Positions 1-64,000 of a stretch of 64,000 bases of DNA are shown one piece after another; within the stretch, counting starts at the first letter, position 1, and every line of letters begins with the position of its first letter. The notes under the pieces were generated by a model. It was given only the letters and a program-made list of their open reading frames with translations. It ran no database searches and was not told where the DNA came from. The translations under genes were made by a program, and so were the position numbers. Location of the stretch: contig OY282382.1 of the NCBI GenBank assembly GCA_958295905.1, positions 2,504,001-2,568,000 on the forward strand. The letters are read 5' to 3'. Source of the DNA: an uncultured Vicinamibacterales bacterium. Lineage in GTDB: Bacteria; Acidobacteriota; Vicinamibacteria; Vicinamibacterales; UBA8438.

Positions 1-11
1 CCGGCGACCAG

Positions 12-452
12 GTGAACCATGAGATCGTGGTCCTTGCGGCCGTTCTCAAGGCTGTCGGCGCGCCGGCGCCGATACGCCGTGTCCGGCTCGCCGCGGTCCT
101 GGCGATGGAGCCAAGACTGCTCACGCCGTCGTTGTCACAGGCGGACGCAGCCGATTGGCACCGTCTGATTGGTCCTGATGCAGAGCCGTTGCCCGCGGGA
201 GTGTCGCGGTTGCAGCGTCCGGCGCACGCTTGGGGTGAAGCCGTGGGACAGCTCCGCGGCGCCGGCGATCTGATCGAGGACCTGGACGCGAAGACGTGGG
301 CGCGGGGTTCGGCGCTGAATGCCGTCGAAACCGAGGGATGGCCGGACGGACGCGTGCGTATGGTGCTCGAGGCCTTGCAACGGCGCGGCGACGGGGAGAT
401 CGTTCGGACGCTCCCGGAGGCCGTCAGGGTCTGGGTCAATGAAGCAGCTTGA
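12..452 (+). CDS. Putative middle component of an ABC-3C-like system
   Basis: A 146-residue protein with no motif I can assign firmly. It starts with GTG at 12; bases 12-15 read GTGA, so an upstream gene may end at 13-15 in a stop/start overlap, but the true start could lie beyond the left edge. It overlaps the downstream coiled-coil ATPase gene by 14 bases, so the two are translationally coupled. In known ABC-3C conflict systems a small helical 'middle component' of about 150 residues directly precedes the ATPase. The assignment rests on size, position and coupling, not on a recognised domain. The protein is Arg/Leu/Ala rich and predicted cytosolic, with no signal peptide or membrane segment. 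An unrelated cofactor for the ATPase is equally possible. Confidence 0.5.
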   Translation: MNHEIVVLAAVLKAVGAPAPIRRVRLAAVLAMEPRLLTPSLSQADAADWHRLIGPDAEPLPAGVSRLQRPAHAWGEAVGQLRGAGDLIEDLDAKTWARGSALNAVETEGWPDGRVRMVLEALQRRGDGEIVRTLPEAVRVWVNEAA

Positions 453-2424
453 TTTCCTCGACCGCGGTGGACCGCCTCTGGCATTCGGCAAGGGTGGCTC
501 CGAGCCGCGCCTCTGGGTGCGTCGTCTCGTAGTTTGGAGCGAGCCTGGCGTCGAGTTGCGCGAAGTTCGATTGCGGCCGGGCCTCAACATCCTCTGGGCG
601 CCCGACCCGGCAGAGAAGGGCGACGCACCGGATGACGACCTCGATGTCGTAGGCCACGGCAGCGGAAAGACACTGTTCTGCCGCCTGCTTCGGTATTGCC
701 TGGGAGAGGACCGTTTCGCGCCGGACGACCAGCGCGACCGTATCGCCCACGCGTTTCCGAAGGGCCTTGTCGGCGCGGAAGTCGCGGTGGATGGCGTCAC
801 GTGGGCCGTGGTCCGGCCGATCCGCATGGGGGGGCGTCATTGGGTCGTTCGGGACGCGCACCTCGATCAGGTGGTGAAGGGGAATGGCGAAGCGGGCGGC
901 ATGGATCCGCTACTGGATGCGATCGCCGCGACCTTCGCGCTCAACGAGCTGGTCCCTGTCAGTCCCGGAGATCGTCCCCGGGACGTGTGGCGTCTGGCGC
1001 TCGCGTGGTTGTCCCGGGATCAGGAGTGCCGTTTCGACAAGCTGCTGGACTGGCGCTCGGCGGATTCGAATTCCCGATCTCCCGCCCGTAACCTCTCTGT
1101 TCACCAGCTTCTGGACACGGTGAGGGCGTTGATCGGCGCAATCGTCCCGGATGAATCCGCGATTCGTGCGGAAATCGCCGAACTGGAAGCGAAGCGCGGG
1201 GAAGTCCGGGACCAAGCTGATCGGCGAGCCTCGGAAGCGGCCAGTCTGCGATCGAGACTGATCGACGAACTGCGGCTCAGTTCTGAAGACTTGCTTCCCG
1301 GCCGCATGGCCGTGGAGTCATTGCGGAATGCGGCGAAGACACGTTTGGACGGTTTTGGGAAGACGGGGACCGGTCCTGCTGCGGACATGGGCGATCTCAG
1401 CGATCTCGACGTGTTGCGGTCGGAACGCGACGCCGCGCAGCGTCAAGTCCAGAAGCTGCAGAACAACCTGTCCGTTGTTCAAGCACGGATGCCGGAGATC
1501 CAGGCAATAATCTCCCGTATCAAAGGAGAAATCCCCAGCGCGTCAGCTCGCACGCACCGCGCGGAGCATTGGCTGTGCCCCGTCTGTGAAGTACCCGTGG
1601 ACAGAGTACTGGCGGAAGGCTGCAAGCTGTCGCGTGAACTCCCGGATCTGGAAGAACTGAAGCGGCGGCAGGAGCAGCTTCATCAAGATCATGCGTGGCA
1701 ACAGCGCCGGCTGCAGGAACACCAAGAGGAAGAGGGGCGCATTGCGCGGGAGTTAAATCCCGCGCGCGAACGTGCGGACGCTCTGCACCGGCGGCTGCGC
1801 GCCGTGGAGCACGCGCGAGACGAGCGGTCCGAAGCGTGGTTTGCTGCACGTCGTCTGCTCGATGACGTCGATCGGCTGGATCGGTCGCTGGTCGAGGAGG
1901 AATCGATGCGGTCCCGCGCTGACGCGCTGGAAGACGAGATCCGGACCAAGCGTGATCGACTGGCCGCCTTGCGCGATGAGCAGGCCGGGGTCTTCGATAG
2001 GTTGTCCGGAACCTTCCACACCGTCATCCGTGCCGTGCTTGGCTCGAACGCGTCGGGGACGATTTTCTTCGACGGCAACGGTTTGAGATCGTCGGTCGAG
2101 CTGGGCGGAGAGCGGTCGACCGCGGCCATCGACTCCCTCAAGGTCATCGCGTTCGATTTGGCGGTCATGTGCACGAGCATCGAAGGCGACACCCACCTGC
2201 CCGCGTTCTTGATTCATGACAGCCCGCGCGAAGCCGACCTGGGTCTCGGTGTCTACCACCGGCTTTTTCGGTTCGCTCGCGACCTCGAGGGTGGGGATCA
2301 ACCGCCGTTTCAATACATCGTGACCACTACTACCAGTCCGCCCGATGAATTGCGTCTCGATCCGTGGTTGGTCGAGACCTTGGGAGGTTCCGCGGCCGAG
2401 AGACTCCTGAAACGGGACTTGTAG
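439..2424 (+). CDS. Coiled-coil ABC/SMC-like ATPase with CPVC hook (ABC-3C-like)
   Basis: A 661-residue SMC/Rad50-like ATPase. Walker A GHGSGKT is at about residues 72-78 after a beta-rich N-terminus. A long Arg/Glu-rich coiled coil follows, broken near its middle by CPVC (residues 380-383), resembling the zinc hook of Rad50, with a further Cys shortly after. The C-terminal head has a signature-like segment (GGERSTAAIDSL) and a Walker B/D-loop region containing HDSPREADL (Asp about 594). Split heads around a coiled coil with an HDSP-type D-loop are typical of DUF2326-like ATPases of ABC-3C conflict systems. ATG 439 is preferred to upstream starts because it overlaps the preceding gene in the usual coupled manner and begins just before the conserved N-terminus. 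The effector component would lie left of the window. Confidence 0.65.
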   Translation: MKQLDFLDRGGPPLAFGKGGSEPRLWVRRLVVWSEPGVELREVRLRPGLNILWAPDPAEKGDAPDDDLDVVGHGSGKTLFCRLLRYCLGEDRFAPDDQRDRIAHAFPKGLVGAEVAVDGVTWAVVRPIRMGGRHWVVRDAHLDQVVKGNGEAGGMDPLLDAIAATFALNELVPVSPGDRPRDVWRLALAWLSRDQECRFDKLLDWRSADSNSRSPARNLSVHQLLDTVRALIGAIVPDESAIRAEIAELEAKRGEVRDQADRRASEAASLRSRLIDELRLSSEDLLPGRMAVESLRNAAKTRLDGFGKTGTGPAADMGDLSDLDVLRSERDAAQRQVQKLQNNLSVVQARMPEIQAIISRIKGEIPSASARTHRAEHWLCPVCEVPVDRVLAEGCKLSRELPDLEELKRRQEQLHQDHAWQQRRLQEHQEEEGRIARELNPARERADALHRRLRAVEHARDERSEAWFAARRLLDDVDRLDRSLVEEESMRSRADALEDEIRTKRDRLAALRDEQAGVFDRLSGTFHTVIRAVLGSNASGTIFFDGNGLRSSVELGGERSTAAIDSLKVIAFDLAVMCTSIEGDTHLPAFLIHDSPREADLGLGVYHRLFRFARDLEGGDQPPFQYIVTTTTSPPDELRLDPWLVETLGGSAAERLLKRDL

Positions 2425-2606
2425 TCGCGGTGGTTGAAAGGTGTGATTGATTGGTCGTGTGGGCGGGTTGGAGGCGCGAGCGGCGGGTGGGCGAGGGCCC
2501 CGGCGGCGTGGCGCGCGGTGGGGGGGGCCGAACAGCCGCATCAATGCCGTGAACAAGGCGACCGGCGGTGGGCGTCCGAGGCCGGCTGCCGCGATGCCGA
2601 GGACGG

Positions 2607-3083
2607 TCATGGCCGGCCCGCTCGCGTGGCGGCCTGCGTGCCGACGAGCGCGTACGCTTCCGCGAGCCAGTCGGTGATGGGCGGCTCCACCTCGTCGCGG
2701 TGCCGGATGGGAATCGTGTGCCGCAGCTTCGACTTCGAGACCCGGTCGATGCGCCGCACCTGGGGCGCGTCCACGGCCCGGCCGAGGAAGACGCTCAGCT
2801 CGAGGAAGGTCCGCTTCGGGCGGACGAAGAAGTAGCAGGACGTCCGCGAGAACATGATCGATCGGTGCGAGGCGTAGACGCGCTGGTCGCCGAACCCGGC
2901 CGCGGTCTCGCGCAGACGCTCCCAGGCGTCGTGCAGGTCCTCCGAAAGATCGGCGGTCAGCGCCGCCTCGGTCGTCGTCCAGCAGTCGTGCGCTTCGCCC
3001 TCTGCGACCCACTGCTTGCAGTGGTGGCACTCGTGGCCGTTCATGCCGCGGTTGCGTTGTCGGCGCATCGTGATTCCGGTCAT
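2607..3083 (-). CDS. DUF5655 domain protein with N-terminal Cys/His motif
   Basis: A 158-residue protein. The N-terminus carries a probable zinc-binding cluster (ECHHCKQW, then HDC about ten residues later). The rest matches the DUF5655 fold seen in many bacteria, with the conserved core ASHRSIMFSRTSCYFFVRP followed by a region describing hydrophobic strands and a DWLAEAYAL-type last helix. No enzymatic function is established for the family. The start ATG at 3083 overlaps the stop of the acyl-CoA synthetase gene as ATGA, so the two are probably cotranscribed. ATG codons at 3068 and 3044 are alternatives; the 3044 start would begin directly before the Cys/His cluster. Convergent with the ATPase gene across about 180 bases. 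Confidence 0.7.
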   Translation of the reverse strand: MTGITMRRQRNRGMNGHECHHCKQWVAEGEAHDCWTTTEAALTADLSEDLHDAWERLRETAAGFGDQRVYASHRSIMFSRTSCYFFVRPKRTFLELSVFLGRAVDAPQVRRIDRVSKSKLRHTIPIRHRDEVEPPITDWLAEAYALVGTQAATRAGRP

Positions 3084-5200
3084 CCCCCCGCTTTCGGCAC
3101 GAGCAGCGCATCGAGGGCCACCACCCCCTGTCCGGCGGGACGCACGAGCACGGGGTTGAGCTCGGCGCTGTCGAGCTGTCCGGCGTGGGCGGCGGCGAAG
3201 CGGGACAGGGCGGCGAGCGCCGCGGCGAGGGCGTCGACGTCGCCCGGCGGGCGGCCCCGCGCGCCGGCGAGCAGGGGGAACCCCTGCAGCTCGCGAAGCA
3301 TGCGGTGGGCCTCGGCCGCGTCGAACGGGGCGGCGCGGAACGAGACGTCCTCGAGCGCTTCGACGAACACGCCCCCAAGGCCGCACATGACCACCGGGCC
3401 GAAGGTGGGGTCGTCCTGCACGCCGAGGATCATCTCGACGCCGCCGGTGACCATGGGCGAGACGAGGACGCCGTCGAAGTGGGCGTCGGGGTGGGCCGAT
3501 CGCGCCCTGCCGATGACGGCGGCGAAGGCCCGGGTCACGGCGTCCGCGGTGGCGAGGCCGAGGGCGACCCCGCCGGCGTCGCTCTTGTGCGCGATGTCGG
3601 GCGACGCGATCTTGAGGGCCACCGGACAGCCGAACTCCGCCGCCGCCTGCGCGGCGTCGCGACCGGTGCCGCACAGCCGCGACTCGACGACGGGGAGCCC
3701 GGCATCGGCGAAGATGCGGCCGGCCGCGGCCTCGCCGATGGGCGGGGGGGGCAGCGGGATGGTGGCCGGGGCGACGGCGGGCGCGGTTGCCGGCCGGTCG
3801 AAGCTCTCGCGGAGCCGGGCCAGCGCGGCGACGGCGCGGACGGCGCGCGACGGGTCTTCGAACACCGGACAGCCCGCCGCCTCGTAGCGTTGCACGATGG
3901 CGGGCGGGCCGACGATCGAGAGCACGAGCAGGCGGTCGGGGTGCCGGCGCCGGGCGTCGCGCATCATCTCGCGAATGGGGTTGACCATCCCCTCGGCGGC
4001 GGCGACGAACGTGAAGAAGGCGACGATGGCGTCGTAGGCGCCTTCCGCGAGCATGACGTCGAGGTTCGACCGGATCAGGTCGAGGTTGTTGAAGGCCTGG
4101 GCGGTGATGTCGACGGGGTTGCGGGGCGAGGCGTAGGGGAGCTGCGCCTTCAGCCGGGCCTGCGCGCGGTCGCTCATCGGGGTGACGTCGAGCCCGCAGG
4201 CGACCGCCTCGTCGGCCATCTGGACGCCGACGCCGCCGGAGATGCTCATCAGCCCGACCCGCCGGGTGGCCGGGAAGGCGCCGAAGGTCGCGGCGTAGGC
4301 GACGTCGAGCATCTCCTCGGCGTCGCGGGCGCGGTGGACGCCGAACTGGCGGAACACGCCGTCGTACACCGCGTCGCTTCCCGCGAGGGTCGCGGTGTGG
4401 GACCGCACCGCGTCGGCGCCGATCGCGGTGCGGCCCACCTTCTGCAGGATGACGGGCTTGCCCCGCTCGCGGGCGGCGGCGAGCGCCGCGAGCAGTCGGC
4501 CGCGGTCGGCGACGCCCTCGACGTAGGCGACGATGACGGAAATGCCGGGATGGCGGGCGAGCCAGCCGATGGTCTCGGCGACGTCGACGTCGCACTCGTT
4601 GCCGGTCGTGACCCAGAACCGGATGCCGATGCGGCGGCGGGTGGCGAGCAGCGACAGGTGGCTGCCGTAGGCCCCGCTCTGGCTGACCAGCCCGACCCCG
4701 CCGGGCACGGGGCGCGCCGCTTCGAGGGTCGTCGTGAACGTCCCGTAGAAGCCGGTCTCGGCGTTGTAGACCCCGAGACAGTTGGGGCCGACGATGCGCA
4801 TGCCGGACGCGGCGGCGATGGCGGACAGCGCGTCCTGCCGCCGCCGGCCGTCGCCGCCGGTCTCCGCGAAGCCCGCGCTGAAGATGACCGCGGCCTTGAC
4901 GCCGGCGACCGCGCACGCCTCGGCGGTCTCGACCACGGCGGGGGCGGGCACCGCGATGATCGCAGTGTCGACGGGCTCGGGGACGTCGGCGATGGTCGGG
5001 AACGCGGGCAGGTTCTGGACGGTGGCGCGCCGGGGATTCACGGGGGAGATGCGGCCGGCGAACCCGGCGTCTCGGGTGTACGCCAGCGGCCGGCCGCCGA
5101 TGCGGGCGGGGTCGTCCGAGGCGCCGATGATCGCGATCGAGCGCGGGTGGAGCAGGGCGGTGAGCGAATCGTCCGGCGCGCGGGGCGGGGTGGCGGCCAT
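3080..5200 (-). CDS. Acetate/acyl-CoA synthetase (ADP-forming), fused subunits
   Basis: A 706-residue ADP-forming acyl-CoA synthetase, interconverting acyl-CoA + ADP + Pi with acid + CoA + ATP in the cytosol. Order: CoA-binding Rossmann domain (LLHPRSIAIIGASDDP near residue 15), two succinyl-CoA-ligase-like domains (GLVSQSGAYGSH and a likely phosphohistidine in RSHTATLAGSDAV, around residue 260), then a C-terminal ATP-grasp half from about residue 480 (PVALKIASPDIAHKSDAGGV, GVEMILGVQDDPTFGP). This is the single-chain arrangement also seen in protein acetyltransferase Pat relatives, but no GNAT domain is present. The ATG at 5200 gives a full-length N-terminus. It overlaps the DUF5655 gene by four bases. 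Confidence 0.9.
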   Translation of the reverse strand: MAATPPRAPDDSLTALLHPRSIAIIGASDDPARIGGRPLAYTRDAGFAGRISPVNPRRATVQNLPAFPTIADVPEPVDTAIIAVPAPAVVETAEACAVAGVKAAVIFSAGFAETGGDGRRRQDALSAIAAASGMRIVGPNCLGVYNAETGFYGTFTTTLEAARPVPGGVGLVSQSGAYGSHLSLLATRRRIGIRFWVTTGNECDVDVAETIGWLARHPGISVIVAYVEGVADRGRLLAALAAARERGKPVILQKVGRTAIGADAVRSHTATLAGSDAVYDGVFRQFGVHRARDAEEMLDVAYAATFGAFPATRRVGLMSISGGVGVQMADEAVACGLDVTPMSDRAQARLKAQLPYASPRNPVDITAQAFNNLDLIRSNLDVMLAEGAYDAIVAFFTFVAAAEGMVNPIREMMRDARRRHPDRLLVLSIVGPPAIVQRYEAAGCPVFEDPSRAVRAVAALARLRESFDRPATAPAVAPATIPLPPPPIGEAAAGRIFADAGLPVVESRLCGTGRDAAQAAAEFGCPVALKIASPDIAHKSDAGGVALGLATADAVTRAFAAVIGRARSAHPDAHFDGVLVSPMVTGGVEMILGVQDDPTFGPVVMCGLGGVFVEALEDVSFRAAPFDAAEAHRMLRELQGFPLLAGARGRPPGDVDALAAALAALSRFAAAHAGQLDSAELNPVLVRPAGQGVVALDALLVPKAGG

Positions 5201-5251
5201 GTCGCCAAGATTGTATCCGTCGGCGCGGCCGGCGGCCGGGGGGGCGCGGGC

Positions 5252-5672
5252 AGGACCATCCCACGCTCCGCCACCGCCGTGCGCAGGGGCGGGTCATGGG
5301 GCTCCGGACGGGCGGAATCGTGGGTCTCACGCGGCGCCGGCCGGCAAGACGGTGGCGACCCCGGATCTGATCGGACAGCCGGCTGTCGTCCGGCAGCACG
5401 TGGCGCCGGCCGGCCGGCAAGACGGTGGCGACCCCTCGAATCGGGGGCGGGCCGTCACGCGCCGTCGGCGGGTGCACGTCAAGAAAGTGAGACGCCGGCG
5501 TTGGGGGGTATCCGGCGCGGGCGGCCCCGAGGCGTCCCATCGCGTCGAAGCCCGAAAGGCCCGTTTCGGAGGGCATCCAGGCCGGGAACGGGATCGGAAT
5601 CGCCAATCTGGCAGCGACGGGCGGTCGTCTCACAAATCTGACGTGCACCCGCCGTCAGCGTGGGATGCTCCT
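5252..5672 (-). repeat. Dispersed element B, copy 1, interrupted by element C
   Basis: Left end AGGACCATCCCACGCT and right end, read on the minus strand, AGGAGCATCCCACGCT form terminal inverted repeats. Inside are the landmarks shared by all copies (GGCAAGACGGTGGCGACC, GGGCGGGCCGTCACGCG). This copy is longer than the others because an internal segment around 5338-5440 is duplicated and because element C is inserted at about 5486-5650. MITE-like in structure; no coding capacity seen. Confidence 0.8.
5486..5650. repeat. Dispersed element C nested in element B
   Basis: Ends are inverted repeats: GGGTGCACGTCA then GTGAGAC at the left, and GTCTCAC then TGACGTGCACCC at the right. The hexamer GCCGTC occurs on both sides, a possible target duplication. 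Removing the segment restores a normal B right end. Partial C copies occur at 17262-17345 and 57428-57530. Confidence 0.7.
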
Positions 5673-5718
5673 GGGGCGCGGGCCGGTGCTACCATCACCT
5701 GTTCTCTGGATCTCGATC

Positions 5719-6498
5719 ATGTCCACCCCCGGCATCCGTGTCCTCAACTACCGCCCGGCGGCGGCCTGGGTCGAGCGGCTGCGGGCGGGGGGCTACGCGG
5801 TCGACGTGCGTCCCCTCCGCGCCCCGGCGGACCTGAAGGCGATCGGCGGGGACCCGCCGGCCGCGGTGGCCATCGACCTGTCGCGCGCGCCGAGCCGGGG
5901 GCGGGACTTCGGGCTGGGGATTCGCCGGCAGGCGTCCTCGCGCAGGGTTCCGCTGGTGTTCGTCGGCGGCGGCGCGGCACGCGTCGCGCAGATACGCACC
6001 CTGCTTCCGGGCGCGGTCTGCGCCTCCGGCCGGGAGATCCTGGCGGCGGTGCGGGAGGCGATGGCCCGCCCCCCGGCGGCGGCGGCCCCACCCGCGTCCG
6101 TGCTGGCCGGCTACTCCGGCACGCCGCTTCCCGGCAAGCTCGGCATCAAGCCCGGGATGGTGGTGCGGCTGCTGAACGCGCCGGCGGGCTTCGAGACCAC
6201 CCTCGGGGAGCTGCCCGACGAGGTCAGGGTCACCCGGCGCCGCGGCGGGCCCGGCGATCTCACGCTCTGGTTCGTCCCGCGCCGCCGCGATCTGGAGGAG
6301 GGACTCGAGCGGGTGGCCGGCGCGGTGACCACCGACAAGCTGTGGATCGTCTGGCCGAAGAAAACCTCCCCGCTCGCCTCGGACGTTTCGCAACGGGACG
6401 TCCGCTCCGCCGGTCTCCACCAGGGGCTGGTCGACTTCAAGATCTGCGCCGTCGACGAGGACTGGTCGGGCCTGCTGTTCTCGCGCCGGAAAAAGTGA
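5719..6498 (+). CDS. DUF3052 family protein with receiver-like N-terminus
   Basis: A 259-residue cytosolic protein from the ATG at 5719; an in-frame upstream start at 5665 would fall inside the right end of element B and is less likely. Residues 1-115 look like a degenerate response-regulator fold (alternating strands and helices, no canonical phospho-acceptor pocket). The C-terminal half matches DUF3052, starting GYSGTPLPGKLGIKPGMVV and continuing with a pattern of charged strands. DUF3052 proteins are small and of unknown function; the two-part arrangement here suggests a fusion. Convergent with moaA across about 115 bases. Confidence 0.65.
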   Translation: MSTPGIRVLNYRPAAAWVERLRAGGYAVDVRPLRAPADLKAIGGDPPAAVAIDLSRAPSRGRDFGLGIRRQASSRRVPLVFVGGGAARVAQIRTLLPGAVCASGREILAAVREAMARPPAAAAPPASVLAGYSGTPLPGKLGIKPGMVVRLLNAPAGFETTLGELPDEVRVTRRRGGPGDLTLWFVPRRRDLEEGLERVAGAVTTDKLWIVWPKKTSPLASDVSQRDVRSAGLHQGLVDFKICAVDEDWSGLLFSRRKK

Positions 6499-6614
6499 AG
6501 GCGGCCGACCGGCCGGCCCGGTTCACTTCGGCGGGCGCGACCGCGACATCCTCGACGCCCGCGCCGACGAGTTCAACGACGAAGCGGCCGGCGTTCCCGG
6601 CTGTCCGGCGGCGC

Positions 6615-7637
6615 TCAGCCGCCGCGCGTGTGCATCTCGAGGTGCGGCTGCTCCTGCAGCGCCTCGACGGGGATGAACGTGGAACGGTCGGCCGCGGCCA
6701 GGCGTTCTTCCGCACCGCGATCCCCGCGCTGCCGCCAAGTGGCCGCGATGAGGTCCTGCAGGGCCTCGCGGCCCGCCCCGGCCCGCAGCGGCCGGCGCAG
6801 GTCGGTGCCGGTGCGGGCGTAGAGACAGCGGTACCAGAGCCCGTCGGCGGTGAGGCGGCTGCGGTCGCACCGTCGGCAGAACGGCTGGGTCGTCGACGAG
6901 ATGATGCCAAACACCGCGCCGTCGGGCAGCGCGTAGCGGTCGGCGGGCGCGGCGGTGGTCTCGTCGACCGCCTCGATTCGGCCGTAGCGGGCCGACAGCC
7001 GGCGCAGCATGTCGCGGCGCGACACGACGTCGTCCATCGACCAGCGGGTGGCGCCGCCGACGTCCATGTACTCGATGAACCGGACCTCGGCGTTCATCCG
7101 CCGGCCGTACTCGATCATCGGCACGAGCTCGTCGTCGTTGACGCCGCGGATGACCACCGTATCGATCTTGACGCTCTCGAACCCGGCGCCGGCCGCCTCC
7201 TCCAGCCCCCGCAGGACATCCCGGTGACGGTCGAAGCGCGTCAGGGCCTTGAAGCGGTCGGGGCGCAGCGTGTCGAGGCTCACCGTGATGCGGGGCAGCC
7301 CGGCGTCCCGCAGCGCGGCGACCTGCTCGGCCAGCAGGATCCCGTTGGTGGTCAGGGCGAGGTCCCGCAGCGAAGCCTTGCCCGCGAGCAGGGCGACGAG
7401 GTCCGGCAGATCGGTGCGCAGCAGGGGCTCACCCCCGGTTATCCGGACCTTCTCGGTCCCCAGGGCCGCGAACACGTCGACTAGGCGCTCGATCTCTTCG
7501 AACGTCAGGATGTCGTTGCGGGGCAGCCAGACGTACTCCGCCTCGGGCATGCAGTACTGGCACCGCAGGTTGCAGCGGTCGGTCACCGAGACCCGCAGGT
7601 TGGCGAGCGGCCGGCCGAGCCGATCCTGGACCCTCAT
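6615..7637 (-). CDS. moaA: GTP 3',8-cyclase MoaA
   Basis: Radical-SAM enzyme converting GTP to 3',8-cyclo-GTP, the first step of molybdenum cofactor synthesis. The 340-residue chain has the SAM cluster motif CNLRCQYC (Cys22, 26, 29), the GGEPLLR motif, and the second C-terminal 4Fe-4S cluster motif (FCRRCDRSRLTADG, with the third Cys in RCLYA). The length is normal for the family. The ATG at 7637 gives the usual short lead into the SAM motif. No other molybdopterin gene lies nearby, so the pathway must be completed elsewhere. The C-terminal double glycine expected in MoaA is present (the chain ends TRGG). Confidence 0.95.
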   Translation of the reverse strand: MRVQDRLGRPLANLRVSVTDRCNLRCQYCMPEAEYVWLPRNDILTFEEIERLVDVFAALGTEKVRITGGEPLLRTDLPDLVALLAGKASLRDLALTTNGILLAEQVAALRDAGLPRITVSLDTLRPDRFKALTRFDRHRDVLRGLEEAAGAGFESVKIDTVVIRGVNDDELVPMIEYGRRMNAEVRFIEYMDVGGATRWSMDDVVSRRDMLRRLSARYGRIEAVDETTAAPADRYALPDGAVFGIISSTTQPFCRRCDRSRLTADGLWYRCLYARTGTDLRRPLRAGAGREALQDLIAATWRQRGDRGAEERLAAADRSTFIPVEALQEQPHLEMHTRGG

Positions 7638-7750
7638 CGCCCCCCATTATGCCACCATGGCCGGGGCGTCCGGCGATGACCACCCCGGTCTCCGCGCCGG
7701 CGGGCTCCGGCGGCGGTGCCGGCGGGCTCCGGCGGCGGTGGTTGGAGGGG

Positions 7751-7962
7751 GAATGCCCGCGGGGGCGGGGGACGCGGCGGGACGGCCCGGGTGGCCATCC
7801 TCGGCGCCGAGGAACGCCCGCGGGGGCGTGGGACGCGGTCGTAGAGATCGCCGAGCACGTTTATCGCAGTGGCGAACGCCCGCGGGGGCGGGGGACGCGG
7901 GTGGCGGGGGGGGGCGACCGCGGGCGCCGGCGACGGCACGCCCGCGGGGGCGTGGGACGCGG
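7751..7962. repeat. Four 27-bp repeats at 61-62 bp spacing
   Basis: Near-identical 27-bp units at 7751-7777, 7812-7838, 7874-7900 and 7936-7962, with the core CGCCCGCGGGGGCG and ending GGGACGCGG. The intervening sequences are 34, 35 and 35 bp and unrelated to each other. The core is an imperfect palindrome. Units differ at positions 2, 4 and 18, and no cas gene is in the window, so this is called an interspersed repeat rather than a CRISPR array. The remainder of 7638-7986 holds a short GC-rich tandem duplication (about 7693-7740) and no gene. Confidence 0.75.
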
Positions 7963-7973
7963 CGGGTTCGACA

Positions 7974-7979
7974 TATAAT
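7974..7979 (+). promoter_or_regulatory. Probable -10 box for a leaderless transcript
   Basis: A perfect TATAAT lies eight bases before the GTG start of the carbonic anhydrase gene, so transcription would begin at or next to the start codon. No good -35 box is visible. Confidence 0.55.
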
Positions 7980-7986
7980 TCACGCC

Positions 7987-8529
7987 GTGCTTCGGTCCCA
8001 CCGCGGCGGTTTCCCGCGGGTCGCGTCCTCGGCGTTCGTGGACGACAGCGCCCAAGTGATCGGCGACGTCGAGATCGGCGCCGACAGCAGCGTCTGGATG
8101 AACGCGGTGCTGCGCGGGGACGTGAACCGGATCCGCATCGGCGACCGCACCAACATCCAGGACGCCAGCGTGCTCCACGGGATGCGCGGGACGCATGCGA
8201 CCCTGCTCGGGGACGAGGTGACGGTGGGGCACGGGGCGATTCTCCACGGGTGCGTCGTCGAGCACCGGTGCCTGATCGGGATGGGGGCGATCGTGCTGAA
8301 CGGCGCGGTCGTCGGCGCCGGCTCGATCGTCGCGGCCGGCGCCCTCGTGGCCGAGGGGACGGCCATCCCGCCGGGGTCGCTGGTCATGGGCAGTCCGGGC
8401 CGGGTGCGCCGGGCGACGACGGACGACGAGGCGGCGTCGATCCGGCGCTACGCCGACCGCTACGTCGCCTACAAGCGCGATTTCCAGATGTCCTCGCACG
8501 GACCCGGGGAGAAGCGGGGCGCGCCATGA
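7987..8529 (+). CDS. Gamma-carbonic anhydrase family protein
   Basis: A 180-residue left-handed beta-helix (hexapeptide repeat) protein of the gamma-carbonic anhydrase/YrdA type. Visible repeats include VIGDVEIG, ASVLHGMRG and GCVVEHRCLIGMG; the metal-binding histidines are in HGMRGTH and VGHGAILHGC, and the conserved NIQDASVLH segment is present. Family members bind zinc or iron; some hydrate CO2, others have no shown activity. The start is GTG 7987, just downstream of a TATAAT box, giving an apparently leaderless mRNA. hisS follows after 40 bases in the same direction and may be cotranscribed. Confidence 0.88.
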   Translation: MLRSHRGGFPRVASSAFVDDSAQVIGDVEIGADSSVWMNAVLRGDVNRIRIGDRTNIQDASVLHGMRGTHATLLGDEVTVGHGAILHGCVVEHRCLIGMGAIVLNGAVVGAGSIVAAGALVAEGTAIPPGSLVMGSPGRVRRATTDDEAASIRRYADRYVAYKRDFQMSSHGPGEKRGAP

Positions 8530-8569
8530 CGACGCGGCCTGCGGCTGAACGAAGGGACCCCCCCTCACG

Positions 8570-9823
8570 GTGATTTCCGGCATTCGCGGCACGCGGGACA
8601 TCCTGCCCGACGAGGTGGGGCGGTGGCGGCGCGTCGAGCGCGCGGCGGTGGAGGTGTGCGCGCGCTACGGTTACGTCGAGGTGCGGACCCCGGTCATCGA
8701 GCGCGAGGAGCTGTTCGCGAAGGGGACCGGCGCGTCGACGGACATCGTGCAGAAGGAGATGTACGCGTTCACCGACAAGGGCGGCGAGCGCATCACCTTG
8801 CGCCCCGAGGCGACCCCCAGCCTCGTCCGCGCCTTCGTAGAACATGGTCTGGAGCAGGCCCTGCCGTTCGCCAAGCTGTACAGCCTGGGACCGATGTTCC
8901 GCTACGAACGCCCGCAGAAGGGCCGCTACCGGCAGTTCCACCAACTCGACGTCGAGGTGTTCGGCATCGCCGATCCGGCCATCGACGGGGAAGTGATCGA
9001 GATGGCCTCGGCCTTCGTGGACGAGCTCGGTCTCGAGGGCGCCGAGCTCGTCATCAACTCCGTCGGGTGCCACGCCTGCCGGCCCGCGTTCGGTGCGGCG
9101 CTGCTGGCCGCCCTCGGCGGGCGGGTGTCCGACCTGTGCGCCGACTGCCGCCGCCGGGCGGAGACGAACCCGTTGCGGATCTTCGACTGCAAGGCGCCGG
9201 CCGACCAGCCGATCATCGACGCGCTGCCGCATTCGGAAGACTATCTGTGCGACGCCTGCCGGGATCACTTCGTTGGCGTGCGGCGTCATCTGGACGCCTA
9301 CGGGCTGTCGTACCGGGTGTCGCACCGGCTGGTGCGCGGCCTCGACTACTACACGCGCACCACCTTCGAGATTCTCGGGGCCGGGCTCGGGGCGCAGAAC
9401 GCCCTGCTCGGGGGCGGGCGTTACGACGGCCTCGTGAAGCAGCTCGGCGGCCCCGAGCGGCCGGGCATCGGCTTCGCGGCGGGGCTCGAGCGGCTGGTGC
9501 TCGCGCTGCCCGAAGGGGCGGGCGGCGCCGAGCCGGTGGATGCCTTCGTGGTCGCCCTCGGCGACGCGGCGTGGGCGTCGGCCCGGGTGCTCGCCCGCGA
9601 CCTGCGCCGGGCCGGCCTGCGGGTGCTGATCGACTACGGGGGGCGTTCGTCGAAGTCGCAGATGAAGCGGGCCAACCGCAGCGGGGCCCGGCACATGCTG
9701 ATTCTCGGCGGGGACGAGCTGGCGGCGGGCGAGGTGACGGTCAAGGAGATGGACTCGAGCCGGCAGCGGCGGGTGGCCCGCGCGGCGGTCGCGTCGGCCC
9801 TCGCCCCGGGGAGCGCGCCGTGA
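8570..9823 (+). CDS. hisS: Histidine--tRNA ligase
   Basis: A 417-residue class II synthetase charging tRNA-His. It begins at GTG 8570 with the typical ISGIRGTRDILPDE lead. Motif 2 (MFRYERPQKGRYRQFHQLDVEVFG), the His-specific loop around LVRGLDYYTRTTFEI and motif 3 (GGGRYDGLV, GIGFAAGLERL) are all visible, followed by the anticodon-binding domain from about residue 325. The length is normal. It lies 40 bases after the carbonic anhydrase gene; a family A repeat follows its stop. Confidence 0.96.
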   Translation: MISGIRGTRDILPDEVGRWRRVERAAVEVCARYGYVEVRTPVIEREELFAKGTGASTDIVQKEMYAFTDKGGERITLRPEATPSLVRAFVEHGLEQALPFAKLYSLGPMFRYERPQKGRYRQFHQLDVEVFGIADPAIDGEVIEMASAFVDELGLEGAELVINSVGCHACRPAFGAALLAALGGRVSDLCADCRRRAETNPLRIFDCKAPADQPIIDALPHSEDYLCDACRDHFVGVRRHLDAYGLSYRVSHRLVRGLDYYTRTTFEILGAGLGAQNALLGGGRYDGLVKQLGGPERPGIGFAAGLERLVLALPEGAGGAEPVDAFVVALGDAAWASARVLARDLRRAGLRVLIDYGGRSSKSQMKRANRSGARHMLILGGDELAAGEVTVKEMDSSRQRRVARAAVASALAPGSAP

Positions 9824-9845
9824 AGCCGGGGGCTTGGCCGCAGCC

Positions 9846-9936
9846 AGGAGTCTGCGCCGTAGCGCGGCGCGGGTTCCCGGCGGGTTGGTTGGGGCGGCGA
9901 TCGGAGGCCGCAGCGCGACCTTGCGACGATTTCCGG
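9846..9936 (+). repeat. Dispersed element A, copy 1
   Basis: Head AGGAGTCTGCGCCGTAG followed by a GGGTTGGTTGG-type middle and a tail ending CGACGATTTCCGG. It sits 22 bases after the hisS stop. The 20-base segment around its upstream flank (TGAAGCCGGGGGCTTGGCC) recurs at 9983-10002, and another tail fragment occurs near 10059-10072, so 9824-10122 is a patchwork of family A pieces without a gene. Confidence 0.7.
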
Positions 9937-10122
9937 GTTGGCCGCCGTCATCGCAGCGTCACGGCCGCCCCGGAGAGCGCGTCGTGAAGCCGGGGGCTTG
10001 GCCACGGGCTCTCCGGCCGCCGGCGCCGCCGGGGTGATGACCGGCGCGGCCGTCCGGTGCGACGATTTCCGAAATGCAGGGCGCGGCGCGGTACGCCGGC
10101 GCCGGCGACAGGGTGTGAACCA

Positions 10123-11874
<1,752 letters not shown>

Positions 11875-11882
11875 AGTCCTCG

Positions 11883-12029
11883 GTGAGGGCTGTCGAGCTG
11901 GATGTTCGTGAAATCAAGACCGGCATGAAACAGGTCGCCACGCGCGCCTGGGGGCTCGGGGGAGTTCTCGGCGCAGCCGCGGTTGGTGCGGGTACCGCCT
12001 TGGCGGTCCTTCGATGCTTCACGCGGTAA
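11883..12029 (+). CDS. Possible small membrane protein
   Basis: A 48-codon frame from GTG 11883, eight bases after the aspS stop. It reads as a short charged amphipathic stretch (VELDVREIKTGMKQ) followed by one hydrophobic helix rich in Gly/Ala (LGGVLGAAAVGAGTALAVL) and ends RCFTR. The pattern resembles the coiled-coil plus helix layout of small holin-like or DUF1515-like proteins but no family can be named. It is too short to judge by codon use. The rest of 11875-12182 shows nothing else. Confidence 0.3.
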   Translation: MRAVELDVREIKTGMKQVATRAWGLGGVLGAAAVGAGTALAVLRCFTR

Positions 12030-12182
12030 CGCCCGATCTGTTCCGCGCGTTTTCGTCCCGGAAGCCCGGCTGCCCGGTCCCTGCGGGCGGTGCCGCCGGC
12101 GGCGGAATTCAAGCCGAGGCGCCGCCGTGGCCGGCGGGGCACTTGCCGTAGCGGGCCACTTGGTGCACGATCGCTGACGCAC

Positions 12183-13214
12183 GTGTCCGAAGAACCCAGC
12201 CCATCCGGCACGGCCGCGCGGATCGCCGTACCCGACGACGGGATCGAACAACTGTTCGGCGCCCACGACTCCCATCTCACGACGTTCGAGGAGCTATTCG
12301 GGGTGCGCGTCCGCACCGACGGCAACCACCTGCTGGTCGAGGGCGGGGCGGAGGCGGTCGAGGGGCTGGAGCGGACCGTCCGGCAGTTGTCGGGGCTGGT
12401 CGGCGACGGCTACCGGTTGTCGCCCGACGACGTGCGGCAGGCGGCCCGGCTCGTGATGCAGGATGCGTCGGTCCGGCTTCGCGACTACTTCGTCAAGACC
12501 ACCGTCAAGGCGTCGAGCAAGCGGCAGGTCGCCCCCAAGAGCCTGAACCAGCGGCGGTATCTCGAGGCCATCGATCGCCACGACGTGGTGTTCGGGGTCG
12601 GACCCGCGGGGACCGGGAAGACCTATCTGGCGATGGCCCAGGCGGTCGCCTACCTGTCCGCCAAGAAGGTCACCCGCATCATCCTCGCGCGTCCCGCCGT
12701 CGAGGCCGGCGAGCGTCTGGGATTCCTGCCGGGGGACCTGCAGGAGAAGGTGAACCCTTACCTGCGGCCGCTCTATGACGCGCTCTACGACATGCTCGAC
12801 CTCGATCGGGTCGATCGGCTGCTGGAGCGCCGGACCATCGAGATCGCGCCCCTCGCGTTCATGCGCGGGCGGACCCTCAACGACGCGTTCGTGATTCTCG
12901 ACGAGGCCCAGAACACCACCGCCGAGCAGATGAAGATGTTCCTCACCCGGCTGGGGTTCGGGTCGAAGGCGGTCGTCACCGGCGACGTCACCCAGATCGA
13001 TCTGCCGGCGGGGCGCGTGTCCGGCCTCGTCGAGGTCCTGCGGATCCTGGAGCGCGTGGACGGCATCGCGTTCACCCGGTTCGACGACCGCGACGTCGTG
13101 CGGCATCCGCTCGTGCGCAGGATCGTGAGGGCCTACGAGACGTGGGCCGAACGTCCCGCCGCGCCGGCCGCGGCGGCCCCGTCCCCGACGGGATCGTTCG
13201 ATCCGGCGCCATGA
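12183..13214 (+). CDS. PhoH family ATPase
   Basis: A 343-residue PhoH-like protein, an RNA-associated ATPase usually found upstream of ybeY. The GTG at 12183 yields a normal N-terminal KH-like region; then Walker A GPAGTGKT (residues 140-147), Walker B FVILDEAQNTT, and the conserved TGDVTQIDLP sensor segment. It leads the classical phoH-ybeY-corC-era operon here, with ybeY starting 16 bases downstream. The C-terminus has a short Ala/Pro tail typical of high-GC genomes. Confidence 0.93.
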   Translation: MSEEPSPSGTAARIAVPDDGIEQLFGAHDSHLTTFEELFGVRVRTDGNHLLVEGGAEAVEGLERTVRQLSGLVGDGYRLSPDDVRQAARLVMQDASVRLRDYFVKTTVKASSKRQVAPKSLNQRRYLEAIDRHDVVFGVGPAGTGKTYLAMAQAVAYLSAKKVTRIILARPAVEAGERLGFLPGDLQEKVNPYLRPLYDALYDMLDLDRVDRLLERRTIEIAPLAFMRGRTLNDAFVILDEAQNTTAEQMKMFLTRLGFGSKAVVTGDVTQIDLPAGRVSGLVEVLRILERVDGIAFTRFDDRDVVRHPLVRRIVRAYETWAERPAAPAAAAPSPTGSFDPAP

Positions 13215-13230
13215 GCCCGCTCGATCTCCC

Positions 13231-13728
13231 ATGACTGCGGACGACCCCGACCCGCGCCCCGCCCGACCGCCGGCCCGGCTGGAGGTGGTGGTGACGGACG
13301 GGCGCGGACGGCCCAGGGCGGCCGGCGATCTGCCGGCATGGCTTGCGGCGGCCGCGCCCCGGTCCGCGGCCGGCCTGGCCGTGGTCGCCCTGGTCTGCGA
13401 TCGAAAGATGCGCGATCTCAACCGCCGGTTCCGCGCCGTCGACGGGGTGACCGACGTGCTGTCCTTCCCGGCCGATACCGGCGGGGACGGGCCCGGCGCC
13501 GGGCCGGCCGGCGGCCCGCGGTGCCTGGGCGACATCGTGATCGCCACCGGCCGGGCGGCGCGGCAGGCGCGCGCGGCCGGGCTCACCGAAGCGCAGGAGT
13601 GGCGCCGCCTCGCCCTCCACGGCCTGCTGCACCTGCTGGGATACGACCACGAGCGGGACGATGGACGCATGCGGCGGCTGGAGCGGCGCCTTCAGCGCCG
13701 CGGCGGGTTGCCGGTGGACGGCTCATGA
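13231..13728 (+). CDS. ybeY: Endoribonuclease YbeY
   Basis: A 165-residue single-strand endoribonuclease acting in 16S rRNA 3'-end maturation and ribosome quality control. The metal site HGLLHLLGYDH is complete (His130, His134, His140), preceded by TDVLSFPAD and LGDIVIA. It carries a longer Ala/Arg-rich N-terminus than E. coli YbeY. Its stop overlaps the start of the next gene as ATGA at 13725-13728. Confidence 0.95.
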   Translation: MTADDPDPRPARPPARLEVVVTDGRGRPRAAGDLPAWLAAAAPRSAAGLAVVALVCDRKMRDLNRRFRAVDGVTDVLSFPADTGGDGPGAGPAGGPRCLGDIVIATGRAARQARAAGLTEAQEWRRLALHGLLHLLGYDHERDDGRMRRLERRLQRRGGLPVDGS

Positions 13729-14960
13729 TGCCCCTGGCGTTGTTCCTCCTGGGGTGCGCGGTGGTATACGTGGCGACCATCGAGTCGGCGCTGGGGGCGA
13801 TGGTCCGGCTGCCGGAGCGGCTGACGGCGGAGCGGGATGCCCGCACCGGGTCCCTGGTCACCCATCTCGAGGATCCCCTCCGGCTGTACGTGATCACCCG
13901 TCTGTTGCGCGGCGGCTTGTTCGCCGTCGCCGCCGTGATCCTGGCCCACCTGATCGGGGTGGCGACGCCCCGGGCGGCGGGCGTGCTGCTGTTGAGCATC
14001 GTGGGGTTCGTCCTCGTCTGCGAGCAGGTCGTGCCGTCCGCCCTGGCGCGGCGCAACGCCGGCCGGGTGCTCGAGCTGCTGCTGCCGTCGTTCGATCTGG
14101 CGCTCCGGGTCCTGGGGCCGGTGACCGGATGGCTGCTGCGTCTGGCGCGGCCGCCGCGCGGGCGGAGCGACGGGCGCGGCAACGGCGGGGCCGACCGTCC
14201 GTCGGGCGGGGACGGCGGGATCCGGGCGGAGGCCGTCGACACCGAGGAGCGGCGTCTGCTGCAGTCGGTGGTGGACTTCGGGGGGACGCTGGTGCGCGAG
14301 GTGATGACTCCGCGGCCGGACATCGTGGCGATTGCCCACGACGCGACGGTGGACGAGCTGCGGGCCCTGTTCGCGGCCGAGGAGTACTCCCGCATCCCGG
14401 TGTTCGAGAACGACCTCGACAACATCCTGGGCTTCGTCTTCGCCAAGGACCTGGTGAGCCTCGAGGGGGTCTCCGGCAGCTCTCCCATCGTCCCGCGCCT
14501 GCTGCGGCCGGCCTGCGTCGTGCCCGGGGGCAAGCGGGTGGCCGACCTCCTGCGCGAGCTGCAGCTCCGGCGCGCGCAGAGCGCCATGGTCGTCGACGAG
14601 TACGGGGGCACCGCGGGGATCGTGACCATCGAGGACCTGCTCGAGGAGATCGTGGGCGAGATCCGGGACGAGTACGACGGCGACGAGTCCGAGCCGGTCG
14701 TCGAGGAGCGCGGCGGGCGCTTCGTGTTCCTCGCCACGGTCGGGGTCGGCGAACTGGCCGAGCGCATGGGGGTGTCGATCGAGCGGGATGGTTTCGAGAC
14801 CGTGGGAGGCTACCTGCTGGCCCGGCTCGGACGGGTGCCGGCGGTCGGAGAGACCGTCGACGTGGACGACCTCGTCGTCGAGGTGCTCGAGGCCGAACGC
14901 CGGCGGGTGCGGAAGGTGCGGGTCAGCCGCCGGACGGCGGCGGAAACGGTCGAGGGTTAG
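13725..14960 (+). CDS. Hemolysin C/CorC family CBS-domain membrane protein
   Basis: A 411-residue protein: N-terminal DUF21 (CNNM) membrane domain with about three to four helices (LALFLLGCAVVYVATIES at the start, later LLLSIVGFVLVCEQVV), a low-complexity linker near residue 150, two CBS domains (VMTPRPDIVAI, SAMVVDEYGGTAGIVTIEDL) and a C-terminal CorC_HlyC domain. Family members are linked to magnesium/cobalt efflux or resistance. It is translationally coupled to ybeY by an ATGA overlap and followed two bases later by era. Confidence 0.92.
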   Translation: MMPLALFLLGCAVVYVATIESALGAMVRLPERLTAERDARTGSLVTHLEDPLRLYVITRLLRGGLFAVAAVILAHLIGVATPRAAGVLLLSIVGFVLVCEQVVPSALARRNAGRVLELLLPSFDLALRVLGPVTGWLLRLARPPRGRSDGRGNGGADRPSGGDGGIRAEAVDTEERRLLQSVVDFGGTLVREVMTPRPDIVAIAHDATVDELRALFAAEEYSRIPVFENDLDNILGFVFAKDLVSLEGVSGSSPIVPRLLRPACVVPGGKRVADLLRELQLRRAQSAMVVDEYGGTAGIVTIEDLLEEIVGEIRDEYDGDESEPVVEERGGRFVFLATVGVGELAERMGVSIERDGFETVGGYLLARLGRVPAVGETVDVDDLVVEVLEAERRRVRKVRVSRRTAAETVEG

Positions 14961-14962
14961 CC

Positions 14963-15889
14963 GTGCCGGAGACGGAGCAGCGGGTCGCGCGCACCGGGTT
15001 CGTGTCGTTGATCGGGCGCCCCAATGCGGGCAAGTCCACCCTCGTCAATCGGATCGTCGGCGCCAAGCTGGCCATCGTCTCCGACAAGCCGCAGACCACG
15101 CGAAACCGGATCCTGGCGGTCCGGAACTATACCGGGGAGACCGCGGCGCAGGTGGTCTTCGTGGACACCCCCGGCATTCACCGGCCGCTGCACCGGATGA
15201 ACGTGCGCATGGTCGACAGGGCCCTCGAGTCGATCGGGGAGGTGGATCTCATCGGGCTCGTGCGGGACGCCGCCGACAGTCTCGGCGCCGGCGACCGGTT
15301 CGTCATCGACGCCCTGGAGGAGGCGCCGGCGCCGGTGCTGCTGATCCTCAACAAGATCGACCTCATCGCGAAGCCGCGCCTGCTGCCGATCATCGACTGG
15401 TACCGCCGGCAGCGCGAGTTCGCGGCCGTCGTTCCGGTGTCGGCGGTGACCGGCGACGGGGTCGACATCCTCGAACGGGAGATCATCGGCCGGCTTCCCG
15501 CGGGCGAGCCGCTCTATCCCGACGACTATCTCACCGACCAGCCGGAGCGCCTGCTCGCGGCGGAGACGGTGCGCGAGAAGGTGTTGCGCCATACGCACGC
15601 GGAGCTGCCGTTCGTGACCGCGGTGGTCGTCGACCGCTTCGACGACGAGAGCGAGCCGGGACGGCTGCAACTGTTCTGCTCGATCCTGGTGGAACGCAGC
15701 TCCCAGAAACCGATCGTCATCGGCCCCGCCGGGGCGCGCATCCGGCAGATCGGAACCGAGGCCAGACAGGACCTCGAACGGTTCTTCGGCGCCTCGGTGT
15801 ATCTCGATCTGCACGTGAAGGTGAGGCCCGACTGGCGCGACAACGACCGGATTCTGGATCAGGCGGGCGTGGCGCCGACCGGGCAGTGA
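14963..15889 (+). CDS. era: GTPase Era
   Basis: A 308-residue essential GTPase that binds 16S rRNA during 30S assembly. G1 GRPNAGKST (residues 18-26), the G2 region with KPQTTRNRI, G3 DTPG, G4 NKID and a C-terminal KH domain with VIGPAGARIRQIG are visible. GTG 14963, two bases after the previous stop, is the start that gives the usual short lead. Last gene of the phoH-ybeY-corC-era operon. Confidence 0.96.
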   Translation: MPETEQRVARTGFVSLIGRPNAGKSTLVNRIVGAKLAIVSDKPQTTRNRILAVRNYTGETAAQVVFVDTPGIHRPLHRMNVRMVDRALESIGEVDLIGLVRDAADSLGAGDRFVIDALEEAPAPVLLILNKIDLIAKPRLLPIIDWYRRQREFAAVVPVSAVTGDGVDILEREIIGRLPAGEPLYPDDYLTDQPERLLAAETVREKVLRHTHAELPFVTAVVVDRFDDESEPGRLQLFCSILVERSSQKPIVIGPAGARIRQIGTEARQDLERFFGASVYLDLHVKVRPDWRDNDRILDQAGVAPTGQ

Positions 15890-15925
15890 TGCGGGACGAC
15901 ACGGGGCGCCGCGGACACCACGGGA

Positions 15926-16597
15926 TCAATCCCAGTAGAGATTGACGTCCGGCCGTTCCAGCCTGCGGGCCACGGCCCGGAGCGCCTTCACGCGCGGTTT
16001 ATGCTCCGGAATTCGACTTTCGTGCGTTTCCGCGAAGATATGGTTGATGCGCCTGAAGATGTCGGGTCTGTCGAAAAGGGCTTCGAGCAGATCGACCTCC
16101 GCACCCTCGATGTCGATCTTCAGCACCCCGATGTCTTCGTCGAGTTTTTCGAGATAGCCGATGAAGTCGACCTGTCGAACCTCGATGGCCCCGTCGTCGG
16201 TGACGTCATTCTTGCCGGCGATGATTGAGCTCGCTTGCGAATGGAAAACGGGGTCATCGTTGAATCGAGCATGCCGGTAGAGAAGAGAAGTGCCCTCCCC
16301 GGCGCCCGCCGCCGCCTTCTCGAGCGTGACGTTGTCGAGGTCCGCCACGTTGGCCTCAAGGGCTGCGTAGGTCCACGGGTCGGGCTCGAAGGCAATCACC
16401 CGTTTGGCGCTTGATGCCATTTTTCTGGTGAACTTGCCCAGATTCGCCCCCAGATCCAGGCACGTCATTCCTTCGGAGCCGTGCACCGCGTCTTCAAAGC
16501 CGCCTGTCCGGACCGTGTGCTTCCGTTCATAGCGGTGTCCCAACTCCCCGGGCAAATGGCGCAACAGCCTGTATTTGAACAACTTGCTCATTCGCAT
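15926..16597 (-). CDS. FkbM family SAM-dependent methyltransferase
   Basis: A 223-residue FkbM-type methyltransferase. The SAM-binding motif is CLDLGANLGKFTRKM near residue 45, followed by VIAFEPDPWTYAALEANV and the family's DIEGAEVDLLEAL segment with GVLKIDIEG. Such enzymes O-methylate sugars or polyketides, often in cell-surface polysaccharide loci, but no such locus is here. It is visibly poorer in GC and uses more AAA, GAA and ATT codons than its neighbours, hinting at transfer. It stands alone, convergent with era, with a family A repeat upstream. Confidence 0.85.
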   Translation of the reverse strand: MRMSKLFKYRLLRHLPGELGHRYERKHTVRTGGFEDAVHGSEGMTCLDLGANLGKFTRKMASSAKRVIAFEPDPWTYAALEANVADLDNVTLEKAAAGAGEGTSLLYRHARFNDDPVFHSQASSIIAGKNDVTDDGAIEVRQVDFIGYLEKLDEDIGVLKIDIEGAEVDLLEALFDRPDIFRRINHIFAETHESRIPEHKPRVKALRAVARRLERPDVNLYWD

Positions 16598-16633
16598 CCC
16601 GCTTTTGCGTTCCCGCGGGCGGGATCAACTAGC

Positions 16634-16735
16634 CCGGAAATCGTCGCCTGCGGCTCCGATTGCCGCCCAACCAACCCTCCAGGGAGTCGGCGCCTCCTTC
16701 GGGAGGCGGCGCCGTTCTACGGCGCAGACTCCTAG
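16634..16735 (-). repeat. Dispersed element A, copy 2
   Basis: Minus-orientated copy whose head TAGGAGTCTGCGCCGTAG starts with the TAG stop codon of the cytochrome gene at 16732-16734. It contains a perfect seven-pair hairpin (CGCCTCC / GGAGGCG) with a TTCG-containing loop, then the GGTTGGTTGGGCGGCAATCG middle and CGACGATTTCCGG tail. Confidence 0.75.
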
Positions 16736-17175
16736 CGGGCCAACCGCTCGGCGAGATTGCGCAGGAAGTTGACGACGTGCCAGATCTCCTCGTCGGTGAT
16801 GCGGCCCTCCCAGGCGTCCATGTCGTAGTTCGGAGGGACGCCGTTGCGAATCACCAGGTAGATGTCGCCGTCGCGGTCGCCGTGCGTCCACTCGTCGTCG
16901 ATCAGGTTCGCCGGCCTCGACCCCGGCGGCGCGGTCATGCCCTGGCCGTCGGCCTGTATGCCGTGGCACGAACGGCAGAAGCGGCCGTAGACCCGCAGGC
17001 CGGCCCTCACCGATTCCCGGGTCGCCTCGATCGGGTTCTCCGGCGCCTCGGCGGCGGCCTCCTGCCCGGGTTCGGCTGCGATCAGCGGGGCGGAATCGGC
17101 GGCCGTGAACAGGGTGAAGGCGAAAGCGAAAGCGGCCGGGACGGGCACGACTCGGGCAAGACTGGACAGGGTCAC
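16732..17175 (-). CDS. Exported class I cytochrome c
   Basis: A 147-residue monoheme cytochrome c with an N-terminal signal peptide (hydrophobic VVPVPAAFAFAFTLF, likely cut around residue 34). The heme motif CRSCH is near residue 67; the probable axial Met is in NYDMDAWEG, followed by the C-terminal helix ITDEEIWHVVNFLRN characteristic of the class. It would carry electrons in the periplasm. Its stop codon is the first triplet of a family A repeat. It is divergent from the second cytochrome gene at 17436 and may share a control region with it. Confidence 0.88.
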   Translation of the reverse strand: MTLSSLARVVPVPAAFAFAFTLFTAADSAPLIAAEPGQEAAAEAPENPIEATRESVRAGLRVYGRFCRSCHGIQADGQGMTAPPGSRPANLIDDEWTHGDRDGDIYLVIRNGVPPNYDMDAWEGRITDEEIWHVVNFLRNLAERLAR

Positions 17176-17261
17176 GCATCCTCCTCAATGTGGAAGTCTC
17201 ACCCCAGAGTTTATCAGCCCGTGGCGAAGTCCTCCGCTGCCTTCGAGCGGCGATGCCCCCT

Positions 17262-17345
17262 CGGCCGACCCCGGCGTAGGAATCGCGGCCTGGGCGTGGC
17301 GAATCTGGCAGCGACAGGGCGGTCGTCTCACAATCTGACGTGCGC
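17262..17345 (+). repeat. Dispersed element C, right-end fragment
   Basis: Matches the right part of element C at 5560-5650, including GGCGAATCTGGCAGCGACAG and the terminal GTCTCAC...TGACGTGC. The left end is missing or decayed. Confidence 0.55.
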
Positions 17346-17363
17346 CCCGGCGACGCTTCACGG

Positions 17364-17393
17364 TTGACCCGTTCGCCGGCGACGGGATACACT
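17364..17393 (+). promoter_or_regulatory. Sigma-70-type promoter upstream of cytochrome gene
   Basis: TTGACC (17364-17369), an 18-base spacer and TACACT (17388-17393). Transcription would start near 17400, leaving a leader of about 36 bases before the ATG at 17436, with a GGAGAG ribosome site. Confidence 0.6.
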
Positions 17394-17435
17394 GCCGGTT
17401 CTGACTCGGGCACATCCAATCGGAGAGATGAGCGA

Positions 17436-17993
17436 ATGCGTAGACTGAGCGTCTTCTTCATGGCGATCTTGCTGACCGCGGGCATGGCCGGGGCCCAGCC
17501 GACGGAGCCGCAGCCCTTCGGCGATCTGGCCGAGGTGATGCGCGGCATTCTCTTCCCCAACTCGAACCTGATCTTCGACGCGCAGACGAACAACCCCGAC
17601 GATCCGGTCGAGGCGGCCGGCGGCGAGTCCACCACCGAGCGCTTCGCGGGCATCTACACCGGGTGGGAGGCTCTCGAGAACGCGGCCGTCGCGCTTGTGG
17701 AGGCCGCCAACCTGATCGAGCTTCCGCGCCTGTGCGAGAACCTCGAGGACGACCCCGCGCGCAACGGCGCGCCGGCCCCGATCGAACGCGACGACTGGAA
17801 GCAGTACGTCGCGGGGCTGCGGGCGGCGGGCCAGACCGCCTACGAGTGGGCGCAGGCCCGCGTCTACGACGATTTCGACGTCATCATCATGACCGGCGAG
17901 ATCGCCGAGGCCTGCTCGAACTGCCACGGCGTCTACCGGGACAGCTACACCGATCCGCCCACCCCGCGCTGCACGCCCCCCGGCGCGAACTGA
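17436..17993 (+). CDS. Exported cytochrome c'-like heme protein
   Basis: A 185-residue secreted protein with a clear signal peptide (MRRLSVFFMAILLTAGMAGAQ, cut after Ala20 or so). The only heme motif, CSNCH, lies near the C-terminus within a helix (GEIAEACSNCHGVYRDSY). A C-terminal CxxCH after a helical body is the layout of cytochrome c' and related four-helix proteins, though the rest does not match a family firmly. ATG 17436 follows a GGAGAG ribosome site and a good promoter. The role may be in NO/O2 binding or electron transfer; this is inference. Confidence 0.7.
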   Translation: MRRLSVFFMAILLTAGMAGAQPTEPQPFGDLAEVMRGILFPNSNLIFDAQTNNPDDPVEAAGGESTTERFAGIYTGWEALENAAVALVEAANLIELPRLCENLEDDPARNGAPAPIERDDWKQYVAGLRAAGQTAYEWAQARVYDDFDVIIMTGEIAEACSNCHGVYRDSYTDPPTPRCTPPGAN

Positions 17994-18040
17994 GCGCGCC
18001 CGGTTTGCCCGCCGGCGGTGAAGCGCCGCCGTCGGGCGGC

Positions 18041-18063
18041 GAAGGCGAAAACGTCTCGCCTTC
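18041..18063 (+). terminator. Hairpin after cytochrome gene
   Basis: Perfect eight-pair stem GAAGGCGA / TCGCCTTC around a seven-base loop, 48 bases after the stop. No T-tract follows, so it may be a Rho-type or attenuating structure. The remainder of 18064-18400 contains only imperfect short repeats (TTCCGGTTGCCG-type) and no gene. Confidence 0.45.
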
Positions 18064-18406
18064 AAAGGCCAGGGCCGCTTGCGGTGGCGGGTCTACGCGT
18101 TCTGCGTTCTGCGTTCTGCCCCGTGACGACAGGCGGAGTCGTTCGCCCCCACCCCTGGTCATCGCGCTCGCTGCGTCCTGCCGACGCCACCCGCGGCGTC
18201 AGGGGCGTAGCCGGTTGCCGTTCCGGTCTTCCGGTTGCCGTACCCGCGCTTCCGCTGCTCCAGGTCCGTCGGCGCGGGTGCCGGCTCCACCGCGCAGAGC
18301 GCTTCGATCAACGCCGGATGCCTGGCCGCATCGTGCCGGTGACCCGGCGACGGGGCTGGCGCGCCGGCGCCGCGGGAGATCGAGGTAAGGGACCCGCCCG
18401 TCACTG

Positions 18407-18415
18407 TGCTAGACT
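18407..18415 (+). promoter_or_regulatory. Extended -10 promoter for mgtE
   Basis: TGC followed by TAGACT, an extended -10 arrangement. It would give a leader of about 80 bases before the mgtE ATG. No convincing M-box magnesium riboswitch is seen in that leader, which is too short for one. Confidence 0.4.
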
Positions 18416-18501
18416 GAAATGATCCCGATGCTGACCGTGGACCCTCCAGAGGAACCCGACTTGTCGCGGAAGGTCGCGACCGCCCCCCGGACGACGGGAC
18501 C

Positions 18502-19875
18502 ATGCCCTTCCACCGCCGAATCGACGTGGTGCTCGACTCGGTCAAGCGCCTGCAGAGGATTGGCGCGACCGCCAATCTCCTGAATCTCCTCCACAAACAG
18601 CGTCCCGCCGACCTCGCCGAGGTCCTGAACCAGCTCTCGGACAACAACCGTCACGACGCGTTCAACATCCTGGTCGACCACGACAGCCGCCTCGCGATGG
18701 AGGCGCTGATCGAGTACGGCCCCGAGCCCGGGGCCCGGCTGCTGGCGGACCAGCCCCCGGAACGCATCGCCCTGTGGCTGCTCGACCTGCCTTCTGACGA
18801 TGCGGCGGCGCTGATCGACGAACTGCCCGACGACGTGTCGGCGGCCGTGCTCGAGCGGATGCGCCCCCACGAGTCGGGCGAGGTCGAGAACCTGCTCGAG
18901 TATCGCGAGCAGACCGCCGGCCGCATCATGAACCCGACGGTGTTCGCGCTGTCGGAGGACCTGACGGCGGGCGAGGCGATCCACGCCTTGCAGGGGTCGC
19001 GCGAGGTGGAGATGGTCTTCTACCTCTACGTGGTCGACGAGCGGCGGCATCTGGTGGGCGTGGTGTCGCTGCGGCGGCTGCTGCTCGTGGCCCCCGAGAC
19101 CCCCCTGCAGCGGATCATGACCACCGACCTGATCAGTGCGCGGGTCGAGACCGACCAGGAAGAGGTGGCGCAGCACGTCGCGAACTACAACCTGCTGGCG
19201 ATCCCGGTGGTCGACGAGGAGAACAAGCTCGTCGGCATCATCACCGTCGACGACGTCATCGACATCATCAAGGACGAGGCGACGGAGGATCTCTACCGGC
19301 TGGCCGGGGTCAGCGGCGACGAGCACGTGTTCACGCCCGCCCGCGAATCTGCGCGGAAGCGGTTGCCGTGGCTGGCGATGAACCTCGTCACCGCGGCGCT
19401 CGCCGCGTTCGTGGTGCGGGCGTTTCAGGCGACCATCGATCAGGTCGTGATGCTGGCCGTCCTCATGACCATCGTCGCCAGCATGGGGGGCAACGCCGCG
19501 ACCCAGACCCTGACCGTGATCGTGCGGGCCATCGCGCTGGGAGAGCTCACCTGGGGCAATTCCCGCCGGGCGGTGCTGAAGGAGGCGCTGGTCGGGCTGG
19601 GCAACGGACTGGCCCTCGGCTCGGTGGGGGCCCTGGTGGCCTGGGTGCTGTCCGGGAACGTCTACCTGGGGGCGATCCTGGCTCTGGCGATGGTGATCAA
19701 CCTGCTCGTCGCGGCGGTGGCCGCGACCCTGATTCCGATCGCCCTGCGGGCGCTCAAGGTGGACCCGGCGCTGGCGTCCGCGGTGTTCATCACGACGTTG
19801 ACGGACGTCTTCGGGTTCTTTGCCTTTCTCGGTCTGGCCACCCTCTTCCTGCCGTATCTGGACCAGTTGGCGTGA
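18502..19875 (+). CDS. mgtE: Magnesium transporter MgtE
   Basis: A 457-residue magnesium channel. Order: N-terminal superhelical MgtE_N domain (residues about 20-130, with repeating RPADLAEVL and DDAAALIDELPDD units), paired CBS domains (about 135-265, with GRIMNPTVFAL and YNLLAIPVVDEENKLVGIIT), connecting helix, and five membrane helices from about residue 290. The conserved GGNAATQTLTVIVR pore-region motif is present. In the family the cytosolic domain closes the pore at high magnesium. Normal length. Confidence 0.95.
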   Translation: MPFHRRIDVVLDSVKRLQRIGATANLLNLLHKQRPADLAEVLNQLSDNNRHDAFNILVDHDSRLAMEALIEYGPEPGARLLADQPPERIALWLLDLPSDDAAALIDELPDDVSAAVLERMRPHESGEVENLLEYREQTAGRIMNPTVFALSEDLTAGEAIHALQGSREVEMVFYLYVVDERRHLVGVVSLRRLLLVAPETPLQRIMTTDLISARVETDQEEVAQHVANYNLLAIPVVDEENKLVGIITVDDVIDIIKDEATEDLYRLAGVSGDEHVFTPARESARKRLPWLAMNLVTAALAAFVVRAFQATIDQVVMLAVLMTIVASMGGNAATQTLTVIVRAIALGELTWGNSRRAVLKEALVGLGNGLALGSVGALVAWVLSGNVYLGAILALAMVINLLVAAVAATLIPIALRALKVDPALASAVFITTLTDVFGFFAFLGLATLFLPYLDQLA

Positions 19876-19968
19876 CCGCCGGCGGCCGGTCATGGTCTGG
19901 GCGGCGGCGGGACGCTACAATAGGGCCAGCCGGTGTCCCGGGGGGGCGCGGCGCACTTCGCGCTCGCG

Positions 19969-20736
19969 ATGCCAGTCCTGACGACCGACGCGCTGATCCT
20001 GCGCACCTACCACCTTGGTGAAGCGGACCGCATCGTCGTATTCCTCACGCCCGGGCGGGGCAAGAAGCGCGGCGTCGCGAACGGCGCGCGCAGCCCGCGC
20101 TCGCGGCGGTTCGCGGGCGGGCTCGAGCCGTTGACCGCGGTGCGGCTCGCCTACTACGAGCGGGAGCACCGCGACCTCGTCCGGCTGCGCTACGTCGAGC
20201 CGGTGCGGTCGCCGATGTCCGCGCGGGACGGCGGGCGGCTCGGCTACGTCGAGTACTTCGCGGAGATCCTCGACGAGTGCGCGCAGGAAGCGGAGCCGAA
20301 CGCGCCGCTGTTTCGTCTCGGGTCGGCGGTGGGGGCGTTGCTGGCCGGGGAGATCCCGATCGCCCGGCTGGCGCGCTACTTCGAGTATTGGGTGCTGCGG
20401 CTGCAGGGGGTCTATCCCTCGCTGAACGTCTGCGGGCGTTGCGGCCGCCGTCCCGAGCGCGGCGGCCGCATCGACGCGGCGGGCGGCGGCTTCCGGTGCG
20501 GCGCGTGCGCCGGCGATCGGGGCCTCCCGTTGTCGGCCGAGGCGGTGCGGTTTCTCCGGGACGCCGCCGCGACCCCGCCGGACGCGCTGGCGCAGGTCGG
20601 GTTGCCGCCGCGCGCGGACCAGGAGCTCGACCGGGCCCACGGGCGCCTGCTGGCGATGCATCTCGAGAAGGAGCTGCGGGCCGCCAGGGTGTTGCGGGCG
20701 ATGGCCCGGACGAGCCCCGGAGCGACGTCATCATGA
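19969..20736 (+). CDS. recO: DNA repair protein RecO
   Basis: A 255-residue RecO, acting with RecF/RecR to load RecA on SSB-coated DNA. It has the N-terminal OB fold (DALILRTYHLGEADRIVVFL), a zinc-binding cluster (NVCGRCGRRP ... RCGACAGD) and the helical C-terminus. The ATG 19969 matches the usual RecO N-terminus; an alternative GTG at 19933 lies about 12 bases after a TACAAT box (19916-19921), so a shortened leader is possible. It precedes glyQ/glyS. Confidence 0.9.
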   Translation: MPVLTTDALILRTYHLGEADRIVVFLTPGRGKKRGVANGARSPRSRRFAGGLEPLTAVRLAYYEREHRDLVRLRYVEPVRSPMSARDGGRLGYVEYFAEILDECAQEAEPNAPLFRLGSAVGALLAGEIPIARLARYFEYWVLRLQGVYPSLNVCGRCGRRPERGGRIDAAGGGFRCGACAGDRGLPLSAEAVRFLRDAAATPPDALAQVGLPPRADQELDRAHGRLLAMHLEKELRAARVLRAMARTSPGATSS

Positions 20737-20839
20737 CGAAGACACGTGACCGCAGGATTCGCACCCCGGCCGCCGCCGCGGGCCGCCGCCCGGCGATCCC
20801 GGCCGCGCCGCCGGGGGGCTCGCACCGGGTGGTGGCGCC

Positions 20840-21718
20840 GTGACGCTGCAGGATCTGATCGCGTCGTTGTCGCGCTTCTGGGCGTCGAGGGGATGCCTGA
20901 TTCACCAGCCCCTCGATACCGAGGTCGGAGCCGGTACGATGCATCCGGAGACGTTCCTGCGGGTGCTCGGCCCCCGGCCCTGGCGGGTCGCCTACGTGCA
21001 GCCGTCCCGGCGCCCCGCCGACGGGCGGTTCGGCGAGAACCCGAACCGGTTGTTCAAGCATCATCAGTTCCAGGTCATCCTGAAGCCCTCGCCGGATGCC
21101 GCGCAGGACCTCTATCTCGACAGCCTGCGGGTGTGCGGCATCGACCCGTCCCGCCACGACGTCCGCTTCGAGGAGGACAACTGGGAGTCGCCGACCCTCG
21201 GGGCCTGGGGCATCGGGTGGCAGGTCCTGCTCGACGGGATGGAGATCACCCAGTTCACCTATTTCCAACAGGCCGGCGGCATCGAGCTGTCCCCGGTCTC
21301 GGTCGAACTGACCTACGGGCTCGAGCGCATCGCGATGCACCTGCAGGGGGTGGACGACGTCTACGACTTGGCGTGGGCGCCGGGGGTGACCTATCGCACG
21401 GTGCGGCACCAGGACGAGGTCGAGCAGACGAAGTATGCCTTCGGCCTGATCGACATGCCGGAGGCGGAGTTCGCCGCCGGTCACCGCGACCTGTTCGAGC
21501 AGCATCACCGCTTGGCCCGGACCCTGGTGCGGTCGGGCCTGGTCCTGCCGGCCCTCGACGCCTGTCTCAAGTGCTCGCACACGTTCAACATCCTGGACGC
21601 GAGCGGGGGGATCGGGGTGACCGAGCGGGCCGCGTACATCCTGCGGGTGCGGGAACTGGCGGTGGCGGTGGCCGGGGCGCACGCCGGCGCCGGCGGCGCC
21701 GCGGCCCCCGGAGCGTAG
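20840..21718 (+). CDS. glyQ: Glycine--tRNA ligase alpha subunit
   Basis: A 292-residue catalytic alpha subunit of the bacterial alpha2beta2 GlyRS. Diagnostic segments are [54 protein letters not shown] and [19 protein letters not shown]. The GTG at 20840 gives the standard N-terminus. glyS follows 71 bases downstream. Confidence 0.97.
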
Positions 21719-21789
21719 CCCGCGGGCGGACGCCCGGGGGGCGGGCAGGGGGCGGAGCCGCGTGGCGGCGATTCGCGGGCCGGGACATC

Positions 21790-24033
21790 ATGTATCGAGA
21801 GCTGCTGATCGAGATCGGGTGCGAGGAACTGCCGGCGGGGTGGCTGCCGCCGCTCGTGCGGCAACTCGGTGCCTGCGTCGGTGCCCGGCTCGATGCGGCG
21901 CGGCTCGCGTGTCCGAGCCCGCCCGAGCCGTTCGCGACGCCGCGGCGCCTCGCGGTCCGCGCGGCCCGGGTGGCGGAACGGCAACCGGACATCGAAGAGA
22001 CCCTCACCGGGCCCCCGCTGCGGGCGGCGCTCACCGCCGGGGGGGATCCGACCCCCGCCGCCCTCGGGTTCGCCCGAAAGCACGGCGTCGCCGTGAACCG
22101 GCTCATCCGGATCGACACGCCGAAGGGGACCTATCTGGCCCACCGCCGCCGGCAGCGGGGGCGGGCGGCCCGGACGGTGCTCGGCGGGGTGCTGGCCGCC
22201 GTCCTGCGCGATCTCGCCTTTCCGAAAAAGATGCATTGGGATGCCCGGCTCGACGACGGCCGGGGCGACCTGCTGTTCGGGCGTCCCATCCGCTGGCTGG
22301 TGTTTCTGTTCGGGGGGCGGGTCGTGCCCTTCGTCATCGGGCGCACGCCGGAGGCGGCGGCGCGGGGGGTGGCGCCGATTCGCGCCGGCTCGACGACCCG
22401 CGGGCACCGGTTCTTCGCCCGGGACGCCCGGCCGGGGCGCCCGGTGCGGGTGGGCTCGTTCGCCGAGTACCGCAAGACCCTGAAGCGGCACTACGTGCTG
22501 CTGTCCCGCGAGGAGCGCCGCGCGCGGATCGCGAAGAAGCTCGAGAGCAACGCGAAGCGGGTGGGGGGCGTGGTCGGCGGCGCCGGCGGGGCGGCGTCGC
22601 TGCTCGACGAGGTGCCCGATCTGGTCGAGTACCCGTCGGTGGTCACCGGCCGCTTTCCCGAGGAGTTTCTCGCGCTGCCCGACGAAGTGCTGAAGACGAC
22701 GATGATTCACCATCAGCACTACTTCCCGGTGGCGGCGGGCGACGGCCGCCTCACCGAGCACTTCCTCGCGGTGACCAACGTCCCGCAGGACAACGTGCCG
22801 GCGATTGCCCGCAACTCCGAGCGGGTGCTCGTGGCGCGTCTGCGGGACGCCCGGTTCTTCTGGGAGGCCGACCGCCGCGCGCCGCTCGCCGCGCGCCTCG
22901 ATCGTCTCGACACCCTCCGGTTCCACGCGAAGCTCGGCAGTTACCTGGCCAAGGCCCGGCGGATCGAGAAGCTGGCCGCCGCCGTCGCCGGCGACGCGTT
23001 CGGCGCGCCCGCGCAGGTCGACCACGCGGCCCGCGCCGCCCGCCTCGCGAAGGCGGATCTCACCACCGACATGGTCGGCGAGTTTCCCGAGCTGCAAGGG
23101 GTGATGGGGGGGATCTACGCCCGCGAGGACGGCGAGCCGGAAGAGGTCTGGCGCGCCGTCTACCACCACTACCTGCCGATCGGAGTCACCGCCGACGCCC
23201 CGCCGCGGCCGGGCGACCTGGGCCGGGCCGGCATCAGTTGGGCCGCGGCCGCGCTCGCCGACAAGCTCGACACGCTGGTCGGGCTGTTCCAGGCCGGCGA
23301 ACGGCCGCGGGGGGCGCGCGACCCGTTCGGGCTGCGGCGGCAGGCCCACGGTGTCTTCGGGATTCTCGTGGATCTGCCGGAGCTGACCGGGTTGACGGCC
23401 CGTCCCGACCTGGGGAGTCTCGTGGCGGCGGCGGAGGCGGCGCACGGAGGGGGCGAATCGGCCGCCGCGCCGGAGGTGACGGAGCGGCTGCAGCAGTTCC
23501 TGCTGGAGCGGCTGCGGTTCGTGCTGGAGCAGCGCGGCCACGATGTGCGGAATGTGCGGGCCGCGACCCAGCCGTGGCCGTCCTGGCGCGCGGTCACCCC
23601 CCTCGATGCGCGGCGCAAGCTGGAGGCGCTGCCGGGGTTCACCGGTTCGACGGAGTTCCAGCAGCTCGCGGCCCTGTTCAAGCGGGTTCGCAACATCGCC
23701 CGGGAGTTGTCCGACGCCGAGCTCGGCGATGTGGAGGCGGGACGGGCGGCGGTGTCGGACGATGCCCCCGAGCCCGCGGAGGCGGCGCTGGCGGCCGAGA
23801 TCGAGCGGCGCCGCCCGGCCATCGCCGCGGCGGTGGCGGCGGGGACCGACTACCACACGGCCTTCGCCGAGGCGGCCGCGTTCGGTCCCGCCGTCGACCG
23901 CTTCTTCACCGATGTGCTCGTGATGGCCGGCGATCTGGATCTGCGGCGCCGGCGCCTGGCGCTGTTGAAGCGGCTCGAGCGGCTCATTCTCCAGCTCGCG
24001 GACGTGTCGGCTCTGGTCAAGGAGGCGGACTAG
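21790..24033 (+). CDS. glyS: Glycine--tRNA ligase beta subunit
   Basis: A 747-residue beta subunit, starting at ATG 21790 with YRELLIEIGCEELPAGWLPP. It shows the tRNA-binding beta-subunit signature regions (FPKKMHWDARLDDG, GRPIRWLVFLFGG, HHQHYFPV) and the C-terminal DALR-like anticodon domain. It is somewhat longer than the common ~690 residues through Ala-rich insertions. A longer in-frame opening exists upstream but overlaps glyQ and is not used. Confidence 0.96.
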   Translation: MYRELLIEIGCEELPAGWLPPLVRQLGACVGARLDAARLACPSPPEPFATPRRLAVRAARVAERQPDIEETLTGPPLRAALTAGGDPTPAALGFARKHGVAVNRLIRIDTPKGTYLAHRRRQRGRAARTVLGGVLAAVLRDLAFPKKMHWDARLDDGRGDLLFGRPIRWLVFLFGGRVVPFVIGRTPEAAARGVAPIRAGSTTRGHRFFARDARPGRPVRVGSFAEYRKTLKRHYVLLSREERRARIAKKLESNAKRVGGVVGGAGGAASLLDEVPDLVEYPSVVTGRFPEEFLALPDEVLKTTMIHHQHYFPVAAGDGRLTEHFLAVTNVPQDNVPAIARNSERVLVARLRDARFFWEADRRAPLAARLDRLDTLRFHAKLGSYLAKARRIEKLAAAVAGDAFGAPAQVDHAARAARLAKADLTTDMVGEFPELQGVMGGIYAREDGEPEEVWRAVYHHYLPIGVTADAPPRPGDLGRAGISWAAAALADKLDTLVGLFQAGERPRGARDPFGLRRQAHGVFGILVDLPELTGLTARPDLGSLVAAAEAAHGGGESAAAPEVTERLQQFLLERLRFVLEQRGHDVRNVRAATQPWPSWRAVTPLDARRKLEALPGFTGSTEFQQLAALFKRVRNIARELSDAELGDVEAGRAAVSDDAPEPAEAALAAEIERRRPAIAAAVAAGTDYHTAFAEAAAFGPAVDRFFTDVLVMAGDLDLRRRRLALLKRLERLILQLADVSALVKEAD

Positions 24034-24054
24034 GCGCCCGCCGCGCGCCCGCCC

Positions 24055-25923
24055 ATGACCGGCCCCGCGCCCTCGGAAGACCGTCCGCCGCGCATCGTGC
24101 GGCTGCCGGCCGAGCTGGCGAATCAGATTGCCGCCGGCGAAGTCGTCGAGCGACCCGCGTCGGTGGTCAAGGAGCTGGTCGAGAACGCCCTCGATGCCGG
24201 GGCGTCGCGGGTCGCGGTGGCCGTCGAGCTGGGCGGGAAGCGCCTCGTGCGGGTGGAGGACGACGGCGCGGGGATGACCGCCGGCGAGGCGCTGCTCGCT
24301 CTCGAGAGGCATGCCACCAGCAAGATCCGGCGGGTCGAGGATCTCGCCGCCATCACCTCGCTGGGGTTCCGCGGGGAAGCGCTGCCGAGCATCGCCTCGG
24401 TGTCGCATCTGCGCCTGCGCACCCGGGCCCGCGGCGCGTCCCGCGGGGTCGAGGTGCGCGTGTCCGGCGGGGCGATCGAGGCCAGCCGCGAGATCGGCGC
24501 CGCGGAAGGCACGATCATCGAGGTGACCGACCTGTTCTACAACGTGCCGGCGCGCCGGAAGTTCCTGAAATCGGACAGCGCGGAGACGGCGCAGATCTCG
24601 CGGCTGGTCGCCCAACTGGCCCTGGGGCGGTACCGGGTCGGCTTCACGTTGACCAGCGGGACGCGCCGGCTGGCCCAATGGCCGCCGGTCGAGAGCCTGG
24701 CGGATCGGCTGTTCCAGCTCTACCGGGACCGCCAGGACCTCGTCGAGGTGCGGAAGCACGCGGCCGGGGTCACGGTGACGGGGTTCGCGGCGGGGCTCAC
24801 CGGCGCGAAGGAAGGGGCCCGGCGCGGGGCGCAGAATCTCTTCGTCAACGGCCGCGCCGTGAAGGACCGCACCCTCGCCCACGCGATCACCCACGCCTAC
24901 AACGTCGCCACCATCAAGGAACGTCGTCCCGAGGCGCATCTGTTCATCGAGCTGCCCCCCGACCGGGTCGACGTCAACGTGCATCCGACGAAAGCCGAGG
25001 TCCGTTTTCTCGAGCCGTCCCTCGTCCACGAGGTCTTGCGCCGCGCCCTCTCGGAAGCGCTGGGGGACACCGCCGCGCCGGCCGTGACCTTGCGGGATGC
25101 GGCCCCCGCCCGCCCGGCGGCGCCGGCGTCCGGGGCGGCGCCGGCGTCCGCGGCGGAAGCCTCCGGCGATTGGCGCCCCGTCTCGCATGCGGTCCCGGAG
25201 GGCGCCGCGGCGGGACCGGACGGCGCGGCATCGGACGGCCGCGATCCGGGAGCGCCGGGCGTCTCCGGTGGACCGACGCTCGCCGACGCGGTCCGCGAAC
25301 TGCGCCCGGCCGCGGCTCCGGCGCCGCCCCCGGCGGGGGTCGTGGACCGGCCCATGCGGCCGCTCGGTCAGTTCCGCGATACGTTCATCATCGCCATCGA
25401 TGACGAGGGCATCGCCATCATCGACCAGCATGTCGCCCACGAACGGGTGCTGTTCGAACAGGTGATGGCGCGGCTCACCGCCGGGGCGCTCGAGAGTCAG
25501 CGGTTGATGCAGCCGATCGTGCTCGACCTGCCCCCGGCCGAGCGGCACGCCCTGGCCGCCCACGAGACCGCCCTGCAGCGGCTGGGGTTCGAGGTGGAGG
25601 CGTTCGGCGGCGAGAGCGTCCGGATCGCCGCGGTGCCCGCGCTCGTGCCCCTCGCCGCGTGCGAGGCCGCGGTGCGCGGGTTGGCCCAGGACCTCGATGG
25701 TCTCGACCAGGGCGCGGCCGTCGGCGAGGCGCTGCGGCGCAGCGCCGCCACCACCGCCTGCCACGCCGCCGTCAAGGCGCACGACCGGTTGACGTCCGAG
25801 AAGATGATCTGGATTCTCGACGCGCTCCGCCGCACCGCCCACTCGTCGGTCTGCCCGCACGGCCGCCCCGTCGTCCTGCGGCTCTCGCGCCGCGAGATCG
25901 AGAAGCGGTTCGAGCGCATCTAA
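24055..25923 (+). CDS. mutL: DNA mismatch repair protein MutL
   Basis: A 622-residue MutL. The GHKL ATPase half has IAAGEVVERPASVVKELVEN, DDGAGM and SLGFRGEALPSIASV. A Pro/Ala/Gly-rich linker covers about residues 340-440. The C-terminal half retains the latent endonuclease: DQHVAHERVLFE (DQHAxxExxxxE with Val for Ala), an ACHAAVKAHD element and CPHGRP. It should therefore be a nicking-type MutL as in organisms lacking MutH. It starts 21 bases after glyS. A family A repeat follows. Confidence 0.96.
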   Translation: MTGPAPSEDRPPRIVRLPAELANQIAAGEVVERPASVVKELVENALDAGASRVAVAVELGGKRLVRVEDDGAGMTAGEALLALERHATSKIRRVEDLAAITSLGFRGEALPSIASVSHLRLRTRARGASRGVEVRVSGGAIEASREIGAAEGTIIEVTDLFYNVPARRKFLKSDSAETAQISRLVAQLALGRYRVGFTLTSGTRRLAQWPPVESLADRLFQLYRDRQDLVEVRKHAAGVTVTGFAAGLTGAKEGARRGAQNLFVNGRAVKDRTLAHAITHAYNVATIKERRPEAHLFIELPPDRVDVNVHPTKAEVRFLEPSLVHEVLRRALSEALGDTAAPAVTLRDAAPARPAAPASGAAPASAAEASGDWRPVSHAVPEGAAAGPDGAASDGRDPGAPGVSGGPTLADAVRELRPAAAPAPPPAGVVDRPMRPLGQFRDTFIIAIDDEGIAIIDQHVAHERVLFEQVMARLTAGALESQRLMQPIVLDLPPAERHALAAHETALQRLGFEVEAFGGESVRIAAVPALVPLAACEAAVRGLAQDLDGLDQGAAVGEALRRSAATTACHAAVKAHDRLTSEKMIWILDALRRTAHSSVCPHGRPVVLRLSRREIEKRFERI

Positions 25924-25930
25924 CCAGGAG

Positions 25931-26010
25931 AGGAGTCTGCGCTGTAGAACGGCGCGGATTCCTGGAGGGTTGGTTGGGCGGCAATCGGAGCCGCAGGCGG
26001 CGATTTCCGG
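25931..26010 (+). repeat. Dispersed element A, copy 3
   Basis: Head AGGAGTCTGCGCTGTAG, middle GGAGGGTTGGTTGGGCGGC and tail CGGCGATTTCCGG, starting seven bases after the mutL stop. Confidence 0.75.
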
Positions 26011-26034
26011 TCTGGTGGCCGGGTTGACGAGCCC

Positions 26035-26814
26035 ATGAGCACCCCCGTCGAAGGCTGGCACGGATGGGATGCCTACGCGCGTTTCTACGACTGGGAGAAC
26101 GCCCAGACCGTCGGCCGCCGCGACGTCCGGTTCTGGGCCGACCTCGCCGCCCGGGCGGACGGGACGGTCCTGGAGCTCGGCTGCGGCACCGGGCGGCTGT
26201 CGGTGCCGGTCGCGCGGAAGGCCCGCCGGTTCGTCGGCATCGACCGGTCGGCGGCCATGTTGCGGCGGTTGCGCGCCCGGCTGCGGCGCGCCCGCCTGAC
26301 CGGCCGCGCCGCGACCGTGCGCGGCGACGTCCGCGCGCTGCCCTTCCGCCCGGACTGGCGCTGCCGGTTGGTCATGGCGCCCTACGGCATGCTCCAGTCG
26401 CTGCTCTCCGACGAGGACCTCGCCGCAACCCTCGACGCGGTGGCCGGCGTGCTGGCCCCCGGGGGCACGCTCGGCGTCGATCTGGCCCCCGGCCTGCCGC
26501 GCTGGGGCGAGTACGCCCGGCGGGTCAGCCTGCGCGGGCCCATGAGCGGCGGCCGGCGGGTGACCCTCATCGAATCGGTCCGCCAAGTGCCGCGCCACGG
26601 ATTGACCATCTTCAACCAGGAGTTCGTCGAGACGCGCGCGGGGCGGCGGACGAGCTACCCCGTCTCGATCGCGTTCCGCACCCTGACCGTCCCGCAGGTG
26701 GTCGAGCGCGTCGAGCGGGCGGGGTTCGCCGTCGACGCGGTCCTCGGCGGCTATCGGGAGGAAGCTTGGTCGCCCGACGCCGAGATCTGGGTCATCATCG
26801 CGCGGCGGAGCTGA
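26035..26814 (+). CDS. Class I SAM-dependent methyltransferase
   Basis: A 259-residue methyltransferase with motif I VLELGCGTGRLSVPVA near residue 45, motif II FVGIDRSAAML, and a post-motif region GDVRALPFRPDW then LVMAPYGMLQSLLSDEDL. The substrate cannot be deduced. ATG 26035 sits at the end of a family A repeat without an obvious ribosome site. No operon partner follows; element B lies 127 bases downstream. Confidence 0.85.
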   Translation: MSTPVEGWHGWDAYARFYDWENAQTVGRRDVRFWADLAARADGTVLELGCGTGRLSVPVARKARRFVGIDRSAAMLRRLRARLRRARLTGRAATVRGDVRALPFRPDWRCRLVMAPYGMLQSLLSDEDLAATLDAVAGVLAPGGTLGVDLAPGLPRWGEYARRVSLRGPMSGGRRVTLIESVRQVPRHGLTIFNQEFVETRAGRRTSYPVSIAFRTLTVPQVVERVERAGFAVDAVLGGYREEAWSPDAEIWVIIARRS

Positions 26815-26940
26815 TCGCCGGCACGGGCGGCCGGCGACCGGCCGGACCTCGACCCCGCGGGAAACGTTGAACCCCGTGGGTGGGCTGGGGTTCGCGCCCG
26901 GCGGCGCGGCGGTGGACCCGACGGCGGTCGGTGGCCGGGC

Positions 26941-27112
26941 AGGGGCATCCTACGCTGACTGCGCGTGACGGCTCGCCCCGATTCGCGGGGCCGCCACCGT
27001 CTTGCCGACCGGCCGGCGCCGCGTGAGACCCACGATTCCGCACGTCCGGAGCCCGACAGGACCCGCCACGATTCTGCCTGCGCACGGCGGTGGCGGAGCG
27101 TGGGATGGTCCT
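26941..27112 (+). repeat. Dispersed element B, copy 2
   Basis: A 172-bp copy from AGGGGCATCCTACGCTGACT to GGAGCGTGGGATGGTCCT, with the ends forming imperfect terminal inverted repeats. The surrounding 26815-27152 contains no gene. Confidence 0.8.
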
Positions 27113-27152
27113 GGCTGGCGGCCGGGCGGTTGCCCGCCGGGTCGTTCCGCCG

Positions 27153-27329
27153 TCAAGCGCCGCCCGTGGTGCGCTTCACGATGAAGTGACCCAACAGGAA
27201 GACCGCGACGCCGAACCCGAAGATGCGGGGACTGGGGCCGAGGGGGCCGGCGATGAGAATCGCTTCGAGGAGCGCCGCCATCCCCAGAAGCTGGAGTCCG
27301 CGGCCGAGGTAGTAGAGTGCGCCCGGCAT
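27153..27329 (-). CDS. Small two-helix membrane protein
   Basis: A 58-residue frame (ATG 27329, TGA 27153-27155) starting three bases after the rarA stop, so almost certainly cotranscribed with it. It begins MPGALYYLGRGLQLLG, has two hydrophobic helices (LLGMAALLEAILIAG and FGFGVAVFLLGHFIV), and ends in a basic tail. No domain is recognised. Length, hydropathy and tight spacing argue that it is real. Confidence 0.6.
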   Translation of the reverse strand: MPGALYYLGRGLQLLGMAALLEAILIAGPLGPSPRIFGFGVAVFLLGHFIVKRTTGGA

Positions 27330-27332
27330 CGT

Positions 27333-28757
27333 TCAATCGTCTTCCGCCCCGGACGGCGGGGAAGCGGTGTCCCTCCGGCCGGACGCGGCTTCCGCGGCGG
27401 CCCGGCGCTCGTTCTTGATGCGCCGCCATGCGGCCAGCCGGCGGCCGATCTCCTTCTCGAAGCCGCGCGTCGTCGGCGTGTAGTAGAGGCGTCCCTCGAG
27501 CGACGGCGGCAGGCAGCTCATCGCGGCCACCGCCTTCGGTTCGTCGTGCGCGTAGCGGTATCCCTTGCCGTACTCGAGGTCCTTCATGAGGCGCGTCGGC
27601 GCATTGCGCAGATGCAGCGGCACCGGGTCGGCGGCCTCGCGGTGCGCGTCGGCCGCGGCCTGCGCATAGGCCCGATAGACGGCGTTGCTCTTGGGGGCGG
27701 CCGCCAGGTAGACGGCGGCCTGGGCGAGGGCGGTGTTGCCTTCCGGCATGCCGATGAAGTGTACCGCTTCCTTGGCCGCCACCGCCACGCCGAGGGCCTG
27801 CGGATCGGCGTTGCCGACGTCTTCCGAAGCGAACCGGACGATTCGGCGGGCGATGTACAAGGGGTCCTCGCCCGCCTCGACCATGCGGGCGAGCCAGTAG
27901 ACCGCCGCGTCCGGATCGCTGTTGCGCATGGACTTGTGGAGCGCGGAGATCAGATTGAAGTGCTCCTCGCCGGTCTTGTCGTACAGCAGGGTGCGGCGTT
28001 GCATCGCGTCCGAGGCGATCGCCAGGGTGAGCCGCGCGGCGCCGGTCGCCCCCGTCTCGGCCGCCTGGGCCAAGGCCGCGGCGGCGCCGAGCTCGAGCAG
28101 GTTCAGGGCGACCCGGGCGTCCCCGTTGGCATGCCGCGCGATCGCCGCGAGGGCGTCGGGGTCGGCCTCCAGCGCATCCCCGCCCAGCCCGCGCCCCGCA
28201 TCGGCGAGGGCCCTGGCGAGCAGCGTGGCGACGGCCCCGCGGGGCAGCGCCTTCAGCACGTAGACCTGCGAGCGCGAGAGCAGCGCCGCGTTCACCTCGA
28301 ACGAGGGGTTCTCGGTGGTGGCCCCGATCAGGACGATGTCGCCCGCCTCGACGCGGGGGAGAAAGGCGTCCTGCTGGGCCTTGTTGAAACGGTGGATCTC
28401 GTCGACGAACAGAATCGTCCGCCGGCCCCCGCGCCCCCGCGCCGCTTCCGCCGCCGCCAGCACCGCCCGGATCTCTTTGATGCCCGAGAGGACCGCGCTG
28501 AACGCGACGAACTTCGAGGTGGTCACGTCGGCGATGAGGCGGGCGAGGGTGGTCTTCCCGCTGCCGGGAGGACCCCACAGGATGATTGACCGCAGCGTGT
28601 CGCGTTCGATCGCCTGCCGCAACGGGCGGCCCCGGCCGATGAGATCGTCCTGGCCGACCAGCTCGTCGAAGCTCCGCGGGCGCATCCGCTCCGCCAGCGG
28701 GGTATCCTCCGCGCGGGCATTGCCGGGGGGCTCGTCGAAGAGGGATCCGGAAGTCAT
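27333..28757 (-). CDS. rarA: Replication-associated recombination protein A (RarA/MgsA)
   Basis: A 474-residue clamp-loader-type AAA+ ATPase acting at stalled forks. It has Walker A WGPPGSGKTTLARLIA (about residue 60), Walker B LFVDEIHRFNKAQQDAFLP, sensor region GATTENPSFEVNAALLSR, and the C-terminal MgsA tetramerisation domain (DPDAAVYWLARMVEAGEDP). The ATG at 28757 overlaps the stop of the upstream RNA methyltransferase as ATGA, so it is translationally coupled to it. Confidence 0.95.
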   Translation of the reverse strand: MTSGSLFDEPPGNARAEDTPLAERMRPRSFDELVGQDDLIGRGRPLRQAIERDTLRSIILWGPPGSGKTTLARLIADVTTSKFVAFSAVLSGIKEIRAVLAAAEAARGRGGRRTILFVDEIHRFNKAQQDAFLPRVEAGDIVLIGATTENPSFEVNAALLSRSQVYVLKALPRGAVATLLARALADAGRGLGGDALEADPDALAAIARHANGDARVALNLLELGAAAALAQAAETGATGAARLTLAIASDAMQRRTLLYDKTGEEHFNLISALHKSMRNSDPDAAVYWLARMVEAGEDPLYIARRIVRFASEDVGNADPQALGVAVAAKEAVHFIGMPEGNTALAQAAVYLAAAPKSNAVYRAYAQAAADAHREAADPVPLHLRNAPTRLMKDLEYGKGYRYAHDEPKAVAAMSCLPPSLEGRLYYTPTTRGFEKEIGRRLAAWRRIKNERRAAAEAASGRRDTASPPSGAEDD

Positions 28758-29554
28758 GCCGGTCGCGGTCCGCTCCGCTGTCTGGCCGCTTCATAGATGA
28801 TGAGGGCGGCCGCCACCGCGATGTTGAGGGATTCGACGGGACGGCGCATCGGAATCGACACGAGGTCGTCGGCGGCCGCGACGGCGTCCCCGTCGAGGCC
28901 GGACCCTTCGGCGCCCAGCCAGACCAGACAGGGGGCCGTCAGGTCCGTCTCGGTCAGCGTGGTTCCGGCGTGCGGTACCGCGGCAATCACCCGCAGGCCG
29001 TGAACCGACGCCTGCCGGCGGACCGCGGCCGGGTCGTCGCCGCGGGCGATCGGCAACCGGAACGCACTGCCCATCGCCCCCCGGAGCGACTTCCACCCGA
29101 GCGGATCGGCCCCGCCGACGGTGACGACGCCGGAGGCTCCCCCCGCTTCGACGGCGCGGATCACCGCCCCGGTGTTTCCGGGGTCCTGGACCCCGCTCAA
29201 CCCGACGACCAGCGGCCGGGGGACCTGCATGGTGTCCTCCACCCGGGCCGGGCGGAGGGTGGCCAGGGCCACGAGGCCGCTCGGCGTCGAGACCGGGCTC
29301 AACGCATCCATCACCGCCGCGGTCACCCGGACGACCCGGGCCATCGGTTCGAGCCGGCGGGCCACCGCCGCGGCCCGGCGGCCGGCGGAGGCGGTGCAGA
29401 CCGCCGCGAGATCCACCGGCACGCCCGCCGCGAGGGCGTCCTCCAGCAGTCGGGGACCCTCCAGGAGCACCGTCGAGTCGCCCCCCGCGTGGTGTCGCGC
29501 GGCGCGCCGGAACCGGGCCACGAGCGGGTTGCGCCGGCTGGTGATGGCTTCCAC
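28754..29554 (-). CDS. TrmH/SpoU family RNA 2'-O-methyltransferase
   Basis: A 266-residue SPOUT methyltransferase from GTG 29554. It has an N-terminal SpoU substrate-binding domain (ITSRRNPLV, LLEGPRLLEDAL) and the knotted SAM domain with GLSGVQDPGNTGAVIRAVEA, VWLGAEGSGL and SIPMRRPVESLNIAVAAAL. It probably modifies 23S rRNA or tRNA; the exact target is not deducible. A longer in-frame opening to 29740 exists but its residues do not match the family and GTG 29554 has a GGACGG ribosome-site-like sequence. Coupled to rarA. Confidence 0.9.
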   Translation of the reverse strand: MEAITSRRNPLVARFRRAARHHAGGDSTVLLEGPRLLEDALAAGVPVDLAAVCTASAGRRAAAVARRLEPMARVVRVTAAVMDALSPVSTPSGLVALATLRPARVEDTMQVPRPLVVGLSGVQDPGNTGAVIRAVEAGGASGVVTVGGADPLGWKSLRGAMGSAFRLPIARGDDPAAVRRQASVHGLRVIAAVPHAGTTLTETDLTAPCLVWLGAEGSGLDGDAVAAADDLVSIPMRRPVESLNIAVAAALIIYEAARQRSGPRPA

Positions 29555-30340
29555 GGGTGTTCCGTCCTGAATGATGCGCGGCGTGGTTCTCGCGCGCCCG
29601 CCGCGGATCGACGCCGCCGCGCGGTCCCGAAGAGGCGCGGGGCGATGCTCTCGGTGACCCATCCATCCGCCCGACCCGCGGCCGGCGCCCCGGCGGGTCC
29701 CGAAGGCGCGGGGCGGTGCCCTCGGTGACGCCGAGTCCATCGGTGGCCGGAGCCCGCATTCTATGCGACGCGCTTGATGGACGGGACGGCAGCGGCCCGT
29801 GGTGGAAGCGCGCGGCCCGATACCGGTGAGGCGCCCGCGCGGCGGGGCGCGGCGGGCCGTCTGCGGGTGGACGATCGGGCGCAGGACGGGGCGCGGTCTT
29901 CGGCGGCGTGTTCTCGTGCGGCGCGGACCGGACGGCGACGCCGCTCACAGTACCAGGTCGTCTATCTGCCGAAAGCACTCCCGGCACGAACGGCCACATT
30001 AACCTTGAGACGAAGACGACAGGAAAGCCCAGTGCCGGAAATCGGCATGCTGGGTTTGACGAGGCGGGAGCTGGAAACGTGCCCACGGGAGCCGGATTGC
30101 GGCCCGGCGCGAAAGCGACGGACAATCCACCGGACCCTATCGGCGGCGCGCCAGTTCTCGACCCTACCGATGTAGCGGCGCCGGGGCGGACGGGGCAGAT
30201 GTGCTATCGTAGCCGTCGGTGGACACGCCACTGGCGGGCCGGCGGTCGGCGATGGACGTACTGCGGCGGCGGTCGGATGGCGCGGTGGCTTTCCTGGCCG
30301 GGCGACCGGGCGCGTGCGGTGCGGTGGAGGCGACGCCGGC
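29555..30340. other. Long intergenic region between divergent genes
   Basis: About 785 bases without a convincing gene. It holds an imperfect direct repeat of about 35 bases (29621-29657 and 29695-29730, with GGTCCCGAAG and GCGCGGGGCG blocks), a lower-GC island at 29940-30060 and a bulged hairpin at 30028-30054 (CCCAGTGCCG pairing with CGGCA and CTGGG), followed by TTT. A TGCTATCGT sequence at 30202-30210 may be a weak extended -10 for greA. Confidence 0.5.
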
Positions 30341-30805
30341 ATGAAGGCGGAACTGCTCAAGCGATTCGAAGGCGATATCCGGGAGCTCGAGCGGGAGCTC
30401 AACAGCGAGTTGCCCCAGGAGATCAAGCGGGCCCGCGAGCTCGGCGATCTGCGTGAGAATGCGGAGTATCAGGCCGCGAAAGAGCGGCAGGTCTTCGTGC
30501 AGGCCCGTCTGGCCATGCTGCGCAAGCGCGTGGCCGAGCTGTCGCTGCTGAACCTCGACCGGATTCCCGCCGATCGCGCCGGCTTCGGTTCCACCGTGCA
30601 TCTGCACGAGGTGGACGGCGACACCATCGTCTACCGGCTCGTCATGCCCGAGGACGCCGATCCGCGGAAGGGATGGATCTCCACCGCCTCGCCCATCGGA
30701 CGCGCGCTGATGGGGAAGCAAGAGGGGGACGAGGTGGCGGTGCCGACCCCGAGCGGGATTCGCGAGTTCGAAGTGCTCAAGCTCGTCACGATTCATGGCG
30801 AGTAG
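30341..30805 (+). CDS. greA: Transcription elongation factor GreA-type
   Basis: A 154-residue GreA/GreB-family factor that stimulates transcript cleavage in backtracked RNA polymerase. The N-terminal coiled coil carries ARELGDLRENAEYQAAKE with the acidic tip residues, and the C-terminal FKBP-like domain ends with SPIGRALMGKQEGDEVAVPTP. ATG 30341 gives the typical N-terminus. Next gene starts 20 bases later. Confidence 0.93.
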   Translation: MKAELLKRFEGDIRELERELNSELPQEIKRARELGDLRENAEYQAAKERQVFVQARLAMLRKRVAELSLLNLDRIPADRAGFGSTVHLHEVDGDTIVYRLVMPEDADPRKGWISTASPIGRALMGKQEGDEVAVPTPSGIREFEVLKLVTIHGE

Positions 30806-30825
30806 ACCGCCCGCCCCGGGATTCC

Positions 30826-32301
30826 ATGACCTCGTCGAGTAGTGCGGCGGCTCCGCCGCCAGCCGGCTCCCGGGCGCGGTACTCTCCGCACCGGCGCACC
30901 GCCGTGGTGTTGACGGGTACCGGCACCGCCGGCGCCTACCATGCCGGGGTGCTGCGGGCGCTGCACGAGGCCGGCGTCAAGGTCGATCTGATGGCCGGGC
31001 GCGGCGTCGGTACGGTCGGCGCGTTGTTCGGGGCGGTGGACGGCGCCGGTCAGCTCTGGGAACGGTCGGGGTTGTGGGCGGCGCCGGGCGCGGCCCGGTT
31101 GTATCGTTGGCGTCCGGCCCTGGTCGCCGCGGCCGCCATCCTCGGCGCGGCGCTCGCCACGTTGCTGCTGCCGTTCGGTGTGGTCGTTCTCGCCACCCTG
31201 GTCTACGCGATAGCCTATTTCGTCCAGATCATCGGATTGAACGGGGCGTGGCTCACGAGCGGGTTCGGGCGGCTCGTCGAGTGGGTCTTCGCCCCGGGGA
31301 TGCTGCCGGTGTGGCTGCCGAGGGCCACGGTGTTCGCCCTGGTCCTGCTGCTGGGCGCGCTGGTCTGCTCGGCGGTGCTGACGTGGTACCGGACGCGCCC
31401 CGGGCGGCGCGGGCGCGGGGCCTTGTGGTGGTTGCTGATGGGGGCGCCGCTCGACGCCGACTACGGCCGGCGCTGGTTCGGCAACGGACTGTGGAAGTCG
31501 GTGCGGGGCGCGTCGGCGATGGCGCTTCCGAGCCCCGAGCAGCTCGGGCTCCGGTATACGCGTCTGCTCTCGGACAGCCTCGGGCAGCCCGGATTCCGCG
31601 AGCTGCTGGTTACCGTGCACGACCTGGACGGATCCCGGGATCTCGTGCTGGCCATGCTGACGAAGAAGTTCAGGGGGCCGTTCTTCCGGCGCCGGGGCGC
31701 CGGCGGCGAACGGCCTCTCGAGGCCCTGGACCTGAGCGGATGGGCCGCGCGGCACGGATTCGACGCCCTCGCCGCCTCCCTCGGCCTGCCGGTGGTGACG
31801 GAGCCGTGGTTCGTGCCGTTCCCCGCCGTCAGCGGTTGGCGGGGTGAAACGCATCGACTGTGCGATCGGCCGGACGCCCTCGGGCGGCTGCTCGACGAGG
31901 TGGCCCTCGCCGGGGTCCAGCAGGTCATCCTCGTGTCCGCGCAGCCCCCGCCGTCCGGTCCCCACGCGCTGGGGGGACAACGGCGCGACGGCCGCGGCCG
32001 GATCGGCGAGTCGCTCCAGTCGATCGAGGCGGCGGCGGCGCGTGACGCGGTCGGCAACCGGGCCCGGCTGTTTCAGGTTTTCTTCGAGATACGTCCCCTC
32101 CACAATCCCCTGGGGCCGTTCGATTTCGCCGGTTCGTACGACGAACGCTCCGACCGGCGGTGGACCCTCGCGGATCTCCTGGACCGTGGCTTCGACGACG
32201 GGTACCGACAGTTCATCAATCCGGTGGTGGCCCCGAGCGGCGAGGAGATGGCGCCGACGCCCCGGCCCCGTCCGCCGACCCCGGTGTCGCCGGCGTCGTG
32301 A
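30826..32301 (+). CDS. Patatin-like membrane protein lacking the catalytic Ser
   Basis: A 491-residue patatin-fold protein. The oxyanion-type loop GTGTAGAYHAGVLRALHEAG is clear near residue 31, but the GxSxG nucleophile elbow reads GRGVG, with Gly where Ser is required, and no DGG/DGA catalytic Asp motif is seen. At least two hydrophobic segments interrupt the fold (about residues 100-140, ending VYAIAYFVQIIGL, and 168-190, VFALVLLLGALVCSAVL). It is probably a membrane-bound pseudoenzyme or has another chemistry. ATG 30826 is 20 bases after greA, so likely the same operon. C-terminus is proline-rich. Confidence 0.7.
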   Translation: MTSSSSAAAPPPAGSRARYSPHRRTAVVLTGTGTAGAYHAGVLRALHEAGVKVDLMAGRGVGTVGALFGAVDGAGQLWERSGLWAAPGAARLYRWRPALVAAAAILGAALATLLLPFGVVVLATLVYAIAYFVQIIGLNGAWLTSGFGRLVEWVFAPGMLPVWLPRATVFALVLLLGALVCSAVLTWYRTRPGRRGRGALWWLLMGAPLDADYGRRWFGNGLWKSVRGASAMALPSPEQLGLRYTRLLSDSLGQPGFRELLVTVHDLDGSRDLVLAMLTKKFRGPFFRRRGAGGERPLEALDLSGWAARHGFDALAASLGLPVVTEPWFVPFPAVSGWRGETHRLCDRPDALGRLLDEVALAGVQQVILVSAQPPPSGPHALGGQRRDGRGRIGESLQSIEAAAARDAVGNRARLFQVFFEIRPLHNPLGPFDFAGSYDERSDRRWTLADLLDRGFDDGYRQFINPVVAPSGEEMAPTPRPRPPTPVSPAS

Positions 32302-32327
32302 CCGGGCCGCGCCCCGGACTCCTCCGC

Positions 32328-33773
32328 TCACGCCGGTCGTTCGATGCCCGAGCCGCGGCGCCGCTCCGAGGCCGTCGGCGTCTTCAGAAACTCGCCGGCC
32401 AGCGCATGGGTGACGGCGAGAACGCGATCCGGCTCGACCGATCCGAACTTTTGGGCGAACCGGTCGACGGTGGCCACCGCCTTGGCCATGACGCGGTGGC
32501 CGCCGGCGCTGCCGACGTCGCCGAACGATCGCTTCACGAACTTGCCGGCGTCGCCGGAATCCCCGAGATTGCGGGCGGAGATCACCACGTTCCGCTGCAC
32601 GATTCCCGACACCACCGACCAGGAGACCTCTTCCACCTGGAGGAGGAAGTCGGCGACGAACGTGATCAGGTCTTCGCGCGCGACCTCGCCCAAGTGCGAC
32701 GTATACAGCGATCCGCTGATCTCGCCGCATTGCATCGCCTTGGTGAGGCACGCCAGGCGTTCGAGATTCGTCTCCGACCCTTCCATCTTGCGGACGAGCG
32801 CCGCGTTGGCCAGGGGATACAGGAAACGGAACGCATCGAGGTCCGATTCGTCGGTGTGGCGCGACAGGAACAGGGTGTCGGACTTGATCGCGTAGAGCAT
32901 CGCGGTGGCGGTGCGCTCCGAGATGTTGGCGTCGACGGCGCGAAGATGCTCGGTGAGAATGGTGCAGGTCGAGCCGTAGTCGGGCCTGATGTCCTTGAAG
33001 GCCGCGCTGTACCCGGCGCGCGCGGGGTGATGGTCGATGACGAGGTCCACGCGGTTGATCAGCCCGCCGAAGTAGTGCGGCTGCACGTCGACGGTGGCGA
33101 TGCGGGGGAACTCGGTCACCGATCGGCGGTTAAGCAGCTCGATCTGGATGTCGAGCAGGTTGGCCATCCGGATGTTCTCGGGTCGGGTCGCCCCCTGGAA
33201 CGTTCCGATGATGGCGGTCGTCCGGGTGCGGTGGAGCAGGGTGCGGAGGGCGAGGCCGCTGGCCATCGCGTCCGGGTCCGGGTCGTTGTGCAACAGAATC
33301 AGGATGCGATCGGCGTCCGCGAGAAACCGCTGGTACTGTTCGACCCGCGCGCGGGTGATGGACCGCTCCAGCGCCGCCCCCAGGGCGCCCCGGAGCAGGT
33401 CGGCGAGGGCCAGCCGGGTCACCCCGGACGCGCTGAGTTGCCGTCGCCGCTCCCGCTGCTTCGGGCCCCGGGGCTGCTCGGCATCGAGCAGGTACACGAG
33501 CGTGGAGCCCGCATCGCGGATCGTCTCGATCGTCCGTCCCGGATTCCGGCGGGGGGCGTCCTCGACGATGACGCAGGTGGCGGGACCGATGTCCGCCTTG
33601 AGGTAGGTGTCGAGCCGGCGCGGATTGCCGACGTGGACGGCAATGCCGGCATCGTCCAGCCGCCGCCCCAGGAGCCGGTCTTCGACGACGAACTCAACGT
33701 CCAGGCGCGGCTTGAGCGTCCGGGCCAGGAGTCGAATGAGCAGTTCGTCCTGGCAGACGGCGAGGCATTTCAT
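32328..33773 (-). CDS. DHH-family phosphoesterase with TrkA-N domain
   Basis: A 481-residue fusion. Residues 1-120 are a TrkA-N/RCK-like Rossmann domain (CLAVCQDELLIRLLAR). From about residue 155 comes a DHH domain with LHNDPDPDAMASGLAL, the DHHPAR motif in DLVIDHHPARAGY, and a C-terminal DHHA1 domain (SAGGHRVMAKAV). DHH/DHHA1 proteins of this type hydrolyse nanoRNA, pAp or cyclic dinucleotides; the RCK part suggests nucleotide sensing. ATG 33773 is chosen because the upstream in-frame ATG at 33818 lies inside the -10 box of its own promoter (33817-33822). Confidence 0.85.
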   Translation of the reverse strand: MKCLAVCQDELLIRLLARTLKPRLDVEFVVEDRLLGRRLDDAGIAVHVGNPRRLDTYLKADIGPATCVIVEDAPRRNPGRTIETIRDAGSTLVYLLDAEQPRGPKQRERRRQLSASGVTRLALADLLRGALGAALERSITRARVEQYQRFLADADRILILLHNDPDPDAMASGLALRTLLHRTRTTAIIGTFQGATRPENIRMANLLDIQIELLNRRSVTEFPRIATVDVQPHYFGGLINRVDLVIDHHPARAGYSAAFKDIRPDYGSTCTILTEHLRAVDANISERTATAMLYAIKSDTLFLSRHTDESDLDAFRFLYPLANAALVRKMEGSETNLERLACLTKAMQCGEISGSLYTSHLGEVAREDLITFVADFLLQVEEVSWSVVSGIVQRNVVISARNLGDSGDAGKFVKRSFGDVGSAGGHRVMAKAVATVDRFAQKFGSVEPDRVLAVTHALAGEFLKTPTASERRRGSGIERPA

Positions 33774-33816
33774 GCTGCTGACCGTTCGAGCCGCATCCAA
33801 TCGGCCCAAGCTTCCC

Positions 33817-33822
33817 ATTATA
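33817..33822 (-). promoter_or_regulatory. -10 box for the DHH gene
   Basis: Minus-strand TATAAT about 44 bases before ATG 33773. It overlaps an in-frame ATG at 33818, which therefore cannot be the start of an mRNA made from this promoter. Confidence 0.55.
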
Positions 33823-33928
33823 GTCGGCGCGGCCCGCGCGCGGCCGGTCCGCCGGAGCGGGAATCGGATAAGATGCCGGCGATGGGGCCGCGGAGCGGCG
33901 GTCTCCGGGGTGGAAGCAGGAGGGTGCG

Positions 33929-34858
33929 ATGCGCCGATACGTGACGTCGGTCGTCATGGTCCTCGCGGGGGTGGTTGCGGCCTCCGGGCAGCCGGTGTTT
34001 CGAAGCGGCGTGGATCTGGTTCGGTTCGAGGTCACCGTTCTCGACGGGGACGGCGAGGTGGTTTCCGGGTTGACGGCCGACGACTTCCGGGTCGAGGAGG
34101 AAGGACGCGAGCAGCGCATCGCCTACTTCTCGCGCGGACTCGACCTCGATCGGATGCCGTTGCATGTCGGGGTGCTGTTCGACGTCAGCGGCAGCATGAC
34201 GGTCGATGCGTCCTTCGCCAAGACGGCGGCAATCCGGTTCCTGCGGGGGTTGGACTTCGCGGTCGACATGACGCTGGTCGAGTTCGATACCCAGGTGCGG
34301 GTGAGCCGGTTCACCCAGGCGGACTTCCCCCGGCTCGTGGAACGGTTGCGCGGTCAGGAGGCCGAGGGGATGACCGCGCTCTACGATGCGCTCGGGGTCT
34401 ATCTCGACGGCGCTTTCGCCCAGGACGGCCGAAAGCTGCTGCTGCTCTATACCGACGGCGCCGACACGCGGAGCCGGCTGCGGTTCAGCGAGCTGCGCGA
34501 TCTCCTGCGCGCCTCCGACGTGACCGTCTATGCGGTCGGGTTCCAGGCCCAACGCCGGAACATGGCGCAGATGCGCCAACGCGTGCGGCTCCAGCAGATC
34601 GCCGGGGTGACGGGGGGGCGCGCCTATTTCCCGACCTCGCAGGACGGTCTGGACGAGATATACCGGCAGATTCGCGGGGAGCTGGAGGCGCGGTACTCGC
34701 TCGGTTACGTGTCGACGGATCGGGCCACCGACGGCGCCTGGCGCGAGGTGAAGGTGAGTCTGCGGGGGGGGCGGCCGGCGCTCGACGACGCCAGAATCCG
34801 GGCGCGTGAAGGCTACTTCGCGCCCTATATCGAAGAGACCGGGGCGCGGGACCGCTAG
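33929..34858 (+). CDS. VWFA-related secreted protein (acidobacterial type)
   Basis: A 309-residue exported protein with signal peptide (VVMVLAGVVAASGQ, cleaved near residue 21). A short beta domain with FEVTVLDGDGEVVSGLTADDF precedes a von Willebrand A domain with complete MIDAS: DVSGS (Asp85, Ser87, Ser89), the Thr in GMTALYDAL and the Asp in YTDGAD. The architecture matches the acidobacterial VWFA-related family (TIGR03436-like), expanded in Acidobacteriota; function unknown, probably metal-dependent adhesion or assembly in the periplasm. Divergent from the DHH gene. Confidence 0.9.
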   Translation: MRRYVTSVVMVLAGVVAASGQPVFRSGVDLVRFEVTVLDGDGEVVSGLTADDFRVEEEGREQRIAYFSRGLDLDRMPLHVGVLFDVSGSMTVDASFAKTAAIRFLRGLDFAVDMTLVEFDTQVRVSRFTQADFPRLVERLRGQEAEGMTALYDALGVYLDGAFAQDGRKLLLLYTDGADTRSRLRFSELRDLLRASDVTVYAVGFQAQRRNMAQMRQRVRLQQIAGVTGGRAYFPTSQDGLDEIYRQIRGELEARYSLGYVSTDRATDGAWREVKVSLRGGRPALDDARIRAREGYFAPYIEETGARDR

Positions 34859-34860
34859 TG

Positions 34861-35328
34861 CGGTGCCATGAATAAATATTAGAGTCATCGGGGAACTCGC
34901 CTGGAATCCGGGAGAGTCCCCCATGCCGGAGAACCGGACCCTCGACTCAAGTCCGTTTATCCGAAGGTTATGACGTGATGGACCGCTGGCCGGCAATCGT
35001 CGCCGGCGGCTCCGATTGCAACCAACCCTCCAGGCGTCCGCGCCGCTCTGCGGCGCCGACGCTGGGTGCGACCGCGCGCGACCTTGCGGTCGGGTTGCGC
35101 GTTTCGCAGGCGGGCACCCAGACGGCGCAAGACCGCCGGCGCGGCCTGGCGGTCGCGCCGGCGGCTCCGCTGCCGCCCGGCCCACCGGGGTCCGCGCCGT
35201 TCCCCGGCGCAGACCCGGTGCCGGGGGCACGGCGCGGGGCATGAGCCACGGGTCCCGACCCCGGCGCGCGACCCGCGGCCCGACGGCGGCGCCGGCCGCC
35301 GCGGCGGGCCGCGTCTCGGGAGTTCCTC
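34861..35328. other. Intergenic region with A-type repeat and AT-rich patch
   Basis: An unusually AT-rich patch (34866-34890, ATGAATAAATATTAG) follows the VWFA gene. A minus-orientated, shortened family A element lies at 34990-35060 (CCAACCCTCCAGG, CTGCGGCGCC). Next to it a CGACC-TTGC-GGTCG hairpin at 35079-35092 is the reverse complement of the hairpin at 45864-45879. No gene is seen before uvrB. Confidence 0.5.
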
Positions 35329-37332
<2,004 letters not shown>

Positions 37333-37414
37333 CGGGCGCGTTTCCCGGCCGCGGGGGTGGGGACGCTTCTACGGCGACCGCAAGGCCGCGCTGTCGCCGG
37401 CTGCCGATGTGAGA

Positions 37415-37420
37415 TACAAT
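37415..37420 (+). promoter_or_regulatory. -10 box for tRNA-Val
   Basis: TACAAT ending 18 bases before the mature tRNA. A weak -35 (CTGTCG, 37391-37396) lies 18 bases upstream. Confidence 0.45.
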
Positions 37421-37438
37421 GGCACTCGGCTTCGGAGT

Positions 37439-37513
37439 GGGCGCTTGGCTCAGTGGTAGAGCATCGCCTTCACACGGCGGGGGTCAGTGGTTCGAATCCA
37501 CTAGCGCCCACCA
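37439..37513 (+). tRNA. tRNA-Val (anticodon CAC)
   Basis: A full cloverleaf: acceptor GGGCGCT pairs with AGCGCCC; D-stem GCTC/GAGC; anticodon stem TCGCC/GGCGG around loop TTCACAC with anticodon CAC at 37471-37475 (bases 34-36 at 37471-37473); variable loop of five; T-stem AGTGG/CCACT with loop TTCGAAT. Discriminator A and an encoded CCA end (37511-37513). It decodes GTG, the favoured valine codon of this high-GC genome. Confidence 0.95.
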
Positions 37514-37587
37514 CTTCCTCGGCGCGCGGGTCGACCGGCCGTTCCAGCGGGCGGTACGTGCTTACGCCTCTGCAACCTGCTTCACGC

Positions 37588-38157
37588 ATGGTCCAGGGAT
37601 CGGCCCCGGCAGTCCTGTTCACGCCCGAGCGGATTCAGGAACGGGTTCGGCAGCTCGGGACGGAGATCTGCGCCGGCTACCCGGACGGGTGCGAGGTGCA
37701 TCTGGTGTCGGTCCTGAAGGGCGGGGTGGTCTTCGTCGCCGACCTGATGCGGGCGCTCGCGCGGCCGGTCACCGTCGACTTCATCAGACTGGCGAGCTAC
37801 GGGTCCGGAACGCGTCCGTCCGCGCTGCCGCGGCTGGTGAAGGATCTCGACGACGACGTCGCGGACCGCGACGTGCTGATCGTCGAGGACATCGTCGACA
37901 CCGGGCGGACCCTGGCGCTGCTGATCGACACCCTGCGGGCCCGGCGCCCCCGCTCCCTGCGCACCGTCACCCTGCTGGACAATCCTTCGCGCCGCCGGGT
38001 CGAGGTCGGCGTCGATCACGTCGGGTTCACCATCGCCGACGGGTTCGTGGTCGGCTACGGTCTCGACCATGCCGAGCGGTACCGGCACCTGCCGTACATC
38101 GGGGTGCTCGACCCCGCGGGCGGGGGTTTCGCCGGCGCCAGGAGCATCCCACGCTGA
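37588..38157 (+). CDS. hpt: Hypoxanthine phosphoribosyltransferase
   Basis: A 189-residue purine-salvage enzyme making IMP/GMP from hypoxanthine/guanine and PRPP. The PRPP-binding signature is VLIVEDIVDTGRTL; VSVLKGGVVFVADLM and the C-terminal hood GFVVGYGLDHAERYRHLPYIGVL are present. ATG 37588 gives the usual start. The last codons and TGA stop (38155-38157) come from the left end of element B, replacing whatever native end it had. Confidence 0.93.
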   Translation: MVQGSAPAVLFTPERIQERVRQLGTEICAGYPDGCEVHLVSVLKGGVVFVADLMRALARPVTVDFIRLASYGSGTRPSALPRLVKDLDDDVADRDVLIVEDIVDTGRTLALLIDTLRARRPRSLRTVTLLDNPSRRRVEVGVDHVGFTIADGFVVGYGLDHAERYRHLPYIGVLDPAGGGFAGARSIPR

Positions 38158-38270
38158 TTGCGCGTGACGGCCCGCCCCCGATTCGAAGGGGGCGCCACCG
38201 TTTTGCCGACCGGCCGGCACCGCGTGAGAACCGCGATTCCGCACGTCCGGAGCCCCAGGACCCGCCACGC
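38140..38270 (+). repeat. Dispersed element B, copy 3 (3'-truncated)
   Basis: Starts AGGAGCATCCCACGCTGATT and follows the other copies to about CCAGGACCCGCCACGC, then diverges, so the right terminal repeat is missing. The next 220 bases (38271-38490) show no gene. Confidence 0.75.
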
Positions 38271-38505
38271 TTGGCGGCGTTGGGGGCGGTCGGTGTTCGT
38301 GGCGGAAACGTCTGCGGAGCGCCGGTTGCGCGGTCATCTGCCGGCGGCGTGCCGTCCGCGGGGTCGTGGGCGGGCGCCGGGCTGCCGTCTGACGTATCTG
38401 CTGGAAGCGGCGTCGGGAGTGGCGGCGCCGGGTCGCGTCGAGCGAACGTGATAGCATGCCGCGTCCCATCCCGGAAGCGTCGTTACTCTTGAGGAGCAGG
38501 AGAAA

Positions 38506-39039
38506 ATGAGAATGCTCGTCGCGCTCTGCGTCCTGGCCGTGGCGGCCGTGGCCGCGGTGGGCGTCGGGGGAGCGGCCGCCCAGCCCTTGAAGGTCGGTGA
38601 CCCCGCGCCGGCGTTCAGTCTGCCGGGCACCGACGGCAAGACCCACCGCCTGTCCGACTATGCGGGCACGCCGGTGGTGCTGGCTTGGTTCCCCATGGCG
38701 TTCACCGGTGGTTGAACGGCCCAGTGCAAGTCGCTGCGTGACTCCAGCGACGCGTTGAAGGCCATCGACATGGCCTACTTCATGATCAGCGTCGACGACC
38801 CCGAGACGAACCGGCAGTTCGCGGAGTCGCTCGATTCCGGTTTTCCCTTGTTGAGCAACCCCACCCGAGAGGTCGCCGAGGCCTACGGCGTCGTGCCGGC
38901 CGGCCGCCGCTCGTTCCCGTCCCGCTGGACCTTCATCATCGGCGGCGACGGCAGAATCCTGCGGATCGACAAACGGGTCAACCCGTCGACGGCGGGGCGG
39001 GATCTGGTGGCGCACATGCGGGATCTCGGGCTCGACTAG
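38506..39039 (+). CDS. Secreted selenocysteine-containing peroxiredoxin
   Basis: One 177-residue reading frame interrupted only by TGA at 38713-38715 (codon 70). Read through, it gives [11 protein letters not shown][11 protein letters not shown], where Sec occupies the peroxidatic Cys position of the AhpC/TSA peroxiredoxin fold, with a second Cys at residue 74. Both sides of the TGA match the same family ([16 protein letters not shown] before; [16 protein letters not shown] after), so it is not two genes. A bSECIS hairpin follows at 38730-38751. The N-terminus is a signal peptide (cut near Gln26), so the enzyme would reduce peroxides outside the cytosol. GAGGAG ribosome site at 38491-38496. 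The stop TAG begins a family A element. Confidence 0.88.
38730..38751 (+). promoter_or_regulatory. Bacterial SECIS element of the peroxiredoxin gene
   Basis: Perfect seven-pair stem GTCGCTG / CAGCGAC with an eight-base loop CGTGACTC that has G then U at loop positions 2-3. The loop starts 21 bases after the TGA. A lower GGCC/GGCC stem (38718-38721 with 38760-38763) can extend it. Spacing and loop fit the bacterial SECIS consensus recognised by SelB. Confidence 0.8.
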
Positions 39040-39172
39040 GAGTCTGCGCCGCAGAACGGTTTTGGGTCCGATCTGACACAATGCACTAGGAGTTTGCGCC
39101 GTAGAATGGCGCGGATCCCTGGAGGGTTGGTTGGGCGGCAATCGGAGCCGCAGGCGACGATTTGCGGGCGGG
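39037..39172 (+). repeat. Dispersed element A, copy 5 (double head)
   Basis: Two heads, TAGGAGTCTGCGCCGCAG at 39037 and TAGGAGTTTGCGCCGTAG at 39092, separated by a 45-base variant body (GGTTTTGGGTCCGATCTG...). The second head continues into the normal GGAGGGTTGGTTGGGCGGC middle and CGACGATTT tail. The first three bases are the peroxiredoxin stop codon. Confidence 0.75.
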
Positions 39173-39220
39173 CAATCGAGCCCGAGCCCCGGTCGGTTCC
39201 CGGTGGGTTTGGAGAGCGTT

Positions 39221-39259
39221 CACGGGCCGGCGTGCCCCGCAAGGGTACGCCGGCCCGTG
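39221..39259. terminator. Strong hairpin between convergent genes
   Basis: A perfect 13-pair stem (CACGGGCCGGCGT with ACGCCGGCCCGTG) around a 13-base loop, 36 bases beyond the tatA stop and serving either direction. No long T-tract. Confidence 0.6.
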
Positions 39260-39294
39260 TTGCGTACCAGGGCCGGACGCTGCGGCAGCGGGGG

Positions 39295-39501
39295 TCAGGC
39301 GTCGCGCGGCGGCTCGGCTTCAGCCGGCTTTTCCTTCGAGCTCGAGCCCATCTCATCCTTGAACCCGCGGATGGCCTGGCCCATGCCGCGGCCGAGCCCG
39401 GACAGACGGTTGGCGCCGAAGATGAGCATCAGGATCAGAAAGATGATGATCAACTCGGGAACACCGAGCGTGCCGATGAGCGCGAACACCGTATGATCCA
39501 T
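39295..39501 (-). CDS. tatA: Sec-independent translocase TatA/TatE
   Basis: A 68-residue TatA-family component of twin-arginine export: one N-terminal membrane helix (LGVPELIIIFLILMLIFGANRL), the conserved Phe-Gly hinge, and an amphipathic helix (GLGRGMGQAIRGFKDEM) followed by a charged tail. Start ATG 39501 with a GAGGAAGG ribosome site. It stands alone here; tatC is elsewhere. The window contains at least one Tat substrate (the DUF1552 protein). Confidence 0.92.
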   Translation of the reverse strand: MDHTVFALIGTLGVPELIIIFLILMLIFGANRLSGLGRGMGQAIRGFKDEMGSSSKEKPAEAEPPRDA

Positions 39502-39691
39502 CACAGGGCACCTTCCTCGTCGAAACCGGAATTGTCCACCAAGGATATCACGTCCGCGCCACGGTCCGCAGATCGCCACCAGATCGCCCATTGCGCCGGC
39601 CGCGCCGATGCGATACCGCGGCGCTGCGCCCGGAAGCGGGGCGCCGGAGCGGCTTTGACGCGGCTCCGAAGTGTGATAGACAGAGCAGCCT

Positions 39692-41200
39692 ATGACCTCA
39701 GAGCCCCTGCCGTCGCCCGCCAAGACCGCCGCGGAAGCCCGGTTCGACGAGAAACGGCGGAAGATCGGGCTGGTGGTCGGACCGCTGCTCTTCCTGCTGG
39801 TCCTGGCGTGGCCGTTCGCGTCCCTGACGCCCGAGGGCCACCGGCTCGCGGCGGTCATGGCCCTGGTCATCGTGTTCTGGATCACCGAGGCGCTGCCGCT
39901 GGCCGTCACCGCTCTCCTGGGGCCGGCGCTGGCCATCTTCCTGCAGGTGGCGCCGGCCGGTGAGACCTTCAGGCCGTTCGCCAGCACCACCATCTTTCTG
40001 TTCATCGGCAGCTTCATCCTGGCCCAGGCCCTCTTCGTCCACCGGGTGAACGAACGGGTGGCGTTCGGGGTGCTCTCGCTGAAGTGGATCGGGGCCCGGC
40101 CCACGCGCATCCTGTTCGCCTACGGCCTGCTCGCCGCCGGCCTGTCGGCGTGGATGAGCAATACCGCGACGGCGGCGATGCTCGTCCCGCTCGGCGTGTC
40201 CCTGATTCGATTCATGGAGTCGACGGCGGACATCCCGAAGAAGTACGGGACTGCGCTGATGCTGATGACGACGTACTGCTGCTCGCGCGGCGGCATGGCC
40301 ACGCCGGTCGGCACCCCGCCGAACCTGATCGCGGTCGGCATGCTCAGCGAGCAGTTGGACTTCCGGATCACGTTCGTGCAGTGGATGCTGTTCTCGGTGC
40401 CCATCGTGTGCGTGCTGATGGCGATAGTCTTCGTCTATCTCAACTGGGTCGGCCAGACCGGCATGAAGGAGATTCCGGGCACCGACCGGATCATCGCCGA
40501 GCGCAAGGCCGCCCTCGGGCCGTGGCGCCGCGGCGAGATCAACGCCGTGATCGCGTTCGGCGTCACCGTCTGCCTGTGGGTGGGGCCCGGTCTGCTGGCC
40601 CTCGTGCTGGGCACCGATCATCCGGTGGCGGTCTCGGTGCTGGACAGCGTGCCGGAGGCGGTGGCGGCGCTCGCCGGGGTGGTGCTGCTGTTCCTGCTGC
40701 CGAACAGCGCCACCGAGCGCACCACCATCACCTGGAAGCAGGCGGCCCAGATCGACTGGGGGACCATCCTGCTGTTCGGGGGCGGACTCGCCCTGGGCGG
40801 GCTCGCCGCGTCGACGGGCCTGGCGCAGGTCGTCGGCGAGGGCATCACCGGACTGGTGCCGACGAGCGAGCTGGCCACGCTGACCTTCGCGGCCGCCCTG
40901 TTCACGGTCGTGCTGTCCGAGACGATGTCGAACACCGCGGCGACGAACATCGCGGTGCCGATCGTCATCTCGATCGCGGCGGCGGCGGGGGTCAACCCGG
41001 TCATCCCGTGCGTCGCGGCGGCGCTGTCCGCCTCGGTGGCCGACGCCCTGCCGGTGTCGACCCCGCCCAACGCCATCGTCTACGCCTCGGGCCAAGTGCG
41101 AATCACCGACATGATCCGCTACGGCGTGTTGATGGACCTCATCGCCGTCACCGTCGTCCCGGCCTTGGTGCTGCTGATCGCCCCGCGCTTCCTCGGGTGA
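39692..41200 (+). CDS. DASS (SLC13-type) sodium/anion symporter
   Basis: A 502-residue inner-membrane transporter of the divalent anion:Na+ symporter family, with about 11-12 membrane segments. Both substrate-site motifs are present: WMSNTATAAMLVP and TMSNTAATNIAVP, each followed by a PVGTPPN-type loop (ATPVGTPPNLIAVG; LPVSTPPNAIVYASG). The likely substrates are C4-dicarboxylates, citrate or sulfate. The first 25 residues are cytosolic and charged. No operon partner. Confidence 0.92.
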   Translation: MTSEPLPSPAKTAAEARFDEKRRKIGLVVGPLLFLLVLAWPFASLTPEGHRLAAVMALVIVFWITEALPLAVTALLGPALAIFLQVAPAGETFRPFASTTIFLFIGSFILAQALFVHRVNERVAFGVLSLKWIGARPTRILFAYGLLAAGLSAWMSNTATAAMLVPLGVSLIRFMESTADIPKKYGTALMLMTTYCCSRGGMATPVGTPPNLIAVGMLSEQLDFRITFVQWMLFSVPIVCVLMAIVFVYLNWVGQTGMKEIPGTDRIIAERKAALGPWRRGEINAVIAFGVTVCLWVGPGLLALVLGTDHPVAVSVLDSVPEAVAALAGVVLLFLLPNSATERTTITWKQAAQIDWGTILLFGGGLALGGLAASTGLAQVVGEGITGLVPTSELATLTFAAALFTVVLSETMSNTAATNIAVPIVISIAAAAGVNPVIPCVAAALSASVADALPVSTPPNAIVYASGQVRITDMIRYGVLMDLIAVTVVPALVLLIAPRFLG

Positions 41201-41359
41201 CCGCGGCCCCGTCGAAATCGGGCCGTTTTCTTGTTTTGTCGTTGTCCAGATTCGGCGGGTTGGCGTCCACCGCGCCGGCCGCGGGGGTTGCGGTCCGCTC
41301 TCGATGATGATGCGCCCGTCCTTCCGGCGCCGTCGAGCCAAAGCGGGTACTCGATCAGA

Positions 41360-42088
41360 CTACCCCTGGAGCCCGCGTTTCGACAGCCAGCGGACGATTC
41401 GCCCGGTGACCGTCTCGTAGATCTCCGCGGCCGGCGGCGCGTTCTTCCCCCGCTTCTTGAACGAGTGATCGCCGCCGTCCACGGTGACCAGCTCGGCGTC
41501 GGCGCAGGTGGCGAGGACGGGACGCAGCTCGTCCGGGGTGCCGAAGACGTCGCGCCCGCCCTGCACGAAGAGCATCGGGGCGGTGACGGACGGCAGGTGG
41601 GCGGTGCGCGGCTTGTCGGGCCGGCCCGGGGGGTGGAGCGGGTAGCCGAGAAGCACGAGGCCGTCCACGCCCGCGCCGCCGCCGTCCGCGCCGTCCGCCG
41701 CCGCCACCTGCGTCGCGATGCGGCCGCCCATCGACTTGCCGCCGATGACCATCCGGTTGCCGTCGCCGGTTCGGGCGCGCGCCGCCGCGATGGCCGCCCG
41801 GTAGCAGGCTTCGAGCCGCGCCCTGGGGTCGGGAACCCGGTGCCCGCGTTCCCGGTAGAGGAAGTTGAAGGTGACCACGTCGATCCCGGATCGGGAGAGA
41901 CGGTGGGCGAAGGCGGTCATGAACGGATGCGTCTGCGGCGCGCCGGCGCCGTGCGCGAGGACCATCGTCGTCCCCGCCGGCGGGGCGTCCGCGGTTCGAT
42001 AGGCGATGGCGCTCACGCTGTCGTCCGAAGGCAACGTCACGGTGAACGGAGAGGCCGTCGCCGCTGATTCCGTGTCTCGATCGGGCAT
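41360..42088 (-). CDS. Alpha/beta hydrolase (KANL3/Tex30-like)
   Basis: A 242-residue hydrolase of the small dienelactone-hydrolase-related family. The nucleophile elbow is GKSMGGR; the catalytic Asp is likely in FVQGGRDVFGTPDEL and the His in GGDHSFKKRG. VLAHGAGAPQTHPFM forms the oxyanion region. The substrate is unknown. It starts three bases after the upstream membrane protein stop, so the two form an operon. Confidence 0.85.
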   Translation of the reverse strand: MPDRDTESAATASPFTVTLPSDDSVSAIAYRTADAPPAGTTMVLAHGAGAPQTHPFMTAFAHRLSRSGIDVVTFNFLYRERGHRVPDPRARLEACYRAAIAAARARTGDGNRMVIGGKSMGGRIATQVAAADGADGGGAGVDGLVLLGYPLHPPGRPDKPRTAHLPSVTAPMLFVQGGRDVFGTPDELRPVLATCADAELVTVDGGDHSFKKRGKNAPPAAEIYETVTGRIVRWLSKRGLQG

Positions 42089-42091
42089 GTC

Positions 42092-42634
42092 TCACTCCTG
42101 CCGGCCTCGTGCGGGAATCGTGGCCCGTCGGTTCGGCTGCCCGCCCGACCGGGCGTCGACCGTCCAGATCGCCGTCAACGCCGCGGCGATGGCGCTCCCG
42201 AGCCACCGCCCCGGTCCGTCCACGAAGACGACCGCGCCGTTGACGATCATGAACAGGAACGCGCCGCGCACCGCCGGCTTCCAGGCCCGCGGGCGCCGCG
42301 CATGGCTCTCCGGCCACATTTGCCACCAGAGCGCTTCGCCGACCCAGAGGATGGTGAACGCGTAGTTCACCCACAGGCCCCCACCCCAGCGGAGACCCAG
42401 CAGCTCGTCGGTGCGCGCCGCCGTATACGCGTAGGCGGCGGCGTGGCTCCACCCGTGGTGGGCGGCGAACGCGGCGGCGGCGTGGGCGAGACCGGCGGCG
42501 GCGCCGAGCAACCAGAACGGCTTGGCCCACGCCGCCGGGGGGCGGCGGGTCCGGCCATACTCGCCGGCCGCGTAGAGCAGGAGCGCGGTCCAGATGGTGA
42601 AGGCGACGACGGACGGCGGGCTCGGCGTCGGCAT
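42092..42634 (-). CDS. Integral membrane protein of unknown function
   Basis: A 180-residue protein with about four to five membrane helices (VVAFTIWTALLLYAAGEYG, PFWLLGAAAGLAHAAAAF, WVNYAFTILWVGEALWW, AFLFMIVNGAVVFVDGPG, AIAAALTAIWTV). Trp and His residues line several helices. I do not recognise a named family. It is tightly linked to the downstream hydrolase, suggesting a common role. Confidence 0.7.
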   Translation of the reverse strand: MPTPSPPSVVAFTIWTALLLYAAGEYGRTRRPPAAWAKPFWLLGAAAGLAHAAAAFAAHHGWSHAAAYAYTAARTDELLGLRWGGGLWVNYAFTILWVGEALWWQMWPESHARRPRAWKPAVRGAFLFMIVNGAVVFVDGPGRWLGSAIAAALTAIWTVDARSGGQPNRRATIPARGRQE

Positions 42635-42737
42635 CGATCAAGCGGCGTTCGGGTGGCGCGGGTTCCGTGCCCGCACTCTACCATCGAGCCGGCGTCGGAT
42701 TCCCCGTACGTGGAGCGTTCGCGCCGGTCGGCGAGCC

Positions 42738-42904
42738 AGGAGCATCCCACGCTGACTGCGCGTGACGGCCCGCCCCCGATTCGAGGGGTCGCCACCGTCT
42801 TGCCGACCGGTGCCGCGTGGGACCCACGATTCCGCACGTCCGGAACCCCAGGACCCGCCGCGATTCCGCCTGCGCACGGCGTTGGCGGAGCGTTGGATGG
42901 TCCT
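42738..42904 (+). repeat. Dispersed element B, copy 4
   Basis: The cleanest copy, 167 bp: left end AGGAGCATCCCACGCTGACT, right end reading AGGACCATCCAACGCTCCGC on the minus strand, i.e. 16-base terminal inverted repeats with two or three mismatches. Internal landmarks match copies 1, 2, 3 and 5. Confidence 0.85.
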
Positions 42905-42923
42905 GGTCGGCGAGCCGCCATCG

Positions 42924-42952
42924 TTCACCGCGGGGCGGTATTGCGGTACAGT
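42924..42952 (+). promoter_or_regulatory. Promoter for the cyclase gene
   Basis: TTCACC (42924-42929), a 17-base spacer and TACAGT (42947-42952), directly beyond element B. A GAGGAGG ribosome site (42981-42987) precedes ATG 42994. Confidence 0.55.
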
Positions 42953-42993
42953 CTCTCTTTGTTCCGCGGATCCGGCACGGGAGGAGGCATCGC

Positions 42994-44001
42994 ATGACGA
43001 TGGGGAACCGGCGCAGGGTGATGGGATGCGGCGCGGTCATGGCGCTCGTCATGGCTTTCGGCGCGACGGGGTCGCTCGGCCAGGACGCCGACCCGCCGCT
43101 GGTGAGCCGGACGCAGTACGACGCGTGGCTCGACGAGCTGTCCAACTGGGGCCGGTGGGGGCCGGACGACGAGATGGGCGCGCTCAACCTGATCACCCCG
43201 GAGAAGCGGCGCGGGGCCGCGGACCTGGTGACGGAGGGGTTCACCGTGTCGCTCGCGTCGATCGCGAATACCGAGCGGAGCATCGACAACCCCTGTCCGC
43301 TGGAGTGGCGGATGGTCAGCGCGTCGCCGGGGGGCGCCACCGACACCATCAACTATGCGTGCATCCACGGCGCCGGCACGACCCACATCGACGGCTTCGC
43401 CCACCGCTTCTTCGACGGGAAGATGTGGAACGGGTACCCGATCGCGGAGACCGTCACGATGGAGGGGGGCGCGGCGAAGAACGCCATCCTGACGATGCGG
43501 CACGGCGTCGTGACCCGCGGCGTCCTCTACGACATTCCGCGGCTGAAGGGCGTCCCGTATCTGGGGCCGGGCGAGCGCATCACCGTCGCCGACCTCGAGG
43601 CGTGGGAGGCGCAGGCGGGGGTCGCGGTCGGCCCCGGCGACGCCTTCCTCATCCGGTGGGGGCGGTGGGCCCGCCAAGACGCCATCGGCCCGTTCGACAC
43701 CGGGGCGGAGGCGGCGGGGCTCGACAACCACGTCATTCCCTGGCTGCGCGAGCGGGACGTGGCGATCATCGGCTGGGAGACGCCCGGCTACATGCCGCAG
43801 CCCGAGGGCGACCTGCCGCGCCTCGCCCTGCACGACTTCGCCCTGACGATGCTCGGCGTGCACCTGATGGACCGCGCCGACTTCGACGACCTCGCCGCCG
43901 CCGCGGCAGAGCGCAACCGGTGGGAGTTCATGCTGACCATCGCGCCGCTGCCGATTCCGAAGGGCACCGGATCGCCGGTCAATCCGATCGCGGTATTCTG
44001 A
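42994..44001 (+). CDS. Exported cyclase-family (kynurenine formamidase-like) hydrolase
   Basis: A 335-residue metal-dependent hydrolase of the cyclase family (PF04199). The metal motif HGAGTTHID (His125, His131, Asp133) is complete, followed by GFAHRFFDGKMWNG and GDAFLIRWG. The N-terminus has a signal peptide (VMALVMAFGATGSLG) ending near residue 29. In related bacteria such proteins act on small amides or lactones; the substrate is unknown here. GAGGAGG ribosome site and promoter upstream. Confidence 0.88.
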   Translation: MTMGNRRRVMGCGAVMALVMAFGATGSLGQDADPPLVSRTQYDAWLDELSNWGRWGPDDEMGALNLITPEKRRGAADLVTEGFTVSLASIANTERSIDNPCPLEWRMVSASPGGATDTINYACIHGAGTTHIDGFAHRFFDGKMWNGYPIAETVTMEGGAAKNAILTMRHGVVTRGVLYDIPRLKGVPYLGPGERITVADLEAWEAQAGVAVGPGDAFLIRWGRWARQDAIGPFDTGAEAAGLDNHVIPWLRERDVAIIGWETPGYMPQPEGDLPRLALHDFALTMLGVHLMDRADFDDLAAAAAERNRWEFMLTIAPLPIPKGTGSPVNPIAVF

Positions 44002-44040
44002 CGCGGAGCGCACCGGCCCGGAACCGCCGCCCGGCGGTGC

Positions 44041-44116
44041 CGTTTGCCGCCGAACCAACTCCGTGGGGAGTCGGCGCCTCCTGGAGGCGGCGGCGTCGTT
44101 CTCCACGGCGCGGACC
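44041..44116 (-). repeat. Dispersed element A, copy 6 (diverged)
   Basis: Minus-orientated: CCGCCGAACCAACTCC, then the hairpin CGCCTCC / GGAGGCG, then CACGGCGCGGAC in place of the usual head. Sits between the cyclase stop and the next start. Confidence 0.6.
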
Positions 44117-44138
44117 GCAAGCCCGAAGCGAGGACGAC

Positions 44139-45671
44139 ATGATGAAACCGACCAGCCTGACGATGGTGGCCGCGCTCGCGGCCTGGACGACGGCCTGCGG
44201 CGGGGCGCCGGAGACGCCGCCCGAGGAGGTGGAGATCGGCGAGGCGGCCGGGGTCGGCCGCATCCTCCGGGTCGATCCGCGGCTCGACGCGCTGGTGCCG
44301 CCCGGCGCGACGATCGAGAAGCTGGCCGAGGGCTACGTGTTCACCGAGGGGCCGGTGTGGATTCGCGGCGAGTCGCGGCTGCTCTTCTCGGACGTGCGGG
44401 CCAACGCCATCCACCAGTGGACCGAGGCCGACGGGGCCAGCCCGTTCATCGATCCGGTCTTCGAGGGCGACCGGGAGGGGCTGCGGTCGATCTCGTCGAA
44501 CGGGCTGACCCTCGACGCCGAGGGGCGGCTCGTCATCTGCGAGCACGGCAACCGCCGCATCTCGCGGGTCGAGGCGGACGGCGCCCGGACGGTGCTCGTC
44601 GACCGCTTCGAGGGCAGCCGCCTCAACAGCCCCAACGACGCCGTCTACGGCTCCGACGGGTCGCTCTACTTCACCGATCCCTCCTACGGTCTCGAGGGGC
44701 TCGAGGAGTCGCCGCTCCGCGAGCTCGACTTCAACGGCGTCTACCGCCTGCGTCCGGACGGCGGGCTGGAGCTGCTCGTCCGCGACCAGACGCGGCCCAA
44801 CGGCATCGCCCTCTCGCCCGACGAGGACATCCTCTACGTCGCCAACTCCGACGAGAACCAGAAGGTCTGGATGGCCTACGACCTCGACGAGAACGGCGCC
44901 TCGAACGGACGGGTGTTCTACGACGTCAACGATCAGACCGCCCCCGGGGCGGCCGACGGCCTGAAGGTCGACCTGGCCGGCAACCTCTTCGCCACCGGCC
45001 CGGGCGGCGTCTGGGTGCTGAGTTGGGACGGCGTGCATCTGGGGACGATCATGCCGGGAGAGGTTGTGGCCAACGTGGCCTGGGGCGACAACGGACAGAC
45101 CCTCTACATGACGGCGAGCACCGGCGTCTACCGCATCCGGCTCGCCACCGGCGGCACGGTTGCCGGCAACCCGACGGTGGTCATGGAGACCAGCCACGGC
45201 AGCGTCACCATGGAGCTGTTCCAGGACCGCGCCCCCGTCTCGGTCCGGAACTTCCTGCAGTACGCCTATGCCGGCTTCTACGCCGACACCGTCTTCCACC
45301 GCGTGATCGACGACTTCATGATTCAGGGCGGCGGCTTCCGGGCCGACCTGAGCCGCAAGTTCGCCCGCGAGCCGATCTTGAACGAGGCCGACAACGGCAT
45401 CAGCAACACCCGCGGCACCGTCGCCATGGCCCGTACCAACGCCGTGAACAGCGCCACGTCGCAGTTCTTCATCAACGTCAGCGACAACGCGCGGCGCGGT
45501 CTCGACCACCGCGGCGACTCGCCCGCGGAGTTCGGCTATGCCGTGTTCGGCCGCGTGACCGAGGGCATGGACGTCGTCGACGCGATCGCCGGGGTCGACA
45601 CGCGGCAGCAGGGCAGCCACCAGGACGCGCCGGTCACGCCGGTCGTCATCAACGGGATGACGGTGCAGTAG
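44139..45671 (+). CDS. SMP-30/gluconolactonase-cyclophilin fusion lipoprotein
   Basis: A 510-residue two-domain protein. After a lipoprotein-type signal (ALAAWTTACGG, lipidated Cys near residue 20) comes an SMP-30/gluconolactonase beta-propeller (about residues 45-340: FTEGPVWIRGESRLLFSDV, LNSPNDAVYGSDGSLYFTD, TRPNGIALSPDEDILYV). From about residue 348 a cyclophilin peptidyl-prolyl isomerase domain follows (ETSHGSVTMELFQDRAPVS, FHRVIDDFMIQGGGF, NSATSQFFINV). The chain is uninterrupted across the junction near 45180, so this is a real fusion. Likely anchored in the periplasm. Two ATG codons (44139, 44142) are equally possible. Confidence 0.9.
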   Translation: MMKPTSLTMVAALAAWTTACGGAPETPPEEVEIGEAAGVGRILRVDPRLDALVPPGATIEKLAEGYVFTEGPVWIRGESRLLFSDVRANAIHQWTEADGASPFIDPVFEGDREGLRSISSNGLTLDAEGRLVICEHGNRRISRVEADGARTVLVDRFEGSRLNSPNDAVYGSDGSLYFTDPSYGLEGLEESPLRELDFNGVYRLRPDGGLELLVRDQTRPNGIALSPDEDILYVANSDENQKVWMAYDLDENGASNGRVFYDVNDQTAPGAADGLKVDLAGNLFATGPGGVWVLSWDGVHLGTIMPGEVVANVAWGDNGQTLYMTASTGVYRIRLATGGTVAGNPTVVMETSHGSVTMELFQDRAPVSVRNFLQYAYAGFYADTVFHRVIDDFMIQGGGFRADLSRKFAREPILNEADNGISNTRGTVAMARTNAVNSATSQFFINVSDNARRGLDHRGDSPAEFGYAVFGRVTEGMDVVDAIAGVDTRQQGSHQDAPVTPVVINGMTVQ

Positions 45672-45859
45672 CGCCGCCCGCGGTGAACCCCGCGCCGCCC
45701 CGGGAGCGGTCGGCAGCCCGGAGAGCCGGAGGCGGCGTCGGCGCGCACCGGGTGCGCCGCACCGCGCGTGTGCGGCCGGACTGGCCGGGTAACGTGCCCG
45801 GGACGCAGACTCCTGGTCCGGAGAGCATCGCCGTAGGAGTTTCGCGCCAGCGGAACTCC

Positions 45860-45967
45860 GAACGCGACCGCAAGGTCGCGCTGCGGCCTCCGCTCACCGC
45901 CCGACCAACCCTCCAGGGAGTAGGCGCCTCCGGGGGGAGACGGTGCCGTTCTACGGCGCAGACTCTT
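45860..45967 (-). repeat. Dispersed element A, copy 7
   Basis: Minus-orientated copy with the head GAGTCTGCGCCGTAGAACGG (45948-45965), GGAGGGTTGGTCGG middle, and a perfect GCGACC-GCAA-GGTCGC hairpin with GNRA-type loop at 45864-45879. A second head fragment (GTAGGAGTTTCGCGCC) lies at 45834-45849. The rest of 45672-45860 is featureless GC-rich DNA. Confidence 0.7.
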
Positions 45968-45990
45968 GGCGGCTGGGCTTGGCGCATCCG

Positions 45991-47730
45991 TCAGCGGAGA
46001 ATCGCAAGGAGTTCGAGCAGGCGGGTCGCGCGTTCGGCGAACATCTCGTGCTCTTGGGCCTGCTCGGCATAGCGGTGCGCGGCGCGGGGGGTGCCGTGGT
46101 TGTAGTACCCCAGAGCGGCGTTGTAGGCGGACTGGGCGGCCTGCCGCCTCGAGACGGCGATCTCGGCGGTGCGCCGCTGCACGAGCCGGGCGCGGCGGTC
46201 CTCGGCGATGCCGGGATCCTGCCGGAGCTCGCGCAGGGCGTGCTCGAGGCGGTGGACGGTCTCCTCGTAACAGCCGGTGGCTCGGACGAAGGCGGACCCG
46301 GTGTCGAACCAGCGGGCTTCCTCTATGTGGACGCGGCCGAGGTGGAACGCGGCGTCGCAGAAGAGCTCGCGGATCTCCAGCGCGGTCTCCAGGTCGCTGC
46401 GCGCGTCGTCGAGCCGGCGCTGCTCGATCGCGATCTGTCCCGAGAGCGCGAAGGACTCGGCGTCGGGGCGGTAGCCGATGGCCAGGGCCGCGTCGGCGCG
46501 GGCGGCCTCGATCTCGGCGAGGTTGAAGCGGTTCCACGCCCGCCAGAAGTGGGCCTCGGCGAGGTGCCACCGGCCCATCTCGATCAGGCGATCGAGCAGC
46601 GGCAGCGCCTCGGGGCTGCGGTCGAGATAGCTCAACGACCGGGCCTTGCCGAGCAGGGCGTCGCGCTGGTCCGGGACGAGGGCGAGGGCGGCGTCGTAGA
46701 AGGGCAGGCTGGCCTCGTAGTCCTCGACGATGCGGGCGACCTCGGCGAGGGCCAGGGCCGGGGCCGGCCACGCCGGCCAGGCGTCGTGGGCGCGCTGGTA
46801 GTGGAACTCCGCCAGGGCCGCATCTTCCTGCTGCAGCGCGTGCTGTCCGAGGAAGAACTCCATCTCCGAGAAGCGGGGCTCGATGGTCTGGACGGCGGCC
46901 AGAGCCACCTGTTCGCCGGTGCACCGGGCCTGCCGGTAACGGACGAAGACGGCGTTGTCGTGGGCGGCGAGGCGCTCGGCGAGCTCCGGCGGCTGCTCGG
47001 CGAGCCACTCGGCGGTGCAGTTCAGGCTGAGATACAGGTAGGCGGCAAGCGGGTCGTCGGGAACCAGCGGCTGCAGCACCGCGTTCCAGGCGTCGCGGTC
47101 CCTGTCCGCGATGGCGCGGCCGTAGACGTTCTCCTCGACCAGGTCCTTCGGCACCCCCGTGTCCTGCCACGGCGTGGTCGCCGCGATCTGCAGGAACGTC
47201 TCCCAGGCCGGGCCGGCCGGCGCGGCTCCCCCGGCCGCCGGGGTCCCGCCGGTCTCCCCGCCTTGCGCGGCCCCGCGGGCCGCGGCCGGGGGCGCCCCGG
47301 CGGTTCCCGCTTCCCGGGCGTCCCCCGCCTCCCGGGCGGCCGGGCTCTCCCCGCCCGCCGCGGCTTCCCGGGCTTGCGCCGCCTCCCCAGCCACAGAAAC
47401 CTCCAGGCCCGCCAGCGCCGCCGATCGCTCGAACGTGCCGCCGCCGGGCAGACCCATCTCGCGTTCGCGCATCCCGATCAGCAGGGTGGTGCGGAGGAGG
47501 CCGGCGGCCGCTTCATCCGTCTCGAAGCCCTGCCGGGCGAGGTCGTCGTACAGGTCCCGCGCCTCGGTCAGGCACCGGTAGCATCCGCGCAGGGTCAGAT
47601 CGTTCGCCTGCGCCAACTGCTCCCGGACCGCGTCCATCGGGTCCGGCAGGACCGGCGGAGGCGCGGCGGAGCAGGACCAGACCACGATTAGCAGCGGGAG
47701 CGGGGTGAGCGAACGGCGGCTCTGTCGCAT
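45991..47730 (-). CDS. TPR-repeat lipoprotein
   Basis: A 579-residue protein with a lipoprotein signal (LPLLIVVWSCSAAP, lipid Cys near residue 20), an Ala/Gly/Pro-rich low-complexity stretch at about residues 108-175, and from about residue 270 a series of tetratricopeptide-like helical pairs (ALALAEVARIVEDYEASLPFYDAALALVP, seen as repeating A-L-Y-G-A patterns; ARADAALAIGYRPDAESFA; AAQSAYNAALGYYNHG). A protein-interaction scaffold on the periplasmic face is likely. No partner gene is adjacent. Confidence 0.8.
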   Translation of the reverse strand: MRQSRRSLTPLPLLIVVWSCSAAPPPVLPDPMDAVREQLAQANDLTLRGCYRCLTEARDLYDDLARQGFETDEAAAGLLRTTLLIGMREREMGLPGGGTFERSAALAGLEVSVAGEAAQAREAAAGGESPAAREAGDAREAGTAGAPPAAARGAAQGGETGGTPAAGGAAPAGPAWETFLQIAATTPWQDTGVPKDLVEENVYGRAIADRDRDAWNAVLQPLVPDDPLAAYLYLSLNCTAEWLAEQPPELAERLAAHDNAVFVRYRQARCTGEQVALAAVQTIEPRFSEMEFFLGQHALQQEDAALAEFHYQRAHDAWPAWPAPALALAEVARIVEDYEASLPFYDAALALVPDQRDALLGKARSLSYLDRSPEALPLLDRLIEMGRWHLAEAHFWRAWNRFNLAEIEAARADAALAIGYRPDAESFALSGQIAIEQRRLDDARSDLETALEIRELFCDAAFHLGRVHIEEARWFDTGSAFVRATGCYEETVHRLEHALRELRQDPGIAEDRRARLVQRRTAEIAVSRRQAAQSAYNAALGYYNHGTPRAAHRYAEQAQEHEMFAERATRLLELLAILR

Positions 47731-47857
47731 CGGGGTGGCTCAGAGGGTGGTTGCGCATCCGGGGGACGCCGCGCATCCCGGAGGGATGCTGCGCATCGTC
47801 GGGGGCTGCTCGGGTAGTTTCTCCTTGCTTGGACACCGTTTCCGCCGGATTGGCGGC

Positions 47858-48070
47858 TCAACGGCCGTCCCGGTCACCGTCGCGGCGCCGGGCGGCGCTC
47901 TCGTCCCGCGCTTCCCCGTCGGCGAGATCCTTCAACCCGTCCATCCCGTGCCGGTTGCGCAGGAGCGCTTCGCGTCGGGGGAACGGAAGATCCAGGTCGC
48001 CGATGCGGAGAATGCGCCTCGACTGCCGGGCCGCGTCGAACTGGAGACCGGTCACCGAAGTGAGCGCCAC
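47858..48070 (-). CDS. Possible small protein, uncertain
   Basis: A 70-codon frame from GTG 48070 with the core LRIGDLDLPFPRREALLRNR followed by HGMDGLKDLADG and a very basic/acidic tail. The first half has a plausible protein-like composition, the tail does not. It may be a fragment of an older gene. The rest of 47731-48100 shows no other coding signal. Confidence 0.25.
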   Translation of the reverse strand: MALTSVTGLQFDAARQSRRILRIGDLDLPFPRREALLRNRHGMDGLKDLADGEARDESAARRRDGDRDGR

Positions 48071-48100
48071 GGGCTGTCAAGGACGCCCGCGGGCAAAGGC

Positions 48101-48329
48101 AGGACCATCACACGCTCCGCCACCGCCGTGCGCAGGCGGAATCGGGGCGGGTCCTGGAGCTCCGGACGTGCGGGATCGGGGGGTCTCACGCGGGGCCGGT
48201 CGGGTCGGCAAGACGGTGGCGACGTCGACCGGCCCGCGCCTGTAGCCGCCCAGTGGCCCACCCGGTGCCGGCCGGTCGGCAACCCCTCCGGAGGCGGGCC
48301 GTCACGCGCCGTCAGCGTGGAATGTTCCT
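48101..48329 (-). repeat. Dispersed element B, copy 5
   Basis: Minus-orientated, from AGGACCATCACACGCTCCGC to CAGCGTGGAATGTTCCT; longer than the 170-bp standard through an internal duplication of the GGCCGGTCGG region (48190-48290). Confidence 0.75.
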
Positions 48330-48375
48330 GCGGGGAAAAAGAACACCCGCGCCTGAAGAACCGCGGCGGGTCGGA

Positions 48376-49650
48376 TCAGGCCGTCTCCGCCAGATACGGA
48401 ATCGTCTGCGGACCTTCGGGGAGGACGCAGACGCGGGCGTCCGGTCCCGACCGCGAGAGCGCTTCGACGGTGGCGGCGCCGACGTCGTCGATCGGGGTGA
48501 GATGCGCGGCCCGCACTTGGTCGGCCGAGAGTCCGTCGGTCTTGAGCAGCACGTCGGCGCGCTGCTGAATCTGGGCCTGCACCTGCACCTCCCACTGGTC
48601 GTGGCGGTTGTGGCCGGGGGCGTTGATCATCTCCAGCAGCCCGTCGGGGCTGTCGCGCCGGGTGAGGATGTCCAGATACTCCCCGTGGTCGGGGTAGCCG
48701 TCGGCGCAGGCCGACGCGCAGACGATGACGCCGTCCGGCTTCACCACCTGCGCCGCCGCCGACATGCCCTTCACCGTCTGGTAGAGGTTCTGGTCGAGGG
48801 GGTAGCCGCTGTTGGTGGTGACGACGACGTCGAACGGCCGGGCGAACGCCTGCATCGCGTTCCGCTTGACCACCGCCCGCACCGCCCGGTGCACCGCGAA
48901 CAGCTCGCCGGCCGCGACGTGGGTGATCCGGCGGTCACGGTTGATGGCCACGTCGACGCTGAAGTCAACCCCGGAACGGGCCGCGATGGCCCGGATGCCG
49001 TCGTGGATGGGGTTGCCCTCGATGACTCCCCAGCGCGCCTGCGGGCTGCCGATCATCTCGGCGTCGTGCAGCCGCATGATCGTGCGGAAGCCGGCCAGCC
49101 CCGGCGCGACCATCTTCGGCCCGCCGCTGAAGCCGGCGAAGAAGTGCGGCTCGACGAACCCGGTGGTGATGCGGACGTCCGCCTCCACCCACGTCCGGTT
49201 CAGCCACACCGGGACGCCGCCGTCGACCTCGCCGAGGGAGACGAGCTGCGCGTCGTCGAACGCGTCGTGGACGACGATGCGGTTGTGGTCGACGATGTCC
49301 GCGCCGAGCATCTCCACCAGCTCGCCCCGGGTCGTCGCCCGGTGGGTACCGCTCGCGATCATGATCGCGATGCGGTCCGCGGGCACGTGCGACAGGGCTT
49401 CGAGCACCACCGGCAGCACCGTGGCGCTCGGCATCGGCCGGGTCACGTCGCAGACGGAGATGGCCACGGTCTGGTCGCGGCGCACCCGTTCGCGCAAGGG
49501 GGCGCTGCCCAAGGGGTGATCGAGCGCCCGCCGCACGGCGCCCGCCTGGTCCGGCAGTCCGTCCAGCCAAGTGGGCTCGATGACCGTCGTGCGGTCGTCG
49601 GGAAACTCGACCGGCAGCCCGGTGCGGCCGTATGCGAGATTGACGATCAT
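48376..49650 (-). CDS. LarA-like nickel-pincer racemase family protein
   Basis: A 424-residue member of the nickel-dependent lactate racemase (LarA/DUF2088) family. The key residues are in place: His in IASGTHRATT, His and the cofactor-tethering Lys in EPHFFAGFSGGPKMVAPG, and a further His in MRLHDAEM. The N-terminal LarA_N domain contains SVCDVTRPMPSATVLP. Homologues racemise or epimerise various 2-hydroxyacids and sugar acids, so the substrate is open. It would need LarB/C/E from elsewhere. ATG 49650 has a GGGAGGGAGG ribosome site. It lies downstream of the UGSC selenoprotein gene on the same strand, with element A between them. Confidence 0.88.
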   Translation of the reverse strand: MIVNLAYGRTGLPVEFPDDRTTVIEPTWLDGLPDQAGAVRRALDHPLGSAPLRERVRRDQTVAISVCDVTRPMPSATVLPVVLEALSHVPADRIAIMIASGTHRATTRGELVEMLGADIVDHNRIVVHDAFDDAQLVSLGEVDGGVPVWLNRTWVEADVRITTGFVEPHFFAGFSGGPKMVAPGLAGFRTIMRLHDAEMIGSPQARWGVIEGNPIHDGIRAIAARSGVDFSVDVAINRDRRITHVAAGELFAVHRAVRAVVKRNAMQAFARPFDVVVTTNSGYPLDQNLYQTVKGMSAAAQVVKPDGVIVCASACADGYPDHGEYLDILTRRDSPDGLLEMINAPGHNRHDQWEVQVQAQIQQRADVLLKTDGLSADQVRAAHLTPIDDVGAATVEALSRSGPDARVCVLPEGPQTIPYLAETA

Positions 49651-49734
49651 GACAAGCCTCCCTCCCAGGGGTCTGTGCCGCAGGAAATTATGACCACCAT
49701 ATGTTGAGCAAGCTCAGGCGACCGACCGCTATAT

Positions 49735-49874
49735 ATTGTGCCAGATCGGACCTAAAACGATTCTACGGCGCAGACTCCCGGCCCGGAAATCGCCGCGGGG
49801 CGGCGCTCCACCAATCCTGCCGGGCGTCGGCGCCTCTTTTCACGAGGCGGCGCCGTTCTGCGGCGCGGACTTCC
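49735..49874 (-). repeat. Dispersed element A, copy 8 (composite)
   Basis: Minus-orientated composite: first part (49735-49777) matches, as reverse complement, the 45-base variant body and head of the double copy at 39037; second part (49778-49874) is a normal A body with the CGCCTC / GAGGCG hairpin and head. The last 12 codons of the UGSC gene are encoded by its head, and the TGA stop lies in its hairpin loop. Confidence 0.7.
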
Positions 49875-50424
49875 GGCGCGCGGTCAGCACGTGTTCGAGC
49901 TGCGCCGCGGCCTCCTTCGCCCGATCCTCGATCTCGTCCTCCGAGAGCGTGCTCAGGGGGTGGGTGATGACGATCGGCTCGAGGTCGTCGGCGCCGAGGG
50001 CGGCGCGTTGCGTCTCGGCTTCCTCAAGAAAGGCGGCGGTCACGATGACCGCGGTGGGGATTCCCCGCTGCTCCAGCCGGGCCGTGTCGTGCACACTGCA
50101 CGACGTGCACGACCCTCAATCTCCGATCGCGGTGACGACGACGTCGTTCTCGGCCGCGATCCGGTCGAGCAGGGCGTCGGTCGCCTCGCGCGAGAAGCTG
50201 TCTTTGACGTAGCGGTGGACTTCCGCCGGCTCGCAGGCGCCGGCGAAGGCGGCCGCGGTGTGCCGCAGCAGCCGCGACGCGTTCCACTTCGAGTTGTCCA
50301 GCACCCCCAGCCGCACGCCGCGGAGCGTCTCGGGCCGCGGGGCGAGCCGGATCTGCGCGGCGGTGACGGCGCCGCGCGGGTCGAACACGATCTGCCCGGA
50401 GGGCAGGGTCTGCTGACTGCTCAT
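49840..50424 (-). CDS. UGSC family selenoprotein
   Basis: One 194-residue frame interrupted by a single TGA at 50116-50118 (codon 103). Translated through, it reads VVVTAIGD-Sec-GSCTSCSVHDTARLEQ, giving the exact U-G-S-C motif (Sec103, Cys106, plus Cys109) that defines the UGSC family of selenoproteins. Sequence on both sides is family-like (APRPETLRGVRLGVLDNSKWNA before; GIPTAVIVTAAFLEEAE after). A hairpin with a three-base GUG loop follows (50086-50104). The biochemical role of the family is unknown; the Sec/Cys pair suggests redox chemistry. ATG 50424 follows a GGAG site and starts 22 bases after the 367-aa gene. Without Sec decoding it would be called two short ORFs. Confidence 0.88.
50086..50104 (-). 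promoter_or_regulatory. Bacterial SECIS element of the UGSC gene
   Basis: Perfect eight-pair stem GTCGTGCA / TGCACGAC with a three-base GTG loop starting 19 bases after the TGA. Because GTCGTGCA is directly repeated just upstream, an alternative nine-pair stem with a ten-base loop (stem 50113-50105 with 50094-50086) can also form, but it lies nearer the TGA than usual. Confidence 0.8.
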
Positions 50425-50446
50425 GGGTCTGGTCTCCACGGTCTTT

Positions 50447-51550
50447 CTACAGCTCGCACGTCCCGTCCACGCACGGCGCCGGGCCGGCCGGGGCGCGTCC
50501 GTCGACGGCGCGCAGGACCGGCGACGTCATGTGTCCCCATCCGGGGAGGAAGGCCGAGAACCGGCCCGCCTCGCCGCCGGCGACGAACAGGTGGATGTCC
50601 TCCGGGGCCGGCACGATGGGGATGCGGGCTCCCGGTCTGCGCCGGTACCACTTCGGCAGGTTGCGGTTGTAGATCCGGCCGTACCGGCCGCCGAAGCTGA
50701 CGTCGTCCCAGGTGTTGGCGGTGTGCGACCACAGGTAGCGCCGCACGTCGCTCCGTTTCCAACCCTTCGCCGCGATGGTGGCGGCGTGCTCGGGACCGAT
50801 GACGACGGCGCACGATCCACTGCTGACCGCGTTGTTGTGGGCGATGGTGCTCATGGCCGAGACGATGCTGTCGAGCACGCCCTCCGGGTCGTGCGCCACG
50901 TGGTTGGTCACGCTGTGCGGGCCCTCGGCGGCGATGCAGAAGACGGCGCTGTCCTCGGGGCGGTAGCCCTGCTCGACATGATAGGGCGCCCACGGGCTCG
51001 CCTCCTCGTTCTCGGCGATGCAGAACGTGTACTTGCCGGGGTGGCCCAGGGTGCTCTTGTCGAGGTCTCCCGGCCGCGCGCCGCCGACGTTGAGCAGAAT
51101 CAGCCGGATGGCGCGGCCGATCGTCGCATTCGCCCGGTTGCCGGAGCCGAAGACGTTGGCGCCGGCGTTCATCCCGATCTCGGTGCGGACGGGGCCGTTG
51201 ACGACCAGGAGCGGGGCCGCCATGTGGGTCGTGGCCTGCACCCCGTGCAGGTTGAAGTGGGGGCTGCACAGCGCGAGCATCGCGGTGCGGACCAGCGGCG
51301 CATAGGCGGGCCGGCAACCGGCGAGCGCCAGGTTGACGGCCAGCACCTCGCGGGTCAGGTTGCCCCACCGAGGGGGGACCCGGGTCTCGACCCGCTCCGG
51401 TTCTCCCCCGAGCGCGTCGACCATCGCCCCCACCGACTGCGGGGTCGGCGGCACCACCGGGAGGCCGTCCGTCCAGCCCTGCCGGAAGTACCATTCGACG
51501 AGGTCGACGGGTTCGCGGTCCGGCCGCCGCGCGATCTGATCGGTGCTCAT
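50447..51550 (-). CDS. Uncharacterised protein linked to the UGSC selenoprotein
   Basis: A 367-residue cytosolic protein I cannot assign to a named enzyme. It starts with a conserved-looking block (VEWYFRQGWTDGLPVVPPTP) and has segments rich in conserved small residues (LHGVQATTHMAAPLLVVNGP, GMNAGANVFGSGNRANATI, DKSTLGHPGKYTFCIAENEE). The C-terminus ends PCVDGTCEL, a Cys pair that could be a substrate or partner for a Sec/Cys redox protein. The UGSC gene begins 22 bases downstream, implying cotranscription. The start ATG 51550 fits; longer openings run into the glycosyltransferase gene. Confidence 0.8.
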   Translation of the reverse strand: MSTDQIARRPDREPVDLVEWYFRQGWTDGLPVVPPTPQSVGAMVDALGGEPERVETRVPPRWGNLTREVLAVNLALAGCRPAYAPLVRTAMLALCSPHFNLHGVQATTHMAAPLLVVNGPVRTEIGMNAGANVFGSGNRANATIGRAIRLILLNVGGARPGDLDKSTLGHPGKYTFCIAENEEASPWAPYHVEQGYRPEDSAVFCIAAEGPHSVTNHVAHDPEGVLDSIVSAMSTIAHNNAVSSGSCAVVIGPEHAATIAAKGWKRSDVRRYLWSHTANTWDDVSFGGRYGRIYNRNLPKWYRRRPGARIPIVPAPEDIHLFVAGGEAGRFSAFLPGWGHMTSPVLRAVDGRAPAGPAPCVDGTCEL

Positions 51551-51603
51551 GTCGTGATGTCCGGCGCGGGGCCGGCGGCTCCGCCTCGGGCCCGGCCTGC
51601 GGT

Positions 51604-52284
51604 TCACAGCCGCAATCGGACCAGGGTCCAGACCGCGGCCACGAAGTCGCGCCAGTTGATCTTCTTCCCGCTCACGTAGGAGCGTCCCGAATAGGTTATC
51701 GGCAGCTCGACGATGTCGAGTCCCTGCTGCAGCGCCCGCGCCGTCAGCTCCGGCTCCACGTCGAAGCGGTCGGCGGTCAGGGGCATCCGCACGATGACCT
51801 CGCGTGCGAACAGCTTGTAGCACGTCTCCATGTCCGTCAGCGACGCGCCGTAGAGCAGGTTGGTCAGCCGGGTCAGGAACACGTTGCCCATCCGCTGGGT
51901 GAAGAACATCGGCGGGCCGCCGTTGAGGAACCGCGACCCGTAGACGACCTGCGCGCGCCCCTCGGCGAGGGGGACGAGAAGACGCGCGTAGTCCTGTGGG
52001 TCGTACTCGAGGTCGCCGTCCTGAATGATGACGTAGTCGCCGGTGACCGACGCGAGGGCGGTCCGGATCGCGGCGCCCTTGCCCCGGTTGCCGGAGTGAT
52101 GGCGCACGCTGACCCAGGTCGGCTGGCGCTCGACCCAGGCATCGAGCCACTCGCCGGTGCCGTCGGTGGAGCCGTCGTCGACCACGACGATCTGCTTGTC
52201 GAGGTCGAGCGCGAGCAGGCGCGACAGCACCTCGGCGATGGTGGCCGCTTCGTTGTAGACCGGGACGATAATCGACAGTCGCAA
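51604..52284 (-). CDS. Family 2 glycosyltransferase (dolichol-phosphate-mannose-synthase-like)
   Basis: A 226-residue GT-A glycosyltransferase. Diagnostic parts are SIIVPVYNEAATIAEVL, IVVVDDGSTDGTGEWL, RGKGAAIRTAL and the metal site QDGDLEYDP, as in polyprenyl-phosphate mannosyl/glucosyltransferases. No membrane anchor is present. The start is TTG 52284, 18 bases after the PQQ dehydrogenase stop; no ATG or GTG fits the N-terminus. The acceptor is unknown. Confidence 0.88.
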   Translation of the reverse strand: MRLSIIVPVYNEAATIAEVLSRLLALDLDKQIVVVDDGSTDGTGEWLDAWVERQPTWVSVRHHSGNRGKGAAIRTALASVTGDYVIIQDGDLEYDPQDYARLLVPLAEGRAQVVYGSRFLNGGPPMFFTQRMGNVFLTRLTNLLYGASLTDMETCYKLFAREVIVRMPLTADRFDVEPELTARALQQGLDIVELPITYSGRSYVSGKKINWRDFVAAVWTLVRLRL

Positions 52285-52302
52285 GGGACCCGCCGCTGCC
52301 TC

Positions 52303-53973
52303 TTATGGGTCGAGCCCGAAGGTGTACAACGTGTTGCCGATGGTCATCGTGACGAACTGCCGCCCGCCGACGGCGTAGCTCATCGGCGAGGCGTGCACGG
52401 GGCCCCCCAGGGAGATCTGCCACAGGGGGGCCCCGCTCTCGGCGTCGAGCGCGTAGAAGTACCCGTCGACGCCGGCGCTGAACACGAGGTCGCCGGCCGT
52501 CGCCAGCACCCCCGCACGGCTCCGGGGGGTCATCGGGAATTCCCAGCGGATGTCGCCGCTGGTCGGGTCGATGGCGCGGATCGCGCTGAGGTAGTGGTCG
52601 ATCGGCAACGGGGTCTCGGTGCCCCCGCCCGTATAGGTGTCGCCTTCGACGTACTCCTGGTCACGGATGAAGAACCGCGCTTCGCCGTCGAACGCGTTGA
52701 CGTACAGCAGCCCGGTGCGCGGGCTGTAGGCCGGCGACCACCAGTTGGTGGCGCCGCCCGCGATCGGGGCGACGAGGGTGCCGGTCCGGCTGGGAAACGT
52801 GTTCGGCCGCCGGATGGGCCGGCCGTTCGGGTCCAGCCCTTCCGCCCAGGTCTGGTGGGCGAACGCCTTCCCGAGCAGGAACTCGCCGGTCCCGCGGTCG
52901 AGCGTGTAGTAGAACCCGTTGCGGTTGGCCCACAGCATCGCCTTGCGCGCCTCGCCGTCGAGCTCGATGTCGGCCAGGACCGGGATCTGGATCGCGTCCC
53001 AGTCGTGGACGTCGTGCGGGGTGAACTGGAAGTACCAGGACATCTCTCCGGTGTCGCCGTCGAGGGCGAGGACCGAGTCGGAGTAGAGGTTGTCGCCGCG
53101 TCGGACGTCGCCGTTCCAGTCCGGGCCGGGGTTGCCGGTGCCCCAGTACACCAAGTTCAGCTCGGGGTCGTAGGACCCGGTGATCCAGGTCGGCGACCCG
53201 CCGGTCCGCCAGGAATCGCCGGCCCACGTGAGGTTGTCGGGGTGGTCGGGTCCGGGAATGGTGTAGGTCCGCCACTCGCGCTCCCCGGTGCGGGCGTCGT
53301 AGGCGTCCAGGAACCCGCGGATGCCGAACTCGCCCCCGGCGATGCCCGTCACGATCCGGTCCTTGACGACGAGGGGGGCGGCGGTCTTGCTGTACCCGCT
53401 CCGGTGGTCGGCGACCTCCCGGTTCCACACGAGGTCGCCCGTCCGGGCGTCGATGGCGACGAGATGGGCGTCGAGGGTGCTCATGAAGAGCAGGTCGTCA
53501 AGAATCGCGACCCCGCGGTTGTTGCGGCCGCAGCAGATCCGCAGATCGTCCGGCAGGGGATGGTCGTAGCGCCAGAACGGCCTTCCCGTGACGGCGTCCA
53601 CCGCGACCACGTTGCTCGGCGACTCGGTGATGAACATCACCCCGTCCACGACGAGCGGCGTCGTCTCCGCGCGGTCGAGCTGCGGGATGTGGTGGGCCCA
53701 CTTGAGCTCGAGGCCGCCGACGTTGGTGCGGTCGATCCGGTCGAGCCGGCTGAACCGCTGGCTGTCGAGGGTGCCGTTGTACATCAGCCAGTTGTGCGGT
53801 TCGTCGGCCGCGTTCACCAGCCGCTCCCAGGTCACCGGGGAGAACAGCGGGGCGCCTTCGGCCGGCGCCGGGGGCGTCTGGGCCTGGAGCCGGGCCGCGG
53901 CCGGCCCGGCCGCGAGCGTCACCGCGGCGAGGGCCATCCATCGGCGGGCGGACGAGGTGCGGGGCAGCGTCAT
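52303..53973 (-). CDS. Secreted PQQ-dependent dehydrogenase
   Basis: A 556-residue quinoprotein beta-propeller with an N-terminal signal (MALAAVTLAAGPAAARL). It contains repeated propeller strands (NVVAVDAVTGRPFWRYDHP), the vicinal Cys pair in RICCGRNN expected to cover PQQ, YWGTGNPGPDWNG with the metal Asn, and FTPHDVHDWDAIQ with the catalytic Asp and a second Asp two residues on. That D-x-D pattern is the signature of lanthanide- rather than calcium-using alcohol dehydrogenases. The ATG at 53973 overlaps the di-heme cytochrome stop (ATGA), identifying its electron acceptor. Confidence 0.9.
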   Translation of the reverse strand: MTLPRTSSARRWMALAAVTLAAGPAAARLQAQTPPAPAEGAPLFSPVTWERLVNAADEPHNWLMYNGTLDSQRFSRLDRIDRTNVGGLELKWAHHIPQLDRAETTPLVVDGVMFITESPSNVVAVDAVTGRPFWRYDHPLPDDLRICCGRNNRGVAILDDLLFMSTLDAHLVAIDARTGDLVWNREVADHRSGYSKTAAPLVVKDRIVTGIAGGEFGIRGFLDAYDARTGEREWRTYTIPGPDHPDNLTWAGDSWRTGGSPTWITGSYDPELNLVYWGTGNPGPDWNGDVRRGDNLYSDSVLALDGDTGEMSWYFQFTPHDVHDWDAIQIPVLADIELDGEARKAMLWANRNGFYYTLDRGTGEFLLGKAFAHQTWAEGLDPNGRPIRRPNTFPSRTGTLVAPIAGGATNWWSPAYSPRTGLLYVNAFDGEARFFIRDQEYVEGDTYTGGGTETPLPIDHYLSAIRAIDPTSGDIRWEFPMTPRSRAGVLATAGDLVFSAGVDGYFYALDAESGAPLWQISLGGPVHASPMSYAVGGRQFVTMTIGNTLYTFGLDP

Positions 53974-54779
53974 GGGTCCCTCCGCAGGGAGTAGAGATAC
54001 GCCGCGAGGTCGGTCCGTTCCTGCGCGGTCAGCGTCTCGGCGTAGCCGGGCATGGTGGACGTCTCGGTCCGCTCGTAGGACCAATCGCCGTACTTCGAGA
54101 ACGCTCGGAGGTTCTCGTCCGCATCCATGATGCGGAACGTGAAGGTGTCCTCGCTCATGCGCAGGCCCTCGACGGTCTCGCCGCCGGGGCCGGTCGCGGT
54201 GATCGTCCACCAGCGGGGGAGCACCTCGGCGTCGGGGTCGACGAGGTCGGTCTCGAGCGCTTCGGGGGTGCGCCGGTCTCCCACGAACGACAGGTCCGGC
54301 CCGAGGCGGCCGCCGTCGCCGTCTACCCGGTGGCAGCGCGCGCAGCCTCCCTTGCCGGCGAAGAGCGCCTGCCCGGCGGCCGGCGACGCGCCGGGGTCGA
54401 TGCCGCCGCCGGCCGGGGCGAGCGTGCGCAGAAACGTGACGAGCTGCCAGACCGTCTGCTCGGACGCGTTTTCCCCGAGCCCGATCATCGCGGTGCCGTC
54501 GACGCCCTCCCGGATGACCCGGAACAGGCCGGCGTCACCCTCGGCGCGGCGGAACTGCCCCGTGGTCAGGTCCGGCCCGCCCGCCTCCGGGTTCCCCGTG
54601 GCGTTGATGCCGTGGCACGTCGCGCACCGGGACTGATAGCTGCGACCGCCCATGCGCACGTCGATCCGGCTGGTGAACGGGTTCTCCGGCTCCTGGGCCC
54701 GCGGCGCCGCCGCCCAGGGCCCGGCGGCGGCCATCAGCAGCGCGACGCCGCGCCAAGGCGTGATGCTCATCCTGCGCAT
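53970..54779 (-). CDS. Exported di-heme cytochrome c
   Basis: A 269-residue periplasmic cytochrome with a signal peptide (GVALLMAAAGPWAAAPRAQ) and two heme motifs: CATCH at residues 52-56 and CARCH near 145. The second half matches the Planctomycete/PQQ-dehydrogenase associated cytochrome with STMPGYAETLTAQERTDLAAYL providing the axial Met. ATG 54779 has a strong AGGAGG site. Translationally coupled to the PQQ dehydrogenase and presumably takes its electrons. Confidence 0.9.
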   Translation of the reverse strand: MRRMSITPWRGVALLMAAAGPWAAAPRAQEPENPFTSRIDVRMGGRSYQSRCATCHGINATGNPEAGGPDLTTGQFRRAEGDAGLFRVIREGVDGTAMIGLGENASEQTVWQLVTFLRTLAPAGGGIDPGASPAAGQALFAGKGGCARCHRVDGDGGRLGPDLSFVGDRRTPEALETDLVDPDAEVLPRWWTITATGPGGETVEGLRMSEDTFTFRIMDADENLRAFSKYGDWSYERTETSTMPGYAETLTAQERTDLAAYLYSLRRDP

Positions 54780-55118
54780 GGGTGATCCTCCTGGGAGCGT
54801 GGTGTCAAGCCTGCCGCCGTCGACCGGCCGCCGCATCCCGCGTGGACGGCGTTGCTCGTCTCGGAGCGGCGTTGCTCTCCTCGAAGCCTGCTCCGCGGTT
54901 GCCTGTACTCGACTCGCGCGTGTCGAGCGCCTTCCGTTCGCCCGCGGTCCCTCCTCGAAGTCTGCTCCGCGGTTGCCTGTACTCGACAGGCGCCGCCGCG
55001 GCGGCGCCTTCGGCCCGCCGGCGCCCCCGCCCGGTTTCGGTGCGGCGCGGGCGTCACCGCGGGCTCCGATGCCGCCCCGCCTGCCGGCGCGTCGGAGAAC
55101 GCCGATCCGGGACCGGCG
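54780..55118. other. Intergenic region with direct repeat and palindrome
   Basis: A 36-base direct repeat with one mismatch (54876-54911 and 54953-54988; core TGCTCCGCGGTTGCCTGTAC), immediately followed by a perfect 22-base GC palindrome at 54988-55009. The palindrome may terminate or bind a dimeric regulator. No gene is seen. Confidence 0.6.
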
Positions 55119-57101
55119 TCACCGCGGTTCCGGCAGGGCCAGCGCGATCAGCTCGCTCCCCATGTCGTCCCAGCCGACGGTCGCGATGATGAACTGGCGG
55201 CCATCGATCATATAGGTCATCGGGGCCCCGGTGGTGCCGCCCGGCAGCTCCTTCTCCCAGACCACCGCGCCGGTGGCCTTGTCGTAGGCCCGGAACATCT
55301 TGCCCCCGGGTCCGTTCCACCATTGGGGGAGGGCCGAGACGCCGGTGTTGCCGCCTTCGCCCAGGAAGACCAGCGACTTCGTCACGAGCACCGACGCGCG
55401 CCCCCCCTGGCCCAGCTTCGGCAGGTCGAGGCCGCGCAGCGCCGGGTGGTCGCGCGGGCCCCCGCCGTTGGCGACCTGCCAGGCGATGTCCCCGGCGTTC
55501 ATGTCAATCGCGGTCAGCCGCCCGTAGGGGGGCTTGAAGAGCGGCAGGCCCTGCGGTCCCGGCAGCGGCGTGTACTTCTCCCGCACCAGCCGCATGTCCG
55601 CCCGCGGGTGCTCCGACGGCACGAGGGCGACGACGTTCTGGCTGTAGGCGGACGGTACGTAGAGGACGCCGGTCTCGGGGTCGACCCCGGCCCCGCTCCA
55701 ACTCGCCCCGCCGGCGGTGCCGGGGCTGAAGATCGTGCCCTTCTTGCCGCCCGGCCGCGGGTCGAGCAGGATCGGCGCGGTGAACATCGGCCCCCACACG
55801 TACTGGTCCAGTAGTTCCAGCGCTTCCGCCCGCAGCTCGGGCGTGAAGTCGATCAGGTCGTCCTCGCGCACCCCCTGCAGCTCGAACGGCGGGGGCCGGG
55901 TGGGGAACGGCTGGGTCGGCGCCAGCCGCTCGCCGGGGACGTCCGAGGCGGGGACCGGCCGTTCCTCGATCGGCCACACCGGCTCGCCGGTGACCCGGTC
56001 GAAGACGTAGGTGAACGCCTGCTTGCTCGGCTGCGCGACCGCCTTGATCTCCCGCCCGTCGACGGTGATGTCCAGCAGCACCGCCGACGACGCGAAGTCG
56101 TAGTCCCAGACCCCGTGGTGGATCGCCTGGAAGTGCCAGAGCCGCCCGCCGGTCCGCGAGTCGACCGCGACGAGGCTCTCCGCGAACAGGTTGTCGCCCG
56201 GCCGGTGACCCCCGTAGTAGTCGTTGGTGGGGGTCGACAGCGGGAGATAGACGATGCCCAGCTCCTCGTCGCCGGTCGGGTGCGCCCACATGTTGGTGTT
56301 GCCGCTGTACTCCCACGACGCGCGGTCGTCGACGGGGTCGGCCCCCCACGTCTCCACCCCGAACTCGTTCCCGCGGGGAATCGTGTGGAACGTCCACACG
56401 TGCTCGCCCGTCCGCACGTCGTAGCCGCGGACGTCGCCGCGCGGCGATTCCTTGTTGGCGACCCGCTGGGCGGTGGTGACGTCCTCGACGAAGGAGCCGA
56501 TGACGATGACGTCGTTGACGACGATCGGGGCCGAGTTCCAGTAGAAGTCGGGGAAGGGGCGCAGCAGCCCCTCCCGCAGGTCGACCTCGCCGGCCTCGCC
56601 GAACGCCGGATCGCGCGCGCCGGTGCGGGCGTCGAGCGACACCAGTTTCGGACCCAGGGTCGCGAGCACGCGGCGTTCCCCGCCGTCGGTCCACCAGGCG
56701 ACGCCCCGCGTCTGCCGCACCCGCACGCCGTCGCTCGGCCCGGTGTTCCAAACCACCTCGCCGGTGGTCGGCTCGAGGGCCGCGACGGTCCCCAGCCCGG
56801 TGCTGAAGTACAGCAGGCCGCCCGCCATGAGGGGTGTCGTCTGCGAGCCGACGGGGCCGCGGGTCGTTTCGCCGTTCCGGATCGCATCGGGAATCACCGG
56901 CTGCCGCCACGCGATCTCGAGGTCCGCCACCGTTGCCGCGTTGATCTGGTCGAGGGGCAGGTACTTGGTGCCGGCTTGGTCGGCCGCGTACGCCGGCCAC
57001 TCCACGGTCTGACCCGCCGCGGCGGGCGCCGCCGCCCCCAGCGCGACGGTTACCGCCAGGATCGCCCCGGTCCGCCCCCGCCGATTCGCCCGCTCCCGCA
57101 T
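55119..57101 (-). CDS. Secreted PQQ-dependent dehydrogenase, glucose/quinate-type
   Basis: A 660-residue quinoprotein with signal peptide (AILAVTVALGAAAPAAAGQ) and the GDH-like opening EWPAYAADQAGTKYLPLDQI. Propeller motifs (TTPLMAGGLLYFSTGLGTV, GVLYVPSAYSQNVVAL) and the active-site region QAIHHGVWDYDFASSAV are visible; again Asp is followed two residues later by Asp (WDYD). It lacks the vicinal Cys pair of the alcohol dehydrogenases, so its substrate is likely a sugar or polyol. ATG 57101 follows an AGGAGG site. It is monocistronic. Confidence 0.88.
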   Translation of the reverse strand: MRERANRRGRTGAILAVTVALGAAAPAAAGQTVEWPAYAADQAGTKYLPLDQINAATVADLEIAWRQPVIPDAIRNGETTRGPVGSQTTPLMAGGLLYFSTGLGTVAALEPTTGEVVWNTGPSDGVRVRQTRGVAWWTDGGERRVLATLGPKLVSLDARTGARDPAFGEAGEVDLREGLLRPFPDFYWNSAPIVVNDVIVIGSFVEDVTTAQRVANKESPRGDVRGYDVRTGEHVWTFHTIPRGNEFGVETWGADPVDDRASWEYSGNTNMWAHPTGDEELGIVYLPLSTPTNDYYGGHRPGDNLFAESLVAVDSRTGGRLWHFQAIHHGVWDYDFASSAVLLDITVDGREIKAVAQPSKQAFTYVFDRVTGEPVWPIEERPVPASDVPGERLAPTQPFPTRPPPFELQGVREDDLIDFTPELRAEALELLDQYVWGPMFTAPILLDPRPGGKKGTIFSPGTAGGASWSGAGVDPETGVLYVPSAYSQNVVALVPSEHPRADMRLVREKYTPLPGPQGLPLFKPPYGRLTAIDMNAGDIAWQVANGGGPRDHPALRGLDLPKLGQGGRASVLVTKSLVFLGEGGNTGVSALPQWWNGPGGKMFRAYDKATGAVVWEKELPGGTTGAPMTYMIDGRQFIIATVGWDDMGSELIALALPEPR

Positions 57102-57240
57102 CGCTGACCTCCTGGAATCGGGCCAGTCTACCGCACTTGCCGGCGCGGGCGGCCCGCGCGGCGGAGGCCCGGCGACCTCCGCCAGGCGGCCGCGAAACGC
57201 CCGGGACGCCAGGGTCCGCCCCGGAAGGGCCATTTCGGCA

Positions 57241-57423
57241 TCGCCGCGGTGGCTGCCGGCTTGGCGGAAGCGTTCGCGGCGCCGGACGATCGGCGCGCCG
57301 AAGTTCTATTTCGCGGACGTCGGCGTGGTCAACCGGCTGGCGCGCCGGGGCGGGCTGTCGCCCGGCTCGGAGTTCTACGGCCGGGCGTTCGAGAACTGGG
57401 TCTTCCACGAGCTGTCGGCCTGC
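57241..57423 (+). pseudogene. Remnant of an AAA+ ATPase with DUF4143 domain
   Basis: A 61-codon stretch in one frame reads like the DUF4143 domain of 'AAA_14' ATPases: WLPAWRKRSRRRTIGAPKFY, then FADVGVVNRLARRGGLSPG and AFENWVFHELSA. The ATPase half is missing upstream and element C begins right after the HELSA codons, so it is a decayed fragment. Nothing else is found between 57102 and 57240. Confidence 0.7.
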
Positions 57424-57427
57424 CAAG

Positions 57428-57530
57428 GCCCAAAGGGGCCCGTTCGGAGGGCCTCAGAGGCCGAGAACGGGATCGAAATCGCCGATCTGACCGTGACAGG
57501 GCAGTCGTCCCACAAATCCGACGTACACCC
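57428..57530 (+). repeat. Dispersed element C, right-end fragment
   Basis: Matches element C at 5545-5650 (GGCCCGTTCGGAGGGC, GAACGGGATCGAAATCGCC, CACAAATCCGACGTACACCC). It abuts the DUF4143 remnant, which it may have disrupted. Confidence 0.6.
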
Positions 57531-57705
57531 AGGGGCGACGTGGGGTTTGCGGGCCGATGACGTCTTGATGCAGGTCAAGACGTGCGGTGCCGGCCGGACC
57601 GATGCGACGCGCCGCCGGCCGCGCCGCGGCCCGGACCGGGCGGGCCGATCACCGCGATTGACACCGGTCCGCTTCCCCCCGGATACTACGCCGATTGGTT
57701 CGAGC

Positions 57706-60156
57706 ATGCCTGGACAGCGGTTCTCTTCGGTGTTCGTGTGCCTGGGGCTCGCCTTCGCCGCGGCCGGGAGCGGCGGCGCGCGGCCGGCCCCGGCCGCCGA
57801 GGCGCCGGGGCAGCCCGGTCCGTCCGGCGGCTGGCAGCGGCAGCTCCTCGACCGCTACTGCGTGACCTGCCACAACGGCCGCCTGCGGACGGCGGGGCTG
57901 GCCCTCGACGAGCACGACGTGGCGGCGGTGGCGGGGGCGCCCGCGGTCTGGGAGACGGTGGTCCGCAAGCTGCGGGCGGGGGCCATGCCGCCGATGCCGC
58001 GGCCCCGGCCGGACGCGGCGGCCTACGACCGGTTCGTCGGCTGGCTGGAGGCCGAGCTGGACCGGGCCGCCGCGGCGAACCCCGACCCGGGCCGGACCGA
58101 GGCGTTCCACCGCCTCAACCGCACCGAGTACCACCACGCGGTGCACGATCTCCTCGATGTGGAGATCGACGTCGCGGAGCTGCTGCCCGCCGACGGCGCG
58201 AGCTACGGCTTCGACAACATCGCGGGGGTGCTGGGGGTCTCGCCGACCCTGATCGAGCGCTATCTGGCCGCCGCGCGCAAGATCAGCCGCATCGCCGTCG
58301 GGCGCCCCGCCCCCTCGGCCACCGCCGAGGTGTTCCGGCTCGCGAGCGACCTGCCGCAGGACGACTGGGTGGCGGGCATGCCGTTCGGCACCCGCGGCGG
58401 GGGCGCGTTCCGCCACACGTTTCCGGAAGACGCCGACTACGACTTCCGCGTCCGCCTCGCCCGCAACGCCGGCGACGACCTCGCCGTCTTCGAGGCGCCC
58501 CACACGCTGGAGGTGAGCCTGGACGGCGCGCTGGCGCGGACCTTCACCGTCGGCGGGCCGCCGCCCGACGCGCCGCGCGACAGCGACGAGTACCGCGCCT
58601 GGCGGGACCGGCAGCGGACCATCGACGGCGACTGGGCGTTCCGCCTGCCGGTCGGGGCGGGTCCGCGCGAACTGCGGGTGACGTTCGTGCGGAAGACCGC
58701 GGCGTATCCCGAGACGCTGCGCCAGCCCTACCTGCGGCCGTACACGAGCATCACCGGAGGCGACACCCGGGTGCAGCCGTACCTGGGCAGCGTCACCGTC
58801 ACCGGGCCGTTCGCGGCGGGCGGCGGGCCGCCGGCGGAGGACCCGCCGAGCCGCCGGCGCATTTTCGTGTGCCGTCCCGACGGCGACGCCGACGCCGAGA
58901 CCGCCGGGGCGGCCTGCGCGCGGCGGATTCTCTCGGGCCTCGCGCGCCGGGCCTACCGGCGCCCGGTCACGGCCGCCGATCTCGCCGTCCTGCTCCGGTT
59001 CTTCGACGACGGCCGGCGGGAGGGCGGCTTCGACGCGGGCATCGAGATGGCGTTGCGCTGGCTCCTCGCGAGCCCCGAGTTCGTGCTGCGGGTCGAGCGG
59101 GACCCGGCGGGGGCCGAGCCGGGGAGCAGCTACGCGATCAGCGGCCTGGAGCTGGCGTCGCGGCTGTCGTTCTTCCTGTGGAGCAGCATCCCCGACGACG
59201 AGCTGCTCGACCTCGCGGTCGAAGGCCGGCTGCGCGAGCCGGACGTGCTGGAGGGCCAGGTGCGGCGCATGCTCGCCGACGAGCGGGCGCGGGCCCTCGT
59301 CACGAGCTTCGCGAGCCAGTGGCTCCACCTCCGGAACGTGCCGGCGGTGGCGCCCGACGAAGACCGGTTCCCCGACGTCGGCGAGGGGCTGCGCCAGGCG
59401 ATGCGGCGCGAGACGGAGCTGTTCGTCGAGAGCGTCTTCCGCGAAGACCGCAACGTGCTCGACCTGCTGACCGCCGACTACACCTTCGTCAACGAGCGGC
59501 TGGCCCGCCACTACGGCATGCCCCGCATCTATGGCGACCACTTCCGGCGCGTGCCCCTGGCCGGCGAAGCGCGGCGGGGGCTGCTGGGCCACGCGAGCAT
59601 CCTCTCGGTCACGTCGTATCCGAACCGCACGTCGCCGGTGCTGCGCGGCAAGTGGGTGCTGGAGAACCTGCTGGGGACGCCGCCGGCCCTGCCGCCCCCC
59701 GACGTGCCGGCCCTCGAGGAGACGACGGGCAGCGGGGAGGCGCTCTCGATGCGCGAGGCGACCGAGCGGCACCGCGCGAGCCCGGCGTGCGCGAGCTGCC
59801 ACCGGCTGATGGACCCGCCGGGCTTCGCGCTCGAGCAGTTCGACGCGGTCGGACGCTTCCGCACCCGCAGCGCCGCCAACACCCCCATCGACGCCTCGGG
59901 CGAGCTGCCCGGCGGCGTCCGCTTCGACGGGGCGGCGGGGCTGCGCGCGGCCCTCGTGCGCGACCCCGGGCGGTTCGCGGGCACGCTGACCGAGAAGCTG
60001 CTGACCTATGCGCTCGGGCGCGGCCTCGAGCCCTACGACGCGCCGGCGGTGCGCGCCATCGTGCGCGCCGCCGCGCGCGACGGCTACCGGTTCTCGTCGC
60101 TCGTCGTCGGCATCGTCGAGAGCGCGCCGTTCAGGATGAGGAGAGCGGAATCATGA
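57706..60156 (+). CDS. DUF1592-family cytochrome protein (planctomycete-type)
   Basis: An 816-residue exported protein with signal peptide (SVFVCLGLAFAAAGSGGARP). Order: N-terminal heme motif CVTCH (residues 52-56), DUF1587 (FHRLNRTEYHHAVHDLLDV), DUF1595-like beta domain, DUF1592 (GLELASRLSFFLWSSIPDDE), DUF1588 with a second heme-type motif CASCHRLMDPPGF, and DUF1585 (LLTYALGRGLEPYD). Such proteins with DUF1552 partners are typical of Planctomycetota and Acidobacteriota and are thought to act in extracellular oxidation of polymers. ATG 57706 is preferred; the open frame extends further up through element C by chance. Coupled by ATGA to the next gene. Confidence 0.9.
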   Translation: MPGQRFSSVFVCLGLAFAAAGSGGARPAPAAEAPGQPGPSGGWQRQLLDRYCVTCHNGRLRTAGLALDEHDVAAVAGAPAVWETVVRKLRAGAMPPMPRPRPDAAAYDRFVGWLEAELDRAAAANPDPGRTEAFHRLNRTEYHHAVHDLLDVEIDVAELLPADGASYGFDNIAGVLGVSPTLIERYLAAARKISRIAVGRPAPSATAEVFRLASDLPQDDWVAGMPFGTRGGGAFRHTFPEDADYDFRVRLARNAGDDLAVFEAPHTLEVSLDGALARTFTVGGPPPDAPRDSDEYRAWRDRQRTIDGDWAFRLPVGAGPRELRVTFVRKTAAYPETLRQPYLRPYTSITGGDTRVQPYLGSVTVTGPFAAGGGPPAEDPPSRRRIFVCRPDGDADAETAGAACARRILSGLARRAYRRPVTAADLAVLLRFFDDGRREGGFDAGIEMALRWLLASPEFVLRVERDPAGAEPGSSYAISGLELASRLSFFLWSSIPDDELLDLAVEGRLREPDVLEGQVRRMLADERARALVTSFASQWLHLRNVPAVAPDEDRFPDVGEGLRQAMRRETELFVESVFREDRNVLDLLTADYTFVNERLARHYGMPRIYGDHFRRVPLAGEARRGLLGHASILSVTSYPNRTSPVLRGKWVLENLLGTPPALPPPDVPALEETTGSGEALSMREATERHRASPACASCHRLMDPPGFALEQFDAVGRFRTRSAANTPIDASGELPGGVRFDGAAGLRAALVRDPGRFAGTLTEKLLTYALGRGLEPYDAPAVRAIVRAAARDGYRFSSLVVGIVESAPFRMRRAES

Positions 60157-61502
60157 TCATCACCCGAAAGACGCTGCCGCGGCGCACCTTCCTGCGCGGG
60201 GCGGGCGCGGCGCTGGCCCTCCCGGCGCTCGACGCGATGACCCCGGCCCTGGCCGGCATCGGCGTGCGCGCGGCCGAACCGGTGCGGCGGCTCGGGTGGG
60301 TGTACCTGCCGAACGGGATGGCAATGGAGTCGTGGACGCCGCCCGCGGAGACGGCGCTCGCGCTGTCGCCGACGCTGCGTCCCCTCGACGCGTTCCGCGA
60401 CCGGATGGTGGTGCTGAGCGGGCTCGCCCAGGGCCAGGCCGAGGCCCTCGGCGACGGCAACGGCGAGCATACCCGGGCCACCGCGACTTGGCTCAACGGC
60501 GTCCACCCGAAGGAGACCGAGGGGGCCGACGTGCGGGCGGGGATGACCGCCGACCAGATCGCGGCCGGGCAGCTCGGGAGGACGACGCCGCTGCCGTCGC
60601 TGGAGCTGGCCGTCGACCGCGACTTCCTCGTCGGCAACTGCGAGAACGGCTACAGCTGCATCTACATGAACACCATCGCGTGGCGGGACCCGGCGACGCC
60701 GCTGCCGATGGAGAACAACCCGCGCGTGGTGTTCGAGCGGCTCTTCGGCGAGGGCGGCTCGACGGCCGAGCGGCGCGCGCAGTTCCGCCGCGACCGGAGC
60801 ATCCTCGACGCCATCTCCGATGATCTCGCGCGCCTCGGACGTGAGGTCGGGGCGGGCGACCGCGCGCGCGTGACGCAGTATCTGGACGCGGTGCGCGCCC
60901 TCGAGCGGCGCATCCAGCTCTCGGAGAAGAGCGATACCGAGTTGCCGGAACTCGCCCGGCCCGTCGGCGTTCCCGAGTCGTACGCCGACCACGTGGGGTT
61001 GATGTTCGATCTCACGGCCCTCGCCTGGCAGGCGGACATCACCCGCGTCTTCACCTTCATGCTGGGCCGCGAGCTGAACGGACGCGCCTATCCGGAGGTC
61101 GGCATCCCCGAGTCGCACCACGGGATCTCGCATCATCGCTACGACCCCGTGAAGCTGGCCCAGCTCGCGAAGATCAACACGTATCACGTCACGCTCTTCC
61201 GGGGCTTCCTGGAGACTCTGGCGTCGACGCCGGACGGCGACGGCTCGCTGCTCGACCATTCGCTGTTGCTGTACGGCGCGTCCCTCAGCGACAGCAACAA
61301 GCACCTGCACTACGACCTGCCCCTGATGCTGGTCGGCGGCGGCGGACGGCTGAAGGGCGGGCGGCACCTGCAGTACCGGCGGGACACGCCGATGACGAAC
61401 CTGCTCGTCAGCCAGCTCGACAAGGCCGGGGTGCGGCTCGACGACGGGCTCGGCGACAGCACCGGGAGGCTGCCCGAGCTGGCGCCGCTGGCCGACGTGT
61501 AG
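60153..61502 (+). CDS. Tat-exported DUF1552 protein
   Basis: A 449-residue DUF1552 protein with a twin-arginine signal (PRRTFLRGAGAALALPAL). Family blocks include RRLGWVYLPNGMAMESWTPP, DHVGLMFDLTALAWQADITR and SHHGISHHRYDP; several His residues could bind metal. Its function is unknown, but it almost always follows a DUF1592 protein, as here with an ATGA overlap (60153-60156). Export through TatA (gene at 39295) is expected. Confidence 0.92.
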   Translation: MIITRKTLPRRTFLRGAGAALALPALDAMTPALAGIGVRAAEPVRRLGWVYLPNGMAMESWTPPAETALALSPTLRPLDAFRDRMVVLSGLAQGQAEALGDGNGEHTRATATWLNGVHPKETEGADVRAGMTADQIAAGQLGRTTPLPSLELAVDRDFLVGNCENGYSCIYMNTIAWRDPATPLPMENNPRVVFERLFGEGGSTAERRAQFRRDRSILDAISDDLARLGREVGAGDRARVTQYLDAVRALERRIQLSEKSDTELPELARPVGVPESYADHVGLMFDLTALAWQADITRVFTFMLGRELNGRAYPEVGIPESHHGISHHRYDPVKLAQLAKINTYHVTLFRGFLETLASTPDGDGSLLDHSLLLYGASLSDSNKHLHYDLPLMLVGGGGRLKGGRHLQYRRDTPMTNLLVSQLDKAGVRLDDGLGDSTGRLPELAPLADV

Positions 61503-61551
61503 ATCGATGCCGGCGTGCGGTCGCAGCGGTCGGTTGGGCGCCGACAGGGGT

Positions 61552-61780
61552 ATGGCCGGTCAATCGGCAGCGGGGGTGGCGGCCTTGACGGCGTCGATGA
61601 CGATGGCGCATAGAGGATCCGGTACCGGGCTTCGGTTTGGGCGCCGACCGGGTTGTGGCCGGTCAATCGGCAGCGGGGTGGCGGCCTTGACGGCGTCGAT
61701 GACGATGGCGCGTAGAGGATCCGGTACGGGGGCTTTGGGCGCCGACCGAGTTATGGCCGGTCAATCGGCAGCGGGGGGGC
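61552..61780. repeat. Tandem copies of the 3' end of the coiled-coil gene
   Basis: Three units containing GGCCGGTCAATCGGCAGCGG then GGCGGCCTTGACGGCGTCGATGACGATGGCGC (each written here in part) start at about 61552, 61655 and 61751, about 100 bases apart. The third is the real 3' end of the coiled-coil gene; the first two are duplicates separated by a TAGAGGATCCGGTAC-type linker. Confidence 0.8.
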
Positions 61781-62104
61781 GGCCTTGACGGCGTCGATGA
61801 CGATGGCGCGCAGCTCGCGGATGTCCGTACGCAATTCGCTGCCCAACTCGCTCATGCTGGCGCTCAAGTCGTCGATACGGCCGTTCAAGTCGTCGATACG
61901 GCCGTTCAAGTCGTCGATACGAATGTTCACGTTCGCGGCCACCTCATCCAGGCGGGCGTTCATGTCGCTGATGCGGGCGTTCATGTCGCTGATGCGGGCG
62001 TTCATGTCGCTGATGCGGGCGTTCGTCGAGCACGATGTGCCGATGATGGTCCCGCAGAGCGCGGCGACCGACAGCAGGATGGTGAGGCGATCAGACCGGC
62101 CCAT
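61751..62104 (-). CDS. Small membrane-anchored coiled-coil protein
   Basis: A 117-residue protein: N-terminal hydrophobic segment (LTILLSVAALCGTIIGTSC), then heptads of a parallel coiled coil. The heptads ISDMNAR (three copies) and IDDLNGR-type (three) are encoded by nearly perfect 21-base direct repeats (62019-61957 and 61917-61863), so the rod length may vary. The C-terminus ends PPLPIDRP. A signal/lipid-like CS after the helix is possible. Function unknown; perhaps an envelope spacer similar in layout to Lpp-like or DUF1640-like proteins. Confidence 0.75.
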   Translation of the reverse strand: MGRSDRLTILLSVAALCGTIIGTSCSTNARISDMNARISDMNARISDMNARLDEVAANVNIRIDDLNGRIDDLNGRIDDLSASMSELGSELRTDIRELRAIVIDAVKAAPPLPIDRP

Positions 62105-62146
62105 GCAGGCATCCTACCACGGCCCCGGGTGGCGGCCGGGCGGCGA

Positions 62147-63514
62147 ATGATGAACAGAGACAACGGCATCGCGGCCGGGGCGCGGGGACGGTGCATCGCC
62201 GGCGTCGTCGCGGCGGCGCTCGGTTGGGCGGGAGCGTCCGCGGCGCAGCCGGCGGACGATGCGACGCCGCTGCACCGGGCCGCGCACGCGGGAGACGAGG
62301 CGGCGGTCGCCCGGCTGCTCGACGCCGGCGGCGCGGTCGACGCCGCGACTCGTCACGGCGTGACGCCGCTGGCGCTGGCGTCGGCCGGGGGGAACGGCGC
62401 CGTCGTGGAGGCGCTGCTCGTGGCCGGGGCCGACGCGAACCGCGCGTCGCCGGAGGGCGAGACGCCGCTGATGGCGGCGGCCCGGACCGGTGTCGTCGAC
62501 AGCGTCGAGGCGCTGCTGCGGCATGGGGCTGCGGCGGGCGTCGACGCCCGGGAAGGGTGGCGCGGGCAGACCGCCCTGATGTGGGCGGCGGCCGAGGGCC
62601 ATGCGGCGGTCGTCGCCCCCCTGGCGGAGGCGGGGGCGGACGTCGACGCCCGCTCCGACGGGGGGTTCACGCCGCTCGCGTTCGCGGTCCGCGCCGGGCA
62701 CGCCGGCGCCGTCGAGGCGCTGCTCGCGGCCGGGGCCCACGTGAACCTCGTCCTGCCCGACGGCACCAGCCCCCTCCACCTGGCGGTCGTCAACGCGCAC
62801 TACGACGTGGCGCGGCAGCTTCTGCGGCACGGGGCCGACCCCGCCGCCGCCGGGCCGGGCTGGACGCCGCTCCACCAACTCGTCTGGACCCGCCGGCCGA
62901 ACCGGCACTACAACAACCCCGCGGCGTTCCCCACGGGGACGGTCACCGGCCTCGAGCTGGCCCGCGCCCTCGTCGCCCACGGCGCCGACGTCGACGCCCG
63001 CCAGACGGCCGAGCCGCGCGACGGCTACCGCAACCAGCTCAACCGCACCGGCGCCACCCCGTTCCTCCTCGCGGCCAAGGCCGTCGACCTCGACATGATG
63101 CGCCTGCTGCTCGATCTCGGCGCCGACCACCGGCTGACGAACGAGGACGGAACCACCGCCCTGCTCGTCGCGGCCGGCGTCGGCATCTGGTCGTCGAGCG
63201 AGAGCCCGGGCAGCGCCGAAGAGGCCCTCGAGGCGGTGAAGCTGATGGTCGCGCTGGGCGACTCGGCCACCACCGTCGACGCCAACGGCGACGCCGCCCT
63301 CCACGGCGCGGTCATGCGCGGCTCGAAAGAGCTCGTCCTCTACCTGCTCGAGCAGGGCGCGGCGCTGAATCCCGTCAACGAGCGGGGCTGGACCCCGCTG
63401 ACCATCGCGCAGGGCATCTTCTACGCCAACCTCGGCCGGCGCTGGCCCGACATGGAGGCGCTGCTGCTCGGTCTCGGCGCCACGTCGCCCACCGCCCCCG
63501 AGCCTCCCCGGTAA
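62147..63514 (+). CDS. Exported ankyrin-repeat protein
   Basis: A 455-residue protein with a signal peptide (GVVAAALGWAGASAAQPADD) and about nine to ten ankyrin repeats (DATPLHRAAHAGDEAAVARL, GVTPLALASAGGNGAVVEAL, GFTPLAFAVRAGHAGAVEAL). Ankyrin proteins with signal peptides recur next to DUF1592/DUF1552 pairs in related genomes, suggesting a scaffold or binding role in the periplasm. Two ATG codons (62147, 62150) are possible. Divergent from the coiled-coil gene. Confidence 0.88.
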   Translation: MMNRDNGIAAGARGRCIAGVVAAALGWAGASAAQPADDATPLHRAAHAGDEAAVARLLDAGGAVDAATRHGVTPLALASAGGNGAVVEALLVAGADANRASPEGETPLMAAARTGVVDSVEALLRHGAAAGVDAREGWRGQTALMWAAAEGHAAVVAPLAEAGADVDARSDGGFTPLAFAVRAGHAGAVEALLAAGAHVNLVLPDGTSPLHLAVVNAHYDVARQLLRHGADPAAAGPGWTPLHQLVWTRRPNRHYNNPAAFPTGTVTGLELARALVAHGADVDARQTAEPRDGYRNQLNRTGATPFLLAAKAVDLDMMRLLLDLGADHRLTNEDGTTALLVAAGVGIWSSSESPGSAEEALEAVKLMVALGDSATTVDANGDAALHGAVMRGSKELVLYLLEQGAALNPVNERGWTPLTIAQGIFYANLGRRWPDMEALLLGLGATSPTAPEPPR

Positions 63515-63725
63515 ACCGCAGCCGGCCGCGTCCGTCATCCCGCTCGAACCGGTTCTTCGCCGGAAAGCCCCGCGGCGCCGCTACCAAGCGGGCTCGCGCA
63601 CCGTCCTGCCCGCCCCGCGCGGTAGCCCGTGACGAGGTGACGGGCGATTCTTTTGCCCGGCGGGCGCTCTTCAGCCCGCTGGTGCCCTTGCCGCTCTCGG
63701 TGCGGCGCGGGTTCACCACGGGCGG

Positions 63726-64000
63726 CTATCCCGGCTGCGGCGGCGTGTGGACGATCTCGTACTTGATGCCCTCGAGGTCCTTGAAGAAGCACGCGTAGTA
63801 GCCCGGCGGCACGTACTCCGGGTACTCCCGCGGCGGGCTCACGATCATGGCTCCGATCTTCGTCACTTCGCGATGCAGCCGATCGACGTCGGCGCGGGAC
63901 TCCGCCCTGAACGCGAGGTGATGCAGTGCGCCGGGCCTGCGGCGATGGACGGTGTCGCCCTGGAACGCGCTTCTCGGCGAGTTGATGGCGAAACCCAGCC
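63726..64000 (-). CDS. VOC family (glyoxalase-like) protein, partial
   Basis: The last 91 codons of a gene entering from the right edge. It reads LGFAINSPRSAFQGD, then GALHHLAFRAESRADVDRL and DLEGIKYEIVHTPPQPG. The His in ALHHLAF and the Glu in KYEIVH correspond to metal ligands of the second beta-alpha-beta-beta-beta module of vicinal-oxygen-chelate enzymes. The N-terminus is outside the window. The 210 bases to the ankyrin gene hold no other feature. Confidence 0.85.
   Translation of the reverse strand, partial: LGFAINSPRSAFQGDTVHRRRPGALHHLAFRAESRADVDRLHREVTKIGAMIVSPPREYPEYVPPGYYACFFKDLEGIKYEIVHTPPQPG

Follow-up and report, generated by a model that had tools for sequence, protein, structure and literature searches.

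The gene at positions 38506..39039 on the plus strand of the window (the whole stretch of 64,000 nucleotides analysed here) very probably encodes an exported peroxiredoxin of the Bcp/PrxQ-AhpE type, with selenocysteine (Sec70) at the peroxidatic position, which would be inserted via tRNA-Sec and SelB at a hairpin in the mRNA. Comparative sequence analysis strongly supports the decoding of the in-frame TGA as Sec, the presence of a SECIS element and the peroxidatic location of Sec: the source genome contains the decoding machinery, the TGA is conserved and the hairpin covaries. The interpretation as a Sec peroxiredoxin with a SECIS, put forward in an earlier note on this DNA, is thereby upheld.

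The gene and its peroxiredoxin domain

The reading frame begins with ATG at 38506 and ends with TAG at 39037-39039; its translation comprises 177 residues including Sec70, and its single in-frame TGA is codon 70 (38713-38715). The read-through product matches the Pfam family AhpC-TSA over residues 30-151 (8.5e-31). Taken alone, the half preceding the TGA matches profile positions 1-39 (1.6e-9) and the half following it positions 42-121 (4.6e-13), i.e. consecutive parts of the same profile, hence both halves belong to one peroxiredoxin domain, as the earlier note had proposed. Its further claim that the TGA replaces exactly the catalytic Cys agrees with the finding of 13 natural homologues in which the codon aligned with codon 70 is TGC or TGT, encoding Cys.

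The hallmark residues of the Prx (TxxU) motif are P63, T67 and U70, which together with Arg140 (38923..38925, plus strand) we take to occupy the catalytic positions known from peroxiredoxins. The arginine is invariant in 25/25 rows of alignment A1, and phmmer aligns it with an Arg of 3drn. T67 is present in all 49 Sec sequences and the motif Pro in 43 of them, in keeping with the PxxxTxxU pattern quoted for Sec peroxiredoxins (PMC13188914, accessible text). Replacements of the motif Pro comprise Leu in four orthologues from a single genus, g10 (L037, L039, L043 and L044), Thr in L042 and Ala in L124.

The predicted structure exhibits the peroxiredoxin fold (pLDDT 87.9), with structures of the Bcp/PrxQ and AhpE type (3drn, 5epf, 4x0x and others) as matches (Z ~22 over ~150 residues), which assigns the protein, by its modelled fold, to the Bcp/PrxQ-AhpE type of peroxiredoxins. 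Among the NCBIfam models listed, no equivalog cut-off was reached: the model peroxi_PrxU (NF040737) gives 41.7 bits (cut-off 270), which places the protein outside that equivalog, and the score for PrxQ/Bcp (NF006960) is 82.7 bits against a cut-off of 140, the similarity to the latter being one of fold.

Predicted export and a candidate resolving cysteine

Residues 1-26 (38506..38583, plus strand) open with a short basic region, continue with an extended hydrophobic stretch and close with AAA-Q; they are predicted from hydropathy to form a signal peptide of the general secretory (Sec) type, with a guessed cleavage site. The maximum of mean hydropathy over 12 residues reaches 3.16 at residue 4. 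The earlier note had called the protein secreted; the N-terminal signal features stand, and we prefer the wording "predicted exported", as the assignment rests on hydropathy and sequence features. On these features the peroxiredoxin is probably exported, which in a diderm means a periplasmic location.

The alternative that survives best, though we regard it as unlikely, is a Sec peroxiredoxin that is not exported, because its N-terminus serves as a membrane anchor or because translation begins at a downstream start. Lipoprotein-like boxes in a few homologues lend it some weight and indicate that the mode of anchoring may vary; in L066 from a Myxococcota MAG, for instance, a lipobox-like site points to a Sec lipoprotein in that one organism. 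Against non-export in general, 57/62 homologues reach a mean hydropathy of 1.8 or more in a segment of 12 residues near the N-terminus, while the five misses (L045, L069, L070, L123 and L124) are truncated by the contig or have an unsuited start choice, and two cytosolic paralogues used as controls lack such a segment (maximum 0.88). Non-export is further disfavoured by an AxA-like site, just past which most of the mature domains start, and by a purine-rich stretch resembling a ribosome-binding site (GAGGAGCAGGAG, 38491..38502, plus strand, found by inspection of the sequence), which precedes the ATG at 38506.

For the predicted exported enzyme, Cys74 (38725..38727, plus strand), located at Sec+4, is proposed from its conservation as the resolving residue. 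The position is occupied by Cys in 47/49 Sec sequences and 13/13 Cys sequences (Leu in L069 and L071), and no further Cys or Sec follows the peroxidatic position in 47/49 Sec and 13/13 Cys sequences. Cys74 is thus the likely resolving Cys, and in the structure model it shares the predicted helix 68-79 with Sec70; the two residues may form their selenenylsulfide after local unfolding. PrxQ/Bcp proteins have their resolving Cys at +5 and AhpE is in a 1-Cys state, in contrast to the Cys at +4 described here; the fold is shared with both, but their peroxidatic residue is Cys and not Sec. In the mechanism we envisage, the protein would leave the cytoplasm through the general secretory pathway, be freed of its signal peptide and then reduce extracytoplasmic peroxides. 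Oxidation would convert Sec70 to a selenenic acid, the oxidised residue would form a selenenylsulfide with Cys74, and some exported thioredoxin-like protein may then re-reduce this bond.

Recoding of the TGA codon

The putative bSECIS hairpin (38730..38751, plus strand) consists of two arms, GTCGCTG (38730-38736) and CAGCGAC (38745-38751), which form seven pairs and enclose the GU-containing loop CGTGACTC (38737-38744). It was described in the earlier note, and it lies within all bSECIS limits given in the accessible text of PMC13188914: a loop of 3-9 nt (here 8 nt), a stem of 4-16 bp (here 7 bp), a distance from the TGA of 16-37 nt (here 21 nt to the start of the loop), G in loop position 1 or 2 (here CG(T)) and MFE <= -7.5 (here -10.0 kcal/mol, a folding energy equalled by 1/200 shuffles). 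Taken alone, such a hairpin is weak evidence in GC-rich DNA, since a bSECIS-like filter is also passed at 30 of the 193 TGAs in the window that are flanked by at least 50 open codons on each side. Longer stretches around the hairpin fold little better than their shuffles (z -0.69 to -1.40), the 45-nt stretch no better (z -0.69), and ViennaRNA predicts an extra G-C pair within the loop, which would occupy the loop G. A search of the genome with Rfam SECIS_1, presumably a eukaryotic model, yielded no match, and neither did any control genome, which renders this null result uninformative; with lax thresholds, all Rfam matches around the gene were far below the gathering scores.

It is the conservation of the hairpin that raises it above chance. 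Orthologues are found in 25/28 genomes of the family, with 62-99% identity over the whole length and one TGA each (the three genomes without an orthologue are 83-89% complete), and in 25/25 cases the TGA falls on aligned codon 70. Among 167 windows of 11 codons in these 25 orthologues, the one spanning codons 71-81 shows the highest synonymous identity (0.89 vs 0.60 for the whole gene), and this maximum coincides with the position of the hairpin. With the loop in an unchanged position, 48/49 Sec sequences form six to eight contiguous pairs (mean 6.9; the exception, L112, has just four), compared with a mean of 3.7 at the corresponding place in the 13 Cys sequences, of which three have 6-7 and two have five contiguous pairs. 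The 3' arm occupies +30 to +36 after the TGA in the 25 sequences of the window's family and lies one codon earlier, at +27 to +33, in 24 other, more distant Sec sequences. In these 24, 98.2% of cells pair and both sides change at 5/7 pairs; their covariation score was reached by 0/500 shuffles, and no slid version came close. The covariation, together with the pairing kept, argues strongly for an RNA structure under selection, in accordance with the SECIS claimed in the earlier note. The shift of the 3' arm by one codon between families, with the pairing retained, represents a natural experiment on how a SECIS is reconciled with the protein sequence. The loop starts with CAG in L034 and L042 and with CGG in three other sequences, rather than with CGT, and the Sec relative L066, folded alone, adopts a different minimum-energy structure. 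L115, a Cys homologue from a genome without selA or tRNA-Sec, carries a 5-bp hairpin (CGCTG-cgcga-CAGCG) lacking GU at the SECIS place, possibly a remnant of a SECIS.

All four components of the decoding machinery were found in the source genome (G000, 6.3 Mb in 3 contigs), as the earlier note had suggested checking: selA (542 bits, cut-off 267.9), selB (332 bits in one frame, cut-off 242.25), selD (290 bits, cut-off 125) and selC, i.e. tRNA-Sec with the anticodon TCA (63 bits). The tRNA-Sec and SelB would insert Sec at the TGA, with SelB reading the hairpin in the mRNA. The selD gene (L018, C1:874147-875073 of the same genome) lies inside an open frame of 915 codons and is possibly a fusion.

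Co-occurrence was analysed in a sample of 297 genomes of the phylum, 46 of which contain a close homologue. These account for 57 rows; 30 loci were fetched for them and the residue encoded there was read, while for the others the presence or absence of a stop is known. The search for tRNA-Sec covered 14 of the 46 genomes, namely three with a TGA copy that lack selA and the eleven without a TGA copy. All 35 genomes carrying a TGA copy possess selA (32) or tRNA-Sec (the other three). The eleven that lack a TGA copy divide into five with selA and six in which neither selA nor tRNA-Sec was found (Fisher test, uncorrected for relatedness: p 0.003 with selA alone, 5e-5 with selA or tRNA-Sec). In G177, G130 and G073, the three that combine tRNA-Sec and a TGA peroxiredoxin, selA gave no match at E 1e-60; the gap could be due to incompleteness of the genomes or to a diverged or different selA.

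These data bear on three further explanations of the TGA. A genuine stop in a decayed or frame-broken gene, or between two fragments, would be in line with the use of TGA as a normal stop elsewhere in the genome (for example at the end of the UGSC gene described below), but all 25 family orthologues retain the exact TGA with the frame open beyond it and are similar over the whole length, and the genome encodes Sec machinery; we consider this explanation very improbable. Slightly less credit still is due to a reading of UGA that involves no selenium, by near-cognate read-through or by reassignment: as TGA also terminates genes here, it is not reassigned throughout, and Sec is the reading indicated by the covarying hairpin, by the tRNA-Sec and by a TGA that stands precisely in place of the catalytic Cys. 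A sequencing or assembly error for TGC or TGT, the codons seen in the Cys homologues, is excluded by the identical TGA in separate assemblies (25/28 family genomes), in other families and in other phyla. We therefore discarded a sequencing error, a pseudogene and a reassigned UGA on account of the TGA in the orthologues, the open frame and the TGA stops elsewhere, and retain Sec decoding; the two outcomes that the earlier note had named as contrary to it are absent, with the sel machinery present and TGA at the codon in every family orthologue.

Relatives, known systems and other selenoprotein genes

The more distant Sec relatives come from Acidobacteriota, Myxococcota, one Planctomycetota MAG and one unclassified MAG, and the Cys homologues from Acidobacteriota, Myxococcota and Gammaproteobacteria MAGs. 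Apparent duplicates of contigs in the family set (L051-L062 and L064) were excluded from the counts, repeats of L029, L021 and L038 (L107-L109) were dropped, and more distant or partial sequences (L046-L050, L074-L106) were not counted as homologues of the subfamily. In a tree of 61 sequences, from which the partial L045 was excluded, the Sec/Cys state requires two changes, with Cys nested inside Sec under the midpoint root. Tentatively, and with somewhat more doubt than confidence, we speculate that the protein could be an ancient exported Sec peroxidase of Acidobacteriota, in which Sec would be the older state (under the midpoint root only) and Cys would have arisen on at least two branches, and that it may take part in a selenium-dependent extracytoplasmic defence against peroxides, with a likewise exported UxxC redoxin-DsbD_N fusion selenoprotein from the same genome (see below) as a possible reductant. 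Pairs of Sec and Cys enzymes inside one subfamily offer a direct test of the benefit of Sec in an exported peroxidase.

The first demonstration of a Sec-containing peroxiredoxin was reportedly made in Eubacterium acidaminophilum (Sohling 2001). Proteins of this type share with the present one the AhpC-TSA fold, the PxxxTxxU motif and the peroxidatic Sec, while the latter differs in its predicted signal peptide and in the likely resolving Cys at Sec+4. Among other enzymes, Sec is also carried out of the cytoplasm in formate dehydrogenase N, which uses Tat, and in DsbA/DsbG-like selenoproteins, all located outside the cytoplasm. That Sec peroxiredoxins are known already, as the earlier note said, is confirmed by the accessible texts of PMC9312934 and PMC13188914, in which TxxU Prx (COG1225/PF00578) is an established selenoprotein family. 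Marine metagenomes are rich in representatives, with 43 sequences in the Sargasso Sea (PMC1088965) and 253 sequences in the GOS data (PMC2398784), according to the accessible parts of these accounts, in which the terms "signal peptide" and "periplasm" do not occur. They share the TxxU motif and the broad family with the proteins described here, some of whose MAGs suggest a marine origin, and some of the marine sequences may already represent this subfamily. For Acidobacteria, the accessible text of PMC1794560, which also names the DsbA/DsbG-like families, reports 3 families with 4 selenoproteins.

A literature search, with most subscription journals outside its scope, did not turn up any description of a Sec peroxiredoxin that is exported, which is no proof of absence, and a search with the same limit (few subscription journals) found no selenoproteins reported for Vicinamibacter. 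TxxU Sec peroxiredoxins being long known, the distinctive feature appears to be the predicted export. What we regard as new is the subfamily, predicted to be exported and having Cys at Sec+4 as its likely resolving residue, which is distributed across Acidobacteriota with relatives in other phyla. It would extend the use of Sec to a peroxide defence, probably extracytoplasmic, in a large and mostly uncultured group, the Acidobacteriota, and genes of this kind would be split into two fragments by any annotation that halts at the TGA.

The gene order uvrB, HPRT-like gene, peroxiredoxin gene, tatA-like gene (on the opposite strand) and anion symporter recurs among relatives, where the names of the neighbours are those we take, by recall, to fit their sequences. 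This order was analysed for an operon-based function and revealed no obvious functional link.

The 30 TGAs of the window with open flanks and a hairpin were ranked by codon composition, and inspection of the best 14 by eye left two convincing candidates, the peroxiredoxin gene and a gene of the UGSC family on the minus strand (49840-50424, TGA at 50116-50118). The latter matches its Pfam family with 1.2e-56 and NCBIfam NF041046 with 149 bits (cut-off 125); its two halves match UGSC separately, and a 7-bp hairpin with an AGTGT loop lies 18 nt past the TGA. Elsewhere in the same genome, L152 (C1:4863800-4866800) contains an in-frame TGA in the motif SADWUPYC of its AhpC-TSA domain, which is fused to a DsbD_N domain, and has a hydrophobic N-terminus; to judge from these features it is likely another exported selenoprotein and possibly the partner of the peroxiredoxin. 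In L151 (C1:1708500-1710500) an in-frame TGA falls in the motif HLFULPC of a Prx-like sequence, likely a UxxC selenoprotein.

Follow-up and report, generated by a model that had tools for sequence, protein, structure and literature searches.

A UGSC selenoprotein with a regular partner protein and a family-specific LarA racemase: a possible GrdB-like selenoenzyme

INTRODUCTION

The closest described counterparts of the locus considered here are the selenocysteine (Sec) enzymes built around GrdB and PrdB, whose chemistry is known (PMC10298544). D-proline reductase (PrdA/PrdB), taken together with PrdF, likewise brings a small Sec protein, a larger partner and a racemase into one cluster, and glycine/sarcosine/betaine reductase protein B resembles the UGSC selenoproteins in its coupling to thioredoxin and in the dependence of the Sec protein on a partner. 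For PrdB, thioredoxin is held by a review not to be the donor (PMC10298544). A GrdB-type selenoprotein has also been proposed to act on a non-amino acid, fluoroacetate, through the farACEB operon of Synergistota (PMC10838667).

UGSC proteins were grouped with Trx-like redox proteins and assumed to have a Trx-like fold in a 2008 GOS survey, which also recorded their fusion to another conserved domain, "Unknown_1" (PMC2398784). That survey assigned the family neither a function nor a partner system, and gave no kinship to GrdB and no link to LarA. The LarA described below, in turn, sits in a selenoprotein module and not in a lar operon.

RESULTS

The window, i.e., the whole stretch of 64,000 nucleotides that was analysed, carries on its minus strand, in this order, the genes of a 367-residue protein (here P2), a UGSC selenoprotein and LarA (Table 1). 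UGSC starts 22 bases past the P2 stop codon, and LarA starts 189 bases past that of UGSC. The sequence-only reading had proposed these three genes as a module, and their presence and order, the 22-base gap between P2 and UGSC and the CVDGTC ending of P2 are as it described them.

Table 1. Features of the P2-UGSC-LarA locus (positions in the window)
Feature	Position	Strand	Remarks
P2, 367-aa uncharacterised partner protein	50447..51550	-	Ends CVDGTCEL; no Pfam, NCBIfam or PDB-sequence relative
P2 C-terminal tail CVDGTCEL, codons 360-367	50450..50473	-	C-x4-C
UGSC selenoprotein, 194 aa with Sec103 (predicted)	49840..50424	-	PF24696/NF041046 member; AF2 model pLDDT 93.6
Sec103 codon TGA (predicted reading)	50116..50118	-	60-locus codon column, tRNA-Sec and SelB
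SECIS-like hairpin, apical part, loop AGUGU with invariant GU	50087..50103	-	Fold z -2.7; covariation in 36 homologues
LarA, 424 aa, predicted nickel-pincer 2-hydroxy acid racemase, lactate type	48376..49650	-	NF033504

By both curated cut-offs, the UGSC product is a member of its family (192.6 bits against PF24696, cut-off 25; 149.8 bits against NF041046, cut-off 125). Its motif GDUGSCTSC spans residues 101-109, with U as Sec103. The predicted reading of the UGA codon as Sec is well supported, because the hairpin 3' of this codon covaries, the genome carries tRNA-Sec and SelB (both above cut-off) and some relatives have Cys at the Sec position. Specifically, 17 double-sided pair changes were counted in the hairpin among 36 homologues (shuffled mean, 4.6; 0 of 500 shuffles reached 17), and the codon at the Sec column of 60 homologous loci is TGA in 50 and Cys in 10. 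Rfam at gathering score gave no SECIS match in the window, and a PDB sequence search with UGSC returned matches at chance level only.

Sequence comparison shows the Sec-bearing end of GrdB to be a homologue of UGSC. The GrdB model was matched by 12 of 54 UGSC proteins (best, 4.7e-6), and hhalign of UGSC against GrdB, represented by the GRDB proteins in the genomes of P2 loci, yielded an E value of 5.3e-6 and a probability of 85.8 with the Sec columns aligned, over a stretch of only about 85 residues. The Sec site of GrdB/GrdF/GrdH (PF07355), UG[ST]C-T..........E..GIP, is aligned with that of UGSC. The window protein scored 18.6 bits against TIGR01917 (GrdB), where the cut-off is 602.2, and is thus a distant GrdB homologue, not a member of that family. 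What is common to glycine/sarcosine/betaine reductase and the present system is the Sec-bearing end only; P2 is not GrdE-like. None of the 63 P2 proteins matched the GrdE and PrdA models, a relationship of P2 to the same GRDB proteins was rejected (hhalign probability below 1), and no GrdA-, GrdC- or GrdD-type genes were seen beside the P2-UGSC pair. GrdE and PrdA are proproteins that are cleaved to pyruvoyl enzymes; with no kinship detected between them and P2, their carbonyl (pyruvoyl) activation would have no equivalent here. The racemases differ as well, PrdF being a proline racemase and the one encoded here being of the nickel-pincer hydroxy acid type. Unlike P2-UGSC-LarA, the farACEB system consists of true GrdB/GrdE homologues, serves anaerobic respiration and has no racemase (PMC10838667).

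P2 had no match in Pfam, NCBIfam (63 members) or PDB sequences, and its assignment to a known family was rejected. Attempts to identify it by fold gave weak best matches, treated as uninformative (Foldseek 3.9e-4 to fumarate hydratase, TM 0.26; VIA Z 5.5 to chorismate mutase over 90 residues), and the missing fold match is no proof of a new fold. Invariant residues across the 63 relatives include D28, C79 and E180, and 15 of these proteins end in a CxxxxC tail. In the window P2, this tail is formed by C360 and C365, in C-x4-C spacing and two residues short of the C terminus. Class I ribonucleotide reductase NrdA likewise has C-terminal shuttle cysteines, spaced C-x4-C and two residues from its end; the geometry of the P2 tail matches C754/C759 of the Escherichia coli enzyme. 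The resemblance is limited to the tail, the rest of P2 having no detected homology. The CxxxxC tail is probably a thioredoxin-reducible shuttle.

UGSC has P2 as its regular partner. Of the 80 P2 loci, 61 have UGSC nearby, and 22 of the 27 UGSC loci in the phylum have P2 nearby; every one of 13 UGSC-bearing plasmids encodes P2 as well. Co-occurrence extends over bacteria and haloarchaea, and some species have the two proteins fused; in Smithella, the P2-UGSC fusion contains Sec. Achromobacter and Rhodococcus are examples of carriers with a natural Cys version. The sequence-only reading had called for a survey of gene neighbourhoods and a search for fused versions, and had named a lack of co-occurrence beyond this genome as the outcome that would speak against the module. 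The pair recurs and natural fusions exist, so that objection falls away. P2 may be the same as "Unknown_1" of the 2008 survey (PMC2398784).

Links to the thioredoxin system recur around the pair. In Roseovarius, Variovorax, Arthrobacter, Achromobacter, Candidimonas and Rhodococcus, trxB adjoins it, and fusion of an AhpC/TSA domain to P2 also occurs. Many P2 proteins are accompanied by thioredoxin reductase genes or have either a fused AhpC/TSA domain or the tail of the ribonucleotide reductase type.

LarA scored 522.3 bits against NF033504 (cut-off 460) and is predicted to be a lactate-type racemase. All cofactor residues attributed to it by the sequence-only reading were found, R71, H103, H169, K179 and H195 corresponding to R75, H108, H174, K184 and H200 of LarA1, which comprise the NPN-binding and catalytic residues. 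Its specificity residues F170, F171, W353 and E354 make up the LAR signature F,F,W,E (expected F, F, W, E/Q). These sets of residues are shared with LarA1 of Lactiplantibacillus plantarum and with the broad-substrate LarA 9eia. Assignment as a malate or hydrophobic 2-hydroxy acid racemase was rejected, the respective LarAH models falling below cut-off and the specificity residues being those of the LAR group. The window LarA is the sole PF09861 match of the genome, which also encodes LarC and LarE, both above cut-off. Of the substrates envisaged earlier for the pathway, a 2-hydroxy acid is thus backed by the LarA signature, and a thioester-like compound has indirect backing only, from neighbours of the CoA-transferase and FadB types.

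LarA is a family-specific addition to P2-UGSC. Of the 28 genomes of the window's family, 24 have this UGSC copy, and LarA is found in precisely these 24; the family cluster also keeps an SSF symporter and a FadB/J-like protein. Among the 80 P2 loci, LarA is present only in the window's own lineage, and it was therefore discarded as a universal UGSC partner; as P2-UGSC loci outside the family lack LarA, it is not LarA that determines what P2-UGSC catalyses. The proposed three-gene module accordingly holds throughout the family, wherever this UGSC copy is present (24 genomes), and does not extend to LarA as a general partner.

DISCUSSION

We tentatively favour, with somewhat less than even confidence, a reading in which P2-UGSC is a selenoenzyme of the GrdB kind, driven by thioredoxin, that reductively breaks a bond adjacent to a carboxylate, and in which LarA interconverts the enantiomers of a short 2-hydroxy acid belonging to this pathway. 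We infer that P2 and UGSC form a complex and would work as one thiol-dependent selenoenzyme, in the manner of glycine/sarcosine/betaine reductase protein B and D-proline reductase. P2 would bind a small substituted carboxylic acid, and the selenolate of Sec103 would attack the carbon adjoining the carboxylate, with departure of the substituent and formation of a selenoether. A thiol of UGSC Cys106 and/or P2 C360/C365 could then split the selenoether, which would yield the acid in reduced form together with a selenenylsulfide or disulfide. Recharging would be provided by thioredoxin and thioredoxin reductase or, in the sister pair, by a fused thioredoxin-fold domain. LarA may convert a short 2-hydroxy acid, either entering the selenoenzyme step or coming out of it, between its L and D forms, a role modelled on proline racemase feeding D-proline reductase. 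Several points speak against this reading: UGSC scores far below the GrdB cut-off and aligns over only about 85 residues, no kinship of P2 to GrdE or PrdA was detected, LarA is absent from the loci of the pair outside the family, free hydroxyl groups leave poorly, and many carriers of P2-UGSC are probably aerobes, GrdB and PrdB being fermentation enzymes.

Doubtful, in our judgement, is the wider proposition that the pair represents a new and widespread selenoenzyme class, with a partner unrelated to GrdE/PrdA, thioredoxin-driven, reductive removal of a substituent next to a carboxylate and, in the window's family, LarA as a built-in stereochemical feeder. Its carriers would then be many probably aerobic bacteria, plus haloarchaea with Cys forms, and the locus would mark a 2-hydroxy acid route, so far undescribed, that depends on nickel and selenium.

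For UGSC itself, the analysis supplies a partner gene, a chemical precedent in GrdB and thioredoxin as candidate electron donor, along with, in one bacterial family, a racemase indicative of short 2-hydroxy acids. If the favoured reading is right, GrdB-type carbon-selenium chemistry would reach from amino-acid fermenters to environmental bacteria.

It is unlikely that UGSC-P2 is instead a general thiol oxidoreductase, a detoxifying peroxidase or disulfide reductase whose Sec meets peroxides, disulfides or sulfoxides and not a carbon substrate, with LarA in an unrelated neighbouring function. A UxxC motif and partners of the thioredoxin/AhpC type are what such enzymes typically have, and the literature places UGSC among Trx-like redox proteins, but the GrdB homology at the Sec site argues against this alternative. 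So does the neighbourhood of P2-UGSC loci, with its uptake systems (adjacent TTT/TRAP transporters among them), CoA-transferases and genes of beta-oxidation, and so do the many fusion paralogues carried by one genus, which suggest substrate diversification. In contrast to the Trx-like fold assumed in PMC2398784, the AF2 model of UGSC gave weak matches (TM about 0.45; Z up to 10.7) to flavodoxin/Rossmann-like chains. No Trx-fold chain stood among the matches listed, an absence that proves nothing by itself, and no GrdB or PrdB structure was among them.

We regard as improbable that the pair removes a group not derived from a hydroxyl (amine, quaternary amine, halide or thioether) next to the carboxylate, LarA being merely up- or downstream. 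GrdB relatives cleave C-N bonds and are implicated, by expression data, in C-F cleavage, and a BCCT (betaine/carnitine type) transporter is encoded near LarA in the window's family. However, only 4 loci of the family have this transporter, each time on the strand opposite to LarA, and for its presence in so few it was rejected as the uptake system; genes specific to halogens or sulfur do not recur in the cluster of the family.

Quite improbable is the view that LarA adjoins the pair only through gene order inherited in one family and serves plain lactate metabolism: LarA without UGSC is seen in about 24 further genomes from the order, where the two show no association, and the UGSC-LarA gap varies from 3 bp to 5.9 kb, but LarA and UGSC share strand and contig in 23 of the 24 family genomes with this UGSC copy, a same-strand linkage that spans about ten genera despite the insertion of other genes, both are jointly missing from the remaining 4 family genomes, and in the window's genome P2-UGSC-LarA are still together although the wider cluster was broken up.

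Genomic partnership of P2 and UGSC

The sequence-only reading had grouped three genes at 48376-51550, encoding an uncharacterized 367-aa protein (P2) ending in CVDGTC, the selenoprotein UGSC and the nickel-pincer racemase LarA, into one module. All three genes are real, lie on the minus strand and are separated by 22 bases (P2-UGSC) and 189 bases (UGSC-LarA), and P2 ends with the proposed motif. In profile searches, P2 matched no family and the window's LarA was the only one in the genome. Scanning genome contigs with a P2 alignment yielded more than 80 loci; among the best 80, tblastn placed UGSC within 1.6 kb of P2 in 60 and an HMM search placed it within 4 kb in 61, and the loci without it were mostly shorter, solitary P2 genes of Poribacteria. 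In the reverse direction, P2 was found inside the 1.5-kb flanks of 22 of the 27 UGSC loci of Acidobacteriota, the remaining five being extra copies in genomes with a UGSC-P2 pair elsewhere, and on all 13 plasmids carrying UGSC. Gene order varies (P2-UGSC or UGSC-P2), and the pairing recurs, co-occurrence being what the earlier reading had named as support; we regard the genomic partnership as close to certain.

That reading had also suggested a search for fused versions, which were found in Smithella, Sporomusa, Vibrio and one Acidobacteriota genus (g44). In Smithella, UGSC (with Sec) and P2 form a single 532-aa frame, and the Sporomusa and Vibrio fusions carry DMGTS in place of DUGSC, possibly representing a non-redox branch of the family. 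Genomes of g44 contain from 10 to at least 21 UGSC matches (46 candidates in G113); the genes read are UGSC-P2 fusions, the majority with an in-frame TGA, with diverse motifs (UGSC, USSC, USVC, USQC, and UDGC) and, in several, N-terminal stretches resembling signal peptides. In the window's own genome, the second UGSC gene has a duplicate of its 3′ half 301 nt away (250 nt at 96% identity), a partial copy without Sec that adjoins a 62-bp tandem repeat of the gene's end. The partnership is partly foreshadowed, because a UGSC fusion to an "Unknown_1" domain was reported in 2008 (PMC2398784); Unknown_1 is only a candidate for P2. UGSC and LarA are known families, and we found no description of P2, the P2-UGSC system, its GrdB kinship or a LarA-selenoprotein module in the open-licence literature.

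Three side observations concern these loci. The Poribacteria P2 proteins (∼315 aa) have a conserved neighbourhood with no UGSC within 4 kb. Both DMGTS fusions adjoin aconitase X and DUF126 genes. In genus g71 (L127-L131), genomes with a UGSC-P2 pair also carry a solitary UGSC gene elsewhere that has TGA and no P2 closer than ∼10 kb.

Coordinates of the genes and loci discussed
Feature	Location	Strand	Details
P2	51550-50447	minus	C-terminal end CVDGTCEL
UGSC	50424-49840	minus	one in-frame TGA (50118-50116) must be read as Sec103
LarA	49650-48376	minus	above curated nickel-LarA cut-off
DMGTS fusion	L009:8317-10041		Sporomusa plasmid
DMGTS fusion	L013:8377-10062		Vibrio plasmid
UGSC-P2 expansion	L137-L143, L116-L123		g44 genomes G037, G085, G113, G122; also G172, with five
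UGSC 3′-half duplication	L015:11306-11856		own genome, C1 near 4564.5 kb
Poribacteria short P2	L046, L047, L048, L052, L057, L061, L066, L068, L073, L077, L080, L092

Selenocysteine and kinship to GrdB

The UGSC TGA is, as far as sequence can tell, a Sec codon. Among the 60 UGSC loci adjoining P2, this column holds TGA in 50 and a Cys codon in 10. The RNA 3′ of the UGA forms a hairpin (z of -2.7, the best among the stretches tried). Its six apical pairs are retained in 96.3% of cells across 36 homologues, and the 17 double-sided changes there compare with 4.6 after shuffling and no more than 3 after sliding. The clearest covariation is seen in 12 sequences, where a C-G pair has become G-C, tying the choice of Cys or Trp codon to a downstream codon. 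The genome also encodes tRNA-Sec (63 bits; gathering cut-off, 47) and SelB, above its cut-off.

Profile comparisons identify UGSC as a distant relative of GrdB, the Sec-bearing protein B of glycine reductase. The GrdB model was matched by 12 of 54 UGSC proteins (best, 4.7e-6); beyond it, only GrdF and a general selenoprotein B model were matched by more than one. Alignment with GRDB-type proteins from P2-carrying genomes, translated through their own TGA, gave an E value of 5.3e-6 (probability, 85.8) and placed the Sec residues in one column; UGSC nonetheless falls outside GrdB proper (18.6 versus 602 bits). The UGSC AF2 model (pLDDT, 93.6) is an alpha/beta domain closest to flavodoxin/Rossmann folds, with Sec immediately ahead of helix 104-119; the thioredoxin-like fold proposed in the literature is not evident in it. 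The P2 model (pLDDT, 90.1) had no confident structural match, and no similarity of P2 to GrdE or PrdA was detected. GRDB-type genes (L190-L209) occur in 15 of 18 P2-carrying genomes; those read run through an in-frame TGA (STUGT or PVUP.C) and encode additional Sec proteins, in many of which the N-terminal part is short.

Thioredoxin coupling and a putative reaction

Thioredoxin reductase genes adjoin the pair in Roseovarius, Variovorax, Arthrobacter, Achromobacter, Candidimonas, and Rhodococcus, accompanied by a thioredoxin gene in Arthrobacter and Rhodococcus, and a TrxB-like gene adjoins in the fusion-rich g44. The second P2 of the window's genome is fused to an N-terminal AhpC/TSA (thioredoxin-fold) domain with CATC and lacks a Cys tail. 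Such a tail, C-x4-C-x2 at the C terminus, occurs in 15 of 63 P2 family members, including the window's, and has the geometry of C754/C759 of E. coli ribonucleotide reductase. These shuttle cysteines are reduced by thioredoxin (PMC11143221). The fused domain and the tail look like alternative devices for the same job.

In GrdB and PrdB, the amine is expelled when Sec attacks the carbon adjoining the carboxylate, and the selenoether is then cleaved by a thiol (PMC10298544); expression data implicate a GrdB-type pair in fluoroacetate C-F cleavage (PMC10838667). Judged by Sec-site homology, the regular partner, thioredoxin coupling and catabolic neighbours, UGSC-P2 would most likely catalyze a reductive cleavage of this type, with some other small acid as its substrate. 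The D-proline reductase cluster includes a racemase, a place held by LarA in the family's P2-UGSC cluster, and the hydroxy acid handled by LarA may be the substrate or product of the UGSC-P2 step. Since a free hydroxyl leaves poorly, the step would likely involve either its activation (e.g., as a CoA ester, compare the CoA-transferase neighbours) or another leaving group. We advance the complete scheme, a GrdB-like reductive cleaver with LarA in the racemase's place, tentatively and at somewhat less than even confidence.

LarA linkage within the family

Membership of LarA in the module held inside the window's family but not elsewhere among the best 80 P2 loci or in the rest of the order. This UGSC copy and the LarA orthologue (72 to 100% identical to the window's) occur in the same 24 of 28 family genomes, from about ten genera, and are both absent from the other four (Fisher p = 5e-5, which overstates independence because the genomes are kin). 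In 23 genomes they share a contig and strand, 3 bp to 5.9 kb apart. The usual order is AhpC/TSA~P2, UGSC, SSF symporter, FadB/FadJ-like protein, P2, UGSC, and LarA; in the window's genome this cluster has come apart, with parts at 2.55 and 4.56 Mb and P2-UGSC-LarA still together. Among the best 80 P2 loci, LarA appeared in the window's own lineage only, and LarA and UGSC showed no association in the Vicinamibacterales outside the family. The window's LarA has residues F, F, W, and E, which mark the lactate racemases whose substrates are lactate, glycerate, and 2-hydroxybutyrate (PMC11770544), and the genome contains LarC and LarE.

Near LarA, on the opposite strand, four family genomes (L173-L176) carry a BCCT (betaine/carnitine/choline type) transporter gene. 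Upstream of P2, the window encodes (52303-57233, by eye) two PQQ-type quinoprotein dehydrogenases and a cytochrome c, and a quinoprotein family of this kind is found again at 15 of the family's loci.

Follow-up and report, generated by a model that had tools for sequence, protein, structure and literature searches.

We analysed a 64,000-nt stretch of the genome of an uncultured Vicinamibacterales bacterium (hereafter the window). A gene on its minus strand (49840..50424) scores above the cut-offs of both profiles for the UGSC family, with 149.8 bits against 125 for NF041046 and 192.6 bits against 25 for PF24696. Read from 50424 to 49840, the frame has a single interruption, a TGA at 50118-50116 (50116..50118, minus strand) that corresponds to residue 103, and it ends in a stop codon at 49842-49840. 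Readthrough gives a protein of 194 aa including Sec103, with the stretch ...AIGDUGSCTSCSVHD... around the interruption; the U/C-G-S-C motif of the family takes the form UGSCTSC here. A sequence-only reading of this DNA had proposed a UGSC-family selenoprotein with an in-frame TGA, a U-G-S-C motif and an additional CTSC cysteine pair, and the profile scores and the translation bear this out. UGSC selenoproteins were described no later than 2008, when GOS data from marine and freshwater samples showed the family to be one of the major selenoprotein families (PMC2398784), and the window gene is an additional member. The gene has two neighbours on the same strand: 22 nt upstream lies a conserved partner gene encoding 367 aa (50447..51550), a homologue of which adjoins UGSC elsewhere, and downstream lies a LarA-type nickel-dependent racemase (48376..49650; 522 bits for NF033504 against a cut-off of 460).

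At the first position of the motif, the window's TGA aligns with TGA in relatives and with TGC or TGT in 25 loci that encode Cys-type homologues. Were the TGA a genuine stop, or an error in the sequence that splits the gene, with the downstream hairpin as an incidental feature, this would explain the stop codon itself and nothing further. TGA recurs at the same site in dozens of genomes and is replaced by Cys in others, homology extends on both sides of it, and the hairpin described below is retained in TGA forms only; we consider a stop or an error practically negligible. The search for Sec genes that the sequence-only reading had suggested found a complete set in the window's own genome: a tRNA-Sec of 63 bits, over the Rfam threshold, together with SelA (542 bits), SelB (332 bits, with its C-terminal part in the same frame) and SelD (290 bits), all above their cut-offs, so the proposal is not refuted by missing machinery. 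From these sequence comparisons, we take decoding of the TGA as Sec to be almost certain and the window gene to be a genuine, ordinary UGSC-family selenoprotein gene.

Across the window's phylum, we found tRNA-Sec above the Rfam threshold in 302 of 396 sampled genomes and UGSC above its cut-off in just 40 of the 396. UGSC is expanded in G165, G315, G094 and seven other genomes of the phylum (family f42, genus g80; loci L114-L142), which carry a strong tRNA-Sec. Three expansion genomes were searched in full and gave 28, 27 and 11 PF24696 matches, with an in-frame TGA in about 20, 17 and 6 of them, respectively. The expansion genes are mostly frames of 550-650 aa, many with a partner homologue in or adjoining the same frame; the hairpin of the window is missing from variants such as UGSCTKFL, several of which do not conform to any simple SECIS model. 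The window's own genome has a second UGSC gene (L060). Downstream of this gene, amid short repeated pieces of its end, lies an incomplete copy of the C-terminal part that is nearly identical but lacks the Sec motif (approximately 4588-4806 of L060, C1:4564587-4564805 of the genome).

Downstream of the TGA, the direct repeat GTCGTGCA occurs at +3..+10 and +12..+19 (50113-50106 and 50104-50097), mostly because the peptide repeat S-C-T-S-C uses the common codons TCG and TGC. The segment TGCACGAC at 50093-50086 is able to pair with each of the two copies, and both of the alternative stems that had been predicted from the repeat can be drawn. In stem B, the 5' arm GUCGUGCA (50097..50104, minus strand; +12..+19) forms 8 bp with the 3' arm UGCACGAC (50086..50093, minus strand; +23..+30) under a GUG triloop (50094..50096, minus strand). 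In stem A, the 5' arm GUCGUGCAC (50105..50113, minus strand; +3..+11) forms 9 bp with 50086-50094 (+22..+30), leaving a 10-nt loop that begins 11 nt after the UGA. The two stems use a common 3' arm and are mutually exclusive on paper. In isolation, stem B has a computed energy of -12.4 kcal/mol and stem A one of -15.4 kcal/mol, and the favoured fold varies with the length of flank included: stem A at 36 and 60 nt, stem B with a lower stem at 40-48 nt. The 43-nt fold, stem B plus the lower stem, has a z of -2.3; this lower stem is absent from the consensus fold of the relatives, hence we make no claim for it. When the window peptide was resampled with synonymous codons, stem B with a GU loop arose in 0.22% of the resampled sequences, and 0.03% folded as stably as the window sequence. 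The window hairpin thus exceeds chance. An Rfam scan of the window at gathering thresholds matched only a tRNA, and the SECIS belongs to no curated family.

Published limits for a bacterial SECIS are a loop of 3-9 nt with G in its first two positions, a stem of 4-16 bp, a distance of 16-37 nt from the UGA and an energy of at most -7.5 kcal/mol (PMC13188914). Stem B lies within all of them (3 nt, GUG, 8 bp, 19 nt, -12.4 kcal/mol), as had been proposed for the GUG mini-loop and its distance from the UGA, whereas stem A falls outside them in spacing (11 nt) and loop size (10 nt). We read stem B base by base in 48 TGA-type genes from relatives, mostly of the same bacterial family, and scored covariation in 51 distinct TGA-type sequences that include more distant genera of the phylum. 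A standard pair occupies 383 of 384 stem B cells in the 48 genes. Across the 51 sequences, 97.8% of cells are paired and 4 of the 8 pairs have changed on both sides, a level reached in 0 of 500 shuffles; compensation is exemplified by L025 (TCA...CAT) and L036 (ACA...GAT), and in L059 and L092, where the protein has Trp in place of Cys, a C-G pair has been replaced by G-C. The best SECIS candidate has its loop start 18-19 nt after the UGA in all 72 core genes, almost always with GU, and the G and U of the loop are nearly invariant. Codon choice follows the hairpin as well. Away from it, Ser codons in the same genes are TCG in 42%, TCC in 21% and AGT in 3.6% of cases; the loop Ser is AGT in 46 of 46, and the Ser of the stem B 5' arm is TCG in 46 of 47. 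By conservation and geometry, the far stem (GUCGUGCA-GUG-UGCACGAC) is one ordinary candidate SECIS, and the near stem is not SECIS-like.

The Cys-type homologues served as a control. These 25 loci, from Pseudomonadota and Bacteroidota, were collected by the pattern DCGSCTSC, which returns Cys-type genes only. They share the peptide, yet a complete stem B occurs in none of them, AGT encodes the loop Ser in 0 of 25, and on average 5.3 of the 8 stem B pairs can form. Of the 72 Sec forms, 71 have the inner part of stem B, as against 0 of the 25 Cys forms. A protein tree of 97 sequences, some deep branches of which are long and weakly placed, requires one change for the Sec/Cys difference and two for the inner stem B; the branch holding the Cys forms has a support of 92, below the starred level. 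The family thus offers a clean natural control, in which the same peptide is encoded with one hairpin kept in Sec genes and without it in Cys genes.

Stem A (50105..50113 with its 3' arm) is unconserved. Its full set of pairs occurs in 8 of 72 genes (8 of the 48 read at base level), a pattern that takes five changes on the 97-sequence tree for these eight rows, and in the 51 distinct sequences 77.3% of its cells are paired, at or below the level of shuffles, with no pair changed on both sides. Within the window's genus, a single synonymous TCG/TCC base breaks it, as seen between L016 on the one hand and L017 and the window on the other. The comparison of the hairpin in relatives therefore gives a split result: compensatory changes preserve the far stem, and no such conservation is seen for the near one. 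The first Ser of the repeat decides whether stem A can form, and among the 48 genes it is TCC in 30, TCG in 13, TCT in 4 and TCA in 1. TCG, the codon that permits pairing, shows no enrichment here, and its share is if anything below that found in the rest of the genes (binomial p 0.03, with kinship among the sequences ignored). In synonymous resampling, 12% of the sequences with stem B also had stem A, compared with the observed 8 of 48; therefore, once S-C-T-S-C and stem B are given, neutral codon choice accounts for roughly the observed frequency of the double hairpin.

The sequence-only reading had suggested that exchange between the two stems tunes Sec insertion, with stem A as the off state of a two-state RNA switch. 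The common 3' arm, the greater computed stability of isolated stem A, the shift in fold preference with the length folded and the recurrence of TCG at the first Ser in several branches would all fit such a switch. Against this stand the scattered occurrence of stem A, its loss by a synonymous base within the genus, the missing covariation, a frequency that matches neutral codon choice, a deciding codon without TCG enrichment, and TCC at the first Ser of the second UGSC gene in the window's own genome. We regard a switch as very improbable, and this part of the earlier reading is not supported. A different possibility is that selection acts against stem A at the first Ser, which would make the window's TCG a mildly harmful decoy and not a neutral variant. 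TCC in 30 of 48 genes against a background of 21%, and TCG in 13 of 48 against 42%, point in this direction; the binomial test, however, treats related sequences as independent, and simulation with background codons expects about the number of complete stem A copies observed. We consider such selection unlikely, though less so than a switch. The computed energy of isolated stem A is more favourable than that of the SECIS by 3 kcal/mol, and for this reason stem A might reduce Sec insertion in this strain.

Decoding of the window gene would proceed through stem B. At the UGA, SelB and Sec-tRNA-Sec would insert Sec, for which the machinery is present, and SelB would be recruited by one SECIS of 8 bp, the inner 6 bp of which form the conserved core, with a GUN loop. 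With the UGA in the A site, the first downstream bases lie in the mRNA tunnel of the 30S subunit, and a SECIS has to open in its lower part (PMC4513850). The 5' arm of stem A (+3..+11) would at that moment lie in the 30S mRNA channel; the ribosome should therefore melt stem A and leave stem B free. Folding the window sequence from +10 or +12 onward gives stem B alone. Stem A would be a by-product of the peptide, because S-C-T-S-C spells GTCGTGC twice if its first Ser is encoded by TCG. In summary, we think it highly probable that the gene encodes a UGSC selenoprotein decoded via one SECIS, with stem A as a side effect, and that the protein probably belongs to a two-subunit enzyme. More generally, a short peptide repeat can give rise to a decoy hairpin beside a SECIS.

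To the protein itself, an AlphaFold2 model assigns five alternating strands and helices with a pLDDT of 90.7 and places Sec directly before a helix. Its matches among PDB structures are weak and are flavodoxin-like and Rossmann-like. The fold is accordingly predicted to be flavodoxin/Rossmann-like, and the thioredoxin-like fold assumed for UGSC by earlier authors (PMC2398784) is not favoured by the model; no thioredoxin-fold chain is among the listed structure matches, which excludes nothing by itself. Sequence searches of the PDB with the UGSC profile and with the partner profile returned nothing significant. The partner belongs to no Pfam or NCBIfam family, and a homologue of it lies beside UGSC in 25 of 25 Cys-type loci and in most TGA-type loci. 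Its structural model gave weak matches only: Foldseek pointed to class I fumarase and Toblerone-fold hydrolases, and VIA to pieces resembling chorismate mutase (best Z 6.3); we accordingly assign it no fold. Across several phyla the partner shows good conservation, and in the window's bacterial family its C-terminus reads C-[VT]-D-G-T-C-x-L. LarA is kept downstream of UGSC in relatives of the same family.

A thioredoxin-like thiol oxidoreductase that acts alone, outside any GrdB-like two-subunit enzyme, would suit the UxxC motif and the fold assumed previously. The confident flavodoxin/Rossmann-like model, the partner gene fixed beside UGSC across phyla and a weak but repeated similarity to GrdB and GrdF speak against it, and we hold a lone oxidoreductase to be a minority possibility, if a serious one. 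Gene context suggests that UGSC probably provides the Sec-containing subunit of an enzyme whose second subunit is the upstream partner. By analogy with GrdB-type selenoprotein B, the likeliest chemistry may be Sec-based reduction or reductive cleavage, although the analogy is a weak one. It is a tentative and rather unlikely extension that UGSC and its partner form a new Se-dependent two-subunit reductase, distant kin of the glycine and proline reductase selenoproteins, acting on a 2-hydroxyacid-like substrate that LarA handles. The fixed partner protein and the possible GrdB-type chemistry provide leads to the function of the UGSC family.

Among known systems, the window protein is closest to the UGSC family itself (NF041046, PF24696), which it resembles over the whole domain, in the U-G-S-C-T-S-C motif and in the in-frame UGA, with no essential difference. 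A weak profile likeness over the Sec segment connects it to PrdB and to selenoprotein B of glycine/sarcosine reductase (GrdB, TIGR01917; GrdF, NF040794). The similarity to GrdB and GrdF occurs in 19 of 21 UGSC members, with best E-values of 1.5e-4 and 4.1e-4; the match starts at residue 76 and model position 323, and a gap-free offset would put the window's Sec103 at model position 350. UGSC nevertheless scores far below the cut-offs (18.7 against 602 bits for TIGR01917 and 14.1 against 800 for NF040794), is much shorter and has another partner protein, and in place of a grd operon the window has a LarA neighbour. The UGSC/Unknown_1 fusion reported from GOS data (PMC2398784) likewise pairs UGSC with a conserved second protein; there the two are fused, whereas the window has separate genes.
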